Shown here: positions 1-64,000 of the stretch, one piece after another | Numbering within the stretch: position 1 is the first letter of the stretch | Layout of the letters: each line of letters opens with the position of its first letter | Assembly (NCBI RefSeq): GCF_014651375.1 | Contig: NZ_BMWT01000008.1 | Coordinates: 62,001-126,000 of the forward strand | Reading direction: 5' to 3' | DNA: 64,000 bases | Source of the DNA: Tateyamaria omphalii | GTDB taxonomy: Bacteria > Pseudomonadota > Alphaproteobacteria > Rhodobacterales > Rhodobacteraceae | Program-made: the position numbers and the translations under genes | Notes under the pieces: model-generated | Databases searched by the model: none | What the model was told of the DNA's origin: nothing | Seen by the model: the letters and a program-made list of their open reading frames with translations, nothing else

Positions 1-314
1 AAAATGACGACGCGCTTGTGCGCGAAGAACAGTTCGGCCCTGCCCTACCCATTATCAAATACTCGCATGTTGATGACGCGATTGCGCAAGCCAATCAGTC
101 CGAAAATGGCCTTGGTGGCTCCGTCTGGTCGCAAGACATCGAAAAGGCAAAAGAGGTCGCGTCAAAGATGCAGTGCGGTTCCGTATGGATCAACAAACAC
201 GGCGCTATCCAGCCGAACGCACCCTTTGGCGGCGTGAAGAAATCCGGCATCGGCGTCGAATTTGGCGAAGAAGGCCTGCAGGAATACACGGATATTCAGG
301 TAATTTTCAGCTGA
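1..314 (+). CDS. Aldehyde dehydrogenase, C-terminal part (runs off the left edge)
   Basis: Reading from base 3, the frame is open to the TGA at 312-314 and has no start inside the window, so only about the last 103 residues are seen. They carry the NAD-dependent aldehyde dehydrogenase C-terminal signature: EEQFGPALPI near the start, the region ending in GSVWINKHG, then PFGGVKKSGIGVEFGEEGL. The catalytic Cys and Glu lie outside the window. It sits 86 bases upstream of a CMD-family protein and then a GMC alcohol oxidoreductase, all in one direction, which suggests successive oxidation of an alcohol to an aldehyde to an acid. Substrate is inferred, not visible. Confidence 0.9.
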   Translation, partial: NDDALVREEQFGPALPIIKYSHVDDAIAQANQSENGLGGSVWSQDIEKAKEVASKMQCGSVWINKHGAIQPNAPFGGVKKSGIGVEFGEEGLQEYTDIQVIFS

Positions 315-400
315 TCCAATCTCTCCCTGGTGGGGGCGGATGCACCAACGAAGCGTCCGTCCCTGCACAAAATCCACCACAGCATCAAGGAGGCCCAGCA

Positions 401-994
401 ATGCCCAGGCTAACACCATTAGAGCGTGATGAGCTCAGCGATTTTGCCTCACTGTTTAACGATCTGGATGCATTCTTTGGGTTCTTGCCTAACGACTACC
501 TGACCATGGGACGCCGGCCCGAAATTCTGGCGGCAATCGCACAACTGACCCAAGCGATCATGCTGTCGGAAAACAACACGCTCCCGATGAACACACGGAT
601 GTTGGTCACCTACATGACCTCCCGCGCCGCAGGCTGTCAGTATTGTATCGCCCATAACGTCGCCCTCATCGAACGCCACGGCGTTAATCAAGAGCAGATC
701 GACAATGTTATGGAATATGAAACGCATTCTGCCTTCAGCGCAGCGGAACGCGCGGCTCTGACTGTGGCAAAGAATGCAAACACAAACCCAAACTCGGTCA
801 CGGATGATGAGTTTGACGCGTTACGTCCGCACTTCGACGAAGGCCAGATTGCTGAAATCATCGCCCTCATCGCGATGATGTCTTTCTACAACCGCTGGAA
901 CGACACAATGGCGACCACGTTGGAACGCCCCGCTGCAAATGCTGCGCAAAACTGGATCGGCAAACAAGGCTGGTCAATCGGCAAGCACGCCTAA
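401..994 (+). CDS. Carboxymuconolactone decarboxylase family protein (AhpD-like fold)
   Basis: A 197-residue protein. I start it at the ATG at 401 because AAGGAGG lies at 389-395; the frame is open further upstream but without a ribosome site. Around residues 70-85 it shows the AhpD core CQYCIAH, with two Cys spaced CxxC and a following His, seen in peroxidase-type and decarboxylase-type members. The family includes peroxiredoxin-reducing proteins and carboxymuconolactone decarboxylases, so the reaction cannot be set from sequence. It lies between the aldehyde dehydrogenase and the GMC oxidoreductase with short gaps, so it is probably cotranscribed with them. Confidence 0.85.
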   Translation: MPRLTPLERDELSDFASLFNDLDAFFGFLPNDYLTMGRRPEILAAIAQLTQAIMLSENNTLPMNTRMLVTYMTSRAAGCQYCIAHNVALIERHGVNQEQIDNVMEYETHSAFSAAERAALTVAKNANTNPNSVTDDEFDALRPHFDEGQIAEIIALIAMMSFYNRWNDTMATTLERPAANAAQNWIGKQGWSIGKHA

Positions 995-1022
995 TCCGCA
1001 ACACCGTCAAGGGAGGAAGACG

Positions 1023-2666
1023 ATGACAAATACAAAGATGAACCGCCGGGATTTCATGAGGAAGACCTCATTGGCATCTGGGGTGCTGCTGGTTGCCCCC
1101 GGAATTTACGGTGCCTCGGTGAATACGGCCCAAGCCCAGACTGGGGCGTTTGACTATATCATTTGCGGTGCAGGATCTGCGGGCTGCGTCCTAGCGCATC
1201 GCCTGACGGAAAATGAGGACGTCTCTGTTCTCATCATCGAGGCGGGTGGGCCTGAAGAAGGCGTTGAGGCGATCTCGACCCCGCTTCGTCTATTGGAATT
1301 GTGGAACACCGAATACGATTGGGCTTATTTCACTGCCCCCCAAAAGCACTGCAATGGCCGCAACATTCACTGGCCACGCGGCAAAGTCGTCGGCGGATCT
1401 GGTTCACTGAACGGCATGTTGTACGTGCGTGGTCATGCAACGGACTATGACAACTGGGCCTATCAAGGGAACCCAGGTTGGGACTATGAAAGCGTGCTGC
1501 CATACTTCAAGAAATCTGAGGATTTCGACGGCGGCGAAAACGAGTATCACGGCGTCGGCGGACCGCTTCATGTCACAACCGACTATGAACGCCACCCGAC
1601 CACGCAACGCATTGTCGAGGCATGCATCGAGGCCGGTTACAAGTTCAACGAAGACTACAATGGTGCCGACACCGAAGGCGTGAATTTCGCGCAAATGAAC
1701 ACGAAGGACGGCCAACGCCATTCCAGTGCGGTTGCTTTCCTGCGCCCTGCCCTCGAGCGGTCGAACCTCAGCCTGCTGACCAATTCGCGGGTCAAGAAGG
1801 TCAATTTAGACGGCAAGACAGCGACCGGCGTCACCTATATCCAAGACGGTGAAGAGCGTGTCGTGACCGCTAAGCGCGAGGTGATCCTTGCCGGTGGAAC
1901 GATTGAAAGCCCGAAAATGTTGATGCTGTCTGGCATCGGCGAACGCGCGCAATTGGAAGAACATGGAATCGAAGTTGTTCACGACCTCCCGGGCGTTGGC
2001 AAAAACCTGCACGATCATTCACTGGCACCTGTGATCTACGAAGGTGACGTACCACCTCCGACGAACCTCGCTGTCATTCCTCTGCATGCTCAGGCTTTCA
2101 TGCGCTCTGACCCGCGTTTACCCGCACCAGATATGCAGCCGCTGTTCTTCCACGTGCCGCTCTATACGGCCGACACGCAGGAAGCGGTCACGCCTTCAGC
2201 CTATACGCTCTGCGCAGGCGGTGTCAGTCCGACAAGCCGTGGTGAGTTACGGCTGACTGGACCGAATGTGGACGATCCCCTGATGCTCGATCCCAACCTG
2301 CTTGAGACCCAGTATGACGTCCGGACCATCGTCGAAAACATCAAGATGATGCGGGAGGTCGCCAAGCAACCAGCTTTGGCCGAAATCACAACGCGCGAGA
2401 TCTATCCCGGTCCCGAAGTGCAAACGGATGAGGAGCTCGCGGACTACGCGCGTAACTCTGTCCAATCCTATCATCACCAGGTCGGCACCTGTAAGATGGG
2501 CAACGATGAATTCGCGGTCGTTGATCACGAATTGCGTGTGCACGGTCTTGAAGGACTACGGGTCGTTGATGCGTCGATTATGCCCGTTGTTCCCACCGGG
2601 AACACCAATGCACCTACATATATGATCGCCGAGAAAGGCGCAGATATGATTAAGGAAAGCGCTTGA
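1023..2666 (+). CDS. GMC-family FAD-dependent alcohol oxidoreductase with Tat signal
   Basis: A 547-residue member of the glucose-methanol-choline oxidoreductases, which oxidise alcohols with FAD. The start at 1023 follows GGGAGGA at 1010-1016. Residues 8-12 (RRDFM) followed by a hydrophobic stretch and AQAQ form a twin-arginine signal, so the folded flavoprotein is probably exported to the periplasm. The FAD Rossmann motif GAGSAG is at 49-54, the GMC signature [15 protein letters not shown] lies near residue 120, and the C-terminal [12 protein letters not shown] and GNTNAPTYM supply the catalytic His and Asn. Placed just upstream of phenylacetate genes, it may oxidise an aryl alcohol such as 2-phenylethanol. 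That substrate is an inference. Confidence 0.92.
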
Positions 2667-2681
2667 AATCAGTGCGTTGAG

Positions 2682-2713
2682 AAGAAGCCCCTGTCCACGG
2701 GGGCTTTCTTTTC
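2682..2713 (+). terminator. Rho-independent terminator after the GMC gene
   Basis: AAGCCCC at 2685-2691, a 7-base loop and GGGGCTT at 2700-2706 form a GC-rich stem followed by TCTTTT. It starts 15 bases after the GMC stop codon and separates that operon from the paa genes. Confidence 0.85.
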
Positions 2714-2826
2714 GCATTATATGTTACAGAAAAACACAACATTGCATAATCTGTAACTTTTTTCTTGAACGAATCTTTGGAGCCCGTTATCCAAAGATCA
2801 ACACAGCGAAAGAATTGGAGAATACC
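2714..2826 (+). promoter_or_regulatory. Promoter/operator region of the paaJ-paaABCDE operon
   Basis: This AT-rich gap lies between the terminator and the GTG start of paaJ. It holds a perfect inverted repeat, GTTACAGA at 2723-2730 and TCTGTAAC at 2750-2757, with a 19-base spacer. A TTACAG (2724-2729) and a CATAAT (2745-2750), spaced 15 bases, could be -35 and -10 elements, in which case the repeat arms overlap the core promoter and could bind a repressor. The regulator is unknown; the window encodes TetR and PaaX-type candidates. Confidence 0.5.
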
Positions 2827-4032
2827 GTGGTCGAAGCCCTTATTTGTGATGGTGTCAGAACACCCATCGGGCGCTATGGTGGAGCCCTGTCCTCAGTGCG
2901 TGCCGACGACCTTGCGGCGCTTCCGATTGAAGCCCTGATGTCGCGCAACCCAGATGTCGATTGGGCGCAGGTTGACGAAGTGATCTACGGCGACGCCAAC
3001 CAAGCGGGCGAAGACAATCGCAATGTCGCGCGCATGGCAGCTTTGTTGGCAGGTTTGCCGGAAAGCGTACCGGGTACGACAGTCAATCGCCTTTGCGCCT
3101 CAGGTATGGACGCAGTCGGGTTTGCAGCACGCGGGATCAAGGCGGGCGACTATGACCTGACGATTGCCGGTGGCGTCGAAAGCATGAGCCGTGCACCGTT
3201 CGTGATGCCCAAAGCTGGGTCTGCATTCACACGGAGCAACGCAGTCTATGACACAACCATTGGCTGGCGGTTCGTGAACCCAAAGATGAAAGCCACCTAT
3301 GGCGTCGACTCAATGCCTGAGACGGCTGACAATGTTTCAGAGGACTATCAGATTTCTCGTGCAGATCAGGATGCGTTTGCGGTCCGGTCTCAAGACCGTT
3401 GGGCGGCGGCGCAGGATGCCGATCTGTTTGCTGACGAGATTGTCCCCGTGCAGGTTCCGCAGCGCAAAGGTGACCCAGTTGTGGTCACGACAGACGAACA
3501 TCCTCGTCCAGGTACGGACGTCGAAAAGCTTGGCAGGCTCAAGGGCGTGAACGGGCCCGACCTGACAGTGACGGCAGGCAATGCGAGCGGCGTGAACGAC
3601 GGCGCAGCTGCGTTGCTGATCGCGAGCGAAACCGCTGCCAACGCCAATGGGCTGACACCGATTGCGCGTGTCGTGGCCATGGCGTCCGCTGGTGTCGCTC
3701 CACGTGTGATGGGCATCGGTCCGGCGCCCGCATCCGAGAAAGTCTTAGCGCGCACCGGCTTGAGCATCGACCAGATGGACATCATCGAGTTGAACGAAGC
3801 TTTCGCGAGCCAGGGCCTTGCCACCTTGCGCCAGCTTGGCGTCGCGGATGACGACCCGCGCGTCAATCCGCAGGGCGGAGCCATCGCCATGGGGCATCCG
3901 TTGGGTATGACCGGCGCTCGGCTCGTGATGACCGCCGCGCATCAATTGAAACGCAGTCACGGCCGCTATGCGCTCTGCACCATGTGTGTGGGCGTCGGAC
4001 AGGGTACTGCACTGATTTTGGAAAGGGTCTGA
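2827..4032 (+). CDS. paaJ: Thiolase, 3-oxoadipyl-CoA / 3-oxo-5,6-didehydrosuberyl-CoA type
   Basis: A 401-residue thiolase, the usual length of PaaJ/PcaF. I choose the GTG at 2827, six bases after GGAG at 2817-2820; the frame stays open upstream but that part resembles no thiolase. The nucleophilic Cys is in NRLCASGMDAV (around residue 90), the His in GHPLGMTGARLV and the second Cys in CTMCVGVGQG near the C terminus. In the phenylacetate pathway this enzyme cleaves the two beta-ketoacyl-CoA intermediates to acetyl-CoA and succinyl-CoA. It is the first gene of the epoxidase operon, three bases before paaA, which supports PaaJ over a general acetyl-CoA acetyltransferase. Confidence 0.88.
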   Translation: MVEALICDGVRTPIGRYGGALSSVRADDLAALPIEALMSRNPDVDWAQVDEVIYGDANQAGEDNRNVARMAALLAGLPESVPGTTVNRLCASGMDAVGFAARGIKAGDYDLTIAGGVESMSRAPFVMPKAGSAFTRSNAVYDTTIGWRFVNPKMKATYGVDSMPETADNVSEDYQISRADQDAFAVRSQDRWAAAQDADLFADEIVPVQVPQRKGDPVVVTTDEHPRPGTDVEKLGRLKGVNGPDLTVTAGNASGVNDGAAALLIASETAANANGLTPIARVVAMASAGVAPRVMGIGPAPASEKVLARTGLSIDQMDIIELNEAFASQGLATLRQLGVADDDPRVNPQGGAIAMGHPLGMTGARLVMTAAHQLKRSHGRYALCTMCVGVGQGTALILERV

Positions 4033-4035
4033 AGC

Positions 4036-5013
4036 ATGTACGCACAAATGGTCAAATCCGAAGCAACGCAAGAAGATCCCGAAAAGCTAGCCGCCTTTCA
4101 GGCGCGCATCGATGCGGGCGAAAAGATCGAACCGAAAGATTGGATGCCCGTTGGCTATCGCAAGACACTCATTCGTCAGATCGGCCAGCACGCGCATTCC
4201 GAGATTGTTGGTCAACTGCCTGAAGGCAACTGGATCACGCGCGCCCCGACGCTTGAGCGCAAGGCGATCCTTCTGGCGAAAGTGCAGGATGAAGCGGGCC
4301 ATGGCCTGTACCTCTACTGCGCCGCCGAAACGCTAGGTGTAACCCGCGATGAGCTGACCGAGATGCTGCTCGATGGACGCATGAAATACAGTTCTATCTT
4401 CAACTACCCCACCCTGACCTGGGCCGACATGGGCGCCGTTGGTTGGCTGGTTGATGGGGCGGCCATCATGAACCAGGTTCCGCTGCAGCGCACATCTTAT
4501 GGCCCCTATTCCCGCGCGATGATCCGCATCTGCAAGGAAGAGTCATTTCACCAACGCCAAGGCTTCGACATCATGATGAAGATGGCCAGCGGAACCGAGG
4601 CCCAAATGCGCATGGCGCAAAACGCACTGGATCGTTTTTGGTACCCCGCACTCATGATGTTCGGTCCCTCGGACAAAGACAGCGTGCATTCGGAACAGTC
4701 GATGCGCTGGAAGATCAAGATGAACACCAATGACGAACTGCGCCAAAAGTTCGTCGATCAAACAGTTCCACAGGCCGAGTATTTGGGCCTGACCGTTCCT
4801 GACGACAAGCTTGTCTGGAACGAGGAAAAAAACGGCTACGATTTTTCCGAGCCGGACTGGAATGAGTTTTTTGATGTGATCCAGGGCAATGGTCCCTGCA
4901 ATACCGATCGCCTCGCCGCTCGTAACAAAGCCTGGGACGACGGTGCCTGGGTGCGTGAGGGCCTGATGGCCCACGCGACCAAGAAATCAGCCATGAAGGT
5001 AGCAGCAGAATGA
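4036..5013 (+). CDS. paaA: 1,2-phenylacetyl-CoA epoxidase, catalytic subunit A
   Basis: A 325-residue ferritin-like di-iron protein. The iron ligands are visible in DEAGH (85-89) and EESFH (168-172), the two E/DxxH elements of bacterial multicomponent monooxygenases. With PaaC it forms the core that adds oxygen across the ring of phenylacetyl-CoA to give the 1,2-epoxide. Its stop codon overlaps the paaB start (ATGA), which fits translational coupling of the complex. Cytoplasmic. Confidence 0.97.
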
Positions 5014-5303
5014 CACAGCAACGCAACGAATGGCCACTTTGGGAAATCTTCATTCGTGGCCAACATGGAATGAGCCATCGTCATGTCGGTTCGCTTCACG
5101 CCGCCGATTCTGAAACGGCAATTTTGAACGCACGCGACGTTTATACGCGCCGCAATGAAGGTGTAAGCATCTGGGTGGTACAAGCCCAGCAGATCACAGC
5201 CTCATCGCCGTCGGACAAAGGACCGCTCTACGAGCCATCTGAGGCCAAGGTGTATCGCCACCCATCCTTCTTTGACATCCCCAAAGAAGTGGGAGCGATG
5301 TAA
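5010..5303 (+). CDS. paaB: 1,2-phenylacetyl-CoA epoxidase, subunit B
   Basis: A 97-residue protein of the PaaB family, beginning with a region rich in [10 protein letters not shown] and [10 protein letters not shown], which are hallmarks of this small subunit. It is required for an active epoxidase and bridges the A-C core in the family; it has no catalytic motif of its own. It overlaps paaA by four bases and shares one base with the start of paaC (TAATG). Confidence 0.97.
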
Positions 5304-6064
5304 TGGCACAGACTGCGGATCTTTTCGAATTCCTCTGCCGGATGGGCGACAACACGTTAGTTTTGGGCCACCGCGTCAGTGAATGGTGCGGCCATGCCCC
5401 AGTGCTGGAAGAAGACATTGCCCTGGCCAACACCGCGCTAGATCTAATCGGCCAAACTCAGATGTGGTTGGGCCTCGCGGCAGAGGTCGAAGGCCAAGGG
5501 CGCAGCGCCGACGATCTTGCCATGCTGCGCGACGCCTGGAACTTCCACAATGTCTTGTTGGTCGAACAGCCGAACCGTGATTTCGGCGTCACGATACTGC
5601 GGCAATTCCTCTTCGATGCCTGGCATGTGGAAATGTTGCAGCGCCTCATCACATCCTCTGACCAGCGAATTGCTGAGGTCGCAGCAAAGTCAGTTAAAGA
5701 GGCTACGTACCATCTTGAGCGGTCTTCGACGACTGTGATCGCCCTGGGCGACGGCACCGGCGAAAGTCACAATCGCATGCAGGATGCTCTCAACCTGCTC
5801 TGGCCGTATGTTGGTGAACTGTTCGCCGACGACGCTGTTGACACAGCGATGTCTGAGGAAGGTATTGCACCCAAATCTTCGGATTTGCGCGATGCTGTCA
5901 TGGCGCGGATCACGGATGTGCTGGCTGAAGCCACGTTGCAAGTACCAGACGGTGACTTCACACACAAAGGTGGAAAAACCGGCTTTCAGCACACCGAACA
6001 CCTGGGCCACATGCTTGTCGCGATGCAAAACCTGCAACGGTCTTATCCCGGAGCCACGTGGTAA
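5303..6064 (+). CDS. paaC: 1,2-phenylacetyl-CoA epoxidase, structural subunit C
   Basis: A 253-residue ferritin-like protein homologous to PaaA but without the full set of iron ligands; in the family it is the structural partner that binds PaaA. Recognisable segments are LVLGHRVSEWCGHAP near residue 20, the LANTALDLIGQ stretch around 45 and FLFDAWHVEMLQ around 105. It lies directly after paaB and two bases before paaD. Confidence 0.96.
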   Translation: MAQTADLFEFLCRMGDNTLVLGHRVSEWCGHAPVLEEDIALANTALDLIGQTQMWLGLAAEVEGQGRSADDLAMLRDAWNFHNVLLVEQPNRDFGVTILRQFLFDAWHVEMLQRLITSSDQRIAEVAAKSVKEATYHLERSSTTVIALGDGTGESHNRMQDALNLLWPYVGELFADDAVDTAMSEEGIAPKSSDLRDAVMARITDVLAEATLQVPDGDFTHKGGKTGFQHTEHLGHMLVAMQNLQRSYPGATW

Positions 6065-6065
6065 G

Positions 6066-6524
6066 ATGCGTCCTGATGTGCCACAGATCTGGGATTGGCT
6101 GGATGCCGTACCCGACCCCGAGATCCCTGTGATCTCGGTGGTGGATCTCGGCATTGTCAGAAGCGTGCAATGGGACGGCGACACCTTGGAGGTGGCCGTC
6201 ACGCCAACCTATTCAGGATGCCCCGCCACTTCCATCATCTCGATTGATATCGAGACCGCGCTGCGGGACCGCGGACTGAATGACGTTCGCATCAAGACAC
6301 AGATCGCGCCTGCCTGGACCACCGATTGGCTGTCCGAAAAGGGCCGCAGCAAGTTGGAAGAATACGGTATCGCGCCTCCCCAGGCGGCCGGCGGCCCCGA
6401 GCGGTGCCCCCATTGCAGCGCGACACATGTCGAGAAGATCAGCCAATTCGGCTCTACCCCCTGCAAGGCACAATGGCGCTGCAAAAGCTGCCTTGAACCA
6501 TTCGATTACTTCAAGTGCATCTAA
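6066..6524 (+). CDS. paaD: Phenylacetyl-CoA epoxidase maturation protein D (MIP18/DUF59 family)
   Basis: A 152-residue protein. The N-terminal 90 residues are a MIP18/DUF59 domain (PDPEIPVISVVDLGIV, then TPTYSGCPA), a fold used in iron-sulfur or metal-centre assembly. The C-terminal part has a zinc-ribbon-like set of cysteines, CPHC and later CKSC, spaced as in PaaD. It is thought to help assemble the epoxidase metal centres. I start it at the ATG at 6066, one base after the paaC stop; longer readings in this frame overlap paaC. Confidence 0.95.
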   Translation: MRPDVPQIWDWLDAVPDPEIPVISVVDLGIVRSVQWDGDTLEVAVTPTYSGCPATSIISIDIETALRDRGLNDVRIKTQIAPAWTTDWLSEKGRSKLEEYGIAPPQAAGGPERCPHCSATHVEKISQFGSTPCKAQWRCKSCLEPFDYFKCI

Positions 6525-6534
6525 GGAGACCAAG

Positions 6535-6891
6535 ATGTCAGACCATACCAACACCCCCAAAGCTGTCGTCGAGGCTTACATCCTTGGGACCAAAACACGC
6601 GATGTCGCGCTTTTGAAAACTGTCTTTGCAGACGGTGCCAAGATGACCGGGTACCTAGGACCAGACCTTTTGCAGGACGGACCAGAGCCATTCTACGGTG
6701 CGCTTGAGGCAAATGAAGTCGGCGACGATTACACCGCCGAGATTACAGCCCTAACAGAGACCGACAAGATTGCCAGCGCCTCAATCGTCGAAAAGAACCT
6801 GCTTGGCATGTCCTTCGACAACCATTTCCATTTGATGCAGTTGGACGATGGCACTTGGCGCATCGCCTCTAAACTGTTCCGCCACTACTGA
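6535..6891 (+). CDS. NTF2-like (SnoaL/lumazine-binding type) small protein inside the paa operon
   Basis: A 118-residue protein, starting at the ATG at 6535 after AAGGAGA at 6523-6529. The layout (helix with AVVEAYILGTKTRD, then ADGAKMTGYLG, and a terminal beta strand with HLMQLDDGTWRIASKLF) is that of NTF2-like cone folds, which bind small hydrophobic ligands or act as isomerases and hydrolases. It is placed between paaD and paaE, where the classical operon has nothing. A role in handling a reactive epoxide or oxepin intermediate is possible but is only inferred from position. No catalytic residues can be assigned. Confidence 0.85.
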   Translation: MSDHTNTPKAVVEAYILGTKTRDVALLKTVFADGAKMTGYLGPDLLQDGPEPFYGALEANEVGDDYTAEITALTETDKIASASIVEKNLLGMSFDNHFHLMQLDDGTWRIASKLFRHY

Positions 6892-6914
6892 ACCCAGCCA
6901 AAGAGGATCGTCCA

Positions 6915-7985
6915 ATGCCCAGATTTCATGAATTGACCGTCACTGACGTGCACAAGACGATCCGTGACGCAGTTGTTGTCTCGCTCAAACCCTTCAACGG
7001 AGGAGACTTTGACTTCACGCAAGGTCAGTACCTGACGTTCCGCAAAGATTTCGACGGGACGGAGCTGCGTCGCTCCTACTCCATCTGCGCCGGCGTCGAT
7101 GACGGACTTCTGCAGGTCGGCATCAAGCGCGTGGATGGTGGGGCGTTCTCTACCTGGGCCAATGAAAGCCTTGAGCCCGGCATGGTGATTGAAGCGATGG
7201 AGCCGATGGGCAGCTTCCACACACCCGTGTCCGCGGAAGCCGCAAAGAACTACTTGGGCTTTGCGGGTGGGTCCGGCATCACGCCAGTGCTGTCGATCCT
7301 GAAAACAGTTCTGGAACGCGAACCACTCAGCACATTCACGCTGGTCTATGCCAATCGCGGCGTGAACACGATCATGTTCCGCGAAGAGCTCGAAGACCTC
7401 AAAAACACGCACATGGGCCGCCTCACGCTGATCCACGTACTTGGAAGTGACGCGCAGGACATTGACCTATTCACGGGCCGCGTGGATGAAGAAAAGTGCG
7501 CAGCGTTGTTCAAACAGTGGATCGACATCAACACAATTGACACCGCATTCATCTGCGGACCTGAACCGATGATGCTGGGTATTGCAGCATCTTTGAAGGA
7601 TCATGGCCTCAAAGACGAGCAGATCAAGTTCGAGCTCTTTGCAAGCAGCCAGCCGGGCAAATTGAAGCGGAAAGCGAAGGCTGCACAAGACGTCGAAGAT
7701 GAAGCCAAAACTGAAGCTTCGATCATCGTTGATGGCGCTTCCCGGACAGTAATCATGGAGAAATCGACAACGATCCTGGATGCAGCTTTGGAGAACTCTC
7801 TCGACGCACCTTACGCCTGCAAGGCTGGCGTCTGTTCAACGTGCAAATGCCGTGTTCTCAAAGGTGAGGTCGAGATGGTCGCGAACCACGCGTTGGAAGA
7901 CTATGAAGTGGCCAATGGGTTTGTTCTATCGTGCCAATCGTTCCCTGTGACCGATGAAGTCGTCGTCGATTTCGATCAGCACTGA
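6915..7985 (+). CDS. paaE: Phenylacetyl-CoA epoxidase reductase, subunit E
   Basis: A 356-residue flavo-iron-sulfur reductase that passes electrons from NAD(P)H to the di-iron centre of PaaA. Domain order is FAD-binding (RRSYS at 52-56), NAD-binding (GGSGITPVLSILK from about 116), and a C-terminal plant-type 2Fe-2S ferredoxin whose ligands are C302, C307, C310 and C340. Start at 6915 follows AGAGG at 6902-6906. It is the last gene of the + strand epoxidase operon and faces the convergent TetR gene. Confidence 0.96.
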   Translation: MPRFHELTVTDVHKTIRDAVVVSLKPFNGGDFDFTQGQYLTFRKDFDGTELRRSYSICAGVDDGLLQVGIKRVDGGAFSTWANESLEPGMVIEAMEPMGSFHTPVSAEAAKNYLGFAGGSGITPVLSILKTVLEREPLSTFTLVYANRGVNTIMFREELEDLKNTHMGRLTLIHVLGSDAQDIDLFTGRVDEEKCAALFKQWIDINTIDTAFICGPEPMMLGIAASLKDHGLKDEQIKFELFASSQPGKLKRKAKAAQDVEDEAKTEASIIVDGASRTVIMEKSTTILDAALENSLDAPYACKAGVCSTCKCRVLKGEVEMVANHALEDYEVANGFVLSCQSFPVTDEVVVDFDQH

Positions 7986-8088
7986 GAGAAGCCCACAGTT
8001 TTTGTAGGTCCTTTGCTACTAGAATAACCCAGCGAAGCGTCTGCAATTGTAGCGGCACCTCAAACAGGGGTTACCTTGCAAAGCGACT
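7986..8088. other. Convergent intergenic gap, no gene seen
   Basis: This 103-base gap separates the ends of paaE (+) and the TetR gene (-). I see no clear terminator hairpin or reading frame in it. Confidence 0.5.
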
Positions 8089-8685
8089 CTATAGTCCGCG
8101 CACACCGTCCGTGGTGAGCTTGGCAACCATTTTGGCGTACTCGGCCCGTTCTCCTGAGTCCGCACCTGGGTTCCACATATAGAACCAGTTGACCATGCCG
8201 AACACCGACATGGTGACGGCCCTTAGTTTCGCTTTGTCCGAAGTAAAGGCATTTGGCGAGATAAGCTGGATGATTTCGCTCAGTTGTCTGACCATATCGC
8301 GCTGATAGCCCTTCAGAACTGATTGCTGATCCAGCGGCAACAGCGGAACACCTTCAGTTTGGATTTTATGTTCGTGGTCCATCCCGTGGTAAGCCAACAG
8401 TGTCTCGTGGAGGAATTCAAAAAGATGGTGTTCAGGCGTGGGTCCTTCTGATGCAACGGACGCCAAACGGTCACGCAGCTTGCGGAGATATGTGTCGAGA
8501 ATGTCGAACAGCAAAGCATCCTTGCTGCTGTAGTAGTGATAGATGTTGGCCTTTGAGATGCCACAGTCTTTGGCGATCTGTGACATCGACGCGCGTGCAA
8601 ATCCTTCGTCGGCAAAAACCCGAGCAGCGGTTCCGAGGATCCGCTCTCTCTTCTCATCGTGATCTTTCGCGATTGTTCTTGCCAA
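8089..8685 (-). CDS. paaR: TetR-family transcriptional regulator of the paa cluster
   Basis: A 198-residue repressor. Residues 1-60 are a TetR helix-turn-helix (RERILGTAARVFADEGF, then ISKANIYHYYSSKDALL), followed by a ligand-binding helical domain. It starts five bases after the paaK stop codon and ends the paaG-paaI-paaK operon. In many proteobacteria the PaaR family senses phenylacetyl-CoA and represses paa genes. Function as PaaR rests on family and position. A candidate operator lies at 11125-11140 upstream of paaG. Confidence 0.85.
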   Translation of the reverse strand: MARTIAKDHDEKRERILGTAARVFADEGFARASMSQIAKDCGISKANIYHYYSSKDALLFDILDTYLRKLRDRLASVASEGPTPEHHLFEFLHETLLAYHGMDHEHKIQTEGVPLLPLDQQSVLKGYQRDMVRQLSEIIQLISPNAFTSDKAKLRAVTMSVFGMVNWFYMWNPGADSGERAEYAKMVAKLTTDGVRGL

Positions 8686-8690
8686 TGCGC

Positions 8691-9989
8691 TTAATCCTTG
8701 TCCCTGTTATCTACGACACGTACCGCTTTGCCTTGACTGCGCGCAACACTGCCTGGATCACCGACGATAACGTCGGTGCTGATGCCAACCATATCTTTGA
8801 TCTGCTTCATCAGTTTCTTCGAAGCAACGGTTTTGTCAGCGCCGCCTTCAGCCTCGACATGTACACGCATTGCGTCCATGCGCCCTGATTTCACAAGTTC
8901 AATCTGGAAGTACGGCGCTAGCCCTTCGGTCGCCATCACCTGCTCTTCGATTTGTGTCGGAAATACGTTCACGCCGCGCAAAATGATCATATCGTCGGAT
9001 CGCCCGGTGATCTTTTCCATGCGCCGCATTGACCGCGCAGTACCTGGCAACAGCCGCGTCAGGTCGCGTGTGCGATAGCGGATCATCGGCATACCTTCTT
9101 TGGTCAAGGTAGTGAACACCAACTCGCCTTCTTCACCATCCGGAAGGACCTCACCAGTCATCGGGTCAATAATCTCTGGGTAAAAGTGATCTTCCCAAAT
9201 GTGCAGACCGTCTTTCGTTTCAACGCATTCATTGGCGACGCCTGGCCCAATAATCTCGGAAAGACCATAGATATCAACCGCATGCATATCAAAGGCCTCT
9301 TCGACCTCGAGCCGCATGGCGTTTGTCCAGGGTTCGGCCCCGAAGACACCTACTTGCAACGAGCTTTCGCGCGGATCGATCCTCGCTTTACGGAACCCTT
9401 CAAGGATATTCAGCATATAAGAGGGGGTCACCATGATGCCCTGTGGCTGGAAATCCGTGATCAAGCCGACCTGTTTTTCGGTCTGGCCGCCGCCCATCGG
9501 CACGACAGTCGCGCCCAATCGTTCAATCCCATAGTGAGCACCAAGACCGCCCGTGAACAGGCCATAGCCGTATGCGTTGTGCACGGTATCACCGGCCCGC
9601 AAGCCTGCGGCGCGCAAGGACCGCGCCAAAACATCGGCCCACACGTCGATATCGTTCTTGGTGTAAACCACGACAGTCGGTTTTCCAGTTGTCCCCGAAG
9701 ATGCATGGATGCGGGCAAGCTGATCCCGCGGAACAGCCGAAAGGCCAAATGGATAGTTCGCCCGCAGGTCATCTTTGTACGTGAATGGAAACTTGGCCAG
9801 GTCTTCGAGCGAGGTCAGGTCATGGGGATGCACCCCCGCCTCGTCGAACCGCAGTTTGTACATAGGGACATTTTCATAGGCGTGACGCAAGGTCTTCTTC
9901 ATGCGCTCGAGCTGCAATGCTTGGATTTCATCGCGGCTCGCAATTTCAATTGGATCAAGATCCGATGGGTTTGGCGTTAGGTCTTTCAT
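8691..9989 (-). CDS. paaK: Phenylacetate-CoA ligase
   Basis: A 432-residue adenylate-forming enzyme, the usual PaaK length, which activates phenylacetate to phenylacetyl-CoA with ATP. The phosphate-binding loop SSGTTGKP is at 97-104; the family motifs YGLSEIIGPGV and the hinge-side RGVNVFPTQIEEQ follow, and the C-terminal domain ends near residue 430. Its start overlaps the paaI stop by four bases (ATGA), so it belongs to the paaG-paaI-paaK-tetR operon. Cytoplasmic, first step of the pathway. Confidence 0.97.
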   Translation of the reverse strand: MKDLTPNPSDLDPIEIASRDEIQALQLERMKKTLRHAYENVPMYKLRFDEAGVHPHDLTSLEDLAKFPFTYKDDLRANYPFGLSAVPRDQLARIHASSGTTGKPTVVVYTKNDIDVWADVLARSLRAAGLRAGDTVHNAYGYGLFTGGLGAHYGIERLGATVVPMGGGQTEKQVGLITDFQPQGIMVTPSYMLNILEGFRKARIDPRESSLQVGVFGAEPWTNAMRLEVEEAFDMHAVDIYGLSEIIGPGVANECVETKDGLHIWEDHFYPEIIDPMTGEVLPDGEEGELVFTTLTKEGMPMIRYRTRDLTRLLPGTARSMRRMEKITGRSDDMIILRGVNVFPTQIEEQVMATEGLAPYFQIELVKSGRMDAMRVHVEAEGGADKTVASKKLMKQIKDMVGISTDVIVGDPGSVARSQGKAVRVVDNRDKD

Positions 9990-10300
9990 GATTGGGTCTC
10001 CTCCCCATCGGTTTCGTCAAAAAGATGTCCCTTGATGGCACGGGAGAACCCGCGCATCTCAGCGACTGTTAAGTCGTCTTGGTTTGTGGCGCGTACGTCG
10101 TAGATGCCGTTGCGCCCGATCAGCGAGCCTTCTGTCGCGATGTCGGTCAATTGATCATCCCTTTGAACAGGGGCAAAAAAGCTGATCATGTTATTTTGGG
10201 CGACCGTGGATTGGTTGCGGCTATCACTGGCAAAGGCAGAGGCATCGCTCCTCATGGCCGCAGCGGCAAGATTGGAACGGTTTTGTGGCGTCATGCTCAT
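9986..10300 (-). pseudogene. paaI: PaaI-type thioesterase with internal in-frame deletion of the active site
   Basis: A 104-residue remnant of the PaaI hotdog thioesterase, which is normally about 140-150 residues and releases CoA from stalled phenylacetyl-CoA intermediates. The N-terminal helix (LAAAAMRSDASAFA) runs directly into the second half (SRNQSTVAQ, FFAPVQRDDQLT, GIYDVRATNQD, RGFSRAIKGHLF). The segment between, which in the family carries NGH..CHGG and the catalytic Asp of SLADTAFA, is absent, about 45-50 residues. The reading frame is intact and the ATGA overlaps with paaG and paaK are kept, so transcription and coupling may be unaffected. Catalysis by the usual mechanism looks impossible. 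Confidence 0.85.
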
Positions 10301-11082
10301 TCTCCTTTGAACGCCGCCGGGCGTTTTTCCAGAAATGCGCTGACGCCTTCGGCATAATCTGCGCTTTCACCACACAGCTTCATAAAATCCGCCTCAAGCT
10401 CCAGCTGCTCCGCAAGCGTATTCATCGCAGCGGTTTGAATCGCCGCTTTGGTTTTCGCCAAGCCAAGTGTTGGTCCTGCCGCAAGAGATGCCGTCAAAGC
10501 GCGAGCTTCAGCCATCAGATCTTCATCTGAATAACTCTTCCAGATCAGCCCCCACTCGACGGCCTGCTTGGCCGACAAAGGTTGCGCGGTGAAGGCAAGC
10601 CCTTTTGCACGCGCCTCTCCCAACAGGCGCGGCAAATGAAAGCTGCCGCCTGTATCAGGAATAAGCCCCACCTTGGAAAAGGACTGAATAAACTTCGCGC
10701 TGTCTGCCGCCAGTACCATGTCGCATGCGAGTGCGAGGTTAGCCCCTGCCCCAGCAGCCACACCATTTACGGCGCAGACAACGGGGAACGGTAATGAGCG
10801 GATCAAGTTGACCAAAGGCGCATAAAAGTCGCGCACTGTCTTTCCCAGATCGGGCGGTCCGTCCATCTTTGACGGGTCACGATCGCCCAAATCCTGTCCG
10901 GCACAAAACCCGCGACCGGCCCCGGTCAAAAGCACGGCACGTTTGGATGTATCGCGCGCTTCTTCAAGGGCCGCGCGCAACGCACCGTGCATCTCATCAT
11001 TGAAGCTGTTGAGACGATTCGGCCGATTCAGCGTAATTTGTCTCCAGTTATCAATGTCTTCGACCAGTATTGTCTGAGTCAT
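10297..11082 (-). CDS. paaG: 1,2-epoxyphenylacetyl-CoA isomerase
   Basis: A 261-residue crotonase-fold protein. Seen motifs are GRGFCAGQDLGDRD near residue 70, the oxyanion-hole GVAAGAGANLALACD near 110 and GLIPDTGGSFHLPR near 140, where Asp replaces the Glu typical of hydratases, as in PaaG isomerases. It converts the ring-1,2-epoxide of phenylacetyl-CoA into the oxepin. I start at 11082 rather than further upstream because MTQTILVEDIDNWRQITLNRP aligns with the family N terminus. First gene of the - strand operon. Confidence 0.93.
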   Translation of the reverse strand: MTQTILVEDIDNWRQITLNRPNRLNSFNDEMHGALRAALEEARDTSKRAVLLTGAGRGFCAGQDLGDRDPSKMDGPPDLGKTVRDFYAPLVNLIRSLPFPVVCAVNGVAAGAGANLALACDMVLAADSAKFIQSFSKVGLIPDTGGSFHLPRLLGEARAKGLAFTAQPLSAKQAVEWGLIWKSYSDEDLMAEARALTASLAAGPTLGLAKTKAAIQTAAMNTLAEQLELEADFMKLCGESADYAEGVSAFLEKRPAAFKGE

Positions 11083-11184
11083 GGGATTGCTCTTTCGTGC
11101 TTTGTTTGAAATAGCTCTTGCATAAACCGACCGGACGGTCAATTTATAAAGCCACAAACGATTCGAACAAAATGAGCCATCACA
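11083..11184. promoter_or_regulatory. Divergent paaG / fadB-like promoter region with candidate TetR operator
   Basis: A 102-base region between divergent genes. AACCGACC at 11125-11132 is followed directly by GGACGGTC at 11133-11140, an imperfect palindrome with six of eight positions matching. It sits between a TTGCAT (11118-11123) and an AT-rich AATTTATAAA (11141-11150), which could be -35 and -10 elements for the + strand. This is the placement expected of the operator for the TetR regulator encoded at the end of the paaG operon. Identity of the binding protein is inferred. Confidence 0.55.
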
Positions 11185-13197
11185 ATGCCCGTCGTCACGG
11201 TTGAAATTCAAAGTCAGGTTGCCGTCGTCACCATCGAAAATCCGCCGGTGAATGCGACATCCACTGCCGTGCGTCAGGGCCTTCTAGACGCTGTCGCTTC
11301 GGTGCAAGGTTGCCGTCTTGCGGTATTGAAATGTACCGGGCGTACCTTCGTTGCAGGCGGCGATATGAGTGAATTCGATCGCCCTGCAGAAGAGCCACAT
11401 TTACCAGACGTTGTTCAAGCTATCGAAAACAGCGAAACGCCATTTCTCGCCCTATTGCACGGAACCGTTCTGGGCGGCGGGTTGGAAATCGCAATGGGTT
11501 GTGCGTTTCGCATTGCAACCCATGGCACACGGTTCGGATTGCCAGAAGTGAACATGGGCCTTGTTCCTGGTGCGGGTGGCACGCAACGCGCGCCTCGCTT
11601 ATTCGGGTGGGAAGCGTCCATCGACATGGCGTGCTCGGCAAAGTTGTTGGACGCTGAAACCGCGCTGTCACTTGGTGCAATTGATGCCATTTCTGATGAC
11701 GCCTTCAATACGGCGCTCGCTTGGAACCAATCGCCTCCCCAGCCAGTATCGCAGCGCATCGCCCCCGCCATTGAAGCGGAATGGTTCCAGGAAAAACGTC
11801 GAACACTGGTGACCCGGGCACGGGGTCAAAAAGCGCCTGTTCTGAACTTTGACGCACTTCAATGGGCGTTGAACCCGTTCCCAGAAAGTCAGCCGCGCGA
11901 ACGGAAGTTGCACCTCAAACTGCGGCAATCAGAAGAAAGCAAAGCACTGCGCCACGCGTTTTTTGCCGAGCGTCAGGTTGCGAAACCCAATACGATTCAG
12001 GGCGGAACAGCAGCCGACATCGCGCATGTTGCTGTCGTCGGTGGTGGCCTGATGGGTGCAGGTATCGCAACAACCTTTCTTTTTGCAGGTTGCAGCGTTT
12101 GTCTCATCGAACAGAACGAGGATGCTGCACGAGCAGGCAATGACCGCGTCCTGTCGCTTCTTGAAGGTGCACGCAAACGCGGCAAAATCAACAACGAAAC
12201 GTTTTCGGAATTCTCTTCAAAACTCACCGCCACTGCCAACTATTCTGACGCCGCCGATGTCGATCTGGCAATTGAAGCTGTGTTTGAGGATTTGACCGTC
12301 AAGCAACAAGTCTTCGAAGAACTTGCAGCGGTAGTCGGCGACAGGGCCCTGCTTGCGACCAACACGTCATACCTTGATCCACGCGAGATCTTTGAAGGGA
12401 TCGCAAACTCAGAGCGACTGATCGGCCTACACTTCTTCTCGCCCGCGCATATTATGAAGCTGCTCGAAGTTGTCCGATTGCCGACCACTTCGGCCAACAC
12501 CCTCGCAACGGCCTTCGCTTTGGCCAAGCGGTTGAAGAAAGTCGCTGTACTCTCAGGCATTTGTGACGGCTTCATCGGCAATCGCATGCTCGCGGCATAC
12601 CGCAGGGAAGCCGAATACCTGCTCGCGGATGGCGCAACACCAACGCAAATTGATGCAGCAATGCGCGCTTTCGGAATGGCCATGGGACCATTCGAAGCGC
12701 AAGATATGTCTGGACTGCAGATCGCCGAAGCGAACCGGCGTCGCCAGGACGCAACACGCGACATCAACGAACGGCATGTCACGATTTCGGACAGGCTTTG
12801 CGGTGCAGGTCGTTTTGGCCAACGATCCGGCAAAGGTTGGTACGACTACCCGGACGGGCCAAAATCCAAAACGGAATCGCAGACCGTACTGGACGTGATT
12901 AAGTCCTACGCCCAGGACCAGGGCATCGAACGACGCGAATTTTCCACGCAAGACATCCAGAACCAGCTGCTTGCAGTTCTGGCGAACGAAGGCGCTCAAA
13001 TCGTCGAGGAAGGCATCGCCGAAAACGACGCGGCGGTCGATATGGTCAAGGTACAGGGATACGGCTTCCCCCGCTGGACCGGCGGGCCGATGCACCATGC
13101 GGATCGCACGGGAACGCAACACATCGCAGCAGCCCTGCGCAGCGTGTCCAGTCGCAGTCCTGGCTCCTGGAAAATCGCCAAACGCTATCAAACCTAG
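11185..13197 (+). CDS. Fused enoyl-CoA hydratase / 3-hydroxyacyl-CoA dehydrogenase
   Basis: A 670-residue bifunctional beta-oxidation protein. Residues 1 to about 190 are a crotonase domain (LHGTVLGGGLEIAMG, then GLPEVNMGLVPGAGGTQR with the catalytic Glu). From about 278 an NAD-binding domain (VAVVGGGLMGAGIA) and the HAD catalytic motif GLHFFSPAHIMKLLEVV follow, with a C-terminal HAD domain to the end. No separate paaF or paaH is present in the window, so this protein most likely performs both steps on 2,3-dehydroadipyl-CoA and 3-hydroxyadipyl-CoA. I see no good ribosome site before the ATG at 11185. Confidence 0.9.
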   Translation: MPVVTVEIQSQVAVVTIENPPVNATSTAVRQGLLDAVASVQGCRLAVLKCTGRTFVAGGDMSEFDRPAEEPHLPDVVQAIENSETPFLALLHGTVLGGGLEIAMGCAFRIATHGTRFGLPEVNMGLVPGAGGTQRAPRLFGWEASIDMACSAKLLDAETALSLGAIDAISDDAFNTALAWNQSPPQPVSQRIAPAIEAEWFQEKRRTLVTRARGQKAPVLNFDALQWALNPFPESQPRERKLHLKLRQSEESKALRHAFFAERQVAKPNTIQGGTAADIAHVAVVGGGLMGAGIATTFLFAGCSVCLIEQNEDAARAGNDRVLSLLEGARKRGKINNETFSEFSSKLTATANYSDAADVDLAIEAVFEDLTVKQQVFEELAAVVGDRALLATNTSYLDPREIFEGIANSERLIGLHFFSPAHIMKLLEVVRLPTTSANTLATAFALAKRLKKVAVLSGICDGFIGNRMLAAYRREAEYLLADGATPTQIDAAMRAFGMAMGPFEAQDMSGLQIAEANRRRQDATRDINERHVTISDRLCGAGRFGQRSGKGWYDYPDGPKSKTESQTVLDVIKSYAQDQGIERREFSTQDIQNQLLAVLANEGAQIVEEGIAENDAAVDMVKVQGYGFPRWTGGPMHHADRTGTQHIAAALRSVSSRSPGSWKIAKRYQT

Positions 13198-13221
13198 CAA
13201 CCAACCAATGGGAGGAACTCT

Positions 13222-14235
13222 ATGAAACACCTGATCAAATCGGCCAGCATTGCCTTGACACTGTCTGTCAGCGCAGCCTTTGCTGAAGCAGAACACACGC
13301 TTGTCATCTCCAGCTGGGCACCACCTACACATGGCATCAATGCACAAATGTGGCCAACTTTTGTCGACATGGTTGAAGAAGCAACCGACGGCAAAGTCAC
13401 AGCCGAACTGAAGCTTGGCATCGCGCCACCACCAGCACAAATGGACATCGTGCAGGACGGTGCTGCAGATCTGTCGATCATTTTTCATGGTTATCAGCCT
13501 GGACGTTTCGTGACGACCAAACTGATCGAACTGCCCGGCTACGAAGGAACTGCCGAAGAGGCCTCTGTTGCCTATTGGCGTGTCTACGAGTCTCACCTCA
13601 AAGCAGCCGACGAGCATCGCGGCGTTAAAGTCATTGCAATGCACACGCATGGCCCCGCTCAGCTGCATACCTCGAGTGAGATAGCTTCACTCGAAGATGT
13701 GTCCGGTCTTAAGGTCCGTATTCCAGGTGGTGTTGGCGGTGATGTTGGCAGCGCGCTTGGCGCAACCGGCATTCAGGTCCCAGCCCCGAAAGTTTATGAG
13801 ACCTTGGCGTCAAACGCAGCAGACGGCGTTGTCATGCCGTTAGAATCCCGCAAAGGGTTCAAGCTGACGGAAGTTGCGCAAAACGTCTACGAATTGCCCG
13901 GTGGTCTGTACCGCGGTTCGTTCGCATTCATCATGAACGAAGACGTTTTTGCAGACCTGCCCGAAGAGTACCAAACGACCTTGGAAGAACAGGTCTTCGG
14001 TGAGCCGCTCAGCAGAGCACTCGGCGCTGTTTGGGACGACATTGACGCTGCAGGCCGCCAAGCGACCGAAAACACAGATGGAAACACCATTGTGCCGGCA
14101 TCAGAGGACGACGTCGCAGCATTCGAGAAGCTCTCCGAGGGCATCATCGCCAATGTTCTGCAAGAGGTTGACGGCAAAGGTGTCGATGCCAGCGCCGCTT
14201 ACGCGCAGGTCAAAGCAGATTTGGCTGCTCAATAA
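13222..14235 (+). CDS. TRAP transporter, periplasmic solute-binding subunit (DctP type)
   Basis: A 337-residue binding protein with a signal peptide of about 21 residues ending in SAAFAEAE, and the DctP fold (LVISSWAPPTHGIN near the mature N terminus, LKVRIPGG around 165, the conserved Arg and PKVYETLASNAADGVV). It delivers its ligand to the membrane subunits encoded next. Start at 13222 follows GGGAGGA at 13210-13216. Being inside the phenylacetate cluster, it probably binds phenylacetate or a related aryl acid, but sequence alone does not tell. Confidence 0.92.
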   Translation: MKHLIKSASIALTLSVSAAFAEAEHTLVISSWAPPTHGINAQMWPTFVDMVEEATDGKVTAELKLGIAPPPAQMDIVQDGAADLSIIFHGYQPGRFVTTKLIELPGYEGTAEEASVAYWRVYESHLKAADEHRGVKVIAMHTHGPAQLHTSSEIASLEDVSGLKVRIPGGVGGDVGSALGATGIQVPAPKVYETLASNAADGVVMPLESRKGFKLTEVAQNVYELPGGLYRGSFAFIMNEDVFADLPEEYQTTLEEQVFGEPLSRALGAVWDDIDAAGRQATENTDGNTIVPASEDDVAAFEKLSEGIIANVLQEVDGKGVDASAAYAQVKADLAAQ

Positions 14236-14243
14236 AACCAAAC

Positions 14244-14267
14244 GTTGCGGGTGATCGCACCCGCAAC
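14244..14267 (+). promoter_or_regulatory. Intercistronic hairpin between dctP- and dctQ-type genes
   Basis: GTTGCGGGTG and CACCCGCAAC form a perfect 10-base-pair stem closed by the tetraloop ATCG, eight bases after the DctP stop. There is no U-run. Such hairpins often protect the 3' end of binding-protein mRNA or lower read-through so that the binding protein is made in excess. Confidence 0.7.
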
Positions 14268-14293
14268 CTCTCCCAACTTTGATCGGACGTACG

Positions 14294-14767
14294 ATGCTGC
14301 GCATTCTTCTCCACATCCCTGTTGTGACAGCAGCGGCCGCCTTGTTTCTGCTGATGGTCATGACCTTCTCTGACGTGATGCTGCGATCTGTGGCAAATGC
14401 CCCGATCGAACAGGCAACGGAACTGACCCGCATCTTCATGGCCATCATCGTCTTTTCTGTCATGCCAATCGTCTCAACAAATGGCGAACATATCGCGGTC
14501 GATCTGACCGACAACCTATTTGCCAAAGCCGGACTGACGCGCGTGCGTGAAGGGCTTTTGTTCCTGATTTGCGGCGCGCTTCTGTTCTGGCCTCTGCAAC
14601 GGGTTTGGATCCTTGCCGAACGCTCGCGCGATTTTGGCGATGTCACCGAGTACCTCTCTATCCCACAGTTTCTTGTTGGCTGGTTCATCGCAGGATCGCT
14701 GGCCATCACAATGATCGCCATGATCTGCGTTGGTCTGGCAATCTTTGTCCGCGGAGCGAAATCATGA
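14294..14767 (+). CDS. TRAP transporter, small membrane subunit (DctQ type)
   Basis: A 157-residue integral membrane protein with four predicted membrane helices, the usual DctQ arrangement (MLRILLHIPVVTAAAALFLL, ELTRIFMAIIVFSVMP, LFLICGALLF, GWFIAGSLAITMIAMICV). The ATG at 14294 is preferred over an in-frame TTG at 14279; neither has a strong ribosome site. Its stop overlaps the DctM start (ATGA). Confidence 0.9.
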   Translation: MLRILLHIPVVTAAAALFLLMVMTFSDVMLRSVANAPIEQATELTRIFMAIIVFSVMPIVSTNGEHIAVDLTDNLFAKAGLTRVREGLLFLICGALLFWPLQRVWILAERSRDFGDVTEYLSIPQFLVGWFIAGSLAITMIAMICVGLAIFVRGAKS

Positions 14768-16116
14768 CTGTCGCCCTGATCGGTTTCGCCGTTGTCCTTG
14801 TTCTGGTGCTGTGCCGAATGCCCATTGTCTTCGCCATGGGCCTCGTTGGAACGCTTGGCTTCGCCTATGAACGCGGCGGCAGCATTTTTGACGAGCGCGG
14901 TCTCAAAGCAGCCATGTCCATGGTGGGCCGTCAGGTCACTGACACCGCGCAAGACTATGGGCTTTCTGTCATCCCGCTGTTCATTCTCATGGGCCTGTTC
15001 GTCAACAAAGGCGGCATGGCCCGAGAGCTTTACGCGGTCTCAAACGCTTTCCTCGGTCACCTGCGCGGCGGGTTGTCGATGGCAACCGTTCTGGCTTGCG
15101 GCGGGTTTTCCGCCATCTGCGGGTCGTCGCTGGCCACGGCAGCCACAATGTCAAAAGTCGCGATGCCCGAAATGCGCCGCTATGGGTATTCCGACCAACT
15201 GTCGACCGCTTCAATCGCGGCTGGTGGCACGCTGGGCATCTTGATCCCGCCGTCGGTCATCCTTGTAATCTATGGACTGCTGACCGAAACCTCGATCGGC
15301 AAGCTGTTCATGGCAGGCATCATTCCAGGAGTGATCGGCATTCTGCTCTACCTTGCCGCCGTCCGCTGGACAGTGTGGCGCAACCCCGAAGCTGGCCCAG
15401 CCGGAGATCGCGTTGAATGGCCCGCCCGCAGGAAGGCTTTGCGCGATGTCTGGGCGGTCTTGGTTCTGTTCTTCCTAGTGATAGGCGGCCTTTACGGCAT
15501 CTTTGATATCGCGCCTTTGAACCTCACCTTTTCACCCACCGAAGCGGCCGGTATGGGGGCCATGGGGGCTTTCCTGATTGCGCTTGCACGGGGCAGTCTG
15601 AATTGGGGCGGGCTTCTGGAGGTCTTGAAAGAGACAAGCTTCACCACAGCGGGCCTTTTTGCAGTCCTGATTGGCGCGCAGATCTTTTCTAACTTCGTCA
15701 ACCTTGCTGGCCTGCCAAACGCACTGATCGAATTGGTTACAGCCTATTCGCTATCGCCGATGACCGTATTGATGATGATCCTTGTGATCTACATCATCCT
15801 AGGGTGCGTCTTCGAAAGCCTATCGATGTTGCTTTTGACGGTGCCGATCTTCTTCCCGCTGGTTACGTCACTTGGCTTCGATCCAATCTGGTTCGGTATC
15901 GTCGTCGTGGTCGTCGTCGAGATCTCCCTGATCACCCCACCGGTCGGCCTGAACGTGTTCATCCTCAAAGGGGTCGTCGGTGATGTCACAACCGGAACAA
16001 TCTTCAAAGGCGTCACACCCTTCTGGGTCGCGGACATCCTGCGCCTAGCCCTGATCGTCGCTTTGCCCGCGCTTGTCCTTTTCCTTCCCAATCACATGGG
16101 CGGCCTCGGCCATTGA
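14764..16116 (+). CDS. TRAP transporter, large membrane subunit (DctM type)
   Basis: A 450-residue secondary-transporter subunit with about 12 membrane helices. Family motifs include the N-terminal CRMPIVFAMG, GGFSAICGSSLATAATM near residue 115 and ITPPVGLNVFILKGV near 390. It forms the channel that couples ligand uptake to a sodium or proton gradient. The start overlaps the DctQ stop; the reading frame is open into dctQ but that part is out of phase with the family. It completes a P-Q-M operon placed between the beta-oxidation gene and paaZ. Confidence 0.93.
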   Translation: MTVALIGFAVVLVLVLCRMPIVFAMGLVGTLGFAYERGGSIFDERGLKAAMSMVGRQVTDTAQDYGLSVIPLFILMGLFVNKGGMARELYAVSNAFLGHLRGGLSMATVLACGGFSAICGSSLATAATMSKVAMPEMRRYGYSDQLSTASIAAGGTLGILIPPSVILVIYGLLTETSIGKLFMAGIIPGVIGILLYLAAVRWTVWRNPEAGPAGDRVEWPARRKALRDVWAVLVLFFLVIGGLYGIFDIAPLNLTFSPTEAAGMGAMGAFLIALARGSLNWGGLLEVLKETSFTTAGLFAVLIGAQIFSNFVNLAGLPNALIELVTAYSLSPMTVLMMILVIYIILGCVFESLSMLLLTVPIFFPLVTSLGFDPIWFGIVVVVVVEISLITPPVGLNVFILKGVVGDVTTGTIFKGVTPFWVADILRLALIVALPALVLFLPNHMGGLGH

Positions 16117-16146
16117 TGCCGCCGTCCGCAAACACCGGAGATTCTC

Positions 16147-18177
16147 ATGACACTTCAAAAAATCAATAGCTTCGCTGCGGGTGAGTGGGTTGGCCCTGGC
16201 TCTGGTGCACGACTTATCGAAAGTGCGGTGACCGGAGAGGTTATCGCCGAGGCAGGCAACAATGCACTCGATGTGCAAGCCATGTTGGACCATGCGCGCA
16301 ACATTGGTGGCCCCAAATTGCGGGCCATGACATTCCATGATCGCGCACGAATGCTCAAAGCGCTCGCGCTGAAACTGGGCGAGCAGAAACAAAAACTCTA
16401 CGATCTGTCATTCTCGACTGGAGCAACTCAAGCCGACAACCAAATCGACATCGATGGCGGCATAGGTACCATGTTCGTCTTCGCCTCTAAGGGGCGGCGG
16501 GAAATGCCTGACTCCCGTGTTTACCTCGATGGTGAGGTCGAACAATTGTCGCGAGACGGAACCTTCTTGGGTCAGCACATCTGCACCTCTCTCCAAGGGG
16601 TCGCAGTGCACATCAACGCCTTCAACTTCCCCGTCTGGGGCATGCTCGAAAAGCTAGCCCCAACGCTGATCGCCGGTGTCCCAGCCATCGTCAAACCCGC
16701 GACAGCAACTTCTTATGTGACCGAGGCTGCCGTGCGGATCATGCTCGAAAGTGGCCTTTTGCCAGACGGCGCATTGCAGCTCGTCTCGGGTGGATTGGGC
16801 AATATGCTGGACCGCCTGACGCTGCAGGATGTGGTCAGCTTCACCGGCTCTGCCCAGACAGCCCTAAAGCTGCGTTCAAACCCGCATATTCTCGAAAACT
16901 CAATCCGTTTTGTGGCTGAACAGGACAGCCTCAATGCTTCGGTCCTTGGCCCAGACGCTGAACCCGGCACGCCGGAATTCGACCTGTTCGTCAAAGAAGT
17001 ACAGCGCGAGATGACAACGAAAGCGGGTCAGAAATGCACGGCCATCCGCCGTATCTTTGCCCCTGAGAACAGGGTCGAAGCGGTGATCGAGGCGCTATCT
17101 GCACGGCTGGCAAAAAACATCATTGGCGACCCGCAGCTTGAAGGTACCCGGATGGGTGCGCTGGTATCGAACGGTCAGAAACGTGACGTGCTCGAAAAAG
17201 CCGACATACTCAGCAGCGAGGCAGAGCGCGTCATCGGGGATCCGAACAACTTCAACGTTCAGGGTGCAGACGCCGAAAAGGGCGCATTCTTGCCACCAAT
17301 GCTCTATCACTGTGCATCCCCCGATGCGGCGATGCGCATCCACGACACCGAGGCCTTTGGCCCGGTCTCGACCATCATGGGCTACAAGGATGTCGATCAC
17401 GCGATCTCGCTCGTGAACCGCGGTGAAGGTTCGCTCGTGGCATCGGTCATCACACATGACGCCAAAGTTGCCCGCGAAATGGCACTTGGATCGGCGGCTT
17501 TCCATGGTCGGCTTTACTTCAACAACCGTGACAGCATGAAGGAAAGCACCGGCCACGGATCCCCCATGCCCCACATGGTCCATGGCGGCCCCGGGCGCGC
17601 AGGTGGTGGCGAAGAGTTGGGCGGCGTGCGCGGCGTCATGCACTACATGCAGCGCACCGCCATTCAGGGCAGCCCGGACATCCTGACCGCCATTGGCGAG
17701 AAGTGGGTGCCGGGTGCGACCGAGACGAAAGGTCCCGCGCACCCCTTCACGCGCACGTTCCACGACCTTCAACTGGGTGAAACGCTTTATTCCGACCCGC
17801 GCGAGATCACGCTGGATGACATCGAAACCTTCGCCAATTTCACCGGCGACACGTTCTATGCTCACACCGATCAAGCAGCAGCTGAACGGAACCCATTTTT
17901 CCCAGGCCGGGTTGCGCATGGCTATCTGCTCATTAGTTTCGCCGCTGGGATGTTCGTTGAACCCAATGAGGGCCCCGTACTGGCCAATACCGGCCTCGAC
18001 AACCTGCGGTTCATGAAACCTGTGGAACCCGGTGAAAGCATCAAAGTGCGCCTCACGGTCAAGAAGAAGACCCTGCGCAATGATGACTACGGCGAAGTTC
18101 GGTGGCATGTCTCTTTGACGAATTCAGAAGACGATCTGGTTGCTGAATATGACCTTCTGACAATGAATGCCTACTGA
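16147..18177 (+). CDS. paaZ: Oxepin-CoA hydrolase / 3-oxo-5,6-dehydrosuberyl-CoA semialdehyde dehydrogenase
   Basis: A 676-residue bifunctional enzyme of normal PaaZ length. Residues 1 to about 530 are an aldehyde dehydrogenase with Glu258 (FVAEQDSLN) and the nucleophile Cys297 ([10 protein letters not shown]). From about 545 a MaoC-type hydratase domain carries the motif [19 protein letters not shown] followed by GRVAHGYL. It opens the oxepin ring hydrolytically and oxidises the resulting aldehyde, feeding beta-oxidation. Start at 16147 follows CCGGAGA at 16135-16141. Confidence 0.96.
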
Positions 18178-18189
18178 CATGACATTGGC

Positions 18190-18224
18190 AGCCCATGCGC
18201 ATGGGCTTATAGCTCATGCGCATG
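18190..18224 (+). promoter_or_regulatory. Palindromic tandem CATGCGCATG sites at the paaX start
   Basis: A perfect 18-base palindrome AGCCCATGCGCATGGGCT lies at 18190-18207. Its 10-base core CATGCGCATG recurs at 18215-18224, 21 bases (two helical turns) downstream, overlapping the first possible start codons of the PaaX gene. The layout suits cooperative binding of a dimeric regulator and autoregulation. No T-run follows, so it is not a typical terminator. Confidence 0.5.
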
Positions 18225-18965
18225 GAACGGCTTGACGTCAAAGAACTGGCAACGCGCTTGAACAACGGCCAACCGCCGCGCGTCTGGTCGCTTCTTGTCA
18301 CGGTCTTTGGTGAGTTGGCGCAGGACGAAACCGCGCAGCTTAGTGGCGAGACCCTTAGACAGTTCATGGAAATCGTCGGCATAAAGCCGGAAGCAACCCG
18401 TGTAGCACTTCATAGGTTGCGGAAAGATGGATGGCTAAGCAGTCAAAAGGACGGACGCAAGAGCAACTACTTCCTTACAAAAAAAGGGCGTGATGAGAGC
18501 ATCAAGGCGTCTCCCCGGATCTATTCAGAAACAGCCCTTGCCGACAAAGCTTGGCTCGTGATGCAAAACGTCGGTGAGCCAGTCGGTGCTCAAAAAGAGC
18601 CCGGGGTCTGGATCACAGGACATTTGCGCATCACGGGAGTGCAGCCTGATGAGCAAGACGCTCTCGTCATTGAAATGGGCCAGTCGAACGATTTGCCCGA
18701 TTGGATGCGCGCGCGGCTCTGCGACGCGAGCTTGCTTGAGCAATCCCAAGCATTGGCCAACACGCTTAGGGATCTTGATTATTGGCTGGCTGACGAACCA
18801 AAACTTGACGAATTCCATCGTGAAGTTCTGCGGGTGTTGGTCGTTCACAGCTGGAGACGGATTGCGCTCAAAGTCCCAAGTTTGCCCGACAACCTGTTTC
18901 TCAAGCCATGGTCCGGACCAGACTGTCGTCGCCTTGTTGCTCAGATCAGAAAACGCCTGTCTTAG
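18216..18965 (+). CDS. paaX: PaaX-family transcriptional regulator
   Basis: A 249-residue protein with the PaaX layout: an N-terminal winged helix (PRVWSLLVTVFGELAQD, then TRVALHRLRKDGWLSSQKDGRKSNYFLTKKG) and the long C-terminal domain of the family. PaaX proteins repress phenylacetate genes and respond to phenylacetyl-CoA. The start may be the ATG at 18216 or at 18222; both lack a ribosome site and both lie within a palindromic site. It directly follows paaZ and ends one base before the convergent LysR gene. Confidence 0.88.
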   Translation: MRMERLDVKELATRLNNGQPPRVWSLLVTVFGELAQDETAQLSGETLRQFMEIVGIKPEATRVALHRLRKDGWLSSQKDGRKSNYFLTKKGRDESIKASPRIYSETALADKAWLVMQNVGEPVGAQKEPGVWITGHLRITGVQPDEQDALVIEMGQSNDLPDWMRARLCDASLLEQSQALANTLRDLDYWLADEPKLDEFHREVLRVLVVHSWRRIALKVPSLPDNLFLKPWSGPDCRRLVAQIRKRLS

Positions 18966-19886
18966 TCATGCGCTCTTTGGATCAGACGAACTCTTGCCAG
19001 TGCGGAATCGTTTGAAAAAGAACTCGGCAAATCGCCGCGTCGCTGCGGAGCGATAGGATGTTGGCGGGAAAACAGCGGAGATGGTCCCAGACGGCAAGGC
19101 AAACTCCGGAAGTGCATCAACAAGTTCCCCGGTGCGCAATGCATCAACAACAATAAAATCTGGCATGTTTGCAATGCCACCACCGGCCTTGACCACCGAC
19201 AACACAGCCTGTGTCGTGTCTCCGCTGACAGAGGGTTGAAACGTCATGTCTCGACTGAGCCCACGCCTATCAGTGAAGGTCAGTTTGGACGGGGTCTTCA
19301 ATGCCCTGTTCTCAATGAATGGAAGGCGTGCAAGATCGTCAAGCGTTTGCGGCATACCGAAGGTCTCAATAATTGACGGCGCTGCAACGACAATCTGAGA
19401 AAACCCCGTCAATTTCCGCGCAGTGTTCGACGAGTCCTCCAGCCAACCGACCCGAAATGAAATATCAAACCGCGCCTCCACCGGGTCGAACCGGGCATCG
19501 CTCAACGTCAGATCGATCTTGAGAGCAGGATAAAGCAAACTAAACTCTGCGACTGCCGGCGCAACATAGCCAACGCCAAATTCCATTGGAGCCGTGATGC
19601 GGAGTTCTCCTGACGGTTCATCTCGTCCCTTCCGCACCAGATGAAAGGCGTCCTTGGCTTGCGCAACCGCCGCGCGCGCGGCCTCGTAAAAGGTCTCACC
19701 TGTTTCGGTCAAACTGAAGTGCCGAGAGTTTCTGAGTACAAGCGTCGATCCAAGGTCATCCTCCAAGAGTTGGAGCTGTTTGCTCACGACAGCTTTAGAG
19801 ACCCGCAAACGCGCGGCCGCCGCTGTGATGGTGCCCTCCTCTGCAATCGCAACGAAGTAGGCAAGCCTGTTCAGATTCTCTGACAT
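18966..19886 (-). CDS. LysR-family transcriptional regulator
   Basis: A 306-residue LysR protein: N-terminal helix-turn-helix (RLAYFVAIAEEGTITAAAARLRVSKAVVSKQL, residues 7-39) and a periplasmic-binding-protein-like effector domain from about 90 to 290. It is transcribed away from the DsbA-like gene and probably controls that small operon through the shared region 19887-20036. Its stop codon abuts the PaaX stop codon with no gap. Effector unknown. Confidence 0.92.
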   Translation of the reverse strand: MSENLNRLAYFVAIAEEGTITAAAARLRVSKAVVSKQLQLLEDDLGSTLVLRNSRHFSLTETGETFYEAARAAVAQAKDAFHLVRKGRDEPSGELRITAPMEFGVGYVAPAVAEFSLLYPALKIDLTLSDARFDPVEARFDISFRVGWLEDSSNTARKLTGFSQIVVAAPSIIETFGMPQTLDDLARLPFIENRALKTPSKLTFTDRRGLSRDMTFQPSVSGDTTQAVLSVVKAGGGIANMPDFIVVDALRTGELVDALPEFALPSGTISAVFPPTSYRSAATRRFAEFFFKRFRTGKSSSDPKSA

Positions 19887-20036
19887 ATCTGCTGTCCTTG
19901 TTTCGGAAGCACAGTAGAGAGGAGAAAACCGAAAGTCATCTTTTAGTTGACTCAGCTTAGCAAAAGTTTGCCTTTAGATGACACGTGCTGGCGCCTAGAT
20001 TTGTTTCAACAGACGAACCAGAAAAAGGCCGCCTCA
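19887..20036. promoter_or_regulatory. Divergent promoter region, LysR gene / redox operon
   Basis: This 150-base gap lies between a LysR gene and the operon it likely regulates. It is AT-rich around 19935-19970 (ATCTTTTAGTTGACTCAG), where TTGACT could serve as a -35 element. I find no clear LysR T-N11-A pair that I would defend. Confidence 0.4.
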
Positions 20037-20645
20037 ATGTCCCGCCGCTTTACATATATCTACGACACCTATTGCGGTTGGTGTCGCGGTGCGCATCCCG
20101 TGATCGCCGCGCTGATCGAAAGTGGTGCTGACGTGGAGATGCTCCATGTACATCTCTTTCAAGGCGCAAGTGCCTACCGCATGGCTGATGGTTTCGGAAA
20201 GGCGGCGCTGGCTCATGACACGCGGGTTGCTGGCCTGACCGGGGAAGATTTTGATCAACGCTATGTCGATAACGTGCTTGGGTCGCCCATTGAAGTCTTA
20301 GACTCAAGCTTCACTGCTTGGGCCGCTGCTCTGGTACACGATCAAGGTGCCCGCGTAGAAATCAGGCTGGCCCGTGACTTGCAAAATCAACGCTACATCG
20401 AAGGTGTATCCGCACAAGACCGCACCGCCGTTGAAACTGCATTGGCTCGGCTTGGCGTTACGGCTTCGCTGGAAGATGGCACCAAATCCGCTGCTCAAAC
20501 TGCGGCAGTTGCAAGAGAGACACTCACCAGTCTGAACCTTGGCGGCGTCCCGCAACTGATCGTTGAAGAGAACGGAGTGCGCAAAGTTCTCTCAATCGCA
20601 GAATTCTACAAATCCCCCACCGCTGTGACCGCTTTGGCCAGCTGA
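20037..20645 (+). CDS. DsbA-family thiol-disulfide protein (CGWC motif), no signal peptide
   Basis: A 202-residue thioredoxin-fold protein. The active-site CGWC sits near residue 11 (YDTYCGWCRGAHPVI), and GGVPQLIVEENG near residue 170 supplies the cis-Pro. The pattern is that of the cytoplasmic DsbA-like/FrnE-type disulfide isomerases. I start at the ATG at 20037 because the 30 residues upstream in frame look unrelated and there is no export signal. It is followed by a membrane protein and an AhpD-like protein with short gaps. Confidence 0.83.
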   Translation: MSRRFTYIYDTYCGWCRGAHPVIAALIESGADVEMLHVHLFQGASAYRMADGFGKAALAHDTRVAGLTGEDFDQRYVDNVLGSPIEVLDSSFTAWAAALVHDQGARVEIRLARDLQNQRYIEGVSAQDRTAVETALARLGVTASLEDGTKSAAQTAAVARETLTSLNLGGVPQLIVEENGVRKVLSIAEFYKSPTAVTALAS

Positions 20646-20673
20646 ACCCCTGACCCGCTCCGGAGAAAGTACC

Positions 20674-21072
20674 ATGAATAAGATCATAGACCTGTATGCC
20701 TCGTTTCGGCGCCTGACTGTGCCGACCCAAATCTGGATGATGCTGGTCCTCGCACCAGTGAACTTCCTCACGCTCGCGCTTGTGGACGACCCACTTGGAT
20801 TGATCGTGCCGCTTCTTTCCATGCTCGGCTTCGTCCCCAACCTCGGGATCGCCTGGATACAGAACGGGTTTTCCGCAGCGATGGCTTTACCGCATCTCGT
20901 GTTCTGGGCGCCCCAAGTTGCGATCCTCGGCAACTACCTGATCCAAACGCCTGCCAATGCGAGTTTCGCTTACATCGCCTACGCAAGCGTCTTCGTCGTC
21001 AACACAATCTCTCTTCTATTCGACGTCCGTGAGACCACGAAATGGTTTGGCGGCCAGAGAAGCGTCGCCTGA
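20674..21072 (+). CDS. Small integral membrane protein of unknown function
   Basis: A 132-residue protein with three or four predicted membrane helices (IWMMLVLAPVNFLTLAL, LIVPLLSMLGFVPNLGIAW, ASFAYIAYASVFVVNTISLLF). CTCCGGAGA stands just before the start at 20674. I do not recognise the family. It lies between a DsbA-like and an AhpD-like gene in a likely LysR-controlled operon, so a link to thiol redox chemistry is possible. Confidence 0.75.
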   Translation: MNKIIDLYASFRRLTVPTQIWMMLVLAPVNFLTLALVDDPLGLIVPLLSMLGFVPNLGIAWIQNGFSAAMALPHLVFWAPQVAILGNYLIQTPANASFAYIAYASVFVVNTISLLFDVRETTKWFGGQRSVA

Positions 21073-21114
21073 TCCTTTACATCCCCAACCACCCCTAAAA
21101 TGGAGAACTCCCCA

Positions 21115-21684
21115 ATGACCCGACTGACACGACACACCGTTGAAACTGCACCTGAAGGCGCAAAGGACTTTCTGGCACAGACTGAGAAAACCTTTGGATT
21201 TGCACCTGGCTTGTATCAAGTCATGGCGAGTGCGCCCCAACTGCTACAAACCTATGGTGCCATTCACCAAGCCTTTCAAAAAACCAGCTTCAACGGAAAA
21301 GAGCAGACAGTTGTCTGGCAGACCATCAACGTCGAGCATGAATGCACATACTGTGTCCCTGCCCACACCGCGCTTGCAGGCATGATGAACGTCGACCCGG
21401 CCCTGAACGAGGCCCTGCGGAATGAGGCCCCTCTGAATGATGCCAAATTGGAAGCCTTGCGCACCTTCACACTAGTAGTTGTCCGCAACCGCGGTCATGT
21501 CACCCAGGCCGATCTCGACGCATTTTACGCTGTCGGATATGGCGAACAGCAAGTGCTCGAAGTCATCCTCGGTGTCGCACAAAAGGTTCTGAGCAACTAC
21601 ACCAATCACATTGCTCAAACACCTGTTGACTCCGCCTTTGAACCACTTGCGTGGCAGCGCAAGAAAGCCTCACAGGCAGCTTAA
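21115..21684 (+). CDS. AhpD-like / carboxymuconolactone decarboxylase family protein
   Basis: A 189-residue alkylhydroperoxidase-core protein. The motif EHECTYCVPAHTALA near residue 75 has the Glu, CxxC and His of AhpD, which reduces peroxiredoxin or uses peroxide directly. The start at 21115 is favoured by TGGAGA at 21100-21105; an in-frame ATG at 21100 overlaps that ribosome site. Last gene of the operon; a strong hairpin follows within ten bases. Confidence 0.88.
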   Translation: MTRLTRHTVETAPEGAKDFLAQTEKTFGFAPGLYQVMASAPQLLQTYGAIHQAFQKTSFNGKEQTVVWQTINVEHECTYCVPAHTALAGMMNVDPALNEALRNEAPLNDAKLEALRTFTLVVVRNRGHVTQADLDAFYAVGYGEQQVLEVILGVAQKVLSNYTNHIAQTPVDSAFEPLAWQRKKASQAA

Positions 21685-21693
21685 CACCGCAAA

Positions 21694-21718
21694 CCGGGCG
21701 AGCGAAACGCTCGCCCGG
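21694..21718 (+). terminator. Strong hairpin ending the redox operon
   Basis: CCGGGCGAGCG and CGCTCGCCCGG form a perfect 11-base-pair stem with an AAA loop, nine bases after the AhpD-like stop. There is no long T-run, but such stems act as terminators in these bacteria. Confidence 0.75.
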
Positions 21719-21732
21719 CAACTCTTCTGCAA

Positions 21733-21819
21733 TTAGCTATTCGAAATAGTGCGAGGCTTGCCATCTTCGTCAAGCGCAGCAAACACAAAATCCGCTTCTG
21801 TCACTCGCATGCTTTGTTG
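21733..21819 (-). pseudogene. C-terminal fragment of an acyl-CoA thioesterase (YciA-like)
   Basis: The last 28 codons of a - strand frame read RVTEADFVFAALDEDGKPR plus a short tail, the characteristic C terminus of YciA-type hotdog thioesterases (VTEAxFVxVAIDEDGRPR). Nothing upstream, in any frame up to the IS element at 22019, resembles the rest of the enzyme, so the gene seems to have lost its first 80% or so. The frame stays open to 21954, but that part looks like chance sequence. Confidence 0.5.
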
Positions 21820-22459
21820 TCTGACGTCAGCGCCTACCGGACGCCGTGCCGAGCGGGGGAGGATATGCCGCGAAAGCCTGTTTTCTGACGGGGCAGGATC
21901 TGTCATGGGCAGACCGCGACCGAAAAGTCGTCTGATGAGCTGAGACAACCACAAGCGTTCAACGGTAAATGCTGCAACTATGTCCGGCTTGTCCTCACGC
22001 TAGATCTTTCTTGGAGTTGTTAGGCTCTGGGCTCATTGATTTCGGCCTGACGGCATGGTTCACAGCTGAAAAGCGAGCAGTGAACATGTCTGATCTATTC
22101 TGGTTGAGCGATGCGCAGATGGCGCGCCTGGAACCCTATTTTCCCAAATCCCATGGTAAGCCGCGCGTTGATGACCGACGTGTGTTGAGTGGGAGTATCT
22201 TCATCAATCGCAATGGCTTGCGTTGGCGCGACGCGCCGGCGACATACGGGCGGCACAAGACGCTCTATAACCGCTGGAAGCGCTGGAGCGACAAAGGCAT
22301 CTTTGCCCAGATGATGGCGGGTCTGGCCGCCGGTCATGGCGAAGAGAAAACCGTGATGATCGACGCAACGTATCTCAAAGCCCACCGAACAGCGACCAGT
22401 ATGGGCGTGAAAAAGGGGGGCGTGGACGCCTGATCGGACGCACCAAGGGCGGCATGAAC

Positions 22460-22500
22460 CAATGACCGGCAGGTGATTGGTACAATCACCGAGAGGGGCC
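22460..22500 (+). repeat. Small hairpin insertion A inside the transposase
   Basis: Between codons for GGMN and KLHAI of the transposase lie 41 extra bases. They contain a hairpin with arms GGTGATTG and CAATCACC and end in CCGAGAGGGGCC. The same end, reversed, closes insertion B at 22627-22670. Confidence 0.7.
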
Positions 22501-22626
22501 AAGCTACATGCCATCTGTGACAGCCAGGGACGACCTCTTGATCTGTTCGTGACCGCCGGACAGGTGAGCGATTACATCGGGGCCCGCGCCTTGCTCAGCA
22601 GCTTGCCGAATGTGGATTGGCTGCTC

Positions 22627-22670
22627 GGCCCCTCTCGGGATCATGCTGCGCATAACCCTGTCGGGCAATG
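22627..22670 (-). repeat. Small hairpin insertion B, inverted copy of A
   Basis: Read on the - strand, these 44 bases begin CATTGCCCGACAGG and end CCGAGAGGGGCC, matching the ends of insertion A (CAATGACCGGCAGG ... CCGAGAGGGGCC). The middle differs but again folds (GGG..ATGC / GCAT..CCC). It lies within the LLG-DRGYD motif of the transposase. Confidence 0.7.
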
Positions 22671-22936
22671 GATCGCGGCTATGATGCGGATTGGTTCAGA
22701 GAAGCGTTGCAAGACAAAGGGATACGCCCATGCATACCGGGCCGAAGACAACGCAAGAAACCCGTCAAGTATGACAAGCGGCGCTACAAACGCCGCAACC
22801 GTATCGAAATCATGTTCGGCAGGCTCAAAGATTGGCGGCGCGTAGCGACCCGATACGATAGGTGCCCGAAGGTCTTCCTGTCAGCTATCGCTCTCGCGGC
22901 CATCGTCATCTATTGGTTATGAGGCCTGAGCCTAAC

Positions 22937-23147
22937 GGCCAGGGCGTTTGGCTTGCCCACATCCCCTGAGCCACAGCAAGGGATGTGGCCCTGCGACAGC
23001 CAGGTCTCAATGTATTCTTAGAATGGTCAGTGGTTATTGGGGTGACACGCGGCGAAATCTGGCAGCGAGCCCAAATTGACCAATGCCGGGCAATGAACCA
23101 ATGTCGACCAGCAAAGAGGCAAGATATTTGTAAGAGGTTCGAAGTCG
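22937..23147. other. Intergenic stretch after the IS element
   Basis: A 211-base stretch with no recognisable gene. AAGAGG at 23132-23137 near its end is the probable ribosome site for the small membrane protein that follows. Confidence 0.4.
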
Positions 23148-23393
23148 TTGAGTTGGAATTCTGACGAGGGTTGGCAGTTTGGCATTTCTGGTGCAGCTTT
23201 ACTCACTGCTATTGTCGCCTTCACAATCTATCGCAATCGTGTCCGGCGCAAATCACTTCGCAAACAAGATGATGGAACGTACGTTTGGTCCGAGTGGCAC
23301 GGCGGTGAACGCACTTCCCTTTGCGACCCGTCAAAATCAGGTGGCGATTGGGACAGCGCTGGCGACGGAGGCGATGGGGGCGGCGGCGACTAA
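23148..23393 (+). CDS. Small membrane protein with Gly/Asp-rich tail, TTG start
   Basis: An 81-residue protein: one membrane helix (GISGAALLTAIVAFTIYRN, about 12-30), a basic cytoplasmic-side stretch (RRKSLRKQ), the segment DGTYVWSEWHGGERTS, and a tail GGDWDSAGDGGDGGGGD. Proteins with this organisation are common in Rhodobacterales but have no assigned function. The frame's only start is the TTG at 23148, ten bases after AAGAGG. An overlapping frame at 23179-23409 looks like a shadow. Confidence 0.65.
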   Translation: MSWNSDEGWQFGISGAALLTAIVAFTIYRNRVRRKSLRKQDDGTYVWSEWHGGERTSLCDPSKSGGDWDSAGDGGDGGGGD

Positions 23394-23609
23394 TACAATG
23401 GTTGAATAGCGGTCATTAAAGTCCAACTAGCCAAGGCAGCTCCTTCCCGCGCAGCAGTGCCTGAAGGAGTCAACATGAGTGTCCGGTTTGGGCTGCGTGA
23501 GGTCATCGAGGTACATCGCAACGGATGTCACTGAAGAGCCCATAGTTCCAGATGCTGCGTGTGGGCCGCACGGCAGCTTCCCTGCCGTCCGGCCAACTAT
23601 TGAGGACGT
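23394..23609. other. Intergenic stretch, no gene recognised
   Basis: About 216 bases between the small membrane protein and the VOC gene. CTGCCGTGCGGCCCACACGCAGCA-type GC-rich segments occur near 23550-23590 but no defensible terminator or gene. Confidence 0.35.
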
Positions 23610-24002
23610 CTATGCGTCTTTCATCTGGATCAACTGGATCAGATTGCCACATGTGTCGTCAAAAACAGCCATGCGAACTGGCCCCGCATCCATCGGTTCG
23701 GTGGTGAATTCCACGCCACGATCAGTCAGCTTCTTCCACTCGGCATCGAGGTCTTGCACCTGAAACGAATGTGCGGAAATGCCGTCTGCAACGAGCGCCT
23801 CCTTGTACGGCCCTACAGCTGGATGATCGCTTGGCTCTAGCAACAGCTCGGTTCCGTCTGGCTCTTCTTCTGAAACAACTGTCAACCAACGGTTGGCACC
23901 CAATGGAATGTTATGTTTCACCTTGAAGCCGAGGATTTCGGTGTAGAATTTTTCGGCTTTATCTTGGCTATCGACAAAGACGCTAGTGACGTAGATTTTC
24001 AT
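23610..24002 (-). CDS. VOC-superfamily protein (glyoxalase/bleomycin-resistance type)
   Basis: A 130-residue vicinal-oxygen-chelate protein with the two beta-alpha-beta-beta-beta modules: KIYVTSVFVDSQDKAEKFYTE at the start and ISAHSFQVQDLDAEWKKL from about 73, ending in DDTCGNLIQLIQ. The metal-ligand pattern is incomplete, as in many single-domain VOC proteins whose substrates are unknown. Its ATG overlaps the stop of the ArsR gene, so the two are cotranscribed. Confidence 0.88.
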   Translation of the reverse strand: MKIYVTSVFVDSQDKAEKFYTEILGFKVKHNIPLGANRWLTVVSEEEPDGTELLLEPSDHPAVGPYKEALVADGISAHSFQVQDLDAEWKKLTDRGVEFTTEPMDAGPVRMAVFDDTCGNLIQLIQMKDA

Positions 24003-24307
24003 GTCTCATTCCCTTTCGGTTTGTATTTTGTAAGCCACGATGCCGCTGCGATGTCGTCTTCGCTGACGCTCAAAGAATGCGCCTTTGTTCGCCCCTTCCA
24101 CTCGATCTCAATCAATCCCGCCTTCTCTAGGACAGCGAGATGCTGGGAGACCGTTTGTCGGGACAAGGCGATTCCATCCTCTGCAACCGAAGCCGCGCAT
24201 ACCTCGAACAACGATTGAGCTGGCCTTTTGCTCAGGTGATCGATGATGCGACGACGTGTGCTGTCTGAAAGAGCCTTGAAGATTAGGTCTAGCTGGTCAT
24301 CTGTCAT
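23999..24307 (-). CDS. ArsR-family winged-helix repressor
   Basis: A 102-residue ArsR regulator (DLIFKALSDSTRRRIIDHLSKRP at the N terminus, then ALSRQTVSQHLAVLEKAGLIEIEWKGRTKAHSLS). It has no CxC metal site in helix 3, so it is probably not a metal sensor. Such ArsR-VOC pairs are frequent and usually autoregulated; repeats upstream at 24317-24361 may be its operator. Confidence 0.9.
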   Translation of the reverse strand: MTDDQLDLIFKALSDSTRRRIIDHLSKRPAQSLFEVCAASVAEDGIALSRQTVSQHLAVLEKAGLIEIEWKGRTKAHSLSVSEDDIAAASWLTKYKPKGNET

Positions 24308-24500
24308 GTGCTCTATATGCAGTAAGATTGCTGCATGCCAAGTGAAGTAAATTTACTGCATAACCGCCGATGTTGAAAAGCGGACATCAATGGCTGGCAA
24401 ACGAACGGCCGCAATGTCCCGCGCAGCGGACCTCCACCATCGACCAGGCCAATGATGGCAGTACGGGACAAAGCACCAATTCGCCGCAGCCGCACCGAGG
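24308..24500. other. Gap between MFS and ArsR genes
   Basis: 193 bases. The right-hand end of the gene pair's promoter lies at 24308-24361; the remainder shows no gene and no clear terminator for the MFS gene. Confidence 0.4.
24317..24361. promoter_or_regulatory. Repeated half-sites upstream of the ArsR gene
   Basis: ATGCAGTAA (24317-24325) and TTACTGCAT (24353-24361) are perfect inverted repeats, and TTGCTGCAT (24328-24336) is a third similar half-site. AGTAAATTTACT (24346-24357) is itself a perfect 12-base palindrome. They start ten bases upstream of the ArsR start codon, as expected of an autoregulatory operator. Confidence 0.5.
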
Positions 24501-25691
24501 TTAGCTTTTGCGTTCGGTTCCCACGCGCTCTTCATGCCTGATAGAACCGAATGCAATCGTAACCACAACTGTCAGAGCCAGTAGACCCAAAGCGCCAACA
24601 GGCAGCGCCCAAAGCCCGGTATTGAGAGCAAGCGCACTGGCCGATGCTGAGCCGACCGCAATACCGAGGTAGCTTGCGGATGAGTTGAGTGCGAGAACAA
24701 TGCCGTGGTGCTCCTGGGCCACCAATCCCACAAGACGGTTTTGTTGAGGCGTCGCGAATAGGGTGCCCATGAATGCACAGCCGGAAAGAACAACCGCACC
24801 CAAGTATGGCCCCAAATCGAGGAGCATAAGAGACAGAAACGCAGCGAGGCCTGCGAAACTCGCCCAAATCAGAGGGCTGGGTCCAACGCGATCCGAAACT
24901 GCGCCTGCGGCGGCGTTCCCCGCGACACCTAGAACGCCGAACAGGAGGATTGCGATTGGAAGCTCGCTTGCGCTGACACCGAATTGTTGTCCGAGCAATT
25001 CCCCCATTAGCGCATAGATGACAAACTGTGCCGATAGCATACCCACCGTTCCCGTAAGGAGGAGTGCTGGTGCGAGGAGAGGAAGGCGTTGTGAGGGCTG
25101 TTTCCGTGGCGCGTTTGCTGTGTCTGCGTTGCGCGGCATATATATCGCTGCCAATGCAACGAAGAGGATCGCCGCGAGACCTATTGCGGCAATGGCCCCG
25201 CGCCATCCAAGCAACAGCGTCAGCCAGGTCGCAATCGGCACGCCGCCAACGGTCGCAAGGGTAAACCCGGCAAAGACTGTAGCCAAGACTGCCCCGCGTC
25301 GGTCCACCGGGACCAAAGAGATGGCAAGTGCTGCGCTGGTGGGTGCTATGAGCGCGCCACCTAAGGCGGACGCGATGCGTGCAATGAGAAGCGCTTCAAA
25401 CGACGACGCCAGCGCCGACCAGACTAGGGAAGCTGCGAGAATACTTGCGCCAGCAAGGATTAGCGTGCGGGGTGCTAGACGTCGCCCCAAGGCGAATTGC
25501 GAGAGGGGTGCAGCCAAGGCAAAGGTCGCGGCGAATGCTGTGACGAGCCACCCAGCGTCTGCCGGGTCTGCGGCCAGATCGCGCGTCAGCGCCGGTCCCA
25601 AGCCCAATATGCTGAGCGACGTGGTACAGATGACAAACATTCCTAAGGCAAGGATCCACGGCACGCGTTTGCCAATTGTCTGCGTCGGCAC
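24501..25691 (-). CDS. MFS transporter, drug-efflux type
   Basis: A 396-residue membrane protein with 12 predicted helices. The first half carries the efflux-type pattern of DHA1 carriers, including DAGWLVTAFAATFALAAPLSQFALGRRLAPR (helix 2-3 loop) and GGALIAPTSAALAISLVP. It probably exports small molecules by proton exchange; substrate unknown. The start is the GTG at 25691, ten bases after AAGGA. It faces the same direction as the ArsR-VOC pair but is separated by about 190 bases. Confidence 0.85.
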   Translation of the reverse strand: MPTQTIGKRVPWILALGMFVICTTSLSILGLGPALTRDLAADPADAGWLVTAFAATFALAAPLSQFALGRRLAPRTLILAGASILAASLVWSALASSFEALLIARIASALGGALIAPTSAALAISLVPVDRRGAVLATVFAGFTLATVGGVPIATWLTLLLGWRGAIAAIGLAAILFVALAAIYMPRNADTANAPRKQPSQRLPLLAPALLLTGTVGMLSAQFVIYALMGELLGQQFGVSASELPIAILLFGVLGVAGNAAAGAVSDRVGPSPLIWASFAGLAAFLSLMLLDLGPYLGAVVLSGCAFMGTLFATPQQNRLVGLVAQEHHGIVLALNSSASYLGIAVGSASASALALNTGLWALPVGALGLLALTVVVTIAFGSIRHEERVGTERKS

Positions 25692-26222
25692 AGAGTTGCT
25701 GTCCTTATTATTTTGGAAGGATGATGTTAGGATACATTTTTTGCCAGATACCGTAAGGCGACATTCGCTGCGCTACAGAAAAGTGGACGCTTGGGCTCGT
25801 TGCCCGATTTCGCTGCGTGTCTCCCCAATAACCGCTGACCATCAATTAGAAGACATTGAGACCCGACTGACGCTGGGCCACCCCTTTGCTTTGGCTCCGG
25901 GGATTTGGACAAGCCAAACGCCCTACGCAGTTAGGGTGGAGGCGCAGCCTCCCCCCTCGGACAAGACAAATCGACAAGGTCGTGTCCTCGCTGCGCTGCG
26001 GGCCGCACCAACCTTGTCGATTTGTCCTGTCTCGCCCCCCTCCGCGTTCGCCACGTGGCAGATTTGCAGGAGCAGGCGGCTGCGCCGTCTGACCTCCAAA
26101 TCGCCCCCGATTTTCCGGATGGGAAACGGGATCAAACGAAACAACCCAAACGGGTCTGGACAGGAATTGGGTCAGTTTATGACGCAAAGGTCAAAGTCTT
26201 CTGACGTGCGACAGGGTCTAAG
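25692..26222. other. 531-base non-coding stretch with a long inverted repeat
   Basis: No open frame here resembles a protein, though frames stay open in several phases because of skewed composition. It contains the 21-base inverted repeat at 25960-26031 and several short self-complementary GC-rich segments. It lies between the MFS promoter and tRNA-Arg. Confidence 0.5.
25960..26031. repeat. Long inverted repeat (21-base arms, 30-base loop)
   Basis: The arm at 25960-25980 begins GACAAGACAAATCGACAAGG, and the arm at 26011-26031 is its reverse complement with one mismatch. The 30-base spacer is GC-rich and can fold further. As RNA it would be a stable stem of about 21 pairs. No gene boundary nearby requires a terminator of this size. 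Confidence 0.75.
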
Positions 26223-26299
26223 TGGCGGACCGAGGAGGATTCGAACCCCCGACCCCTTGATTCGTAGTCAAGTACTCTATCCAGCTGAGCTATCGGTCC
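26223..26299 (-). tRNA. tRNA-Arg (anticodon ACG)
   Basis: A complete cloverleaf of 77 bases including an encoded CCA (26223-26225). The acceptor stem pairs GGACCGA with TCGGTCC, the anticodon loop reads CTACGAA within CTTGA/TCAAG arms, and the T arm has GGTTCGAATC. Anticodon ACG is normally deaminated to ICG and reads CGU, CGC and CGA. Confidence 0.97.
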
Positions 26300-26367
26300 A
26301 CTGTGGGGCGGTTTAGTCTCGTGCCACGGGGTTTGCAAGAGCTTATCTTGGCAAAATGTGCGACGGC

Positions 26368-27750
26368 TCAGATGTCATCACCTTTGGGAAGCCGAATGGA
26401 AAAAACTGTCCCTTTGGGTCCCGTTCGATCCAATTCTAGTGCGCCGCCATGCCCTCGCACCAGCTCTTGTGCAATAGCAAGACCAAGCCCGGTTCCACCT
26501 TTCGCGACACCGCCTTGGAAGGGTTGGAAAAGGTGTTCCTGTGCTTTGGCTGGCAAGCCCGGGCCAGTATCGGCGATCTCAATCCACCAGTTGTCCGCAT
26601 CCTCGTAGGCAGACACGTTGATCTCAGCAGGCTTACCCGTCGCGATGATCGCTTGCCGTGCATTCCGAACAAGATTTGAGACAACTCGGAACAGCTGTTC
26701 GGGATCCGCACGTAGTGAGAAAAGTGGCGGGATGTTTTCGCTCAGTGACACGTCATGATCACCGACCGCCAGGCGTTCACTATCCAAAACGTCCTCCACC
26801 AGATCATCGAGCGTGAAAATCATAAGCGTGGGGCTGGGTTCCTCGGCCTTTCCAAACGCCAGAGTACTTTCGCAAAGATGCACGGCCCGTGTCATGGAGT
26901 TCACCAGCTTTGGCGCCATACGCCGCACGAGCGGATCCTCAGACGCCTCGATGCGGTCGGTAAAAAGCTGAGCCGAGGTTAGTATGTTGCGCAAGTCGTG
27001 ACTGATCTTGGACACGGCACTGCCAAGTTGCGCGAGACGATCCTTTTGGCGCAGAGCCGATATGAGTTCCGTCTGCAGGCTGCGGAGGGCTTCCTCGGCC
27101 TCGCGCAATTCCGTAACGCCAGCATTTGGCGTGATGATGCGCCGCGCATCTTCGGGTGCTGCCGCATAGCGCTGCATGTGACCGACGACCCCGCGAATTG
27201 GCTTCACAAGGATCGCACGGACCGCAACGAACAATAACCCTGCGGTGACAATCGAAATAACGGCGGAGAGAACAAGGATGCGGATACCATAGTCAATCAT
27301 GGAAGCGCGCAGCGGCGCCGTTTCCATTGTAACTTCGATCAAAAGCCCGGCTTCACGGGTTGGCGCACCTATCACACGGATGACTTCGTTTTCGGGCTCA
27401 AGGATGCGCATCATTGCATCTCGGATCAGAACCGGAGCCGTGCCATCTCGCAAATCAAACGTGTCATCGATGGGTTGCGGCATCGGTGACGCCAACATTA
27501 GTTGGCGAACTTCATCCCGGCGCAGGACAACATTGAAAACACCGGCATTCCTCAAAAGCTCTTCTTCGAGGTCACTGTCGATCATGTCATCAGCCAACAA
27601 CGCCAGTGATGCAATCTGAGCACGTTCAAGGCGGTTTTGCAGGTACTCTTCCCGGAAGCGCGCAATAGACGGCACAAAGATCAAAATCTCGGCCAGCATC
27701 ACGAAGATCGTGGTCAGGATAAGAAAGCGGCCAGAGAGAGAATTCATCAT
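26368..27750 (-). CDS. Membrane sensor histidine kinase, orphan
   Basis: A 460-residue kinase. Two membrane helices (about 6-28 and 157-180) flank a periplasmic sensor domain of some 130 residues, followed by a HAMP-like linker. The phospho-accepting His251 is in SKISHDLRNILTSAQLF; the ATPase domain shows NLVRNARQA, DTGPGLP and GGTGLGLAIAQELV. No response regulator lies nearby, so its partner is elsewhere. It ends close to tRNA-Arg and starts 12 bases after the stop of the disulfide oxidoreductase gene, suggesting cotranscription with it. Confidence 0.92.
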   Translation of the reverse strand: MMNSLSGRFLILTTIFVMLAEILIFVPSIARFREEYLQNRLERAQIASLALLADDMIDSDLEEELLRNAGVFNVVLRRDEVRQLMLASPMPQPIDDTFDLRDGTAPVLIRDAMMRILEPENEVIRVIGAPTREAGLLIEVTMETAPLRASMIDYGIRILVLSAVISIVTAGLLFVAVRAILVKPIRGVVGHMQRYAAAPEDARRIITPNAGVTELREAEEALRSLQTELISALRQKDRLAQLGSAVSKISHDLRNILTSAQLFTDRIEASEDPLVRRMAPKLVNSMTRAVHLCESTLAFGKAEEPSPTLMIFTLDDLVEDVLDSERLAVGDHDVSLSENIPPLFSLRADPEQLFRVVSNLVRNARQAIIATGKPAEINVSAYEDADNWWIEIADTGPGLPAKAQEHLFQPFQGGVAKGGTGLGLAIAQELVRGHGGALELDRTGPKGTVFSIRLPKGDDI

Positions 27751-27762
27751 CGTGCTATGTGC

Positions 27763-29181
27763 TCAGGGAATAAGGCGTTGCACAAGACCTACCACCCGTT
27801 TGACCGTGTTGCTTTCAAAAAGGCGCGGACTGAAATAGGCACCGGCAGCGCGTTTGTTGACCTCTCCAATCGTGGGGTAAGGCGACACCATGGCGGCGAC
27901 TTGGCTCATCTTCATCTTGTTCGCGATCACCAGTGACCACAAGTTGATCAACTCACCTGCCTGATGACCGGCAATTGAGGCAGCAACGGGTCGCCCCTTG
28001 ACCACCATAACCTTGATCAAGCCTTCGGTCTTGCGTTCCGCGATCGCTCGGTCGTTGTGATTGTAGTGAAAGCGGACAACTTCCAGCCTGTTGCCGTATG
28101 TCTCGCGCGCCTGCGCCTCGGTTGGTCCGACCTGAGCCAGCTCCGGGTCGGTATATGTCGCCCAGGGGATGTGCGCGGTCTTGGCTTTGGACGGCAGCGC
28201 GAACAGCAATGACCGGATGATGACCCCGGCATGATAGCCCGCCACATGTGTGAACTGCAGACCTCCTGCGACGTCGCCAATGGCGTAGACGCGGCGGTTT
28301 GTCGTGCGCAAGCTATCGTCAACATTGATCCCTGTGCGGGTGGTTTCGATCCTGGCGGCCTCAAGGTTTAGCTTGTCCGTGTTCGACTTGCGGCCAACAG
28401 CCACCAATAGATGCGATCCGGTAAACCTGCGACCATCCTTGGAGTGAACCGTGACAGTCCCATCTCCACCTTCGATCCTGTCGACCAAGGCACCTTCCGC
28501 AATCTCGATCCCTTCACTACCAAGCTTAGTGAGCACTACGTCGGCCATCTCAGGGTCATCCTTGCCCAGCGCCTTGGCCCCTTCGATCACGGTCACCTTG
28601 GACCCGAGGCGGCGATGCGCTTGCGCCATTTCCATCCCGATGGGGCCACCGCCGATAATCAGTAAGTGTTCAGGGCGTTCGCGCAGTTCCCATAAGGTTT
28701 CATTGGTCAGATATGGCACCGTATCAATGCCATCAATCGGCGGCACAAAGGGGCTCGAACCCGTAGCAATGACGACACGACGGGCCGTGATAACCGTGTC
28801 GCCCGCCTGCACCTCTTTGTCAGAAATGAAGTGACCAAACTCGCGGATGACATGCACACCAAGACCTTCGAAACGTTCCTGGCTGTCGACCGGTTCAATT
28901 TGCCCAATCACCCGGTTCACATGGTCCTTGGCGGCAGCGTAGTCGATTTGAGGGGCAGCATTAGCAACACCGTATTCGGCGCTGTGTTCCTGCCCGTACG
29001 CCATTTTGCCGCTTGCAATCAGCGCTTTCGAAGGGACGCAGCCATAGTTTAGGCAATCCCCACCCATCTTATGTCCTTCAAGCAGGACAACCTTGGCCCC
29101 CATCTGCACCGCACCGGCCGCAACGGACAACCCGCCTGACCCGGCTCCGATCACCAGGAGATCAGTCTTGATACGTTTCAT
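27763..29181 (-). CDS. FAD-dependent pyridine nucleotide-disulfide oxidoreductase (MerA/Lpd-like)
   Basis: A 472-residue flavoprotein. The FAD motif GAGSGGLSVA is at 11-20, the redox pair C43/C48 in GGDCLNYGCVPSK, the NAD motif GGGPIGMEMAQ near 178, and the C-terminal interface domain ends in YPTIGEVNKRA. That last motif lacks the HxH of lipoamide dehydrogenase, and there is no C-terminal Cys pair as in mercuric reductase, so it belongs to the uncharacterised relatives. Such enzymes are often paired with TVP38-type membrane proteins, as here (next gene, four-base gap). Confidence 0.9.
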   Translation of the reverse strand: MKRIKTDLLVIGAGSGGLSVAAGAVQMGAKVVLLEGHKMGGDCLNYGCVPSKALIASGKMAYGQEHSAEYGVANAAPQIDYAAAKDHVNRVIGQIEPVDSQERFEGLGVHVIREFGHFISDKEVQAGDTVITARRVVIATGSSPFVPPIDGIDTVPYLTNETLWELRERPEHLLIIGGGPIGMEMAQAHRRLGSKVTVIEGAKALGKDDPEMADVVLTKLGSEGIEIAEGALVDRIEGGDGTVTVHSKDGRRFTGSHLLVAVGRKSNTDKLNLEAARIETTRTGINVDDSLRTTNRRVYAIGDVAGGLQFTHVAGYHAGVIIRSLLFALPSKAKTAHIPWATYTDPELAQVGPTEAQARETYGNRLEVVRFHYNHNDRAIAERKTEGLIKVMVVKGRPVAASIAGHQAGELINLWSLVIANKMKMSQVAAMVSPYPTIGEVNKRAAGAYFSPRLFESNTVKRVVGLVQRLIP

Positions 29182-29185
29182 GGGT

Positions 29186-29917
29186 TCAAAGACCTTTCTT
29201 GCCCGTTACGGCCTTGACCACGACCGGCACAAGCGAGAGTGCCGCCAATCCAAGAATAGGTAACAGGACATGCGGTTCAAATATGATGCCTAGGTTCGGC
29301 GTCTCTCCGCGGGCGAACACTTCGCCCAGACCGGCCCCGACCGATGTATAAACGACGGACCCCGGGATGATGCCCAAAAAGGTCGAGATGACATAGCGGT
29401 GCAGCGGTACCTGCATGAAAGCTGGTATGAGGTTGGCAACAAAGAACGGAACGACCGGCACTAGGCGGATCACAAACAGCATGGACCATTGGTTTTCATC
29501 AATGCCGTCCTTGATTTTTTTAATCGTCCCCTTGGAGGCTTCCATGCGCTGGCCCAAGGTCTCACCAAAGCCGTGGCGCGCCGCTAGAAAGATGACCGAC
29601 GCCCCGATTGTCGCCGCCGTCACAGTGAAGATCGACCCAAAGACCGTCGCGAACAGAAAACCACCCGTCAGCGTTGCTATGCTTGCACCAGGCAGAGAAA
29701 ACCCGACAATCAAGATGTAGATGGCAACATACACCAACGCCGTCATCAGATAGTTGTCGTCGCGAAAAGCGATCAGCGCCTCGCGATTGTCTGCAAGAGT
29801 CTGAAAGCTAAGGTAATCACGCAACGTGAAGGCGCCAATCGCAGCAACGATCAGAATGCCGATCAGCGGCAGGTTCCGCATCAGCGTGGATTTGCGTGGT
29901 TGGCTCGTGTCGGTCAT
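29186..29917 (-). CDS. TVP38/TMEM64-family (VTT domain) inner-membrane protein
   Basis: A 243-residue membrane protein with about six helices. The VTT/SNARE-associated domain (SLPGASIATLTGGFLFATVFG around 92-112, then RLVPVVPFFVANLIPAF) is clear. I start at MTDTSQPRK (29917) rather than at the earlier frame start, which adds a basic, unrelated stretch. First gene of a likely three-gene - strand operon with the disulfide oxidoreductase and the kinase. Confidence 0.88.
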   Translation of the reverse strand: MTDTSQPRKSTLMRNLPLIGILIVAAIGAFTLRDYLSFQTLADNREALIAFRDDNYLMTALVYVAIYILIVGFSLPGASIATLTGGFLFATVFGSIFTVTAATIGASVIFLAARHGFGETLGQRMEASKGTIKKIKDGIDENQWSMLFVIRLVPVVPFFVANLIPAFMQVPLHRYVISTFLGIIPGSVVYTSVGAGLGEVFARGETPNLGIIFEPHVLLPILGLAALSLVPVVVKAVTGKKGL

Positions 29918-30234
29918 ACCAATTCCTCTGCGCGCTCTTTGCTGTGCGCCATGCTTTGCGTTGGTTGTGACTTGAAAATGCGTCCGTCGCACCTGTCAAA
30001 ACAGGGTGTTCACGGCCCGTTGAACGGATATGTCTAATTCCGTGAGGTTTTTTGGCGCTCTGGTACGTCATTGAAACATTGGTGGGGTCGCGCCAGCCCT
30101 TTTGTTGCAACGATGACGAAATTAGGTGCTCAAAGGGTTTACTTGCCCCCCTCGCCGCTTTAGAGGACGGGCTTCGAATACAGCCCCTCCCGAATCCGCG
30201 GGAATCGTGGGCCAACAGACCCGGAGCCAATGCG
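29918..30234. other. Divergent region upstream of rpmH
   Basis: 317 bases between the divergent VTT gene and rpmH. They should hold the promoters of both operons and the rpmH leader. A GGAG at 30222-30225 serves rpmH. I see no gene and cannot place core promoter elements with confidence. Confidence 0.5.
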
Positions 30235-30369
30235 ATGAAACGCACCTACCAACCTTCGAACCTCGTGCGCAAGCGGCGCCACGGTTTCCGTGCCCGCATG
30301 GCAACCAAAGCTGGCCGCAAAATCCTCAACGCCCGCCGCGCCCGCGGCCGGAAGTCGCTGAGCGCATAA
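30235..30369 (+). CDS. rpmH: 50S ribosomal protein L34
   Basis: A 44-residue, strongly basic protein with the full L34 sequence ([20 protein letters not shown] ... [13 protein letters not shown]). The ATG at 30235 follows CCGGAG at 30220-30225. The frame extends upstream but without homology. It opens the usual rpmH-rnpA-yidD operon. Confidence 0.98.
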
Positions 30370-30393
30370 AATACGCACCCGAGAGGGATGATC

Positions 30394-30789
30394 ATGACCC
30401 CGCCGGAGGCCTTTTCGCCCAGCTTTGACGCTGGCGAAGACATGCCGCCGGCGGGGCCATTGCGTTTGGAGACCATGAAAAAACGGGCCGACTTTCTGCG
30501 CGCGGCTCGCGCCAAGCGCATCGTGATGCCCGGTTTCATTCTGCAGGTGCGTCCGCGCCATGACGATGGTCCAATCCGGATTGGCTTCACGTGTTCAAAG
30601 AAGGTCGGTAACGCGATTGCGCGAAACAGGGCCAAGCGCCGCTTGCGCGAAGTGGCACGGCATGTGCTGAGCCATCGGGGTTCATCAGCAACGGATTACG
30701 TTTTTGTCGGACGTGCCGGCGAAACCGCCGCACAACCTTTTGGCGCACTTGTCGACGATTGCCATACCGCGCTGGACAAGCTGCAATGA
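30394..30789 (+). CDS. rnpA: Ribonuclease P protein component
   Basis: A 131-residue basic protein that assists the RNase P RNA in maturing tRNA 5' ends. The core [25 protein letters not shown] (residues about 66-90) is the RNA-binding RNR motif. An N-terminal extension of about 30 residues precedes [16 protein letters not shown] prefer the ATG at 30394 because GAGAGGG (30381-30387) would abut the earlier ATG at 30388. It overlaps yidD by four bases. Confidence 0.95.
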
Positions 30790-31019
30790 GCCCCCTCGCC
30801 TTTATAATTTCTCTGCCCGTCCGTGCCTATCGATTGCTCTTTTCCCCTTGGGTTGGTTTCAACTGCCGCTACCAGCCAACATGCAGCGCCTATGCACTGG
30901 AGGCTTTGGAGAAACACGGGGCAATCAAAGGCGCCTGGATGGCGGCCCGACGTATTGGGCGGTGTCATCCATTGGGTGGCGACGGCTATGATCCAGTCCC
31001 CGAACGGGACGACCCTTAG
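30786..31019 (+). CDS. yidD: Membrane protein insertion efficiency factor
   Basis: A 77-residue member of the YidD family, with [21 protein letters not shown] in the middle and [17 protein letters not shown] at the end, both diagnostic. It associates with the inner membrane and aids YidC-dependent insertion. It overlaps rnpA by four bases (ATGA). Confidence 0.97.
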
Positions 31020-31025
31020 GGAAGT

Positions 31026-31064
31026 GGCCGCTCCGCTGTCCTGGGGGGTGAGGCGGGAGCGGCC
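31026..31064 (+). terminator. Candidate terminator after yidD
   Basis: GGCCGCTCC (31026-31034) and GGAGCGGCC (31056-31064) form a nine-pair stem with a 21-base loop, starting seven bases after yidD; TGATTTCC follows. A long loop makes it less than certain. Confidence 0.5.
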
Positions 31065-31164
31065 TGATTTCCGCCATGCAATTCACGGCGGGGTATGCGC
31101 GCATCAAGCTTTGTTCTCGAGCGCATCAGTTAGATAGGAACGCTCAGAACGACTTCCAACACTG

Positions 31165-31689
31165 TCACTGCTTTTCAAAGGTGATGATGACATCGCCGAT
31201 GTCGATGCCAGCACGTTTCATGTAGGCGCGGTTCAACAGGCGGTCTTCGCTCAGCAGCCACATCCAGTCGTCAAATGTCACACGCAGCGTCCCATCCGGA
31301 ACGGGCAAGTCAATCGTGTATTGCCAGTTGAAGGTGTCGGCCTTCTCTTGCCCAGTCGCAATTCCAATCACACCCGGTGCGGTCCCTTCCCAACTGTCGG
31401 GCCCCGTCTTCTGCAGCGACCAAACACGTTGTTCGGTGCTGTTGTCTTCATAGACAAAATCCTCGACCAAGGTGAGGGTTTGTCCATCCCACGTTCCGTT
31501 GATGTCCACTGTAAACCTGCGTCGCAAAGTGCCAAAAACATCTTGAAACTGGCCGTATGCCGTAACGCGCCCGTCAAAGAACTCTTCGAGATTCAGCTTC
31601 CGCTCAGACAAAGCCGCGTCATCAATCGACGGTTTGCCGGTACAAGCCCCCAGAACCATCAATCCCAAAACCAAGATTGCCCAGCGCAT
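31165..31689 (-). CDS. DUF3833-family lipoprotein
   Basis: A 174-residue protein with a lipoprotein signal: hydrophobic MRWAILVLGLMVLGAC, with the lipobox Cys at residue 16. The body (LNLEEFFDGRVTAYGQFQDVFG, then WDGQTLTLVEDFVYEDNS, and a tail with DDWMWLLSEDRLLNRAYM) matches the DUF3833 family, whose function is unknown. It is alone on the - strand between yidD and ttcA. Confidence 0.85.
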   Translation of the reverse strand: MRWAILVLGLMVLGACTGKPSIDDAALSERKLNLEEFFDGRVTAYGQFQDVFGTLRRRFTVDINGTWDGQTLTLVEDFVYEDNSTEQRVWSLQKTGPDSWEGTAPGVIGIATGQEKADTFNWQYTIDLPVPDGTLRVTFDDWMWLLSEDRLLNRAYMKRAGIDIGDVIITFEKQ

Positions 31690-31793
31690 GACCACACCCT
31701 TTCCACATTTTGATAAGGGTACGCTGCGCAGGCTCTTTTGGTTCACGGTCCGCTTGGTATATGAGGGCGCAATCGCAGCCCAAAGGTGGCCCT

Positions 31794-32663
31794 ATGCTTG
31801 ACGACAGCGACGACATTCACCCGCTTTTTGGCGGGGCGCCCGCAACGACCGAGTTCAAGAAGCTGCGCAAACGGCTCGTGCGGTACACACGCGAGGCGGT
31901 CGAGCAATACGGCATGATCGAACCCGGTGGCAAATGGCTGGTCTGCCTGTCCGGAGGCAAAGACAGCTACACCTTGCTAGCCGTTCTCTACGAACTGAAA
32001 TGGCGTGGGCTTTTGCCGATTGAGTTGCTGGCCTGCAATCTGGATCAGGGTCAACCCGGCTTTCCTGCAACTGTTCTTCCAGAGTTTCTGGAGCGCATGC
32101 AGGTACCGCATCGGATCGAGTATCAAGACACATATTCGATTGTTGTCGACAAGGTGCCGCAAGGCAGAACCTTTTGCGCTCTGTGTTCACGTCTGCGACG
32201 TGGCAACCTGTATCGCATCGCGCGCGAGGAAGGCTGCACCGCGGTCGTTCTTGGCCATCACCGCGACGACATTCTGGAAACCTTTTTCATGAACCTGTTT
32301 CACGGCGGGCGCCTTGCCACAATGCCGCCGAAGCTGGTGAATGAAGAGGGTGATCTGTTCGTGTATCGCCCTCTCGCCCATGTTGCCGAGGCGGATTGCG
32401 AAAAGTTCGCCAAGGCGATGAACTATCCCATCATTCCTTGCGATTTGTGCGGCAGTCAGGACGGGCTGCAGAGGCAGCAAGTCAAAAAGATCCTTGATGG
32501 CTGGGAAGCCAACAGCCCGGGGCGCCGCCAAGTCATGTTTCGGGCGTTGATGAATGCGCGGCCGTCCCATCTGCTGGATCCCAAGCTTTTTGACTTTGCA
32601 AGCCTCGAGCGCAGTTCCGAAAAATTTGAAGAAAAAAACGTGAACATTCCCAGTTTGCGTTAA
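31794..32663 (+). CDS. ttcA: tRNA 2-thiocytidine(32) synthetase
   Basis: A 289-residue PP-loop ATPase of the TtcA family, which thiolates cytidine 32 in tRNA using a 4Fe-4S cluster. The P-loop SGGKDS is near residue 52, and the two CxxC pairs are in [11 protein letters not shown] and [10 protein letters not shown]; the motif [10 protein letters not shown] lies between. Start at 31794 follows AAGGTGG at 31782-31788. Cytoplasmic. Confidence 0.96.
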
Positions 32664-32738
32664 GCGCTGACTTACCCCCTTTCTCTATTGCTTGACCAAC
32701 TTGCGGTCAAAGCCGTGGGTCGTGACAAGGGGTCAAAG

Positions 32739-34286
32739 ATGCAGTTCAGTTCGCCAGACAAGCTCAAACTCTTGCGTAAAAATACCGTTGCGATACTGGC
32801 CGGCCCGCAAATGCTGGCCTTCGTTCCGGCATTGATGCTGGCTGCGTTCTGGCTTGGCGGCGAGATCGCACTGACTGCTGTGGCCGTCGCGTTGCCGGTA
32901 ACTTGGTTTGTTCTTGGCGGCGTCGAAGATCTTTTGCGTATGCGTGTCGCTCGCACCCTGCAACCCGGCCTGGTCTCGCAGGATGACTTTGCCGAAAAAG
33001 TTGAAACCGCGCGCACTTACGCGCCGCGCGCCGATCAAAACAGCGCAGTTTTCTCAATTGAACTCGACGACCACGCAGCATTGAGCGAACGGTTCGAACC
33101 TGCCGCGATCGACTGCATCCTCAAAGCAGTAGCGGACCGCTTGGTCACCACCATGAGAGACACGGACATCTTGTGCCGAACAGGTGATTTCCGTTTCTCT
33201 CTCTGCCTTGGTGCGGTTCACCATCTGGACTTGGAAAGCTGTATCCAGATGAGCAGCCGCTACCAACAGGCCATCGAAGAACCCATCGCAGTCGATGGTG
33301 CCACAATCTATGTTTCCACCAGCATCGGCTTCTGTCTGCTCAACCGGGCACCGGGCGCAACTGGGCATGACTGGTGCAATGGGGCATTGGCCGCACTAAC
33401 AGAAGCACAAAGACGCGGGCCATCATCCGTACGTGCATATTCCACCGAATTGCATTCACGGTTAAAAAGCCGGGCACACCTGCGGGACGAAGTTGCTGCG
33501 GCATTGGAACATGGGCACATCCAACCCTGGTTTCAGCCACAAATCTCCACCGACACCGGAAAGGTCGCGGGGTTCGAGGCGTTGGCTCGGTGGATACATC
33601 CGGATAGGGGCGCAATTTCGCCGGCAGAATTTCTGCCCGCCATCGAAGACGCAGGATTGCTCGAACGTTTGGCTGAAATCATGATTTACCACAGCTTCAC
33701 CGCGCTTAAGGCATGGGATTCAGCCGGGTTGCATGTCCCTCATGTCGGGGTCAACTTTAGTGGTTCGGAGCTGAACAACCCGAAGCTGGTGGACAAAGTG
33801 CGTTGGGAACTCGACCGTTTCGACCTGACGCCAGACCGGCTTACAGTCGAGATCCTTGAAACGGTTGTAACCGACAATGCGGACGACACAATAACGCGCA
33901 ACATAAACGCATTAACGAAGCTCGGGTGCCATATTGACTTGGACGACTTTGGTACCGGGCATGCTTCCATTTCATCCATTCGCCGCTTTGGGGTCGGACG
34001 GATCAAGATTGACCGCTCCTTTGTCATGAAGGCCGATCGCGACCCCGAGCAACAAAGGATGATCAGTGCTGTTCTGACGATGGCAGAACGCCTGGACATC
34101 GAAACGCTGGCGGAAGGTGTTGAAACGGTTGGCGAACACGCCCTTCTGGCACAGCTGGGCTGCGATTATGTTCAAGGCTTTGGCATCGCACGCCCGATGC
34201 CATTTGAAAAGACATTGGACTGGGTGCGCGCCCATGAAAGTAAGGTGCAGGATGCACCGTCGCTGCCTGTACGCCGGACGAACTGA
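32739..34286 (+). CDS. EAL-domain c-di-GMP phosphodiesterase with degenerate GGDEF domain
   Basis: A 515-residue protein. Two hydrophobic helices near the N terminus (about 20-65) anchor it; a GGDEF-like domain follows, but the signature is reduced to RTGDFRFSL, so it cannot make c-di-GMP. The EAL domain (about 255-500) is intact: FEALARW, the Asn in NFSGSEL, Glu in EILET, DLDDFGTGHAS, KIDRSF, ETLAEGVET and QGFGIARPMP. It should hydrolyse c-di-GMP. Start at 32739 follows AAGGGGTC at 32727-32734. It stands between ttcA and yidC. Confidence 0.9.
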   Translation: MQFSSPDKLKLLRKNTVAILAGPQMLAFVPALMLAAFWLGGEIALTAVAVALPVTWFVLGGVEDLLRMRVARTLQPGLVSQDDFAEKVETARTYAPRADQNSAVFSIELDDHAALSERFEPAAIDCILKAVADRLVTTMRDTDILCRTGDFRFSLCLGAVHHLDLESCIQMSSRYQQAIEEPIAVDGATIYVSTSIGFCLLNRAPGATGHDWCNGALAALTEAQRRGPSSVRAYSTELHSRLKSRAHLRDEVAAALEHGHIQPWFQPQISTDTGKVAGFEALARWIHPDRGAISPAEFLPAIEDAGLLERLAEIMIYHSFTALKAWDSAGLHVPHVGVNFSGSELNNPKLVDKVRWELDRFDLTPDRLTVEILETVVTDNADDTITRNINALTKLGCHIDLDDFGTGHASISSIRRFGVGRIKIDRSFVMKADRDPEQQRMISAVLTMAERLDIETLAEGVETVGEHALLAQLGCDYVQGFGIARPMPFEKTLDWVRAHESKVQDAPSLPVRRTN

Positions 34287-34462
34287 GACGCAAGCCTGAG
34301 CCCTCATCAATGCCCGCATAAAGTGTGTCATCTCATTGAACACTCAGAGCCCGCGCCTCGATGACTACGTCACACAATGCTCGGCGCCCGAATCCGCTTG
34401 ACGTTTGGCCCTGCACTCTGTTGAACCCGTTCAACGTTTCAGACAGCAGGTGGCAGTCCCCA

Positions 34463-36274
34463 ATGGACGATCAGAACAAGAACCTCATTCTTGCAACGGC
34501 GCTCAGTTTCCTTGTCATTATCGTATGGTTTGTGCTGTTCCCCCCGCCAGAGCCAGACGTCCCACTTGATGCGGCACCGACCGCAGCGCTGTCGGAAGAT
34601 GCTGGCACGGTGCCAACGGCGCCAGCAATAGGCGACCCGGCCCAACCCGCAACAGACGCCGCGACAGAAACGGCTGACGCCCCGCGCATCGACATCGAAA
34701 CGCCACGCGTCTCGGGCTCGATCTCCTTGCTGGGCGGCCGGATCGACGATTTGCGCCTGAAAGACTACCGAACAAGCCTTGAGCCCGATGCAGACATCGT
34801 CCAAATGCTGTCACCTGTTGGCACCGAGGACGCATTTTATGCAGTTTATGGATGGGCACCTGGCACTGATCTTGACGCCGACTCCGTCCCCGGCCCAAAC
34901 ACAACCTGGACCGTCACCGATGGTGACACGCTGTCGGTTGGTCAACCCGTCACACTGACATGGAACAACGGGGCTGGTCTGATTTTCGAACGGACCATTG
35001 GCATAGATGAACAATACATGTTCGACATCACCCAATCCGTAACAAACACAAGCGGGACAGCTGTTCGCGTCGCCCCCTATGGTATGTTGACCCGGCATGG
35101 GGAGCCGTCGGATCTCAAGAATTTCTTCATCCTGCATGAAGGTGCAGTCGCCATGGCGGACGGGGAGCTTGCGGAAACCGATTGGGACGAAATCCCGGAC
35201 GCTGACGTGGACCCTTCCTGGGGCCGCCCCGCAATCGTGACCGAAGGTGTGACGGATGGCTGGGTTGGCTTTACCGACCACTACTGGCAGTCAATCCTGA
35301 TCCCGACAGGTGTTCAAAGTTTTGATCAGGCACTGACATACGCCCCTCGCAGTGATGTCTATCGGGCCGTCACGCGACTGCCCACCCAGGATGTGGCGGA
35401 TGGCGCGACCGTCGCGGTTCAAACACAGCTGTTTGCAGGAGCAAAGGAGTGGGAGACCATCCGTGAATACCAATCGGGCGGCGTTCAGGGGCTCATCGAC
35501 AGCATCGACTGGGGCTGGTTCTTTTTCCTGACCAAGCCAATCTTCTGGCTGCTGCACGAGCTGAACAAGCTGATCGGCAATATGGGCTGGGCGATCATCG
35601 GCCTTACCTTGATCATCAAGGCTGTATTAGTTCCACTGGCCTACAAATCATATGTCTCCATGGCAAAGATGAAAGAGCTTCAACCACAGATGGAGAAGCT
35701 GAAAGAGCAGGCGGGCGACGATAAGCAGAAGCTCCAGCAAGGTATGATGGAGCTTTACAAGAAGGAGAAGGTAAACCCAGCCGCAGGCTGTTTGCCGATC
35801 CTCCTGCAAATCCCGATCTTTTTCTCGCTCTACAAGGTGATCTTTGTCACGATCGAACTGCGGCACGCACCGTTCTTTGGCCCATTCCAGGACCTCAGCG
35901 CACCTGACCCAACCTCGATCATCAACCTGTTTGGTCTGCTGCCCAATGCGGCACCTGATCCCAACAGTCTGATGGCACTGGTTTTCATTGGCATCCTACC
36001 ACTTCTGCTCGGCATCTCGATGTGGCTGCAACAAAAGCTGAACCCGGCACCCACCGATCCAACCCAACAGATGATATTTGCCTGGATGCCATGGATTTTC
36101 ATGTTCATGCTGGGCAGCTTTGCCAGCGGGCTGGTCGTGTACTGGATCGCCAACAACGTGATCACCTTCACGCAGCAGTACCTGATCATGCGCAGTCAGG
36201 GCTACAAACCCGACCTGTTGGGCAACATCACTGGCAGCTTCAAGAAAAAGGCCGCTGAGGAGCCCAAGAAGTGA
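34463..36274 (+). CDS. yidC: Membrane protein insertase
   Basis: A 603-residue YidC of the Gram-negative type: an N-terminal helix (NLILATALSFLVIIVWFVLF), an Ala/Asp/Thr-rich linker, a large periplasmic beta domain, and the conserved C-terminal core with five helices (GWAIIGLTLIIKAVLVPLAY, AGCLPILLQIPIFFSLYK, WMPWIFMFMLGSFASGLVVYWIANN). It inserts inner-membrane proteins alone or with SecYEG. I start at MDDQNKN (34463), the usual N terminus; the frame extends upstream without support. Confidence 0.96.
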   Translation: MDDQNKNLILATALSFLVIIVWFVLFPPPEPDVPLDAAPTAALSEDAGTVPTAPAIGDPAQPATDAATETADAPRIDIETPRVSGSISLLGGRIDDLRLKDYRTSLEPDADIVQMLSPVGTEDAFYAVYGWAPGTDLDADSVPGPNTTWTVTDGDTLSVGQPVTLTWNNGAGLIFERTIGIDEQYMFDITQSVTNTSGTAVRVAPYGMLTRHGEPSDLKNFFILHEGAVAMADGELAETDWDEIPDADVDPSWGRPAIVTEGVTDGWVGFTDHYWQSILIPTGVQSFDQALTYAPRSDVYRAVTRLPTQDVADGATVAVQTQLFAGAKEWETIREYQSGGVQGLIDSIDWGWFFFLTKPIFWLLHELNKLIGNMGWAIIGLTLIIKAVLVPLAYKSYVSMAKMKELQPQMEKLKEQAGDDKQKLQQGMMELYKKEKVNPAAGCLPILLQIPIFFSLYKVIFVTIELRHAPFFGPFQDLSAPDPTSIINLFGLLPNAAPDPNSLMALVFIGILPLLLGISMWLQQKLNPAPTDPTQQMIFAWMPWIFMFMLGSFASGLVVYWIANNVITFTQQYLIMRSQGYKPDLLGNITGSFKKKAAEEPKK

Positions 36275-37002
36275 CGGGCATACTCGCTCACATCTGGCGG
36301 CATCCGATCAAGGGAATCGGGTGTGAGCCCTGTGAGCAGGTCGATCTGACTCCAAAGCAAGCAGTTGTCGGTGATCGGGCCTGGGCGCTTTTAAACGCCG
36401 AGGCTGAAGACACCAACAATTGGCAACCCCGACGCAACTTCCTACAAGTTGCGTCAGGTCCATCCTTGGCCGCGGTGGGTGCCATCAGCACAAAGACGGG
36501 CGTGGTCCTGACCCACCCGTCCCGCGATCCACTGGACTTCAATCCATCCTCCAATCCCGACTCGCTTCGTGCCTGGGTTAGGGACTTGTGGCCAGACAAC
36601 CGACCCGGCCCGGCGAGGCTGGTCAAAGCGCCGACACAGGGGATGACAGACGTGCCATTTGCCTCTGTCTCGATCGGCAACCTGTCTTCGCTGCGCGCCC
36701 TCAGTCAGAAGGCTGGCATGCATATCGATATGCGAAGGTTCCGGATCAATCTGTGGCTGGATGACCTTGCCCCATGGGAAGAGATCGACCTGCTTGCAGG
36801 TGACATCACCATCGGAGGTGCAACACTGTCCCCTGTTGAGCCAATTGAACGGTGCCGCGCACCTGACGCCAATCCGCAGACCGGCATACGGGACATTGGC
36901 ATGCTGCGCGCGCTGGAAGATGGCTGCGGCACCCGCAACTTTGGTGTCTATTTTAAGGTCAAGTCGGGCGGTACCGTTGCAATTGGCGATCAACTGTCAT
37001 GA
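36271..37002 (+). CDS. MOSC-domain protein
   Basis: A 243-residue protein with an N-terminal beta-barrel (HIWRHPIKGIGCEPC) and a MOSC domain (GDRAWALLNAE, RRFRINLWLDDLAPWEE, CRAPDANPQTGIRD). MOSC proteins handle molybdenum cofactor or sulfur transfer; the residue equivalent to the reactive Cys is in ERCRAPD. The start is a GTG at 36271 overlapping the yidC stop, and the end overlaps engB, so it is part of the yidC operon. Confidence 0.9.
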   Translation: MTGILAHIWRHPIKGIGCEPCEQVDLTPKQAVVGDRAWALLNAEAEDTNNWQPRRNFLQVASGPSLAAVGAISTKTGVVLTHPSRDPLDFNPSSNPDSLRAWVRDLWPDNRPGPARLVKAPTQGMTDVPFASVSIGNLSSLRALSQKAGMHIDMRRFRINLWLDDLAPWEEIDLLAGDITIGGATLSPVEPIERCRAPDANPQTGIRDIGMLRALEDGCGTRNFGVYFKVKSGGTVAIGDQLS

Positions 37003-37652
37003 CAACCCTGCCCTTTACCATCGCCGAAGAACCGGATCCGCAAACTGCCGAGCGCGGACGACTTCTGTTCGCCGGCGAGACCGAATTTGTCAAAGGCGTG
37101 GTGGCTATGTCTGGCCTCCCCCCAGCAGATCGGATGGAAGTGTGCTTTGCCGGAAGATCAAATGTCGGGAAATCTTCGTTGATCAACGCTTTGACGGGCC
37201 GCAAAGGGTTGGCGCGCGCATCGAATACCCCCGGTCGAACGCAAGAGATTAACTATTTCACGGCAGGCGATGAACACTACTTGGTCGACCTTCCCGGTTA
37301 CGGCTATGCCAACGCCCCCCTGCCCGTTGTCGAGAAATGGCAACGCCTGCTCAAACAGTATCTGTCGGGTCGCCAGACCTTGCGCCGCGCCTTTGTGCTG
37401 ATTGATGCAAGGCATGGGATCAAGAAGGTGGATGAAGAGATTCTGAAACTTCTTGATACATCCGCCGTCACATTTCAGTGCGTGCTGACCAAAGCGGACA
37501 AGGTCAAAGCCAAGGACAGGGATGCCGTTCTCAAGCAGGTCCGATCCGCCTTGTCAAAACACCCCGCGGCTTTCCCAGAAATCGTGCTGACCAGCAGCGA
37601 AAAGGGCGACGGTATCGCAACCCTGCGCGCCATCATCGCAACGCTCGTCTGA
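36999..37652 (+). CDS. engB: Ribosome-biogenesis GTP-binding protein
   Basis: A 217-residue GTPase of the EngB/YsxC family, needed for 50S subunit assembly. G1 is [12 protein letters not shown] (about 50), G2 region [12 protein letters not shown]3 DLPGYGYA, G4 [10 protein letters not shown] and a C-terminal SSEKGDGI. It overlaps the MOSC gene by four bases. A palindrome that may terminate transcription follows at 37658. Confidence 0.96.
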
Positions 37653-37657
37653 CGCCG

Positions 37658-37681
37658 AAGATTTTTCGTACGAAAAATCTT
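37658..37681 (+). terminator. Perfect 24-base palindrome after engB
   Basis: The arm AAGATTTTTCGT is followed directly by its exact reverse complement. A near copy with longer arms occurs after rpoA at 52251-52294. It starts five bases after the engB stop codon, between engB and argB, and could act as a two-way terminator. Confidence 0.6.
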
Positions 37682-37738
37682 GGCCCCGCTCTACGGCTGG
37701 GGCAAGACAGAGAACAGCGCAATCATCATAGACTCAAG

Positions 37739-38602
37739 ATGAAGACCCAAGATATGAATCGCGACTGGATCGCCACTGCCCGCACCCTCAGCCAAGCGTT
37801 GCCTTACATGCAGCGCTACACTGGCGCTACTGTCGTCATCAAGCTCGGTGGCCACGCCATGGGCTCGGACGAGGCCATGGAAAGCTTTGCCAATGACGTG
37901 GTTCTGATGCGGCAAGTGGGTGTAAACCCCGTGATCGTGCACGGTGGCGGGCCGATGATCAACGACATGCTCAAGCGTCTCAATATTCAATCGGAGTTCG
38001 TAAACGGCAAGCGTGTCACAGACGCTGCGACTATGGAAGTGGTCGAGATGGTGCTGTCCGGGGTCGTCAACAAGCGTATCGTGCAAGCCATCAATCGCGC
38101 GGGTGGTAAGGCCGTTGGCCTGTCGGGTAAGGATGCGAACCTGATCACTTGCGATCAAACGGATGCCGCGCTTGGCCTTGTCGGTACGCCTGCGCAGATG
38201 GACCCGACAATCCTGTCGACGCTGTTTGAACAGTCAATGATCCCTGTGATCGCGCCCCTTGGCTCTGGCAAGGCTGGAGAGACGTTCAACATAAACGGCG
38301 ACACCGCCGCAGGCGCCATCGCAGGTGCACTCAAGGCCGACCGCCTCTTGCTGTTGACCGATGTATCCGGGGTCAAGAACGCGGACGGTGAGGTTGTGAC
38401 CGAACTCACCGCGGACCAAATCCGTGACCTAACAGCGGATGGCACCATCGCGGGCGGTATGATCCCTAAAACGGAGACCGCGCTCGATGCTATTGCCAGC
38501 GGCGTGCGCGCGGTCGTCATTCTGGACGGACGTGCGCCGAATGCTTGCCTGCTTGAACTTTTCACCGATCACGGTGCCGGGTCCATCATCCGCCCCCGCT
38601 GA
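37739..38602 (+). CDS. argB: Acetylglutamate kinase
   Basis: A 287-residue amino-acid kinase, second step of arginine synthesis (phosphorylates N-acetylglutamate). Visible motifs are [11 protein letters not shown] near 32, [10 protein letters not shown] near 67, [20 protein letters not shown] near 90, [15 protein letters not shown] near 187 and [11 protein letters not shown] near 240. The start may be the ATG at 37739 or that at 37754, which gives [12 protein letters not shown] as in relatives; ribosome sites do not decide it. Confidence 0.95.
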
Positions 38603-38659
38603 CGCAAACGTGTCTGTGCGCCGCATTGCGCAACAACAATCGCGCGGTAGATATGGGTC

Positions 38660-39454
38660 ATGGAAAACGAAACGCTCATCCGCCTTGGTGTCTTCCTTGG
38701 CCTGTTTGCGCTTTTTGCACTGACAGAGGCGGTACTGCCGCGTAGGGCGCGCAGTCAAAGCCAGTCGCGGCGCTGGGTCACGAACTGGGGCATTACAGTC
38801 GCCAATACGCTGCTCATCCAAGTCATGGCATTCGTGCTGCCGGTGCTTGCTGTCGGCGCGGCTATCGATGCATCCAACCAAGGCTGGGGTCTGTTCAACG
38901 CCCTATCCCTGCCCACATGGATCGAGGTTGCCGCAGCCATCCTGATCCTCGATTTCATCATCTGGGCGCAGCACCTGATCACGCACAAGGTGCCGCTGCT
39001 GTGGCGCCTGCACAGGGTGCATCATGCCGATGTCGATATGGATGTAACCACCGCCATCCGCTTTCATCCCATTGAGATTGGCCTATCCATGCTGATCAAG
39101 ATCGGCGCCGTTTATCTGCTGGGTCCCGCCGCTGTCGCCGTGATCCTTTTCGAGATCATCCTGAACGGCACAGCCATGTTCAACCATGCCAACATCCGCC
39201 TGCCGTTGTGGCTGGATGCCATCGTCCGACGCGTGCTGGTGACCCCTGACATGCACCGTGTACACCACTCGGTGCACCGGCACGAACATGACAGCAACTA
39301 TGGGTTTTCGCTATCGGTCTGGGATCGCATGTTCGGCACCTATATTGCCCAGCCGGAAGCCGGACATGACGACATGCAGGTGGGCCTTGAATGGCAAGAT
39401 GACCGCCCGTCAAGGCTGGGCTGGTCTTTGTCCCTGCCCTTCGCTAGGAAATGA
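38660..39454 (+). CDS. Sterol desaturase / fatty acid hydroxylase family protein
   Basis: A 264-residue integral membrane protein with about five helices and the His clusters of the di-iron hydroxylase superfamily: HLITH, HRVHH and later HRVHHSVHRHEHDSNYG, with a terminal SVWDRMFGTY. These bind two irons and hydroxylate or desaturate lipids; the substrate is not evident. The stop overlaps the ferredoxin gene start (ATGA). Confidence 0.9.
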   Translation: MENETLIRLGVFLGLFALFALTEAVLPRRARSQSQSRRWVTNWGITVANTLLIQVMAFVLPVLAVGAAIDASNQGWGLFNALSLPTWIEVAAAILILDFIIWAQHLITHKVPLLWRLHRVHHADVDMDVTTAIRFHPIEIGLSMLIKIGAVYLLGPAAVAVILFEIILNGTAMFNHANIRLPLWLDAIVRRVLVTPDMHRVHHSVHRHEHDSNYGFSLSVWDRMFGTYIAQPEAGHDDMQVGLEWQDDRPSRLGWSLSLPFARK

Positions 39455-40065
39455 TCCTGAGGGCCGTCTCAGCCGCAGTTGACCCACATGGCCTGATGGT
39501 CATGGGGCACACGTCAAACAGGGTTCTCATCGGCACAGACGCACATTGGTGGTCTGTCTTCACCCAAAGCACCGAGTATATCGAAGCGGTCGAAAATTCC
39601 GTCGACACCTGGTCCAAACGTATTCTGAACGGGATCGCAGATCGCTTGGGCGCAACAGTGCATTTTCCATCAGACGGGCCACCCTATGCCCCCTTCATAG
39701 CGTGGGCATTGGACACTGGGCGCTTCTGGCAAAGCCCTACGGGTATGATGATCCATGACAGCGCCGGTCTGATGATTTCGATCCGGGGCGCCTTGGAGTT
39801 CACGCATGAATTCAAGGATGTATCCGAAGGAGCGCGCCCTTGCGATGCGTGCACAGATCGCCCCTGCGTTACGGCCTGCCCGGTGGGCGCATTATCTGCC
39901 CAAACCCCTTATGATGTCCCTGCCTGTAAGGCGTATCTTGATACGCCCGCCGGTGTTCAGTGCATGACCCGGGGCTGCCATGTGCGGCGGGCTTGCCCGG
40001 TCAGTCAGAGCTTTGGTCGGTCCGATGCCCAAACCGCGTTTCACATGAAAGCCTTTCACAGATGA
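39451..40065 (+). CDS. 4Fe-4S ferredoxin-type protein
   Basis: A 204-residue protein whose C-terminal half carries two cluster motifs: CDACTDRPCVTACPVGAL (about 131-148) and a looser C-C-C-CP set ending CHVRRACPV. The cluster part resembles the ferredoxin domain of epoxyqueuosine reductase, but the catalytic part is missing. Overlapping starts and stops tie it to the hydroxylase upstream and the phosphatase downstream; it might donate electrons to the di-iron hydroxylase, which is only inferred. Confidence 0.85.
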   Translation: MILRAVSAAVDPHGLMVMGHTSNRVLIGTDAHWWSVFTQSTEYIEAVENSVDTWSKRILNGIADRLGATVHFPSDGPPYAPFIAWALDTGRFWQSPTGMMIHDSAGLMISIRGALEFTHEFKDVSEGARPCDACTDRPCVTACPVGALSAQTPYDVPACKAYLDTPAGVQCMTRGCHVRRACPVSQSFGRSDAQTAFHMKAFHR

Positions 40066-40559
40066 CCCGCACGCTGATCCTGATGCGACATGCCAAATCA
40101 AGCTGGGATCATCCCGCCTTGATGGATCACGACCGGCCGTTGAACATGCGTGGCAAGGCCTCTGCGCTGGCTATGGGCGATTGGTTGCGGCGGAAGGGAT
40201 ATGTGCCCGAGGCGGCTGTCAGCTCGACCAGTGAGCGGACCGGGCAGACCTTTCTGGGGTTGTCGTTTGATGTACCGGTGAGGTTTTCACGTGTCCTCTA
40301 TCACGCCCGGGCCGAGACAATGATGGCGGTTCTGAAAGAGCAAACGGAGCAGACCGTTTTGATGTTGGGCCACAACCCCGGCATTGCGGAATTTGCCGAA
40401 CAGTTGGTGGAACAGCCGCCGGAACACATGCGCTTTCTGGACTACCCGACCTGTGCCACCACGATCATCCGGTTTGACATGGACAGTTGGACCGAAGTGG
40501 ATTGGGGTGTCGGGCAGGTGGTCGACTTTGCGGTGCCGCGCGAGGTGATGGCGGGGTGA
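40062..40559 (+). CDS. SixA-like histidine phosphatase
   Basis: A 165-residue phosphoglycerate-mutase-superfamily protein: LILMRHAKSSWD (RHG motif with catalytic His near residue 9), DHDRPLNMRGK, SSTSERTGQT and LMLGHNPGI with the second His. This is the SixA type, which dephosphorylates phosphohistidine or small substrates. ATG overlaps the ferredoxin stop. Confidence 0.92.
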   Translation: MTRTLILMRHAKSSWDHPALMDHDRPLNMRGKASALAMGDWLRRKGYVPEAAVSSTSERTGQTFLGLSFDVPVRFSRVLYHARAETMMAVLKEQTEQTVLMLGHNPGIAEFAEQLVEQPPEHMRFLDYPTCATTIIRFDMDSWTEVDWGVGQVVDFAVPREVMAG

Positions 40560-40879
40560 GACGCCGCGCGCAGTCACCTTGTTTTCATGGAGATTGATGC
40601 CGAATAAAGGGTGTCACCCCCCGTGCAGCATCCGTGCACCCCCTGTACACCCCCAACGGGCGCAGAAGCGGTGGTAAACGCAACGCGCGGTGATCCAAAG
40701 GCCGCTGCGCGACGCGATTCATGTGTGAATGGGGGCTCTGCCCCCAAGCCCCCGTGGTACTTCCAGTCAGAAGAAGGAAGTTGGTTATACCTCATAACCA
40801 TAGCTTGGGGATGAGGTCAGGCCGCTCCGGATGTGCCGAGGCGGCCTTGTAAGGCGGGGGTGTCCCCCGCCCTACGAGG
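40560..40879. other. Non-coding gap with several hairpins
   Basis: 320 bases between the convergent phosphatase and bztD genes. They contain GGGGGCTCTGCCCCC (40733-40747), GGTTATACCTCATAACC (40783-40799), and a strong stem GGCGGGGG-TGT-CCCCCGCC (40853-40871). The short frames present look like chance. Confidence 0.6.
40853..40871 (-). terminator. Candidate terminator of the bzt operon
   Basis: GGCGGGGG and CCCCCGCC pair perfectly over eight bases with a TGT loop, nine bases beyond the end of the bztD gene. No U-run is present. Confidence 0.55.
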
Positions 40880-41647
40880 TCAGTGACCGAGGATCTGGCT
40901 GAGGAACAGCTGGGTCCGGGGCGATTTGGGATTGTTGAAGAACTCTTCGGGTTCGTTCTGTTCCACAATCTGCCCTTCGTCCATGAAGATCACGCGGTTC
41001 GCCACCTGGCGGGCAAAGCCCATTTCGTGTGTCACGCAGAGCATGGTCATGCCCTCTTCGGCGAGCTCGACCATGGTGTCGAGCACCTCTTTGATCATCT
41101 CGGGGTCAAGAGCGGAGGTGGGTTCGTCGAACAGCATGATCCGTGGACGCATGCACAGCGAGCGAGCAATCGCCACGCGCTGCTGCTGACCGCCCGAGAG
41201 CTGCCCGGGGTATTTGTCGGCCTGATCGGGGATCTTCACCTTTTCCAGGAAGTGCATCGCGATTTCTTCAGCTTCCTTCTTGGGCGTCTTGCGCACCCAG
41301 ATCGGAGCCAGCGTGCAGTTCTCGAGGATCGACAGATGCGGGAACAGGTTGAAGTGCTGGAAGCACATGCCAACCTCGGACCGGATTTTGTCGATGTTCT
41401 TGACGTCCGAGGACAGCAGGGTGCCGTCGACGGTGATCGAGCCTTGCTGGTGTTCCTCAAGCGCGTTGATGCAGCGGATCAGTGTGGACTTACCCGAACC
41501 TGAAGGCCCGGCAATCACGATCCGTTCGCCCTGATAGACGGTCAGGTCGATGTCGCGCAGCACGTGGAAGGTGCCGTACCACTTGTTCATCTTCTCGATG
41601 GAAATCGCGACCTCGGTCGAGACGTTCATGGCGGTTTGTGTAGTCAT
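40880..41647 (-). CDS. bztD: Amino acid ABC transporter, ATP-binding protein
   Basis: A 255-residue polar amino acid ABC ATPase: Walker [11 protein letters not shown]-loop [10 protein letters not shown], signature LSGGQQQR, Walker [14 protein letters not shown] and the switch His in CVTHEMGF. It powers uptake through BztB and BztC. I start at the ATG at 41647, eight bases after AGGAG, rather than the GTG nine bases earlier. Last gene of the operon. Confidence 0.95.
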
Positions 41648-41659
41648 ATCAGCCACTCC

Positions 41660-42958
41660 TTAGCGGTGATCGGTCGCGAGCTGGCGTTCGAGCCACTGCG
41701 AGTATTGCGAGATGCCGTAGCACACGACAAAGAACAGAAGTGCGGCAAAGCCCAGAAGTTCCCAATAAACCCCGTTCCATTCAGTGGAGGCGAGGATGGG
41801 ACCACGGATCATGCCCACAAGGTCAAACATCGAGATGACCGAGACCAGCGTCGTGTCCTTGAAGAGGCCTACGGCCACGTTGACGATCCCCGGGATGGAG
41901 ATCTTGAGCGCTTGCGGCAGGATGATCAGGCGCATGGCTTGGGGATAGTCGAGGCCCAGGCTGTCCGCCGCCTCGTATTGCCCTCGTGGCAGGGCGGCCA
42001 GGCCGCCCCGGATCACCTCGGCGATGTAGGCCGCCGAGAACATCGTGATCATGATCACCACGCGCAGGAACAGGTCAGTCGTCGTACCAGGCGGGAAGAA
42101 ATAGGCCAGCATCACGGATGCCACGAACAGCAAGGTGATGAGTGGCACGCCCCGGATGAATTCGATGAAGACCACGCAGATCCACTTGATCAATGGCATG
42201 TCCGACTGACGGCCCAGCGCCAACGCGATACCCAAGGGCACCGACAGCGATACACAGGCCACACCCAGCATCATGTTGAGCATGAACCCCCCAAGATCGC
42301 GGGACGGCACCGCGCGCAACATAGCGCCCTCATTGGCGTTGTCCGGGATCAGCAGGCCCCCGATGATCCACACCACAAAGGCGGCCGCGATCCCGCCGAA
42401 GAAACCGGCGGCAAAGCTGCCCGCAACGAAGCGTTGGTAGACAAAATAGCCGGCGACCACGCCTACCAGCGCCAGGATCGGCGTCAGGATCGTACCGCCC
42501 CAGATCAGCCAGTAAGCGAGAAACGGAAAGATCGCCGTAAACAACAGCAGCTTACGCGGCATCTTGTAAAACAACACCGGTGCAGCCGCGGCAAAAAACA
42601 GCACGAAAGCAAGCGACGGACGCCAGTATTGATCAACCGGATACTTGAAACCAAACAAAAGTTGGTTCCACCGCTCGGTCAGGACCGAGAAACACCCCCC
42701 CGATACACCGTCCAACACTTCGCGGCATTCTGCGAGACTGGAGGTGTTCCAGACCCCGCTGAAAATCCATGGCAGCGTGTTGCCGAGGATCACGTAGATC
42801 ACATAGAGCGCAGCCACAGTCAGCACTGAATACAGAGGTGTCGAAAACAGGTTGTCCTTGGCCCATTTCACAGGGCCGGTTGCAGATGCAGGAGGCGGCG
42901 CGGGCGGCACCTGTTCGGTGCGCACAAAGGCGGCGGAGTGTGCATGTGTATCTGACAT
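41660..42958 (-). CDS. bztC: Amino acid ABC transporter, permease
   Basis: A 432-residue permease with about eight helices. The conserved cytoplasmic loop (EVIRGGLAALPRGQYEAADSLGL followed by ILPQALKISIPGIVN) is the EAA motif that contacts the ATPase. Large N-terminal part with loops distinguishes BztC/AapM from short permeases. It pairs with BztB to move glutamate, glutamine, aspartate and asparagine, by family. Confidence 0.94.
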   Translation of the reverse strand: MSDTHAHSAAFVRTEQVPPAPPPASATGPVKWAKDNLFSTPLYSVLTVAALYVIYVILGNTLPWIFSGVWNTSSLAECREVLDGVSGGCFSVLTERWNQLLFGFKYPVDQYWRPSLAFVLFFAAAAPVLFYKMPRKLLLFTAIFPFLAYWLIWGGTILTPILALVGVVAGYFVYQRFVAGSFAAGFFGGIAAAFVVWIIGGLLIPDNANEGAMLRAVPSRDLGGFMLNMMLGVACVSLSVPLGIALALGRQSDMPLIKWICVVFIEFIRGVPLITLLFVASVMLAYFFPPGTTTDLFLRVVIMITMFSAAYIAEVIRGGLAALPRGQYEAADSLGLDYPQAMRLIILPQALKISIPGIVNVAVGLFKDTTLVSVISMFDLVGMIRGPILASTEWNGVYWELLGFAALLFFVVCYGISQYSQWLERQLATDHR

Positions 42959-42959
42959 C

Positions 42960-44174
42960 TCAGCGCTCCTTCAGCTTAACGGAATTGTTGTAGACGTTCA
43001 TAACCGCCGAGATGCACAGCGAAATCGTGAGATAGAACAGCATCAGCAGCAGAACGCATTCGATGGCTCGCCCTGTCTGGTTCAGCGTGATCCCACCCAG
43101 TGTGGCCGTAACATCTGCGTAGCCCACTGCGATGGCCAGCGACGAGTTCTTGGTGATGTTGAGGTATTGCGAGATGAGCGGCGGGATGATGACCCGGAGC
43201 GCCTGCGGCAGTACCACAAGGTTCATGATCCGCCCCTGGCGCAGACCCAAAGCACCTGCCGCTTCGGACTGGCCCTTGGAAATGGCCTGAATACCCGCGC
43301 GCACGTTTTCCGCGATGAAGGCGCCTGTATAGATCGACAAAGCGAACCAAAGGGCGATCAGCGGTCCACCGACCTTGATCCCACCGGAAAAGTTAAAGCC
43401 CTTGAGCACCGGATAATCGAGCCCGATTGGCATGCCCATGATGAAATAGACCAGCAACGTTGGCACGAATAAGATGGCAAGGCTGGGCCAGCCCATGGGC
43501 AGCAGGCGGCCTGTGGCATAGAGCAGTTTGGTTGCGTAGCGGCGATAGGCAATTACGCCAACGATTGACAACAGGAACGTAGCCACAACCACCAGCGATC
43601 CCGCGCCCCACACGGGTGCGGGGATGTAAACGCCGCGGTTGGTAAAGGCGAAGGCATCAAACACCATGCTTGCCGCCGGATCGTCTCCGCGGAAAGCCCT
43701 TGGCCCTGGCAGGACCGCAATCATGATGGTGAAGATGATGATGATCCAGATCAGGACCGGGATGTTCCGGAATATCTCGACGTAGAAAGACATCAGCTTG
43801 CTGACCAGCCAGTTGTTGGACAGGCGCAGAACCCCGGCGATCACGCCAAAGATGGTTGCCGTCACACAGGCCAGAAACGCCACAAGCAAGGTGTTCAGAA
43901 TGCCCACAAGGGCCGCGCGCGCGTTGGTGGACTGACTGCTGTAGTCGATCAAAGTCTGGTTGATATCATAACCCGCTGGGGTGCCCAGGAATTGATAGGA
44001 AATGTTCAGGCCGGCTGCTGCCAAGTTGCTGAACAGGTTGCTCATCAAAAAGGCGGCAGACGCGATCAGTACGATCAGGGCAATGAATTGGAATGTGTAT
44101 GATCTGTACCGCGTGTCGTTCAAAAGCATCGACAGGCGGAACGACTCCTGTGGAGGGTCGGTCATCGTTGTCAT
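42960..44174 (-). CDS. bztB: Amino acid ABC transporter, permease
   Basis: A 404-residue permease of the BztB/AapQ type, with the EAA loop ENVRAGIQAISKGQSEAAGALGL and VVLPQALRVIIPPLISQYLN. About eight helices, including VFNIPVLIW-type segments near residue 140. One base separates its end from the bztC start. Start at 44174 is preceded by ACGGGGAAAAC on the - strand. Confidence 0.94.
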   Translation of the reverse strand: MTTMTDPPQESFRLSMLLNDTRYRSYTFQFIALIVLIASAAFLMSNLFSNLAAAGLNISYQFLGTPAGYDINQTLIDYSSQSTNARAALVGILNTLLVAFLACVTATIFGVIAGVLRLSNNWLVSKLMSFYVEIFRNIPVLIWIIIIFTIMIAVLPGPRAFRGDDPAASMVFDAFAFTNRGVYIPAPVWGAGSLVVVATFLLSIVGVIAYRRYATKLLYATGRLLPMGWPSLAILFVPTLLVYFIMGMPIGLDYPVLKGFNFSGGIKVGGPLIALWFALSIYTGAFIAENVRAGIQAISKGQSEAAGALGLRQGRIMNLVVLPQALRVIIPPLISQYLNITKNSSLAIAVGYADVTATLGGITLNQTGRAIECVLLLMLFYLTISLCISAVMNVYNNSVKLKER

Positions 44175-44299
44175 GAGGTTTTCCCCGTGGTTCCGGCCTT
44201 GGTTTTTACGCGTTTGTGACGCGGGGCCGGGTTTTCATAATCATCCGCATTTCCGAGCAATTGTGCCGCTGTTTTCAGCGATCTTGTGCCCCAAATGCG

Positions 44300-44331
44300 C
44301 GAGGGGCGCAGGAGTTAACCTGCGCCCCTCG
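44300..44331 (-). promoter_or_regulatory. Hairpin downstream of the bztA gene
   Basis: CGAGGGGCGCAGG and CCTGCGCCCCTCG form a perfect 13-base-pair stem with loop AGTTAA, ten bases after bztA ends and before bztB. No U-run follows. It is the kind of structure that stabilises binding-protein mRNA and limits read-through. Confidence 0.75.
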
Positions 44332-44341
44332 GCTTGGTATC

Positions 44342-45358
44342 TTAGCGGAAGGGCGGGCTGTAAAGCAGGCCGCCATCGGTCCACTGAGCGTTCAGGCCGC
44401 GAGCCAGACCGATCGGCGTGGATTCACCGATGTTACCTTCGAAGATCTCACCGTAGTTGCCGCCGGCGCTGATGGCTTTCATTGCCCAGTCAGCGTCCAG
44501 ACCCAGCATCTCGCCCAGGGTACCTTCGGTGCCCAGGATACGGTTGATTTCAGGGTTGTTGGTGCCAGCACCCATTTCACCGATATTGGTCGATGTGATG
44601 CCTAGCTCTTCTGCCGAGATCAGAGCGTTCAGGGTCCAGCGGACCACGTCGCCCCACTCGTTGTCGCCGTGACGGACCAGCGGGCCCAGCGGCTCTTTCG
44701 AGATGATTTCGGGCAGCAAAACGTGATCACCCGGTGCTTCGAACGTGGCGCGTGTTGCGGCCAGACCCGATGCGTCAGTGGTGTAAACGTCACAGGCACC
44801 GGCAAGGTACTGCTGTTGCGCTTCAGCGTTGGTTTCGATCGGAACCGGCTCGTAGCTGATGTTGTTCGAGCGGAAGAAGTCCGCCAGGTTCAGCTCGGTT
44901 GTGGTGCCGGTCTGGATGCAGACGGTCGCGCCGTCCAGATCCTTGGCCGACGACACACCCAGGTCCTTGGGAACCATGAAGCCTTGACCGTCATAGTAGT
45001 TCACGCCAACGAAGGTAAACTTCAGGTCCACGTCGCGCGAGAAGGTCCACGTGGTGTTGCGGGCCAGCATGTCGATTTCGCCCGACGCCAGAGCCGTGAA
45101 GCGTGTTTTGCCAGTTGTGGGCACGAATTCAACTGCCGTGGGGTCGCCCAGCACAGCAGCAGCCACAGCGCGGCACACAGCCACGTCAAAGCCGTCCCAT
45201 TCGCCGTTTGCGTCAGGTGCAGCAAAGCCGACCAGACCAGTTGTCACGCCGCAGTTCAGCGTGCCGCGTGCTTTCACGTCGTCAAGCGTGCCAGCAGCCG
45301 CAGCGCCGGCAGCCATGCCAGCGGCGGTCAGCGCGCCAAAGATTACGGTTTTTTTCAT
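44342..45358 (-). CDS. bztA: Amino acid ABC transporter, periplasmic binding protein
   Basis: A 338-residue binding protein of the BztA/AapJ family. Signal peptide about 1-22 (MKKTVIFGALTAAGMAAGAA). The mature part has TLDDVKARGTLNCGVTTGLVGF, DVAVCRAVAAAVLGD and FTALASGEIDMLARNTTWT, diagnostic of polar amino acid binding. Probably binds glutamate, glutamine, aspartate and asparagine. I start at 45358, before the signal; the frame starts nine codons earlier. First gene of the operon. Confidence 0.95.
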   Translation of the reverse strand: MKKTVIFGALTAAGMAAGAAAAGTLDDVKARGTLNCGVTTGLVGFAAPDANGEWDGFDVAVCRAVAAAVLGDPTAVEFVPTTGKTRFTALASGEIDMLARNTTWTFSRDVDLKFTFVGVNYYDGQGFMVPKDLGVSSAKDLDGATVCIQTGTTTELNLADFFRSNNISYEPVPIETNAEAQQQYLAGACDVYTTDASGLAATRATFEAPGDHVLLPEIISKEPLGPLVRHGDNEWGDVVRWTLNALISAEELGITSTNIGEMGAGTNNPEINRILGTEGTLGEMLGLDADWAMKAISAGGNYGEIFEGNIGESTPIGLARGLNAQWTDGGLLYSPPFR

Positions 45359-45564
45359 TTTTACCTCTTCCTGATTTTCCGCCATGTTTTGGCGGTTCGA
45401 TCAGCGCAGCCTGAGTGTCCATGCTGCGCCGAAGGCTATCCGGTCGAGGTTATCCCCAACCAGTGGGCCATAGTTTGGAGGGATTCATCGCAGAACGTCA
45501 AGGGCTGCGTCACCAAAAACGATGCATTATTATGCGGTTTTACAGGCCGTAAGATGCCCTTACG
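45359..45564 (-). promoter_or_regulatory. bzt operon promoter region
   Basis: 206 bases between the ends of the ATP12-type gene and the bztA start. They must hold the operon promoter. AT-rich segments occur around 45515-45535. I find no operator that I would defend. Confidence 0.45.
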
Positions 45565-46278
45565 TCAAAGCCATTTTGACACATCGAAAAAGGCTTTCGC
45601 GTGCAAAAACGACGCCTGCTTGACCTTCGCGACCTGCTGGGCCTCTTCATCTTCGCCCCACTGCTCTTCCTGCCAGATTTCATCCAGTCGCGAGGCCGCC
45701 CAAATTACGGGCGCAGGGTGCAGGTCTTGGGCGGCGGCAAAACCCAGGATCAGCGATCCGGACAAGCTGACAAGGTCATGGAACCCCGCCAATTCAAACG
45801 CAGATAGAACATGGACCCGCTCAGATAGCGATGTCAGCGCCTGCGCATCCTGTGATTCGTGCATCAAGCCGGTCCGCGGCTGCAGGCGTGCGCCCAGCGT
45901 GTCAGCGGCCCAATCCAGATAGGGATCCCACTCTGCCGCCTGTCTATCGATCAGTGCCTGTGGCGCGTCCGCCCGGTAGCAGAGCAGGTCCGCATCGCCA
46001 TAGGCAGCCAACATGTCGGCCACTTCACCGTGCTGAACCGCCACCTTGTCGATGGCGGCATTGGCGCTGCGGGTAAACGGCATGGACAGCGGGTTCACCA
46101 CCTCTTCCTGCGCGTCCCATTCAGCGGCGATGGCTTCGGCCATCTTTTGCGTTGGCAAGATCAGCCCGGCCTTGGCCGGGGTTTTGACGGCCCGTCCATC
46201 CAGTGTGACGGTCCAGCCCTCCCCTGTCTGCTCGGCTGCCGCCGTCTTCCAGAACCGTTTTTGCTTCCACTCACTCAT
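45565..46278 (-). CDS. ATP12-family F1-ATPase assembly chaperone
   Basis: A 237-residue protein with the ATP12 signature: KRFWKTAAAEQTGEGWTVTLDGRAVKTPAK at the N terminus and LTRLANAAIDKV-like PFTRSANAAIDKVAVQ near 65, then DLLCYRADAP. In mitochondria ATP12 assists the alpha subunit of F1; alphaproteobacterial members are thought to do the same. It lies one base from the HAD gene at the end of the rluC chain. Confidence 0.92.
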   Translation of the reverse strand: MSEWKQKRFWKTAAAEQTGEGWTVTLDGRAVKTPAKAGLILPTQKMAEAIAAEWDAQEEVVNPLSMPFTRSANAAIDKVAVQHGEVADMLAAYGDADLLCYRADAPQALIDRQAAEWDPYLDWAADTLGARLQPRTGLMHESQDAQALTSLSERVHVLSAFELAGFHDLVSLSGSLILGFAAAQDLHPAPVIWAASRLDEIWQEEQWGEDEEAQQVAKVKQASFLHAKAFFDVSKWL

Positions 46279-46279
46279 G

Positions 46280-46933
46280 TCAGTCTGCCCACAGCGCGTT
46301 CAGCGCGTCATCAAGTTCAGAAAAATCGTTCAGGATGGCACGGGCACCGTCAAGTTGGCTGGGTGCATGATAGCCCCACCCCACGCCCAGAAACGGCATA
46401 CGCGCCGCGTGTGCCATCTGAGCGTCGAAACTGGTGTCACCGATCATCACGGCATCGGGTGTGTCCACTCCAGCCTCGTCCAGTGCGGCATGCAGCATCG
46501 AGGGATGCGGCTTGGAGGGATGGAAATCCGCCACCTGCTGTGTGACGAACATGCCTTGCAGCCCGTGCGCTTCGATCAGCCCGTCAAGGCCACGCTTGGA
46601 TTTCCCGGTCGCGACCCCCAGCAGGATATCGTCCTGCGCCTGCAACCGTTCCAGCGCCGCCCATGCGCCGGGATAGAGCGGTGACGACGACGCGCCCTTG
46701 GACAGCCGCAGCTTGGCATAGCTGTCCTTGTAAGCCTCAACCATCAGCGCGTGATCGGCATCCGCGACAAGCGCCTCCATCGCGACGGGCAAAGACAGGC
46801 CGACAATGCCCAGAATTTCGTGCTGGGCCGGAGCCTCCAGCCCAACAGCGGCAAAGGCCTCGGCCATGCTGGCCACGATGTCGGCTTGGCTGTCGACCAA
46901 TGTGCCGTCGACGTCAAAGACCACCAGCCGCAT
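46280..46933 (-). CDS. HAD-superfamily hydrolase (phosphoglycolate phosphatase-like)
   Basis: A 217-residue HAD phosphatase: motif I DVDGTLVDS (nucleophile Asp near residue 6), motif II around GVATGKSKRGLDG, and motif III DAVMIGDTSFD. The cap domain of about 75 residues follows motif I. Similar to Gph, but the substrate is uncertain. Directly follows rluC with no gap. Confidence 0.88.
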   Translation of the reverse strand: MRLVVFDVDGTLVDSQADIVASMAEAFAAVGLEAPAQHEILGIVGLSLPVAMEALVADADHALMVEAYKDSYAKLRLSKGASSSPLYPGAWAALERLQAQDDILLGVATGKSKRGLDGLIEAHGLQGMFVTQQVADFHPSKPHPSMLHAALDEAGVDTPDAVMIGDTSFDAQMAHAARMPFLGVGWGYHAPSQLDGARAILNDFSELDDALNALWAD

Positions 46934-47971
46934 CTACAGCGCCTCGAACGGATCTTCTGCTGCCAGATCCTGAGTCCAGCCAAACGTGTCCCAGCTTTGC
47001 TTCATGTGATCGGGCAGATCAGCGGTGACTGTGATGATCTTGCGCGTTTCAGGCTGTTCAAAGCGCATCATACGGGCGTGCAGGTGCAGCTTTTGCGAGA
47101 TGATGCCGCCCACCTTTGCGCCCCAGCCATCGCCCATGTTTTCCTGGCTTGAGCCGCCATATTTGCCATCACCGACAATCGGGTGTCCGATCTCTGCCAT
47201 GTGCGCGCGCAGCTGGTGCGTGCGGCCCGTGATGGGCTCCATCGCCACCCAGGCGGCGCGGCTGGCGACGCGGTAAAGCGTGGCGTACATCGTGTGCGCC
47301 CGCTTGGCCCCGCGCGTGTCGTCAATGTCGCGCGGGTGCACGGCGATCATCTTTTCACCCTCGCCCCCGCGACCGTGGCCCGGCGCCTTGACCAGCCCGT
47401 ACTTGATTTCACCCAGATAGGGCGTGGGCACACCAGCGACGAGCGCCCAGTAGATCTTGCGCGTTTCGTGGTGACGCATGGCCGCTGTCAGCGACTTGGC
47501 CGCCGCCCGCGTACGTGCAAGCAGCAGGACACCGGACGTGTCCTTGTCCAGCCGGTGCACAAGGCGCGGTTTTTCATCCAGATCGAACGTCAGCGCCTCA
47601 GCCAGCCCGTCCACGTGTTTCGTTTGTCCCGAACCCCCTTGGGTCGGCAGGCCGGAGGGCTTGTTGATCGCGATGATCTGGTCATCTTTGTAGATCACGC
47701 AATCGCGGATCATCTTGGCGTCTTTGTCCGAGATGCGGGTTTTCTGGATCACGGGTGCGGGCCGGTCGGGCAAGGGCGGGATGCGCACTTGCTGTCCTTC
47801 CTCGACCCGAGTTGAGGATTTAACCCGGCCTCCGTCCACCCGGCATTCGCCCTTGCGGCACATCTTTTCGATCATGCCCTGGCTCACCTGCGGAAAGCGG
47901 CGCTTCATCCAGCGGTCGAGGCGCTGATCGCCCTCGCCCGCTTCGACAGTGACTGTTTGAACGCCGCTCAT
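46934..47971 (-). CDS. rluC: RluC/RluD-family 23S rRNA pseudouridine synthase
   Basis: A 345-residue pseudouridine synthase: an N-terminal S4 domain (DQRLDRWMKRRFPQVSQGMIEKM), then the catalytic HRLDKDTSGVLLLA with the active Asp, and GRTHQLRAHMAEIGHPIVGD. By family it modifies uridines in 23S rRNA; RluC is the closer guess. Its start overlaps the crcB stop by four bases. Confidence 0.92.
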   Translation of the reverse strand: MSGVQTVTVEAGEGDQRLDRWMKRRFPQVSQGMIEKMCRKGECRVDGGRVKSSTRVEEGQQVRIPPLPDRPAPVIQKTRISDKDAKMIRDCVIYKDDQIIAINKPSGLPTQGGSGQTKHVDGLAEALTFDLDEKPRLVHRLDKDTSGVLLLARTRAAAKSLTAAMRHHETRKIYWALVAGVPTPYLGEIKYGLVKAPGHGRGGEGEKMIAVHPRDIDDTRGAKRAHTMYATLYRVASRAAWVAMEPITGRTHQLRAHMAEIGHPIVGDGKYGGSSQENMGDGWGAKVGGIISQKLHLHARMMRFEQPETRKIITVTADLPDHMKQSWDTFGWTQDLAAEDPFEAL

Positions 47972-48348
47972 GCAAAAACTCCTCGGGCCAGGACCAGGCC
48001 AAGGGCCAGTGCACCCACGGACAGACCAACCGACAGCAGGATATAGAGGCTGGCCGAGGCCACCTGTCCGCGTTCGATCAGCGTCATGGTTTCAAGGGAA
48101 AAAGCGCTGAACGTGGTGAACCCGCCCAGCACGCCGGTCATCACGAAGGGGCTGAGATGGGTCAGTCCGCGATGTGCGGCGGCCACAACGAAAACGCCCA
48201 TCAGGAAGGACCCGATGACGTTGACCGTGATGATGGCCAGCGGGAAGTCAGACGGGCCCAGTGCGCGCAGCACTGCTACGCCCGTCAGCCAGCGCAGGGA
48301 CGCACCGATTGCCCCACCGAGGGCCACAAGGGAAAGGGTTGAAAACAT
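47968..48348 (-). CDS. crcB: Fluoride ion channel CrcB
   Basis: A 126-residue protein with four membrane helices and the Fluc motifs GGAIGASLRWLTG near the N terminus and GVLGGFTTFSAFSLE around 75. It exports fluoride. I start at 48348, the family start. No fluoride riboswitch is visible in the 45 bases before it. Confidence 0.95.
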   Translation of the reverse strand: MFSTLSLVALGGAIGASLRWLTGVAVLRALGPSDFPLAIITVNVIGSFLMGVFVVAAAHRGLTHLSPFVMTGVLGGFTTFSAFSLETMTLIERGQVASASLYILLSVGLSVGALALGLVLARGVFA

Positions 48349-48393
48349 GCGCGGTCTGTCGTCGGTTCGCCGCAAAGAGTCAAGCGCGGTGGC

Positions 48394-49701
48394 CTAGCTG
48401 TTCCGCTTGGCCCGGAGCCGCGCGAAGTAGTCGAGCCGCTTTTTCAGGTCCCGTTCAAAGCCACGCTCGACCGGTTGGTAGAGGTCGGGGCGTTCCATCC
48501 CGTCAGGGAAATAGTTGGCCCCGGAAAACCCGTCTTCGGCATCGTGGTCATAGGCGTAATCCTTGCCGTATCCCTGATCCTTCATGAGCGACGTGGGCGC
48601 GTTCAGGATGTGCTTGGGCGGCGGATGTGACCCGGTTTGCTTCGCCGCCCGTCGCGCGCCTTTGTAGGCGACATAAGCCGCGTTCGATTTGGGCGCGAGG
48701 GCGAGGTAGACAAGTGCCTGTGCCAGTGCCAATTCGCCCTCGGGGCTGCCGAGCCGTTCGTAGGTTTCCCAGCTTTGCAAGCAGACCGCCTGTGCCTGCG
48801 GGTCGGCGAGGCCAATGTCTTCAACCGCCATACGCGTGATGCGACGGGCGAGGTAGCGGGGGTCTTCTCCGCCCTCAAGCATGCGGGCAAACCAATAAAG
48901 CGAGGCGTCGGGGTCCGACCCGCGAACAGATTTGTGCAGGGCCGAAATAAGGTTGTAATGGGCATCGCCCGACTTGTCGTATTGCGCGGCACGGCGCATG
49001 AGCCGCGCTGCAAGAGCGGTCTTGTCCAGCTTTCCCTCAATCTTCCAGGCCGTGACCTGTTCGATCAGGTTCAGCAGCGCTCGACCATCGCCATCGGCCA
49101 TTTCAAGCAACGCTTCGCGTGCGGGGCCGTCGAGCGGGAGGGCTTTATCCAGTTCCTGCTCGGCCCGTTGGGCCAGCAATTCGAGGTCCTTGAGATCGAG
49201 CCGTTCCAGAACCAGCACCTGCGCGCGGGACAACACAGCGGCGTTCAACTCGAAGCTGGGGTTCTCGGTCGTGGCCCCCACCAACAGGATGGTGCCGTCT
49301 TCCATATGCGGCAGGAACCCGTCCTGCTGCGCCTTGTTGAAACGGTGGATCTCATCCACGAACAGCAGCGTCCCCTGCCCGTTTTGACGTCGAATCTTGG
49401 CCGCCTCGAACACCTTTTTGAGGTCCGGGACACCTGTGAAGATCGCCGAGATTTGGACGAAGTGCAGGTCTGTCTCATGCGCAAGCAGCCGGGCGATGGT
49501 CGTTTTGCCCACCCCGGGTGGCCCCCAAAAGATCAGTGACGACAGCGCACCTCCGGACAGCATGACGGTCAGCGGTGCCTCTGGCCCCAGCACCTGTGAT
49601 TGCCCAATGACGTCGGACAGTTTTTGCGGGCGCAAGCGGTCGGCCAGCGGTCGTGGTCCCGTGTCTTGCCCAGGAGAGGCAGAGGCGAAGAGATCAGCCA
49701 T
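48394..49701 (-). CDS. rarA: Replication-associated recombination protein A (AAA ATPase)
   Basis: A 435-residue RarA/MgsA homologue: N-terminal [17 protein letters not shown], Walker [10 protein letters not shown], Walker [13 protein letters not shown], sensor TTENPSFE, and a C-terminal region with [22 protein letters not shown]. Acts at stalled replication forks. I start at MADLFAS (49701), one base after the htrA stop; the frame runs on into htrA but in the wrong phase. Confidence 0.96.
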
Positions 49702-49702
49702 C

Positions 49703-51082
49703 CTAGAAACGCAACACGATGCGACTATTGCCGCGCACCGCGCGCACGGTGGTGCCGCGTCGCGCTTCGGACAGGATCGCTGCCGCCTGCGCCGGGGTCT
49801 CAATGTCCTGCCGGTCGATCCGTTGCAGCACATCGCCACGGCGCAAGCCGACACGGCGGCCAATCTGGCCTTCATCCAGAACGACAACGCCATCTGACGC
49901 GATGGGTAGGTTCAGTTCAGCCAGAACTGCAGGGTTGATGCGGGCCAGTGTCAGGCCCGGCAGGCTCGCATCTTCGGGCAATGTAATTTCGTCGCGCGGT
50001 GGGTTGTCCGGTGGCGGGATAAGGGCCACGGTCAGCTCGTCCTCCGCGCCATCGCGCAGCCGTGTCATCGACGCGCTGTCCTGATCGCTGGCGACACTCA
50101 TCCGAAACAGCATCTCGCCCTGGCTGCCCACGGGTGCGCCATCAACGGTCAGCACGACATCGCCCACCTCGAACCCGGCCTCGGCCAGTGGACTGGCCGG
50201 ATGCAGACCGGCGAGCATGATGCCACCGGGGCGGTCGCGGCCAAGCGTCTCGGCCAGATCAGCATCAACCGCCTGTCCTGTTGCCCCGGCCCAAGGGCGC
50301 ACGAAACGGTCATTGCCGTCCCGCGCCTGTTTGACGAACGCCGCAACCAGAGCAGCCGGAATGGCAAAGCCGATCCCGTTCGACCCGCCCGAACGGCTGA
50401 GAATGCGGGTGTTGATGCCCAGAAGCTGGCCGCGCATGTCGATCAGCGCGCCGCCAGAATTGCCTGGGTTGATCGGCGCATCTGTCTGGATGAAATACCC
50501 TGCGCCGCGCCCATTGCTGCCGCCCGAGCGTGCAAGCCCTGACACGATACCGGAGGACACAGTTTGTCCCACCCCAAATGGGTTGCCGATGGCGAGGGTC
50601 AGCTCGCCCACCTCAACGGTTTCGCTGTCGCGCAGGGACAGGAACGGAAGGTCTTCTGCATCGTCGATCTTGAGGATCGCCAGGTCACTTTCCTGGTCCC
50701 CAAGCAGCACGCGCGCATCATATTCCCGCCCATCGTTCAGCACGACGCGGATATCGGTCGCCTGTCCCACGACGTGGTAGTTCGACACAACGATCCCGTC
50801 ATCGCCAAGGATGACGCCGGAGCCAAGCGAGTTCTGAACACGTGGTTGTGGCTGCCCGATCCCTTCGAACAAGCGTTCGAAAAACGGATCGTCCATGAAA
50901 GGTGTGCGAGCCCTAGCCTGGGTGACAAAGCGCACATAGATATTCACGACCGCCGGAGCCGTTTCGCGTACAAGCGGTGCAAAACTGAGGGTGATCTCCG
51001 ATTGGCTTTGCGGCACGCGCGTTTCTGCCTGCGTGCCTTGGGCAAACAGGCCGAGCAAAATGATCAAAAACAAGTGTTTCAT
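49703..51082 (-). CDS. Periplasmic serine endoprotease of the DegP/HtrA family
   Basis: A 459-residue protease with a signal peptide (1-18, LIILLGLFAQGTQA). The catalytic triad is H103 (SNYHVVG), D133 (SDLAILKI) and S209 (NPGNSGGAL). Two PDZ domains follow (about 270-355 and 375-455), giving the DegP/DegQ layout for protein quality control in the periplasm. GAGG precedes the ATG at 51082 by six bases. It starts the - strand chain htrA-rarA-crcB-rluC-HAD-ATP12. Confidence 0.94.
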   Translation of the reverse strand: MKHLFLIILLGLFAQGTQAETRVPQSQSEITLSFAPLVRETAPAVVNIYVRFVTQARARTPFMDDPFFERLFEGIGQPQPRVQNSLGSGVILGDDGIVVSNYHVVGQATDIRVVLNDGREYDARVLLGDQESDLAILKIDDAEDLPFLSLRDSETVEVGELTLAIGNPFGVGQTVSSGIVSGLARSGGSNGRGAGYFIQTDAPINPGNSGGALIDMRGQLLGINTRILSRSGGSNGIGFAIPAALVAAFVKQARDGNDRFVRPWAGATGQAVDADLAETLGRDRPGGIMLAGLHPASPLAEAGFEVGDVVLTVDGAPVGSQGEMLFRMSVASDQDSASMTRLRDGAEDELTVALIPPPDNPPRDEITLPEDASLPGLTLARINPAVLAELNLPIASDGVVVLDEGQIGRRVGLRRGDVLQRIDRQDIETPAQAAAILSEARRGTTVRAVRGNSRIVLRF

Positions 51083-51223
51083 GGCCATCCTCGTCTGCGT
51101 CTGGATATGCGCCCTGCCCCAGACAAATGCAACAGAACTGACTGAACGCAATTCCGACCAAGGGCTGAGAGGTAGAATGAGCGAGTTCATGTGGTGCTTG
51201 GAGAGCAAAGGAGAACAAAAGAC

Positions 51224-51679
51224 ATGGCAAAACTGGATCGCGGCACCTTGGTCGTCGTGGCTGATGGAGAAAAGGCGCTGTTCCTGCGCAATCTGAAAGG
51301 TCAGCGGGCCCCCAATTTCGCAGTGACCGACGTAGAAGCGCAAGAAAACCCTCCGTCCCGCGCGCAATCAACCGACCGTCCCGGACGGATGAAGGATGGT
51401 GGACCGGGTCAATCGTCGGCCCTTGAGGATACGGATTGGCACACATTGGCGAAGGATCGGTTCGCCAAGGACTTGTCCAGTATGTTGTATGCTGAAGCGC
51501 ACAAGGGCACATTCGACAAGCTGGTTCTGGTGGCATCACCGCAGGTGTTGGGCGTGCTCCGCGCCGAGATGCACATGGAGGTTACAACCAGGATCGTGGC
51601 CGACATTCCCAAAACGCTGACCAATCACACGGTGCACGAGATCGAAAAAATCGTGACGGCCGAGCTTGGCCTGTTTTGA
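51224..51679 (+). CDS. Host attachment protein family (baeRF-like) protein
   Basis: A 151-residue protein starting MAKLDRGTLVVVADGEKALFL and containing HLYAEAHK-type LYAEAHKGTFDKLVLVASPQVLG and a terminal IEKIVTAELGLF, matching the Host_attach family, which may relate to bacterial release-factor-like folds. Function is unknown. Start follows AAGGAGA. It is divergent from htrA and convergent with rplQ. Confidence 0.88.
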   Translation: MAKLDRGTLVVVADGEKALFLRNLKGQRAPNFAVTDVEAQENPPSRAQSTDRPGRMKDGGPGQSSALEDTDWHTLAKDRFAKDLSSMLYAEAHKGTFDKLVLVASPQVLGVLRAEMHMEVTTRIVADIPKTLTNHTVHEIEKIVTAELGLF

Positions 51680-51685
51680 AACGCA

Positions 51686-51716
51686 AAACGCCGCCCTGGA
51701 TCAGGGGGCGGCGTTT
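51686..51716. terminator. Two-way terminator between host-attachment gene and rplQ
   Basis: AAACGCCGCCC (51686-51696) and GGGCGGCGTTT (51706-51716) form an 11-base-pair stem with a nine-base loop. The A and T ends give short U-runs in both directions, so it may stop the + strand gene and the ribosomal operon. Confidence 0.85.
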
Positions 51717-51738
51717 CCGCTTCGCTGAGCGCAAAGCT

Positions 51739-52158
51739 TTATTCTTCGGCAGCGTCTTCTGCTGCAACGCGCGCTTTGTCAGCGGCGCCTTTTGCGTCGC
51801 GGTCACGGTCCACGAATTCGATGATGGCCATGGGCGCCATGTCACCATAGCGGAAGCCAGCTTTCAGAACGCGAACGTAGCCGCCCTGACGGTCCTTGTA
51901 GCGCGGGCCCAGCACGTCAAACAGCTTGGTGACGTACTGGTCTTCTTTCAGCTTGGCTGCGGCCTGACGGCGGGCGTGTAGGTCGCCGCGCTTGGCCAGC
52001 GTGATCATCTTTTCGATGATCGGGCGCAGTTCTTTTGCCTTGGGCAATGTTGTCTTGATTTGCTCATGTTCGATGAGCGAACCAGCCATGTTTGCGAACA
52101 GAGCCTTGCGGTGCTCATGTGTCCGGTTCAGGCGGCGGTAACCACGTGCGTGACGCAT
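51739..52158 (-). CDS. rplQ: 50S ribosomal protein L17
   Basis: A 139-residue L17: [20 protein letters not shown] at the start, [15 protein letters not shown] near 35, and [22 protein letters not shown] near 90. A C-terminal Lys/Ala/Glu-rich tail follows. Last gene of the alpha operon. Confidence 0.98.
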
Positions 52159-52250
52159 ATTTCTTCTCCTAAAGTGCCCTCTACGGACTGTTTTGCTTTG
52201 TCTGGTCCGCGATGCGTGTCACGAACTCTCCTTGGGGCTTTGTGCCCGGG

Positions 52251-52294
52251 TGCAACGGCCAAGATTTTTCGTAAGAAAAATCTTGGCCGTTGCA
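52251..52294 (-). terminator. Long perfect hairpin between rpoA and rplQ
   Basis: Two 20-base arms, TGCAACGGCCAAGATTTTTC and its exact reverse complement, are joined by a GTAA loop. It begins four bases after rpoA ends. The inner 12 bases match the palindrome after engB at 37658-37681. It may reduce read-through to rplQ or protect rpoA mRNA. Confidence 0.75.
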
Positions 52295-52297
52295 GTC

Positions 52298-53314
52298 TTA
52301 AAAGTTGTCTTCGAATTTCTTGGCCAGGTCTTCGATGTTATCCGGTGGCCAGTCCTCGACATCCATACCAAGGTGCAGACCCATGCCCGACAGCACTTCC
52401 TTGATCTCGTTCAGGGACTTGCGGCCGAAGTTCGGCGTGCGCAGCATTTCTGCTTCGGTCTTCTGGATGAGATCGCCGATGTAGACGATGTTGTCGTTCT
52501 TCAGGCAGTTTGCAGACCGCACCGACAGTTCCAGCTCGTCCACTTTCTTCAGAAGAAGCGGATTAAACTCGAGACCATCGTCGTCGTCCTGACGCGATGC
52601 GCTTTCCGGCTCGTCGAAGTTGACGAAGATGCCCAGCTGGTCCTGCAGGATGCGTGCAGCAAAGGCCACCGCATCGTCAGGGCTGATGGAGCCATCGGTT
52701 TCAACCTTCATGGTCAGCTTGTCATAGTCCAGCACCTGGCCCTCGCGGGTGGGCTGCACGTCATAGCTGACCTTCTTGACCGGCGAATAGATCGCGTCGA
52801 TCGGGATCAGGCCGATGGGTGCGTCCTCGGGCTTGTTCTTGTCTGCCGACACATAGCCTTTACCGGTGTTGACCGTCAGTTCCATGTAGACGTCTGCACC
52901 ATCGTCGAGGTGGCAGATGACCAGATCGCGGTTCAGGATTTCGATCCCGGCGCTTTCCGAGATGTCTCCCGCCGTGACAACGCCCGGACCTTTGGCGGAG
53001 ATCGACAGGCGCTTGGGGCCTTCGACTTCCATGCGCAGGCTGACCTGCTTGAGGTTCAGGATGATGTCGGTGACGTCTTCACGTACACCGGCAACCGACG
53101 AAAACTCGTGCAATACGTTGTCGATCTGCACAGACGTGATGGCGGCGCCTTGCAGCGACGACATCAGAACGCGGCGCAGCGCGTTGCCCATGGTCAGGCC
53201 AAAACCGCGTTCCAGCGGTTCAGCAACAACGGTGGCCTGTCGCGCGGGTTCGTTGCCCGGCTTGACGTCAAGCTGCTGCGGCTTGATCAGTTCGGCCCAG
53301 TTCTTATGGATCAT
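52298..53314 (-). CDS. rpoA: RNA polymerase alpha subunit
   Basis: A 338-residue alpha subunit with the assembly domain ([41 protein letters not shown]) and the DNA-binding C-terminal domain ([40 protein letters not shown]). I start at [12 protein letters not shown] (53314). Confidence 0.98.
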
Positions 53315-53426
53315 GCGTCCCTCCATTCCTGTCTACGCGCCATGTCCCAACGCGCGACTCCCGAGGTTTCAAAAAGCGGATTGGGGCCGAGCGAAACACG
53401 CGGCCCCAAAAGGTGTTGGTTGTCGC

Positions 53427-53816
53427 TTAGACGCGGCGACGCTTGGGCGGACGGCAGCCATTGTGAGCAATCGGCGTCACGTCGCGGATCGACGTGATGT
53501 TGAAGCCGACAGCGGCCAGCGCGCGCAAAGCCGATTCACGACCCGAACCGGGGCCCTGCACTTCGACTTCCAGCGTCTTCACACCGTGTTCCTGCGCCTT
53601 ACGGCCCGCATCTTCGGCGGCCATCTGAGCGGCGTACGGTGTGGATTTCCGCGAGCCCTTGAAGCCCATGGTGCCAGCCGACGACCACGCAATGGCATTG
53701 CCTTGCACGTCCGAGATCAGGATCTTGGTGTTGTTGAACGACGAATTCACGTGGGCCACGCCCGCCGCGATATTCTTGGAGACCTTGCGCTTACCGCGCC
53801 GTGTATCACGTGCCAT
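53427..53816 (-). CDS. rpsK: 30S ribosomal protein S11
   Basis: A 129-residue S11: [16 protein letters not shown] near 20 and the conserved end [18 protein letters not shown]. Part of the alpha operon between rpsM and rpoA. Confidence 0.98.
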
Positions 53817-53831
53817 GAGTGCAGCCCTCCC

Positions 53832-54200
53832 TTATTTCTTCTTACCGGCAATGGCCTTTGCGGGGCCTTTGCGGGTGCGAGCGTTGGTGTGTGTGCGCTG
53901 ACCGCGGACGGGCAGATTGCGACGGTGGCGCAGGCCACGGTAGCAGCCCAGGTCCATCAGGCGCTTGATGTTCATCTGCGTGTCACGACGCAGGTCACCT
54001 TCGACGGTGTAGTTTTCGTCGATGTGCTCGCGGATTTTCAGAACCTCTGCATCCGACAGCTCGTTCACGCGACGGTGCGCTTCGATGCCGACGGCTTCGC
54101 AGATGGCTTTGGCGGAGGTGTTGCCGATACCCGTGATATAGGTCAGGGCGATCGGAACGCGTTTGGCTGTGGGGATGTTAACCCCTGCGATACGTGCCAC
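53832..54200 (-). CDS. rpsM: 30S ribosomal protein S13
   Basis: A 122-residue S13: [21 protein letters not shown] at the N terminus, [20 protein letters not shown] near 90 and a basic end [12 protein letters not shown]. First gene of the alpha operon, separated from adk by the small membrane gene. Confidence 0.98.
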
Positions 54201-54387
54201 GTGGGCTTTCCTTTCGTTGCGAGCCCGTAGTTCCGGGCCCTTTTTTCACAACATAAGGCCCAAGGATTTGTGCCCCGGGCCTGCCGCTGATCAGGTGATC
54301 CGACCGGACGCGTTCCGGTCTTTGATTCTCGTTAGAGATGGCGTGAGATAGGCTTTGACACAGGATGCGTCAACCCCATGAAGGCGA
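54201..54387 (-). other. Leader region before rpsM
   Basis: 187 bases upstream of rpsM, after the small membrane gene ends. GCCCG..CGGGC stems occur around 54225-54240. It may hold a leader where ribosomal protein control acts, but I cannot fit a known motif. Confidence 0.4.
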
Positions 54388-54720
54388 TCAAACCGGTTTC
54401 AGTTCCACCGCATTCAAAAGTCGACGAATAACTGCTGCCCAGAACACGAGATATGCAAGGCCAAGAGTAATTATGGACAAGACAAGCCAAACCAGAGCGT
54501 GTCCCAGAATGTCTCCAAAATTGAACTCAACGCTGACCTTGGATATTGCGTTTCCATCGCGGTCCAGCACGTATGTGCGGTTCATCGGAGCCTTCAAGAA
54601 ATAGTACGGTAGTACAAACGCAGCAAGCCCGAAGGTAATGACTGTCAGGATCAACCAAATGACAATCATACCAAGCGCTTCACCAAGCGAAAAATCGCAC
54701 CTGAACTTCTGGCCCAGCAT
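54388..54720 (-). CDS. Small two-helix membrane protein (DUF6693-like) within the ribosomal operon
   Basis: A 110-residue protein with two repeats of the same plan: SLGEALGMIVIWLILTVITFGLAAFVLPYYF and FGDILGHALVWLVLSIITLGLAYLVF. Each repeat has one long membrane helix, with NRTYVLDRDGNAISKVSVEF between. Function unknown. It lies between adk and rpsM in the same direction, and its codons are AT-richer than those of the adjacent ribosomal genes, so it looks like an insertion. Confidence 0.75.
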   Translation of the reverse strand: MLGQKFRCDFSLGEALGMIVIWLILTVITFGLAAFVLPYYFLKAPMNRTYVLDRDGNAISKVSVEFNFGDILGHALVWLVLSIITLGLAYLVFWAAVIRRLLNAVELKPV

Positions 54721-54781
54721 AGCGTCTCCTCCCTAGCTGCAGCAGAGTGATGCGAAAAAGCGTCAAATGCAACTAAAAGTG

Positions 54782-55360
54782 TTAGACGTCCAGTACACCC
54801 GCGATCGCAGCCTTCACATCCGCGATCTCACCCAGCCCATCAACCTTTGTCAGCTGCCCCTTGGCATAGTAGTAGCCGATCAGTGGCGAGGTCTTTTTAT
54901 AGTACTCCATCAGGCGCACTTTCATTGAATCGGCGTTGTCATCAGCACGCACGGGCTGACCCGCGGCTGCGGCCTCGGCGGCGCGTCCGACGATACGCTC
55001 GACCAGCACTTCATCGTTGACCTCAAGTTCGATCACGGCATCAAGGCTTTCGCCCTGTTCTGAAAGCAGATTGTTCAAAGCATCCGCCTGCGCCAGCGTG
55101 CGGGGGAAGCCGTCGAAAATGAAGCCGTTGGCTTTCACTGTCTCGAGCTGTTCACGTATCAGGCCGATGACGATCTCGTCCGTTACAAGTGCGCCGCGGG
55201 CCATGACATCGGCCACGATCTGTCCCATCTCGGTGCCTGAGTCTTTGGCCGCACGCAGCATGTCGCCCGTCGACAATTGCACCATGCCGCGCTCTTCCAC
55301 TAGAAAACGCGCCTGCGTTCCCTTGCCCGCGCCTGGCGGGCCCAAGAGAATAATATTCAT
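54782..55360 (-). CDS. adk: Adenylate kinase, short type
   Basis: A 192-residue kinase that equilibrates ATP, AMP and ADP. P-loop [10 protein letters not shown] at 7-16, AMP-binding STGDMLRAA near 30 and [13 protein letters not shown] near 82. It lacks the long zinc-type LID and is about 20 residues shorter than the E. coli form. It follows secY. Confidence 0.96.
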
Positions 55361-55384
55361 CAGCTGTCCCCTCCCTGGACCGCT

Positions 55385-56749
55385 TTAGCGGCGTACAGGG
55401 CTTCTTTTGCGCCGGGTCTTATTGCCCTTACCGCGCAGTTGCGATTTCTCGATCAGGCCTTCGTACTGGTGTGCCAACAGGTGGCTTTGTACTTGCTGGA
55501 TCGTGTCCATGGTCACAGATACCACAATCAGCACGGATGTCCCGCCAAAGTAGAACGGAATGGCAAACTCACCGCGCAGGATTTCAGGCAGCAGACAGAC
55601 CAGCGCCAGATAGGCCGAACCAAGAACCAGCACCCGGTTGACCACGTATTCGAGGTACTCGGATGTCTTTTTGCCCGGGCGGATACCAGGGACAAAGCCG
55701 TTCTGGTTCTTGAGGTTGTCGGCCACGTCATCGGGTTTGAAGCTGACGTTGAACGTATAGAAGTAGGCAAAGAAGACGATCATCGCCGCAAAGAATAGCA
55801 GGTACAGCGGCTGACCGGGACCGAAGTTCGCCAGCAGCCACGACATGATCGGACTGGTCGAGTTGCCCGAGAAGGTCGAGATCGTCACGGGCAGAAGCAG
55901 CAATGACGAGGCAAAGATTGCTGGGATCACGCCCGCAGGGTTCACCTTGACCGGCAGGTGCGAGGACCCACCGTCATAGACTTTCATGCCCACCTGACGG
56001 CGCGGGTACTGGATGTGGATCTTGCGCAGCGCACGTTCCATGAACACCACGAAGGTGATTGTCGCGATGACCATCACGATCACACCCACGATGATGGCAG
56101 GGCTCAGCGCGCCCGAGCGGCCCGAGGCAAAGAACTGCGCCAACGCCGCAGGGACTTCGGCAATGATGCCAACAAAGATGATCAGCGAGATGCCGTTGCC
56201 GATACCGCGTGCCGTGATCTGCTCGCCCAGCCACATCAGGAACATGGTGCCACCGACAAGAGTGATGAGGCAGGAAATACGGAAGAACATGCCCGGATCG
56301 GTCACCAGATCGCCGGATTCCAATGACACAGCCAGACCGTAGGCCTGCAAGGTCGCCAGCGCAACGGTCCCATAGCGGGTGTACTGGTTGATCTTCTTGC
56401 GCCCCTGCTCGCCCTCTTTCTTGAGCTGCTCGAGCTTGGGCACCATCGAAGTCAGAAGCTGAACGATGATCGAGGCCGAGATGTAAGGCATGATGCCAAG
56501 AGCAAAGATGCCCATCCGACCCAGCGCACCACCAGTGAACATGCTGACCATGCCACCGATGCCTTGACCTGCACTTTCCATGAACTCCCGCAGGGCGGCG
56601 CCATCGATGCCGGGAACCGGAATGAAGGTGCCCAGGCGATAGACGATCAGCAGACCAAGGGTAAACAGGATGCGATTGCGCAGGTCGGTAGCCTTGCCCA
56701 AAGCGCTCCAGCTCGTGTTGGCGGCCATATTCTCGACGGCAGATACCAT
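55385..56749 (-). CDS. secY: Protein translocase subunit SecY
   Basis: A 454-residue channel protein with ten helices: RILFTLGLLIVYRLGTFIPVPGI (helix 1), MGIFALGIMPYISASIIVQLL, and the C-terminal loop KPDDVADNLKNQNGFVPGIRPGK. It moves unfolded proteins across the inner membrane with SecE, SecG and SecA. The basic tail KTRRKRSPVRR ends it. Confidence 0.97.
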   Translation of the reverse strand: MVSAVENMAANTSWSALGKATDLRNRILFTLGLLIVYRLGTFIPVPGIDGAALREFMESAGQGIGGMVSMFTGGALGRMGIFALGIMPYISASIIVQLLTSMVPKLEQLKKEGEQGRKKINQYTRYGTVALATLQAYGLAVSLESGDLVTDPGMFFRISCLITLVGGTMFLMWLGEQITARGIGNGISLIIFVGIIAEVPAALAQFFASGRSGALSPAIIVGVIVMVIATITFVVFMERALRKIHIQYPRRQVGMKVYDGGSSHLPVKVNPAGVIPAIFASSLLLLPVTISTFSGNSTSPIMSWLLANFGPGQPLYLLFFAAMIVFFAYFYTFNVSFKPDDVADNLKNQNGFVPGIRPGKKTSEYLEYVVNRVLVLGSAYLALVCLLPEILRGEFAIPFYFGGTSVLIVVSVTMDTIQQVQSHLLAHQYEGLIEKSQLRGKGNKTRRKRSPVRR

Positions 56750-56774
56750 GCGGGTGTGTTCCTTTATGGCGAAA

Positions 56775-56805
56775 CGCCGCCCACACCGTTTTCCGGCGGG
56801 CGGCG
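56775..56805 (-). promoter_or_regulatory. Hairpin between rplO and secY
   Basis: CGCCGCCC and GGGCGGCG pair over eight bases with a 15-base loop in the gap between rplO and secY. It could affect relative expression of the two genes. Confidence 0.5.
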
Positions 56806-56865
56806 TAGGAAAAACTAGAGACTATGTAAGCCGCAAGTTCGCGGCTCACAAGGCGTCAAACAGGC

Positions 56866-57336
56866 TTACTCGGCGGCCGCCGCGGTTGTGGTCAGCGACC
56901 CACCCGCTTTTTCAACGGCTTCGACGGCGGATTTGGAGGCGCCAGTCACAGCAAGTTCAACTTTCGAGGTGATCTCACCCTTGGCCAGCACGCGGATACC
57001 GTCCAGCTTGCGGCGCACGAGGCCGGAGGCGATCAGCGCATCTTCGTCGATGGCTTTTTTCGCGTCGATCTTGCCCGCGTCGATGAATTTCTGGATCAGG
57101 CCGAGGTTCACAACGGCAAATGCTTTGCGGTTCGGCTTGTTGAAGCCGCGCTTGGGCAGACGTTGGTAGAGGGGCATTTGCCCGCCTTCGTAGCCGTTGA
57201 TGGCCACGCCTGAACGGGATTTCTGACCTTTGATACCGCGGCCACCCATTTTACCGGTGCCCGAGCCCGGGCCACGGCCCACGCGTTTTTTCGGTTTGGT
57301 CGCGCCAGGATTGTCGCGCAGTTCGTGCAGTTTCAT
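56866..57336 (-). CDS. rplO: 50S ribosomal protein L15
   Basis: A 156-residue L15: [22 protein letters not shown], the [20 protein letters not shown] stretch and [16 protein letters not shown] start at 57336. In most bacteria rpmD ends directly upstream; here 3.4 kb of other genes intervenes. Confidence 0.97.
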
Positions 57337-57660
57337 ATCGCTTCTCCTTGCCGGATGTGCCCCACGAAGCGTGAACAGGACAACCACGGCGTTTCTTGGT
57401 TTTGATTCTGCGGCGCGATGCGCCACCGTGGGCGTATAGACCCAGCATCCAGACGGATCAAGCCCCGTCCACGTCTTCCATTGAAGGTATCACAGTGGCC
57501 CAAAGCCATCGCGCCTCACCCCGAGGGTTCATTTTGCACGCTGCGTCGCAAGATTTTGATTCACAGACCAGAATTTGGCCGATAGAGGTGACAATCACGA
57601 AACAAAAAAACAGCCCTCCCAACCGGGCGCACGTACAACAGGCCATCGGAGACGCACAAA
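57337..57660. other. Gap between rplO and the first inserted gene
   Basis: 324 bases. Since the rplO-secY-adk unit is separated from rpmD by the insertion, a - strand promoter for it probably lies here, and a + strand promoter for the DUF membrane gene. I see no reading frame that looks real. Confidence 0.45.
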
Positions 57661-58356
57661 GTGCTCCAAGATTTTTTTCAGCATCCCGGGGTTCTGCACC
57701 GCGCAGGCATCGCATCGGCGGTGCTGAGCGTTTACGCCTTCTGGCCTTACATCCGCGACATCCTGACCAACCGGACCCGGCCCGAGCGCGCATCCTGGCT
57801 GATCTGGGCTGTGCTGAGTGCCGTGTCGCTGTTGAGCCAAGTCTATGAGGGGGCCGATGGGTCGCTGGGCTTTGCCATCACGCAGACAGCGGGCACGGTC
57901 ATCATCTGCGGCCTGACGTTCTGGAAAACGACTGGCCTGCGGTTCAAGACCGACGACAGCCAGGTGCTGACCGCCACGGCCGTCGGTGTCTGGCTGTGGG
58001 CGGAAATGGAAAGTGCCGCTTATGCCCTGTTCGTCACCATCACGATGTCGATGATGGGTGGGCTTCTGACCATGCAGAAAGCGTTCCTGGATCCCAAGTC
58101 CGAGACATGGGCCACCTGGGCCGCCTTCTTTGTATCGGCTGCATTAGCAGTCGTGGCAATTGGCGGGGCGAACTGGCTGCTTTTGGCATACCCGCTCTAT
58201 GTCATGGTTCTGTCCGGTGGCATCATGCTCTGCATGGGCGCAGGCCACTTATGGGCGGCACGGAGTATTGCTACTCAGCCCGACACCCCTCACCAGCAGC
58301 TGACCCTGTCTGTCATGTCGTTTCAACGGACGGGTTCACCCAGCGTGTCGGAGTAA
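57661..58356 (+). CDS. Multi-pass membrane protein, paralogue 1
   Basis: A 231-residue protein with about seven membrane helices, starting with the GTG at 57661. It shares IASAVLSVYAFWPYI, TRPERASWLIWAVLS, SQVYEGADGSL and ANWLLLAYPLYVMVLSG with the gene at 60050-60712, so they are paralogues. I do not recognise a named family. Its last 44 bases overlap the convergent DsbA/HCCA isomerase-type gene. Confidence 0.8.
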   Translation: MLQDFFQHPGVLHRAGIASAVLSVYAFWPYIRDILTNRTRPERASWLIWAVLSAVSLLSQVYEGADGSLGFAITQTAGTVIICGLTFWKTTGLRFKTDDSQVLTATAVGVWLWAEMESAAYALFVTITMSMMGGLLTMQKAFLDPKSETWATWAAFFVSAALAVVAIGGANWLLLAYPLYVMVLSGGIMLCMGAGHLWAARSIATQPDTPHQQLTLSVMSFQRTGSPSVSE

Positions 58357-58957
58357 AGGGGCGCGCAATCGCGCGTTCCAAAAGTTCAAGCCGGTCCTGC
58401 CCATAGAAGACCTCACCTTCCAGAACATATGTTGGTGAGCCAAACACGCTGGATGCGAGGGCCATCTGGCTATTGGCGGCGTATTGGGCAGCCACCTGTT
58501 TGGATTGCGCCTGCTCAAGCAAGTCATCGGCGTCGTGCCCCAGCCCTGTGGCAAGTGCATGTAACGTCGGTACATCCGACAGATCCGCATCGTCGCGCCA
58601 ATGGGCCTCAAGGATCGCGTGGGCCATCGCATCCACCTGATCACCGCGATCACCCAGGGCAAGGATCATGCCGCTGGCCAAGGTATAATCCGCATCGTGA
58701 TAGGTCGGGCGAAACGACACCACCGGCACATCACGCAGTTCCGCCCAACGCTCGATCTCACGCCCAAAGAAGTAGTCGACATGCGCCTGCGTCCGTGCCC
58801 GGAAGGGCAGACTGCCCTGCGCCTCGACCACGGGGGACAGGGCAATGGGGCGGTGCACAAGGGTCAGGCCATGGGCGGCGCAAATCTGCATGACCTTGGC
58901 CGATCCGAGATATGCGAAGGCCGAGTGGACAGAGTAGTAATAGATGATGTCTGTCAT
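58313..58957 (-). CDS. 2-hydroxychromene-2-carboxylate isomerase-like (DsbA/kappa-GST fold) protein
   Basis: A 214-residue thioredoxin-fold protein of the HCCA isomerase / kappa-class GST type. MTDIIYYYSVHSAFAYLGSAKV at the N terminus replaces the Cys pair of DsbA with a Ser-type site, RPIALSPVVEAQG and a final GSPTYVLEGEVFYGQDRLE with the cis-Pro complete the pattern. These act on aromatic ring-cleavage intermediates or glutathione; no partner genes here point to either. Confidence 0.88.
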   Translation of the reverse strand: MTDIIYYYSVHSAFAYLGSAKVMQICAAHGLTLVHRPIALSPVVEAQGSLPFRARTQAHVDYFFGREIERWAELRDVPVVSFRPTYHDADYTLASGMILALGDRGDQVDAMAHAILEAHWRDDADLSDVPTLHALATGLGHDADDLLEQAQSKQVAAQYAANSQMALASSVFGSPTYVLEGEVFYGQDRLELLERAIARPFTPTRWVNPSVETT

Positions 58958-59041
58958 GGGACGCAGGCTAGGCTTCAATTATACCTTCCACAACGCCTGC
59001 AACATTGCTTTTGCTCTGTAGGTGGTGCCATCCTGCCCTCG

Positions 59042-59797
59042 ATGAATGCTCTACGTCCCCTTGTGGTCGCTGCCGCTCTTGCGGCCACGCTGCCCACAAC
59101 GCTGTCCGCGACCGGCTGCGCCCGGGATGCGATGCTGGTTTTTGACGGTTCGGCCTCCATGGATGAACTCAGCTTCGATGTCTCGCGCAAGACCCGGATC
59201 GTGGATGCCCGCACGGCATTGCGGGATGCCCTGCCCGACATCACACCGTTTCGCCGGGTGGGCTTGCTGACCTACGGCCCAGGTTCAAGCGCGGACAGTT
59301 GCGCCAATATCGACCTGCGCTTTGGTCCACGAGCCGATGCCGCAGCCGACATCGTGGACGAGATCGACGGTCTGCAACCCAAAGGGCTGACGGCGCTGGC
59401 CGCGTCCGTTCGGGCTGCAGCCGATGCGCTCGATCACCGCAACCGGTCGGGTATCGTGGTTCTGGTCACTGACGGCAACGAAACCTGCGGCGGGCGGCCT
59501 TGCGCCCTAGGCACTGCGCTCACACAGGAGGCCGCAGACCTAACTGTGCATGTCATCGGCTTCCAAGTGGTTGTGGACTTCTTCAGCTGGGACAATCCCG
59601 AACAAGTGGATGTGGGCGCAGGCAACACGGTTGCCAAATGCCTCGCGGATCGAACCGGCGGTCTCTATGTCTCAACCGAAACGGTGGAAGAGTTGGCGGA
59701 TGCGCTGCGTGCCACGCTGGGGTGCGCGCTGATTGGTGCAGCAATTCCTCCGTTCAGCGCATTCGAAACATCACCCGTTCGACCCCGTCAGACATAA
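59042..59797 (+). CDS. Exported von Willebrand factor A-domain protein
   Basis: A 251-residue protein with a signal peptide (about 1-24, VVAAALAATLPTTLSATG). The VWA domain follows, with the MIDAS metal site DGSASM (DxSxS) near 32, a Thr in GLTALAASV near 118 and the final Asp in VTDGNETCG. Several Cys suggest disulfides, in line with a periplasmic site. It probably binds a protein partner. Start at 59042. Confidence 0.88.
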   Translation: MNALRPLVVAAALAATLPTTLSATGCARDAMLVFDGSASMDELSFDVSRKTRIVDARTALRDALPDITPFRRVGLLTYGPGSSADSCANIDLRFGPRADAAADIVDEIDGLQPKGLTALAASVRAAADALDHRNRSGIVVLVTDGNETCGGRPCALGTALTQEAADLTVHVIGFQVVVDFFSWDNPEQVDVGAGNTVAKCLADRTGGLYVSTETVEELADALRATLGCALIGAAIPPFSAFETSPVRPRQT

Positions 59798-60049
59798 ACT
59801 GTCTCTGACTAGCGGCTTGCCGTCCCATAACAGAACCCAAGGGGTGATGCCCTTCCTATAAATCGTAAGCCCTGCGCTAGACCACCCAGACGGGAAGGTA
59901 TGGAAAACCGGACTAGCGGGAAACGCGCCCATCGGGCTTACTCCTCTCATACAAATTCCGCCGAACCAAATTATCGGCACACGCAATTTATTTCTTTAAG
60001 GAGTCGCGCCCGGGTCAAACCGGGCGCGCATTTCAGGACACCTACGGTA
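59798..60049. other. Gap upstream of paralogue 2
   Basis: 252 bases. They hold TAAGGAG at 59997-60003 and a stem CGCGCCCGG-GTCAAA-CCGGGCGCG at 60005-60028, followed by a TTG start. The stem could end the VWA transcript or control the following gene. Confidence 0.45.
60005..60028 (+). promoter_or_regulatory. Hairpin before the TTG start of paralogue 2
   Basis: A nine-base-pair GC-rich stem with loop GTCAAA, 21 bases before the proposed TTG start. No U-run follows. Confidence 0.5.
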
Positions 60050-60712
60050 TTGTTTGACGTCATCTTTCAGGATCCCAACCTGCTGTGGCTGATCGGGATC
60101 GCCTCTGCTCTGCTCAGCACCTATGCCTATCTGCCTTATGTCTTTGACACCCTCTCGGGGCGGACACGACCGCAACGTGCGTCATGGATGATCTGGTCCG
60201 TTCTGGGCAGCATCGCGCTAGGGTCCCAGATCTACGAAGGGGCTAGCGCATCGCTCTGGTTCGCGGCCATACAGGTGGGCGGTACGGTCGTGATTTTCCT
60301 CCTGTCGCTCAAGCACGGAACGGGTGGTTTCCTGAACCGCTCAGATGCCTGCGTGCTGGCGGCGGCAGCCGTTGGTGTGGTCGCGTGGGCGCTGACCGAA
60401 ACAGCCGTCTACGCTTTGGCCATCACAAGCACGATTTCGATGATGGGTGGGGCCATCACGGTGACCAAGGCGTTCCGCACGCCAGAGACTGAAACACTGA
60501 CCATGTGGTCGGCATCTTTTGTGGCGGCCACACTCGCGATTGTCGCCGTGGGCGGTTTGGACTGGGTGCTGCTGGCCTATCCGCTGTACCTATGGGTGCT
60601 GAACGGGGCCATTGTCGTGGCCATCCTGCTTGGTCGTGCCCGTCAGGCGCGCGCACCGGTCTTTGTCCCGCGTCATACGAAGAACGCCGCGCAGGTCCTG
60701 CGCGGCGTCTGA
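60050..60712 (+). CDS. Multi-pass membrane protein, paralogue 2
   Basis: A 220-residue protein with about seven membrane helices. It is a paralogue of the gene at 57661 (IGIASALLSTYAYLPYV, TRPQRASWMIWSVLG, SQIYEGASASL, LDWVLLAYPLYLWVLNG). Comparison of N termini favours the TTG at 60050 (AGGA at 60035-60038), since the frame upstream to 59900 is unlike the relative. Function unknown. It is the last inserted gene before rpmD. Confidence 0.78.
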   Translation: MFDVIFQDPNLLWLIGIASALLSTYAYLPYVFDTLSGRTRPQRASWMIWSVLGSIALGSQIYEGASASLWFAAIQVGGTVVIFLLSLKHGTGGFLNRSDACVLAAAAVGVVAWALTETAVYALAITSTISMMGGAITVTKAFRTPETETLTMWSASFVAATLAIVAVGGLDWVLLAYPLYLWVLNGAIVVAILLGRARQARAPVFVPRHTKNAAQVLRGV

Positions 60713-60745
60713 GTTCAATAGGATCTTGCGATCCGTTCGGGGCGT

Positions 60746-60934
60746 TTAGCCCTTCTCTTCGATGATTTCGACCAAGTGCGGGATTTTCCGAACCATGCCA
60801 CGCACGGAAGGTGTGTCTTCCAGCTCGCGGGTCTTGTGCATCTTGTTCAGGCCCAGGCCAATCAGGGTCGCACGCTGTTCTTGCGGACGACGGATGGGCG
60901 AGCCGATCTGTTTGACGACGATAGTCTTTGCCAT
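60746..60934 (-). CDS. rpmD: 50S ribosomal protein L30
   Basis: A 62-residue L30: [21 protein letters not shown], then [21 protein letters not shown]. It ends 34 bases from the end of the convergent inserted gene; in most bacteria rplO would follow at once. Confidence 0.98.
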
Positions 60935-60939
60935 CTGTC

Positions 60940-61518
60940 TCAGGCCTCCTCAGCCACTTGAGCGGACTCTTGCGGCGCGTCTTCGCGCTTGGGCAGGATG
61001 TCAGCAACTTTCTTGCCACGACGCTGCGCAACACCACGGGGCGACTGCTCTTTCTTGAGGCCGTCGATGGTGGCGCGGATCATGTTGTATGGGTTCTGCG
61101 AGCCGATGGATTTGGACACAACGTCCTTCACGCCCAGCATTTCGAACACGGCACGCATCGGGCCACCGGCGATGATACCAGTACCTTCAGGTGCGGTGCG
61201 CATGACGACTTTACCGGCGCCGTGACGCCCTTCCATGTCGTGGTGCAGGGTCCGGCCTTCGCGCAGTTGCACGCGGATCATCTGGCGCTTGGCTTGCTCG
61301 GTGGCTTTGCGAATGGCCTCTGGAACCTCTTTCGCTTTACCTTTGCCGAAACCTACGCGGCCCTTCTGGTCGCCAACAACGACGAGTGCAGCGAAACCAA
61401 ACCGCTTACCACCCTTCACGGTTTTCGACACACGGTTGATCGCAACCAGGCGATCTGCAAATTCCGGTGCCTCGTCGCGGTCGCGACGGTTGCCTCGGCG
61501 GTTATCACGTTCTGCCAT
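60940..61518 (-). CDS. rpsE: 30S ribosomal protein S5
   Basis: A 192-residue S5: [43 protein letters not shown] and [22 protein letters not shown] Glu/Ala-rich C-terminal tail is typical of the group. Five bases before rpmD. Confidence 0.98.
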
Positions 61519-61594
61519 CAGAACATCCTTTGAATTGGTGGCTTGCGCCAGTTCTACTCAATCCTGGTGGACCAGAATGGCCCCCGGATCATCG

Positions 61595-61614
61595 GAGGGG
61601 CGTCGCCGCCCCTC
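61595..61614 (-). promoter_or_regulatory. Hairpin between rplR and rpsE
   Basis: GAGGGGCG and CGCCCCTC form an eight-base-pair stem with loop TCGC in the 104-base gap after rplR. It may tune expression or RNA processing within the operon. Confidence 0.5.
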
Positions 61615-61622
61615 TCAGGGTC

Positions 61623-61982
61623 TTAGATTTTCAGACCGCCTTCACGCGCAGCGTCGGCCAAAGCCTTCACCTTGCCGTGAAAGAGGAAACCACCGCGGTC
61701 GAAATACGCTTCTTCCACGCCAGCTTTCTTCGCGCGCTCGGCAATCGCGGTGCCCACCTTTGTGGCGGCTTCCACGTTGTTCTTGCCCAAGACACCCAGA
61801 TCTTTTTCCAGGGTGGAGGCCGAGGCTAGGGTCACGCCGTTCACGTCGTCGATCAGCTGCACGCTGATGTTCTTGTTGGAACGGTGCACGCTCAGGCGGG
61901 GACGCCCGGCGTTGACCTTGCGCAGTTTGTTCCGGACGCGCAGGCGGCGCTTGAGGAACAGGGTCCGTTTGCTGTTTGCCAT
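61623..61982 (-). CDS. rplR: 50S ribosomal protein L18
   Basis: A 119-residue L18: [21 protein letters not shown], then [18 protein letters not shown] and [21 protein letters not shown] at the end. I start at 61982; the upstream frame belongs to rplF read in another phase. Confidence 0.98.
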
Positions 61983-61993
61983 CTGTCTGGTCC

Positions 61994-62527
61994 TTACTTC
62001 TTCTTGCCTTCCTTGCGGAAGATGAACTCGCCCTTGTAGCGGATGCCTTTGCCTTTGTAGGGCTCTGGCTTGCGCCATTCGCGGATGTTCGCGGCTACCT
62101 GGCCAACTAGCTGCTGGTCGATGCCTTCGACAACGATTTCAGTCTGCTTGGGGGCAGTCACGGTGACACCCTCGGGGGCGGTGTAATCCACATCATGGGA
62201 CAGGCCGAGATTCAGCTTCAGGGTATTGCCCTGCATCTGCGCCCGGTAACCCACACCCTGGATTTCCAGCTCTTTCTTGAACCCTTCGGTCACGCCGGTC
62301 ACACAGTTCTGCACCAGCGTGCGGGACATGCCCCACTGCTGGCGCGCGCGCTTGGACTTACCGCGGGGTTCGATGGTGACAACGTTGTCTTCGACCTTGA
62401 GGGTCACGTCGTCGGTTGCGGTGAAGCTGCGGGTCCCCTTCGGGCCTTTCACTTCGATCGTCTGACCGGAGACGGATGCGGAGACACCCGAAGGCAGATC
62501 GACCGGTTTTTTACCAATACGAGACAT
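61994..62527 (-). CDS. rplF: 50S ribosomal protein L6
   Basis: A 177-residue L6: [20 protein letters not shown], then [21 protein letters not shown] and the C-terminal [21 protein letters not shown]. Confidence 0.98.
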
Positions 62528-62539
62528 CTGCTGTTCTCC

Positions 62540-62932
62540 TTAGAAGATCGTGCAAAGCACTTCGCCGCCAACATTCTGGCTGCGCGCGCTTGCATCCGAC
62601 ATCACGCCCTTGGAGGTGGAGACAATCGCCACGCCCAGACCCTGACGGACCTGAGGAATGTCGCCTACACCCATGTACACACGACGGCCAGGCTTGGACA
62701 CGCGCTTGAGTTCGCGGATCACAGGCTCACCTTCATAGTACTTGAGGCTGATTTCAATGGCCGGGTGGCCGTTTGCACCGGTGGTTTTCTCGAAACCACG
62801 GATGTAACCCTCGTCCGCCAGCACTTCCAGCACGCGCTCACGCAGTTTCGACGCAGGCGTCTCGACCACGGATTTGCCACGCATCTGGCTGTTACGGATA
62901 CGGGTGAGCATATCGCCGATAGGATCGTTCAT
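62540..62932 (-). CDS. rpsH: 30S ribosomal protein S8
   Basis: A 130-residue S8: [19 protein letters not shown] at the start and [31 protein letters not shown] at the end. Confidence 0.98.
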
Positions 62933-62946
62933 AACTTATCTCTCCC

Positions 62947-63252
62947 TTACCAGCTCGATTTCACCATGCCGGGGATCTGGCCTTGCGAGCCAAGGTCCCG
63001 CAGCGCGATCCGGCTGATCTTCAGCTTACGATAGTAAGCGTGCGGACGGCCGGTCAGCTGGCAGCGATTGTGAAGGCGCGTGGCCGAGCTGTTGCGGGGC
63101 AGCTTTGCCAGCTTCAGCGAGGCGCGGAAACGCTCTTCCATCGGTTTGCTTTCATCGCTGATGATCTCTTTCAAAGCCGCGCGCTTGGCCGCGTACTTCT
63201 TCACCAACTTTTCGCGCTTCACTTCGCGCGCGATCATGGATTTTTTCGCCAT
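62947..63252 (-). CDS. rpsN: 30S ribosomal protein S14
   Basis: A 101-residue S14 of the long, zinc-free type: [55 protein letters not shown] and [11 protein letters not shown]. The short zinc-binding form would have CxxC pairs, which are absent. Confidence 0.97.
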
Positions 63253-63269
63253 ATCTTTGTCCTCTGCGC

Positions 63270-63833
63270 TTACGAGTTGAAGGGCATGTTGAAGTGCTTC
63301 AGCAAGGCTTTTGCTTCGGCATCGGTCTGGGCTGTCGTGGTGATCACGATGTCCATCCCCCAGGTCTCATCAACCTTGTCGAAGTCGATCTCGGGGAAGA
63401 CGATGTGCTCTTTCATGCCCATGGCATAGTTGCCGCGGCCATCAAACGAGCTGCCGGACACGCCACGGAAGTCGCGGACGCGGGGCAGAGCGATGGTGAT
63501 CAGACGGTCCAGGAATTCATACATGCGGTCGCCGCGCAGGGTGACTTTCGCACCCAAGGGCATGTCCTCACGTACGCGGAAACCAGCGATGGATTTCTTG
63601 GCGCGGGTGGTCATGGCCTTTTGACCGGCGATGGCGGTCAGATCTTCCTGTGCGGATTTTGCTTTCTTGCTGTCTTTGACAGCTTCAGCACCGCAACCGA
63701 TGTTCAGAACGATCTTGTCCAGACGCGGGATCTGCATGTCGTTCTTGTAGCCAAATTCCTCTTTCATGGCAGCACGGATGCTGTCCTTGAACTGGGCCTT
63801 CAGGCGCGGGGTGTAGTTTGCTGTGTCGAGCAT
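63270..63833 (-). CDS. rplE: 50S ribosomal protein L5
   Basis: A 187-residue L5: [50 protein letters not shown] and [22 protein letters not shown]. It overlaps the rplX stop by one base (TGATG). Confidence 0.98.
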
Positions 63834-64000
63834 CAGATCACGTCCCCTGTTGTCTTGGCAAAGCGCACTTTCTTGTCGCCGTCCATCTTGAAGCCCACGC
63901 GGGTGGGTTTGCCGTTGGAGTCGAGCAGCGCGAGGTTGCTGAGGTCGATCGGCATCGCCTTGGGGATACGACCGCCTTGGCTTTGCTGGGTTTGACGGGT
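63833..64000 (-). CDS. rplX: 50S ribosomal protein L24, C-terminal part (runs off the right edge)
   Basis: The - strand frame open from the window end to the TGA at 63833-63835 reads [19 protein letters not shown], then [26 protein letters not shown]. This is the L24 C-terminal segment (KxxPIDxSNV and RVGF). The N-terminal KOW part lies beyond the window. Confidence 0.95.

Follow-up and report, generated by a model that had tools for sequence, protein, structure and literature searches.

What are two short extra segments doing inside a single transposase gene? The question is raised by an IS5-family element in the window, as we call the whole analysed stretch of 64,000 nucleotides from Tateyamaria omphalii. 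The preliminary description, made from the letters alone, answered that a small dispersed hairpin repeat had inserted there twice, in opposite orientation. The closest full-length relative of the element, designated L011 (G000:C1:102115-102951), is located in the same genome and is 72% identical to it. The alignment of the two has just two large gaps inside the transposase gene, of 38 and 41 nt, corresponding to hairpin copies 1 and 2; both insertions thus lie where they had been placed and interrupt one gene from opposite strands (Table 1). The site of copy 1 is empty in L041 and L011, and the site of copy 2 in L041 and L190, so these relatives lack the segments. L011 is 837 nt long vs 918 nt for the window element, and on these figures the argument that removal of both segments restores the typical length holds. 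Among the related plasmid matches listed, most were annotated as IS5 family transposase.

Table 1. Coordinates of the interrupted IS5-family element and its two hairpin insertions (window positions)
Feature	Position	Strand	Description	Basis
IS5-family element	22019-22936	+	918 nt	Inverted-repeat search; end-to-end alignment with L011
IS5 terminal inverted repeats	22019-22036 and 22919-22936		18-nt arms, 89% complementary	Repeat search
ORF A of the IS5 transposase	22086-22433	+	Start codon, judged from the sequence, the ATG of MSDLFWLSD	ORF list; alignment
Hairpin copy 1	22460-22498	+	39 nt, same sense as the transposase; lies between the MN and TK codons	
Perfect stem of copy 1	22472-22490 (arms 22472-22479 and 22483-22490)	+	8 bp, 3-nt loop	Centroid fold; core fold
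ORF B stretch between the inserts	22499-22628	+	130 nt; GGGG ends of copies 1 and 2 face each other	Alignment
Hairpin copy 2	22629-22670	-	42 nt, antisense, directly 5' of the Asp codon in LLG^DRGYD	
Stem-loop core of copy 2	22637-22658	-	GGN + 6 bp + 3-nt loop, bulged T on the 3' arm	Model R1 structure; fold

Both segments interrupt the transposase gene, as first described, but the TGA that ends ORF A at 22433 predates them: it lies upstream of both inserts and is present at the aligned position in L011, and is therefore not due to them. This shared TGA would fit a frameshift of the kind by which ORF A is linked to ORF B in the IS427/IS1031 group.

Read on their own strands, the two copies have CAWTG-MCCGRCAGG ... 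CCGAGAGGGG in common and differ in the middle (CAATGACCGGCAGG-(15 nt)-CCGAGAGGGG and CATTGCCCGACAGG-(18 nt)-CCGAGAGGGG), in agreement with the earlier reading that the ends match on reversal. The stem of copy 1 is taken from the centroid and core folds; its minimum-energy fold differs. With the covariance model described below, copy 1 scored 32.3 bits (E 7.8e-6) and copy 2, which is row 1 of the model's alignment, 61.3 bits (E 1.2e-13). The significance of the inserts comes from this family, since the statistics of the window alone give no support. In the window, CCGAGAGGGG with at most one mismatch had 9 matches vs 4.71 expected, a number reached in 6 of 100 shuffles, and neither insert folded clearly better than shuffled versions (z -1.72 and -0.21; 9/200 and 79/200 shuffles fold as well). 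An Rfam search of 21900-23100 gave nothing on the inserts and one sub-threshold match at 22826-22958.

A family with fixed ends and a variable stem

Further copies were sought with the exact pattern GGCAGG-N(8-34)-CCGAGAGGGG, the reversed pattern serving as the control. In the genus, 21 matches were found in 13 of 20 genomes, with the control in 0/20; at least one of the matches (L017) does not resemble an element. In the family, sampled by 394 genomes standing for 393 genera, 132 genomes were positive vs 11 for the control (hand-counted). The exact-pattern matches include some chance strings without a hairpin. A covariance model derived from an alignment of 55 distinct copies detected 107 copies in the 20 genus genomes, with at least one in 18 of them. 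The window's genome had five matches at E <= 0.01 and three at E <= 1e-4 with stricter filters. Other genomic copies are thus present, as expected of the small dispersed repeat first proposed, and the interpretation in the preliminary description is supported. At E <= 1e-4 with stricter filters, the class-wide model search was positive in only 12 of 289 genomes, four of which belong to the same family. A pattern scan of named genomes gave at least 120 stretches. Nearly all of the 80 records listed bear names of Rhodobacteraceae or relatives, the exceptions among them being single Rhizobium, Labrenzia, and Rhodospirillales records. The pattern also matched 75 plasmid records, five genera among these being unnamed; the named ones we take to be Rhodobacterales. 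In viral contigs the pattern turned up 14 times, not always as a hairpin.

No published name or description of this hairpin family was found by title or abstract among the papers listed, subscription papers, preprints, and figures lying outside the search. About half of the 15 listed papers containing the literal motif were Mycobacterium tuberculosis typing papers, which presumably use a primer containing it, and they were set aside as chance.

The elements consist of conserved ends, CRYTGCCCGGCA ... GAGAGGGG, enclosing a stem of variable sequence in which pairing is kept. Among the folds listed, the stem between the ends measures some 6 to 11 bp and usually has a 3-nt loop. From 205 exact matches, 178 passed a filter on the preceding bases, and the 164 of these with distinct left flanks gave the consensus C-R-Y-T-G-CCC-GGCA-GG on the left and CC-GAGA-GGGG on the right. 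GRCAGG and CCGAGAGGGG in it are set by the search pattern, and CCC and the TG/CG before CCC partly by the filter. The consensus ends are asymmetric, and terminal inverted repeats are lacking.

Conservation of structure without conservation of stem sequence, already supposed in the preliminary description, was evident in the 55 distinct copies of one length class. Pairing was kept in 97.1% of 660 cells vs 81.2% in shuffles, doubly changed cells numbered 89 vs 30.6, and the covariation score was 0.356, whereas shuffled versions gave 0.091 and slid ones no more than 0.057. Of the five measures, two stayed close to the shuffles: pairs changed on both sides (6 of 9 vs 4.8) and further pair types (13 vs 11.9). 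The manner of finding the copies fixes the ends and the outer GG/CC pairs, but not the inner pairs.

The two strands are not equivalent. For folding, 251 of 263 copies were parsed. Among 194 distinct cores, G.T mismatches outnumbered A.C mismatches (71 vs 26), the written strand folded better in 70 and the complement in 34 (equal in 90), and a bulged T occupied one fixed place of the 3' arm in 79. Binomial p-values were 5e-6 for the mismatches and 5e-4 for the fold; they are uncorrected for relatedness of the copies and thus optimistic, related copies not being independent. The G.T excess, the fold bias, and the bulged T on one strand suggest that the hairpin is recognised as a single strand, although an RNA hairpin would fit the asymmetry equally well.

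Insertion sites and evidence of mobility

Both flanks were at least 100 nt long in 252 copies, and for only 68 of these was an empty relative available among the fetched loci. In 65 of the 68 comparisons the flanks were 0–2 nt apart at the empty site, most often 1 nt (46 of 65), and the base in this gap was usually a G, readable as the final G of GGGG; in the remaining three they stood 3, 4, and 10 nt apart. The insertion point is thereby located to about one base. Target duplications, which the preliminary description had suggested as something to look for, were absent from the same 65 of 68 comparisons. This bears on the idea of a MITE that an ordinary DDE transposon would mobilise in double-stranded form. 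Such an origin would account for short, non-coding, dispersed sequences with close pairs and identical copies within one genome; we nevertheless consider it very unlikely, as MITEs have terminal inverted repeats and target duplications, and the asymmetric ends of this element come with neither.

The bases before insertion at the 65 sites were C at -1 (68%), T at -2 (62%), and G at +1 (69%), which gives a target of about YYCRTC^G, a preference and no strict rule. Of the tetranucleotides directly preceding 209 copies, CATC (41), CGTC (22), and TGTC (11) were counted, and empty sites already show a CRTC-like motif before any insertion. The two element junctions have no base in common. A weak association was seen between element bases 2–3 and target position -2; mosaic repeats with a shifted boundary may be its source. 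Guidance of the target by the stem was considered and rejected: in 248 copies, stem and flank shared 183, 75, and 22 5-, 6-, and 7-mers vs 190.0, 83.4, and 25.8 after re-pairing.

By eye, the same sites recur at conserved transposase motifs across genera and with other stems. The RLIG site of IS5 was occupied by at least four stem types, and the DRGYD site is occupied in the window, L028, and L255 (both by eye). A frame-keeping length is found in only 35 of 263 elements. The window inserts, which add a net 38 and 41 nt, do not have one, and in this the family is unlike the Rickettsia palindromic elements, which are inserted in frame and leave the protein functional.

A case of apparent repeated insertion comes from genome G153. 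Three IS5 copies there lie in different surroundings and are 82.9–85.6% identical to each other once the element is left aside; all three have an identical 42-nt element at the same base, directly 5' of the Asp codon in VMI^D. A fourth, partial IS5 copy has the site empty, and two smaller fragments stop short of it. The flanking runs identical in the three copies measure only 5–8 and 4–12 nt. Gene conversion would have had to proceed through very short tracts, and independent insertion appears to be the simpler account of these sequences. The stem of this element has CATCAC in common with the target flank.

IS3 copies on plasmids of Paracoccus marcusii and Leisingera thetidis lack the element where a relative, 87% and 92% identical, respectively, has it. 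Two plasmids of Pseudosulfitobacter pseudonitzschiae, CP070878.2 (L335) and NZ_CP086888.1 (L339), have in common a block of roughly 1.1 kb with 97.7% identity, in different surroundings, and the element has the same position on both. The interrupted IS3 may still have moved, or the site may have been hit twice. A block and element found together in this way, as if moved together, would be expected of a segment that behaves like an intron or is bypassed in translation, with the gene still functional, as would the placement of a conserved structure within genes. Against this, the element occurs in both orientations relative to the gene, even within the one gene of the window, and several times per gene. 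The empty copies of P. marcusii and L. thetidis are annotated as IS3 family transposase, and an interrupted IS could move in trans; we hold this explanation to be extremely improbable. A third empty copy of the same IS, in Paracoccus jeotgali, has no annotated feature, nor do the interrupted stretches in Phaeobacter inhibens and Pseudosulfitobacter.

Chimeric junctions, with the left flank from one IS5 site and the right flank from another, were seen by eye in L020, L175, and L252. They are consistent with deletion or recombination between two element copies of the same orientation.

The surroundings of the copies were characterised by Pfam searches of 100 flank peptides drawn at random from 262, with counts per family, 25 of the 37 families being listed. 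Transposase domains were represented by rve (11), DDE_Tnp_1 (8), and HTH_Tnp_1 (5), and the IS66, Mutator, IS21, and IS110 types by one or two matches each. Summing the listed families, taken as mutually exclusive, at least 29 of the 100 peptides lie in transposases. A few flanks matched ordinary genes, for example a phage integrase (1), a DNA methylase (1), and short-chain dehydrogenases (2). Many copies belong instead to longer intergenic mosaic repeats, in which the element is one block among short palindromes, as in G000:C4:114541-115956 (L237) and G014 (L262-L267). By eye, about eight similar ones occur in G014, and mosaics likewise in G002, G006, G011, G016, G017, and G019.

Copies are clustered. 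In the genus, 35 of 107 fall in 17 clusters within 600 bp (hand-counted), whereas 0.1 to 2 close pairs would be predicted if copies were spread uniformly over the whole genome or over 5% of it. L128 has one IS with five elements and L100 one with four and another with a changed right end, in both cases a single IS by our reading. This same IS of L100 (L100:735-1965), with GGTAATCCCCCC ends, is apparently itself inserted into a hairpin loop region, AAGC being repeated at the junction. Of 70 close element pairs, in loci fetched around elements, 44 were tandem, 20 convergent with GGGG ends facing, and six divergent. In L096, L073, and L172 an apparent IS110-family gene ends about 48–65 nt from the element with one and the same layout, which may reflect a preferred site in the tail of IS110; elsewhere, IS110 loci are arranged differently.

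The recurrence of transposase domains in the flanks, the crowding in L128 and L100, the clustering in the genus, the repeated use of conserved transposase motifs, and the rarity of frame-keeping lengths are what one would expect if a host-encoded or selfish system steered hairpins into transposases and so silenced transposons. Yet transposons, free of purifying selection, can gather insertions passively, many copies are intergenic mosaics, and some flanks match genes of ordinary function, short-chain dehydrogenases among them. Because one strand of the target motif includes GAY, hits in conserved Asp codons are to be expected in any case. An effector gene did not emerge, and element length is dictated by the stem classes. 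Steering of this kind we regard as improbable, and similarly doubtful is its more specific version, a dedicated Rhodobacteraceae system inserting shape-recognised, stem-variable hairpins into the transposases of many IS as a means of silencing transposons.

The search for a mobiliser and the proposed mechanism

A RAYT-like (Y1) transposase had been suggested as a possible mover of the repeat. In the window's genome PF01797 (Y1) had no match at E <= 0.001. Of the 394 family genomes, 38 gave a Y1 match; the exact pattern was present in 15 of these 38 vs 117 of the 356 genomes without Y1 (Fisher p 0.47). Among 15 Y1 loci the pattern occurred in two, one without a hairpin by eye and the other near the gene without flanking it. 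A Y1 transposase as a required co-resident partner was therefore rejected. PF04986 (Y2, IS91/ISCR type) was also absent from the window's genome. Across the family, the pattern was found in 22 of 45 genomes with Y2 vs 110 of 349 without, a weak excess (p 0.028, uncorrected for genome plasticity). Among the 14 family genomes with at least five exact matches, seven have neither Y1 nor Y2 (hand-counted), and since Y2 is absent here and, together with Y1, from half of these element-rich genomes, it is not required either.

Nor did an autonomous form, carrying a gene between its left and right halves, emerge from the loci. In 307 loci there were 60 left halves without an exact right half; inspected by eye, these were mostly complete elements with variant stems or slightly altered right ends, and some were chance. 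Seven distant half-pairs in five loci all start at a variant element. Genes recurring near the element formed 15 clusters of at least four distinct proteins, with no mobiliser among them. The largest were read, without Pfam, as IS3, IS5, and IS110 transposases, the position of the IS110 type relative to the element varying. It is possible that the transposase comes from a passing plasmid, is extinct, or lies outside the Pfam models used.

There is good evidence, from comparison of sequences, that structure is conserved over sequence and that insertion is clean and site-preferring. Single-strand HUH transposases of the IS200/IS605 type likewise insert their elements cleanly 3' of a short motif and recognise a strand-specific hairpin. 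Taken as a whole, the explanation that we favour, and judge to be probable, is a REP-like family of non-autonomous mobile hairpins of about 40 nt, found mainly in Rhodobacteraceae, which insert cleanly at preferred sites, presumably through an HUH-like enzyme acting in trans. One strand of the element would fold into the hairpin. What is recognised would be the foot, CCC/GGG plus the GGCA/GAGA internal loop, together with the fixed ends, the stem sequence being irrelevant. An enzyme supplied in trans would then cut and join single-stranded DNA by analogy with IS200/IS605 and REP systems. The comparisons place the inserted hairpin 3' of a YCRTC-like target, usually before G, in either orientation and without duplication. 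An HUH-like mechanism is proposed because clean insertion behind a short motif, the lack of duplication, and a strand-asymmetric hairpin come together here. Minimal IS200/IS605 elements share these three features with the present family. The present family differs in that its motif is preferred and not strict, in having one hairpin and not two ends, and in that Y1 is not co-resident.

Integron attC sites are similar in layout, with fixed ends, a variable imperfect hairpin, and an extrahelical base on one strand, and the element might accordingly be a folded single-strand site of a tyrosine recombinase. Its consensus ends are, however, neither complementary nor inverted copies of each other, the GTTRRRY core with its GTT was not seen, the junctions lack a common base, and neither a cassette gene nor a linked integrase accompanies the element. 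We give this possibility only a slim chance.

Comparison with known repeats and significance

The nearest described elements are the CGTC-tagged REPs (Di Nocera 2013, PMC3733652), which include Neisseria dRS3 and Rickettsia RPE-4/RPE-6. According to the text of that paper they predominate in alphaproteobacteria, and a dedicated transposase seems to be lacking. The Rhodobacterales names that we looked for are absent from this text, the figures lying outside the search. The tag that defines them is CGTC, or else TGTC or CCTC, at one end. Both groups are short palindromes with a variable stem and CRTC/CGTC next to one end, sometimes intragenic, mostly alphaproteobacterial, and without a known dedicated transposase. 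The present family might thus be a member of the CGTC-tagged super-family of alphaproteobacteria and be moved in the same way. In favour of this, CRTC or a similar motif often precedes the element, several of the published repeats are variable-stemmed, and intragenic REPs, at times two per gene, are described in the same text (PMC3733652). The differences, as far as the published text goes, are that CGTC REPs have stems of 8–9 bp that nearly always start with AT pairs and mostly CCA tails, and are mostly intergenic, the named intragenic ones being largely in genes of DNA synthesis and repair (PMC3733652). The present element has longer fixed ends, a CCC/GGG foot and GGCA/GAGA internal loop ahead of a stem that starts differently, and a 3' flank without CCA. 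Its hosts are prominently transposases, its lengths mostly break the frame, and its CRTC-like motif pre-exists at empty sites. On balance, we consider membership possible but rather unlikely, and retain the reading of a REP-like family that would be moved by an HUH-like enzyme in trans.

GTAG REPs moved by TnpA-REP (RAYT) offer a second comparison. According to the published text they have a hairpin, bulge-interrupted in one of two groups, with a motif in front, and are processed as single strands (PMC8266576). A bulged hairpin behind a short motif is common to both, single-strand processing being a feature of the GTAG REPs (PMC8266576). In contrast to these, the 5' end of the present element is CRYTG after a YCRTC-like target, with no GTAG, its stem sequence is not conserved, and no Y1 gene was detected in the window's genome.

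The family bears on how short palindromic repeats move without a known transposase; the CGTC REPs, according to their describers, seem to lack a dedicated one as well (PMC3733652). With 68 before-and-after sites, a target motif, an insertion point, and the triple insertion in G153, movement of the present family becomes directly testable. The presence of a CRTC-like motif prior to insertion may bear on the nature of the CGTC tag in REPs. Small hairpins break the transposases of several IS families, which bears on the decay of transposons.
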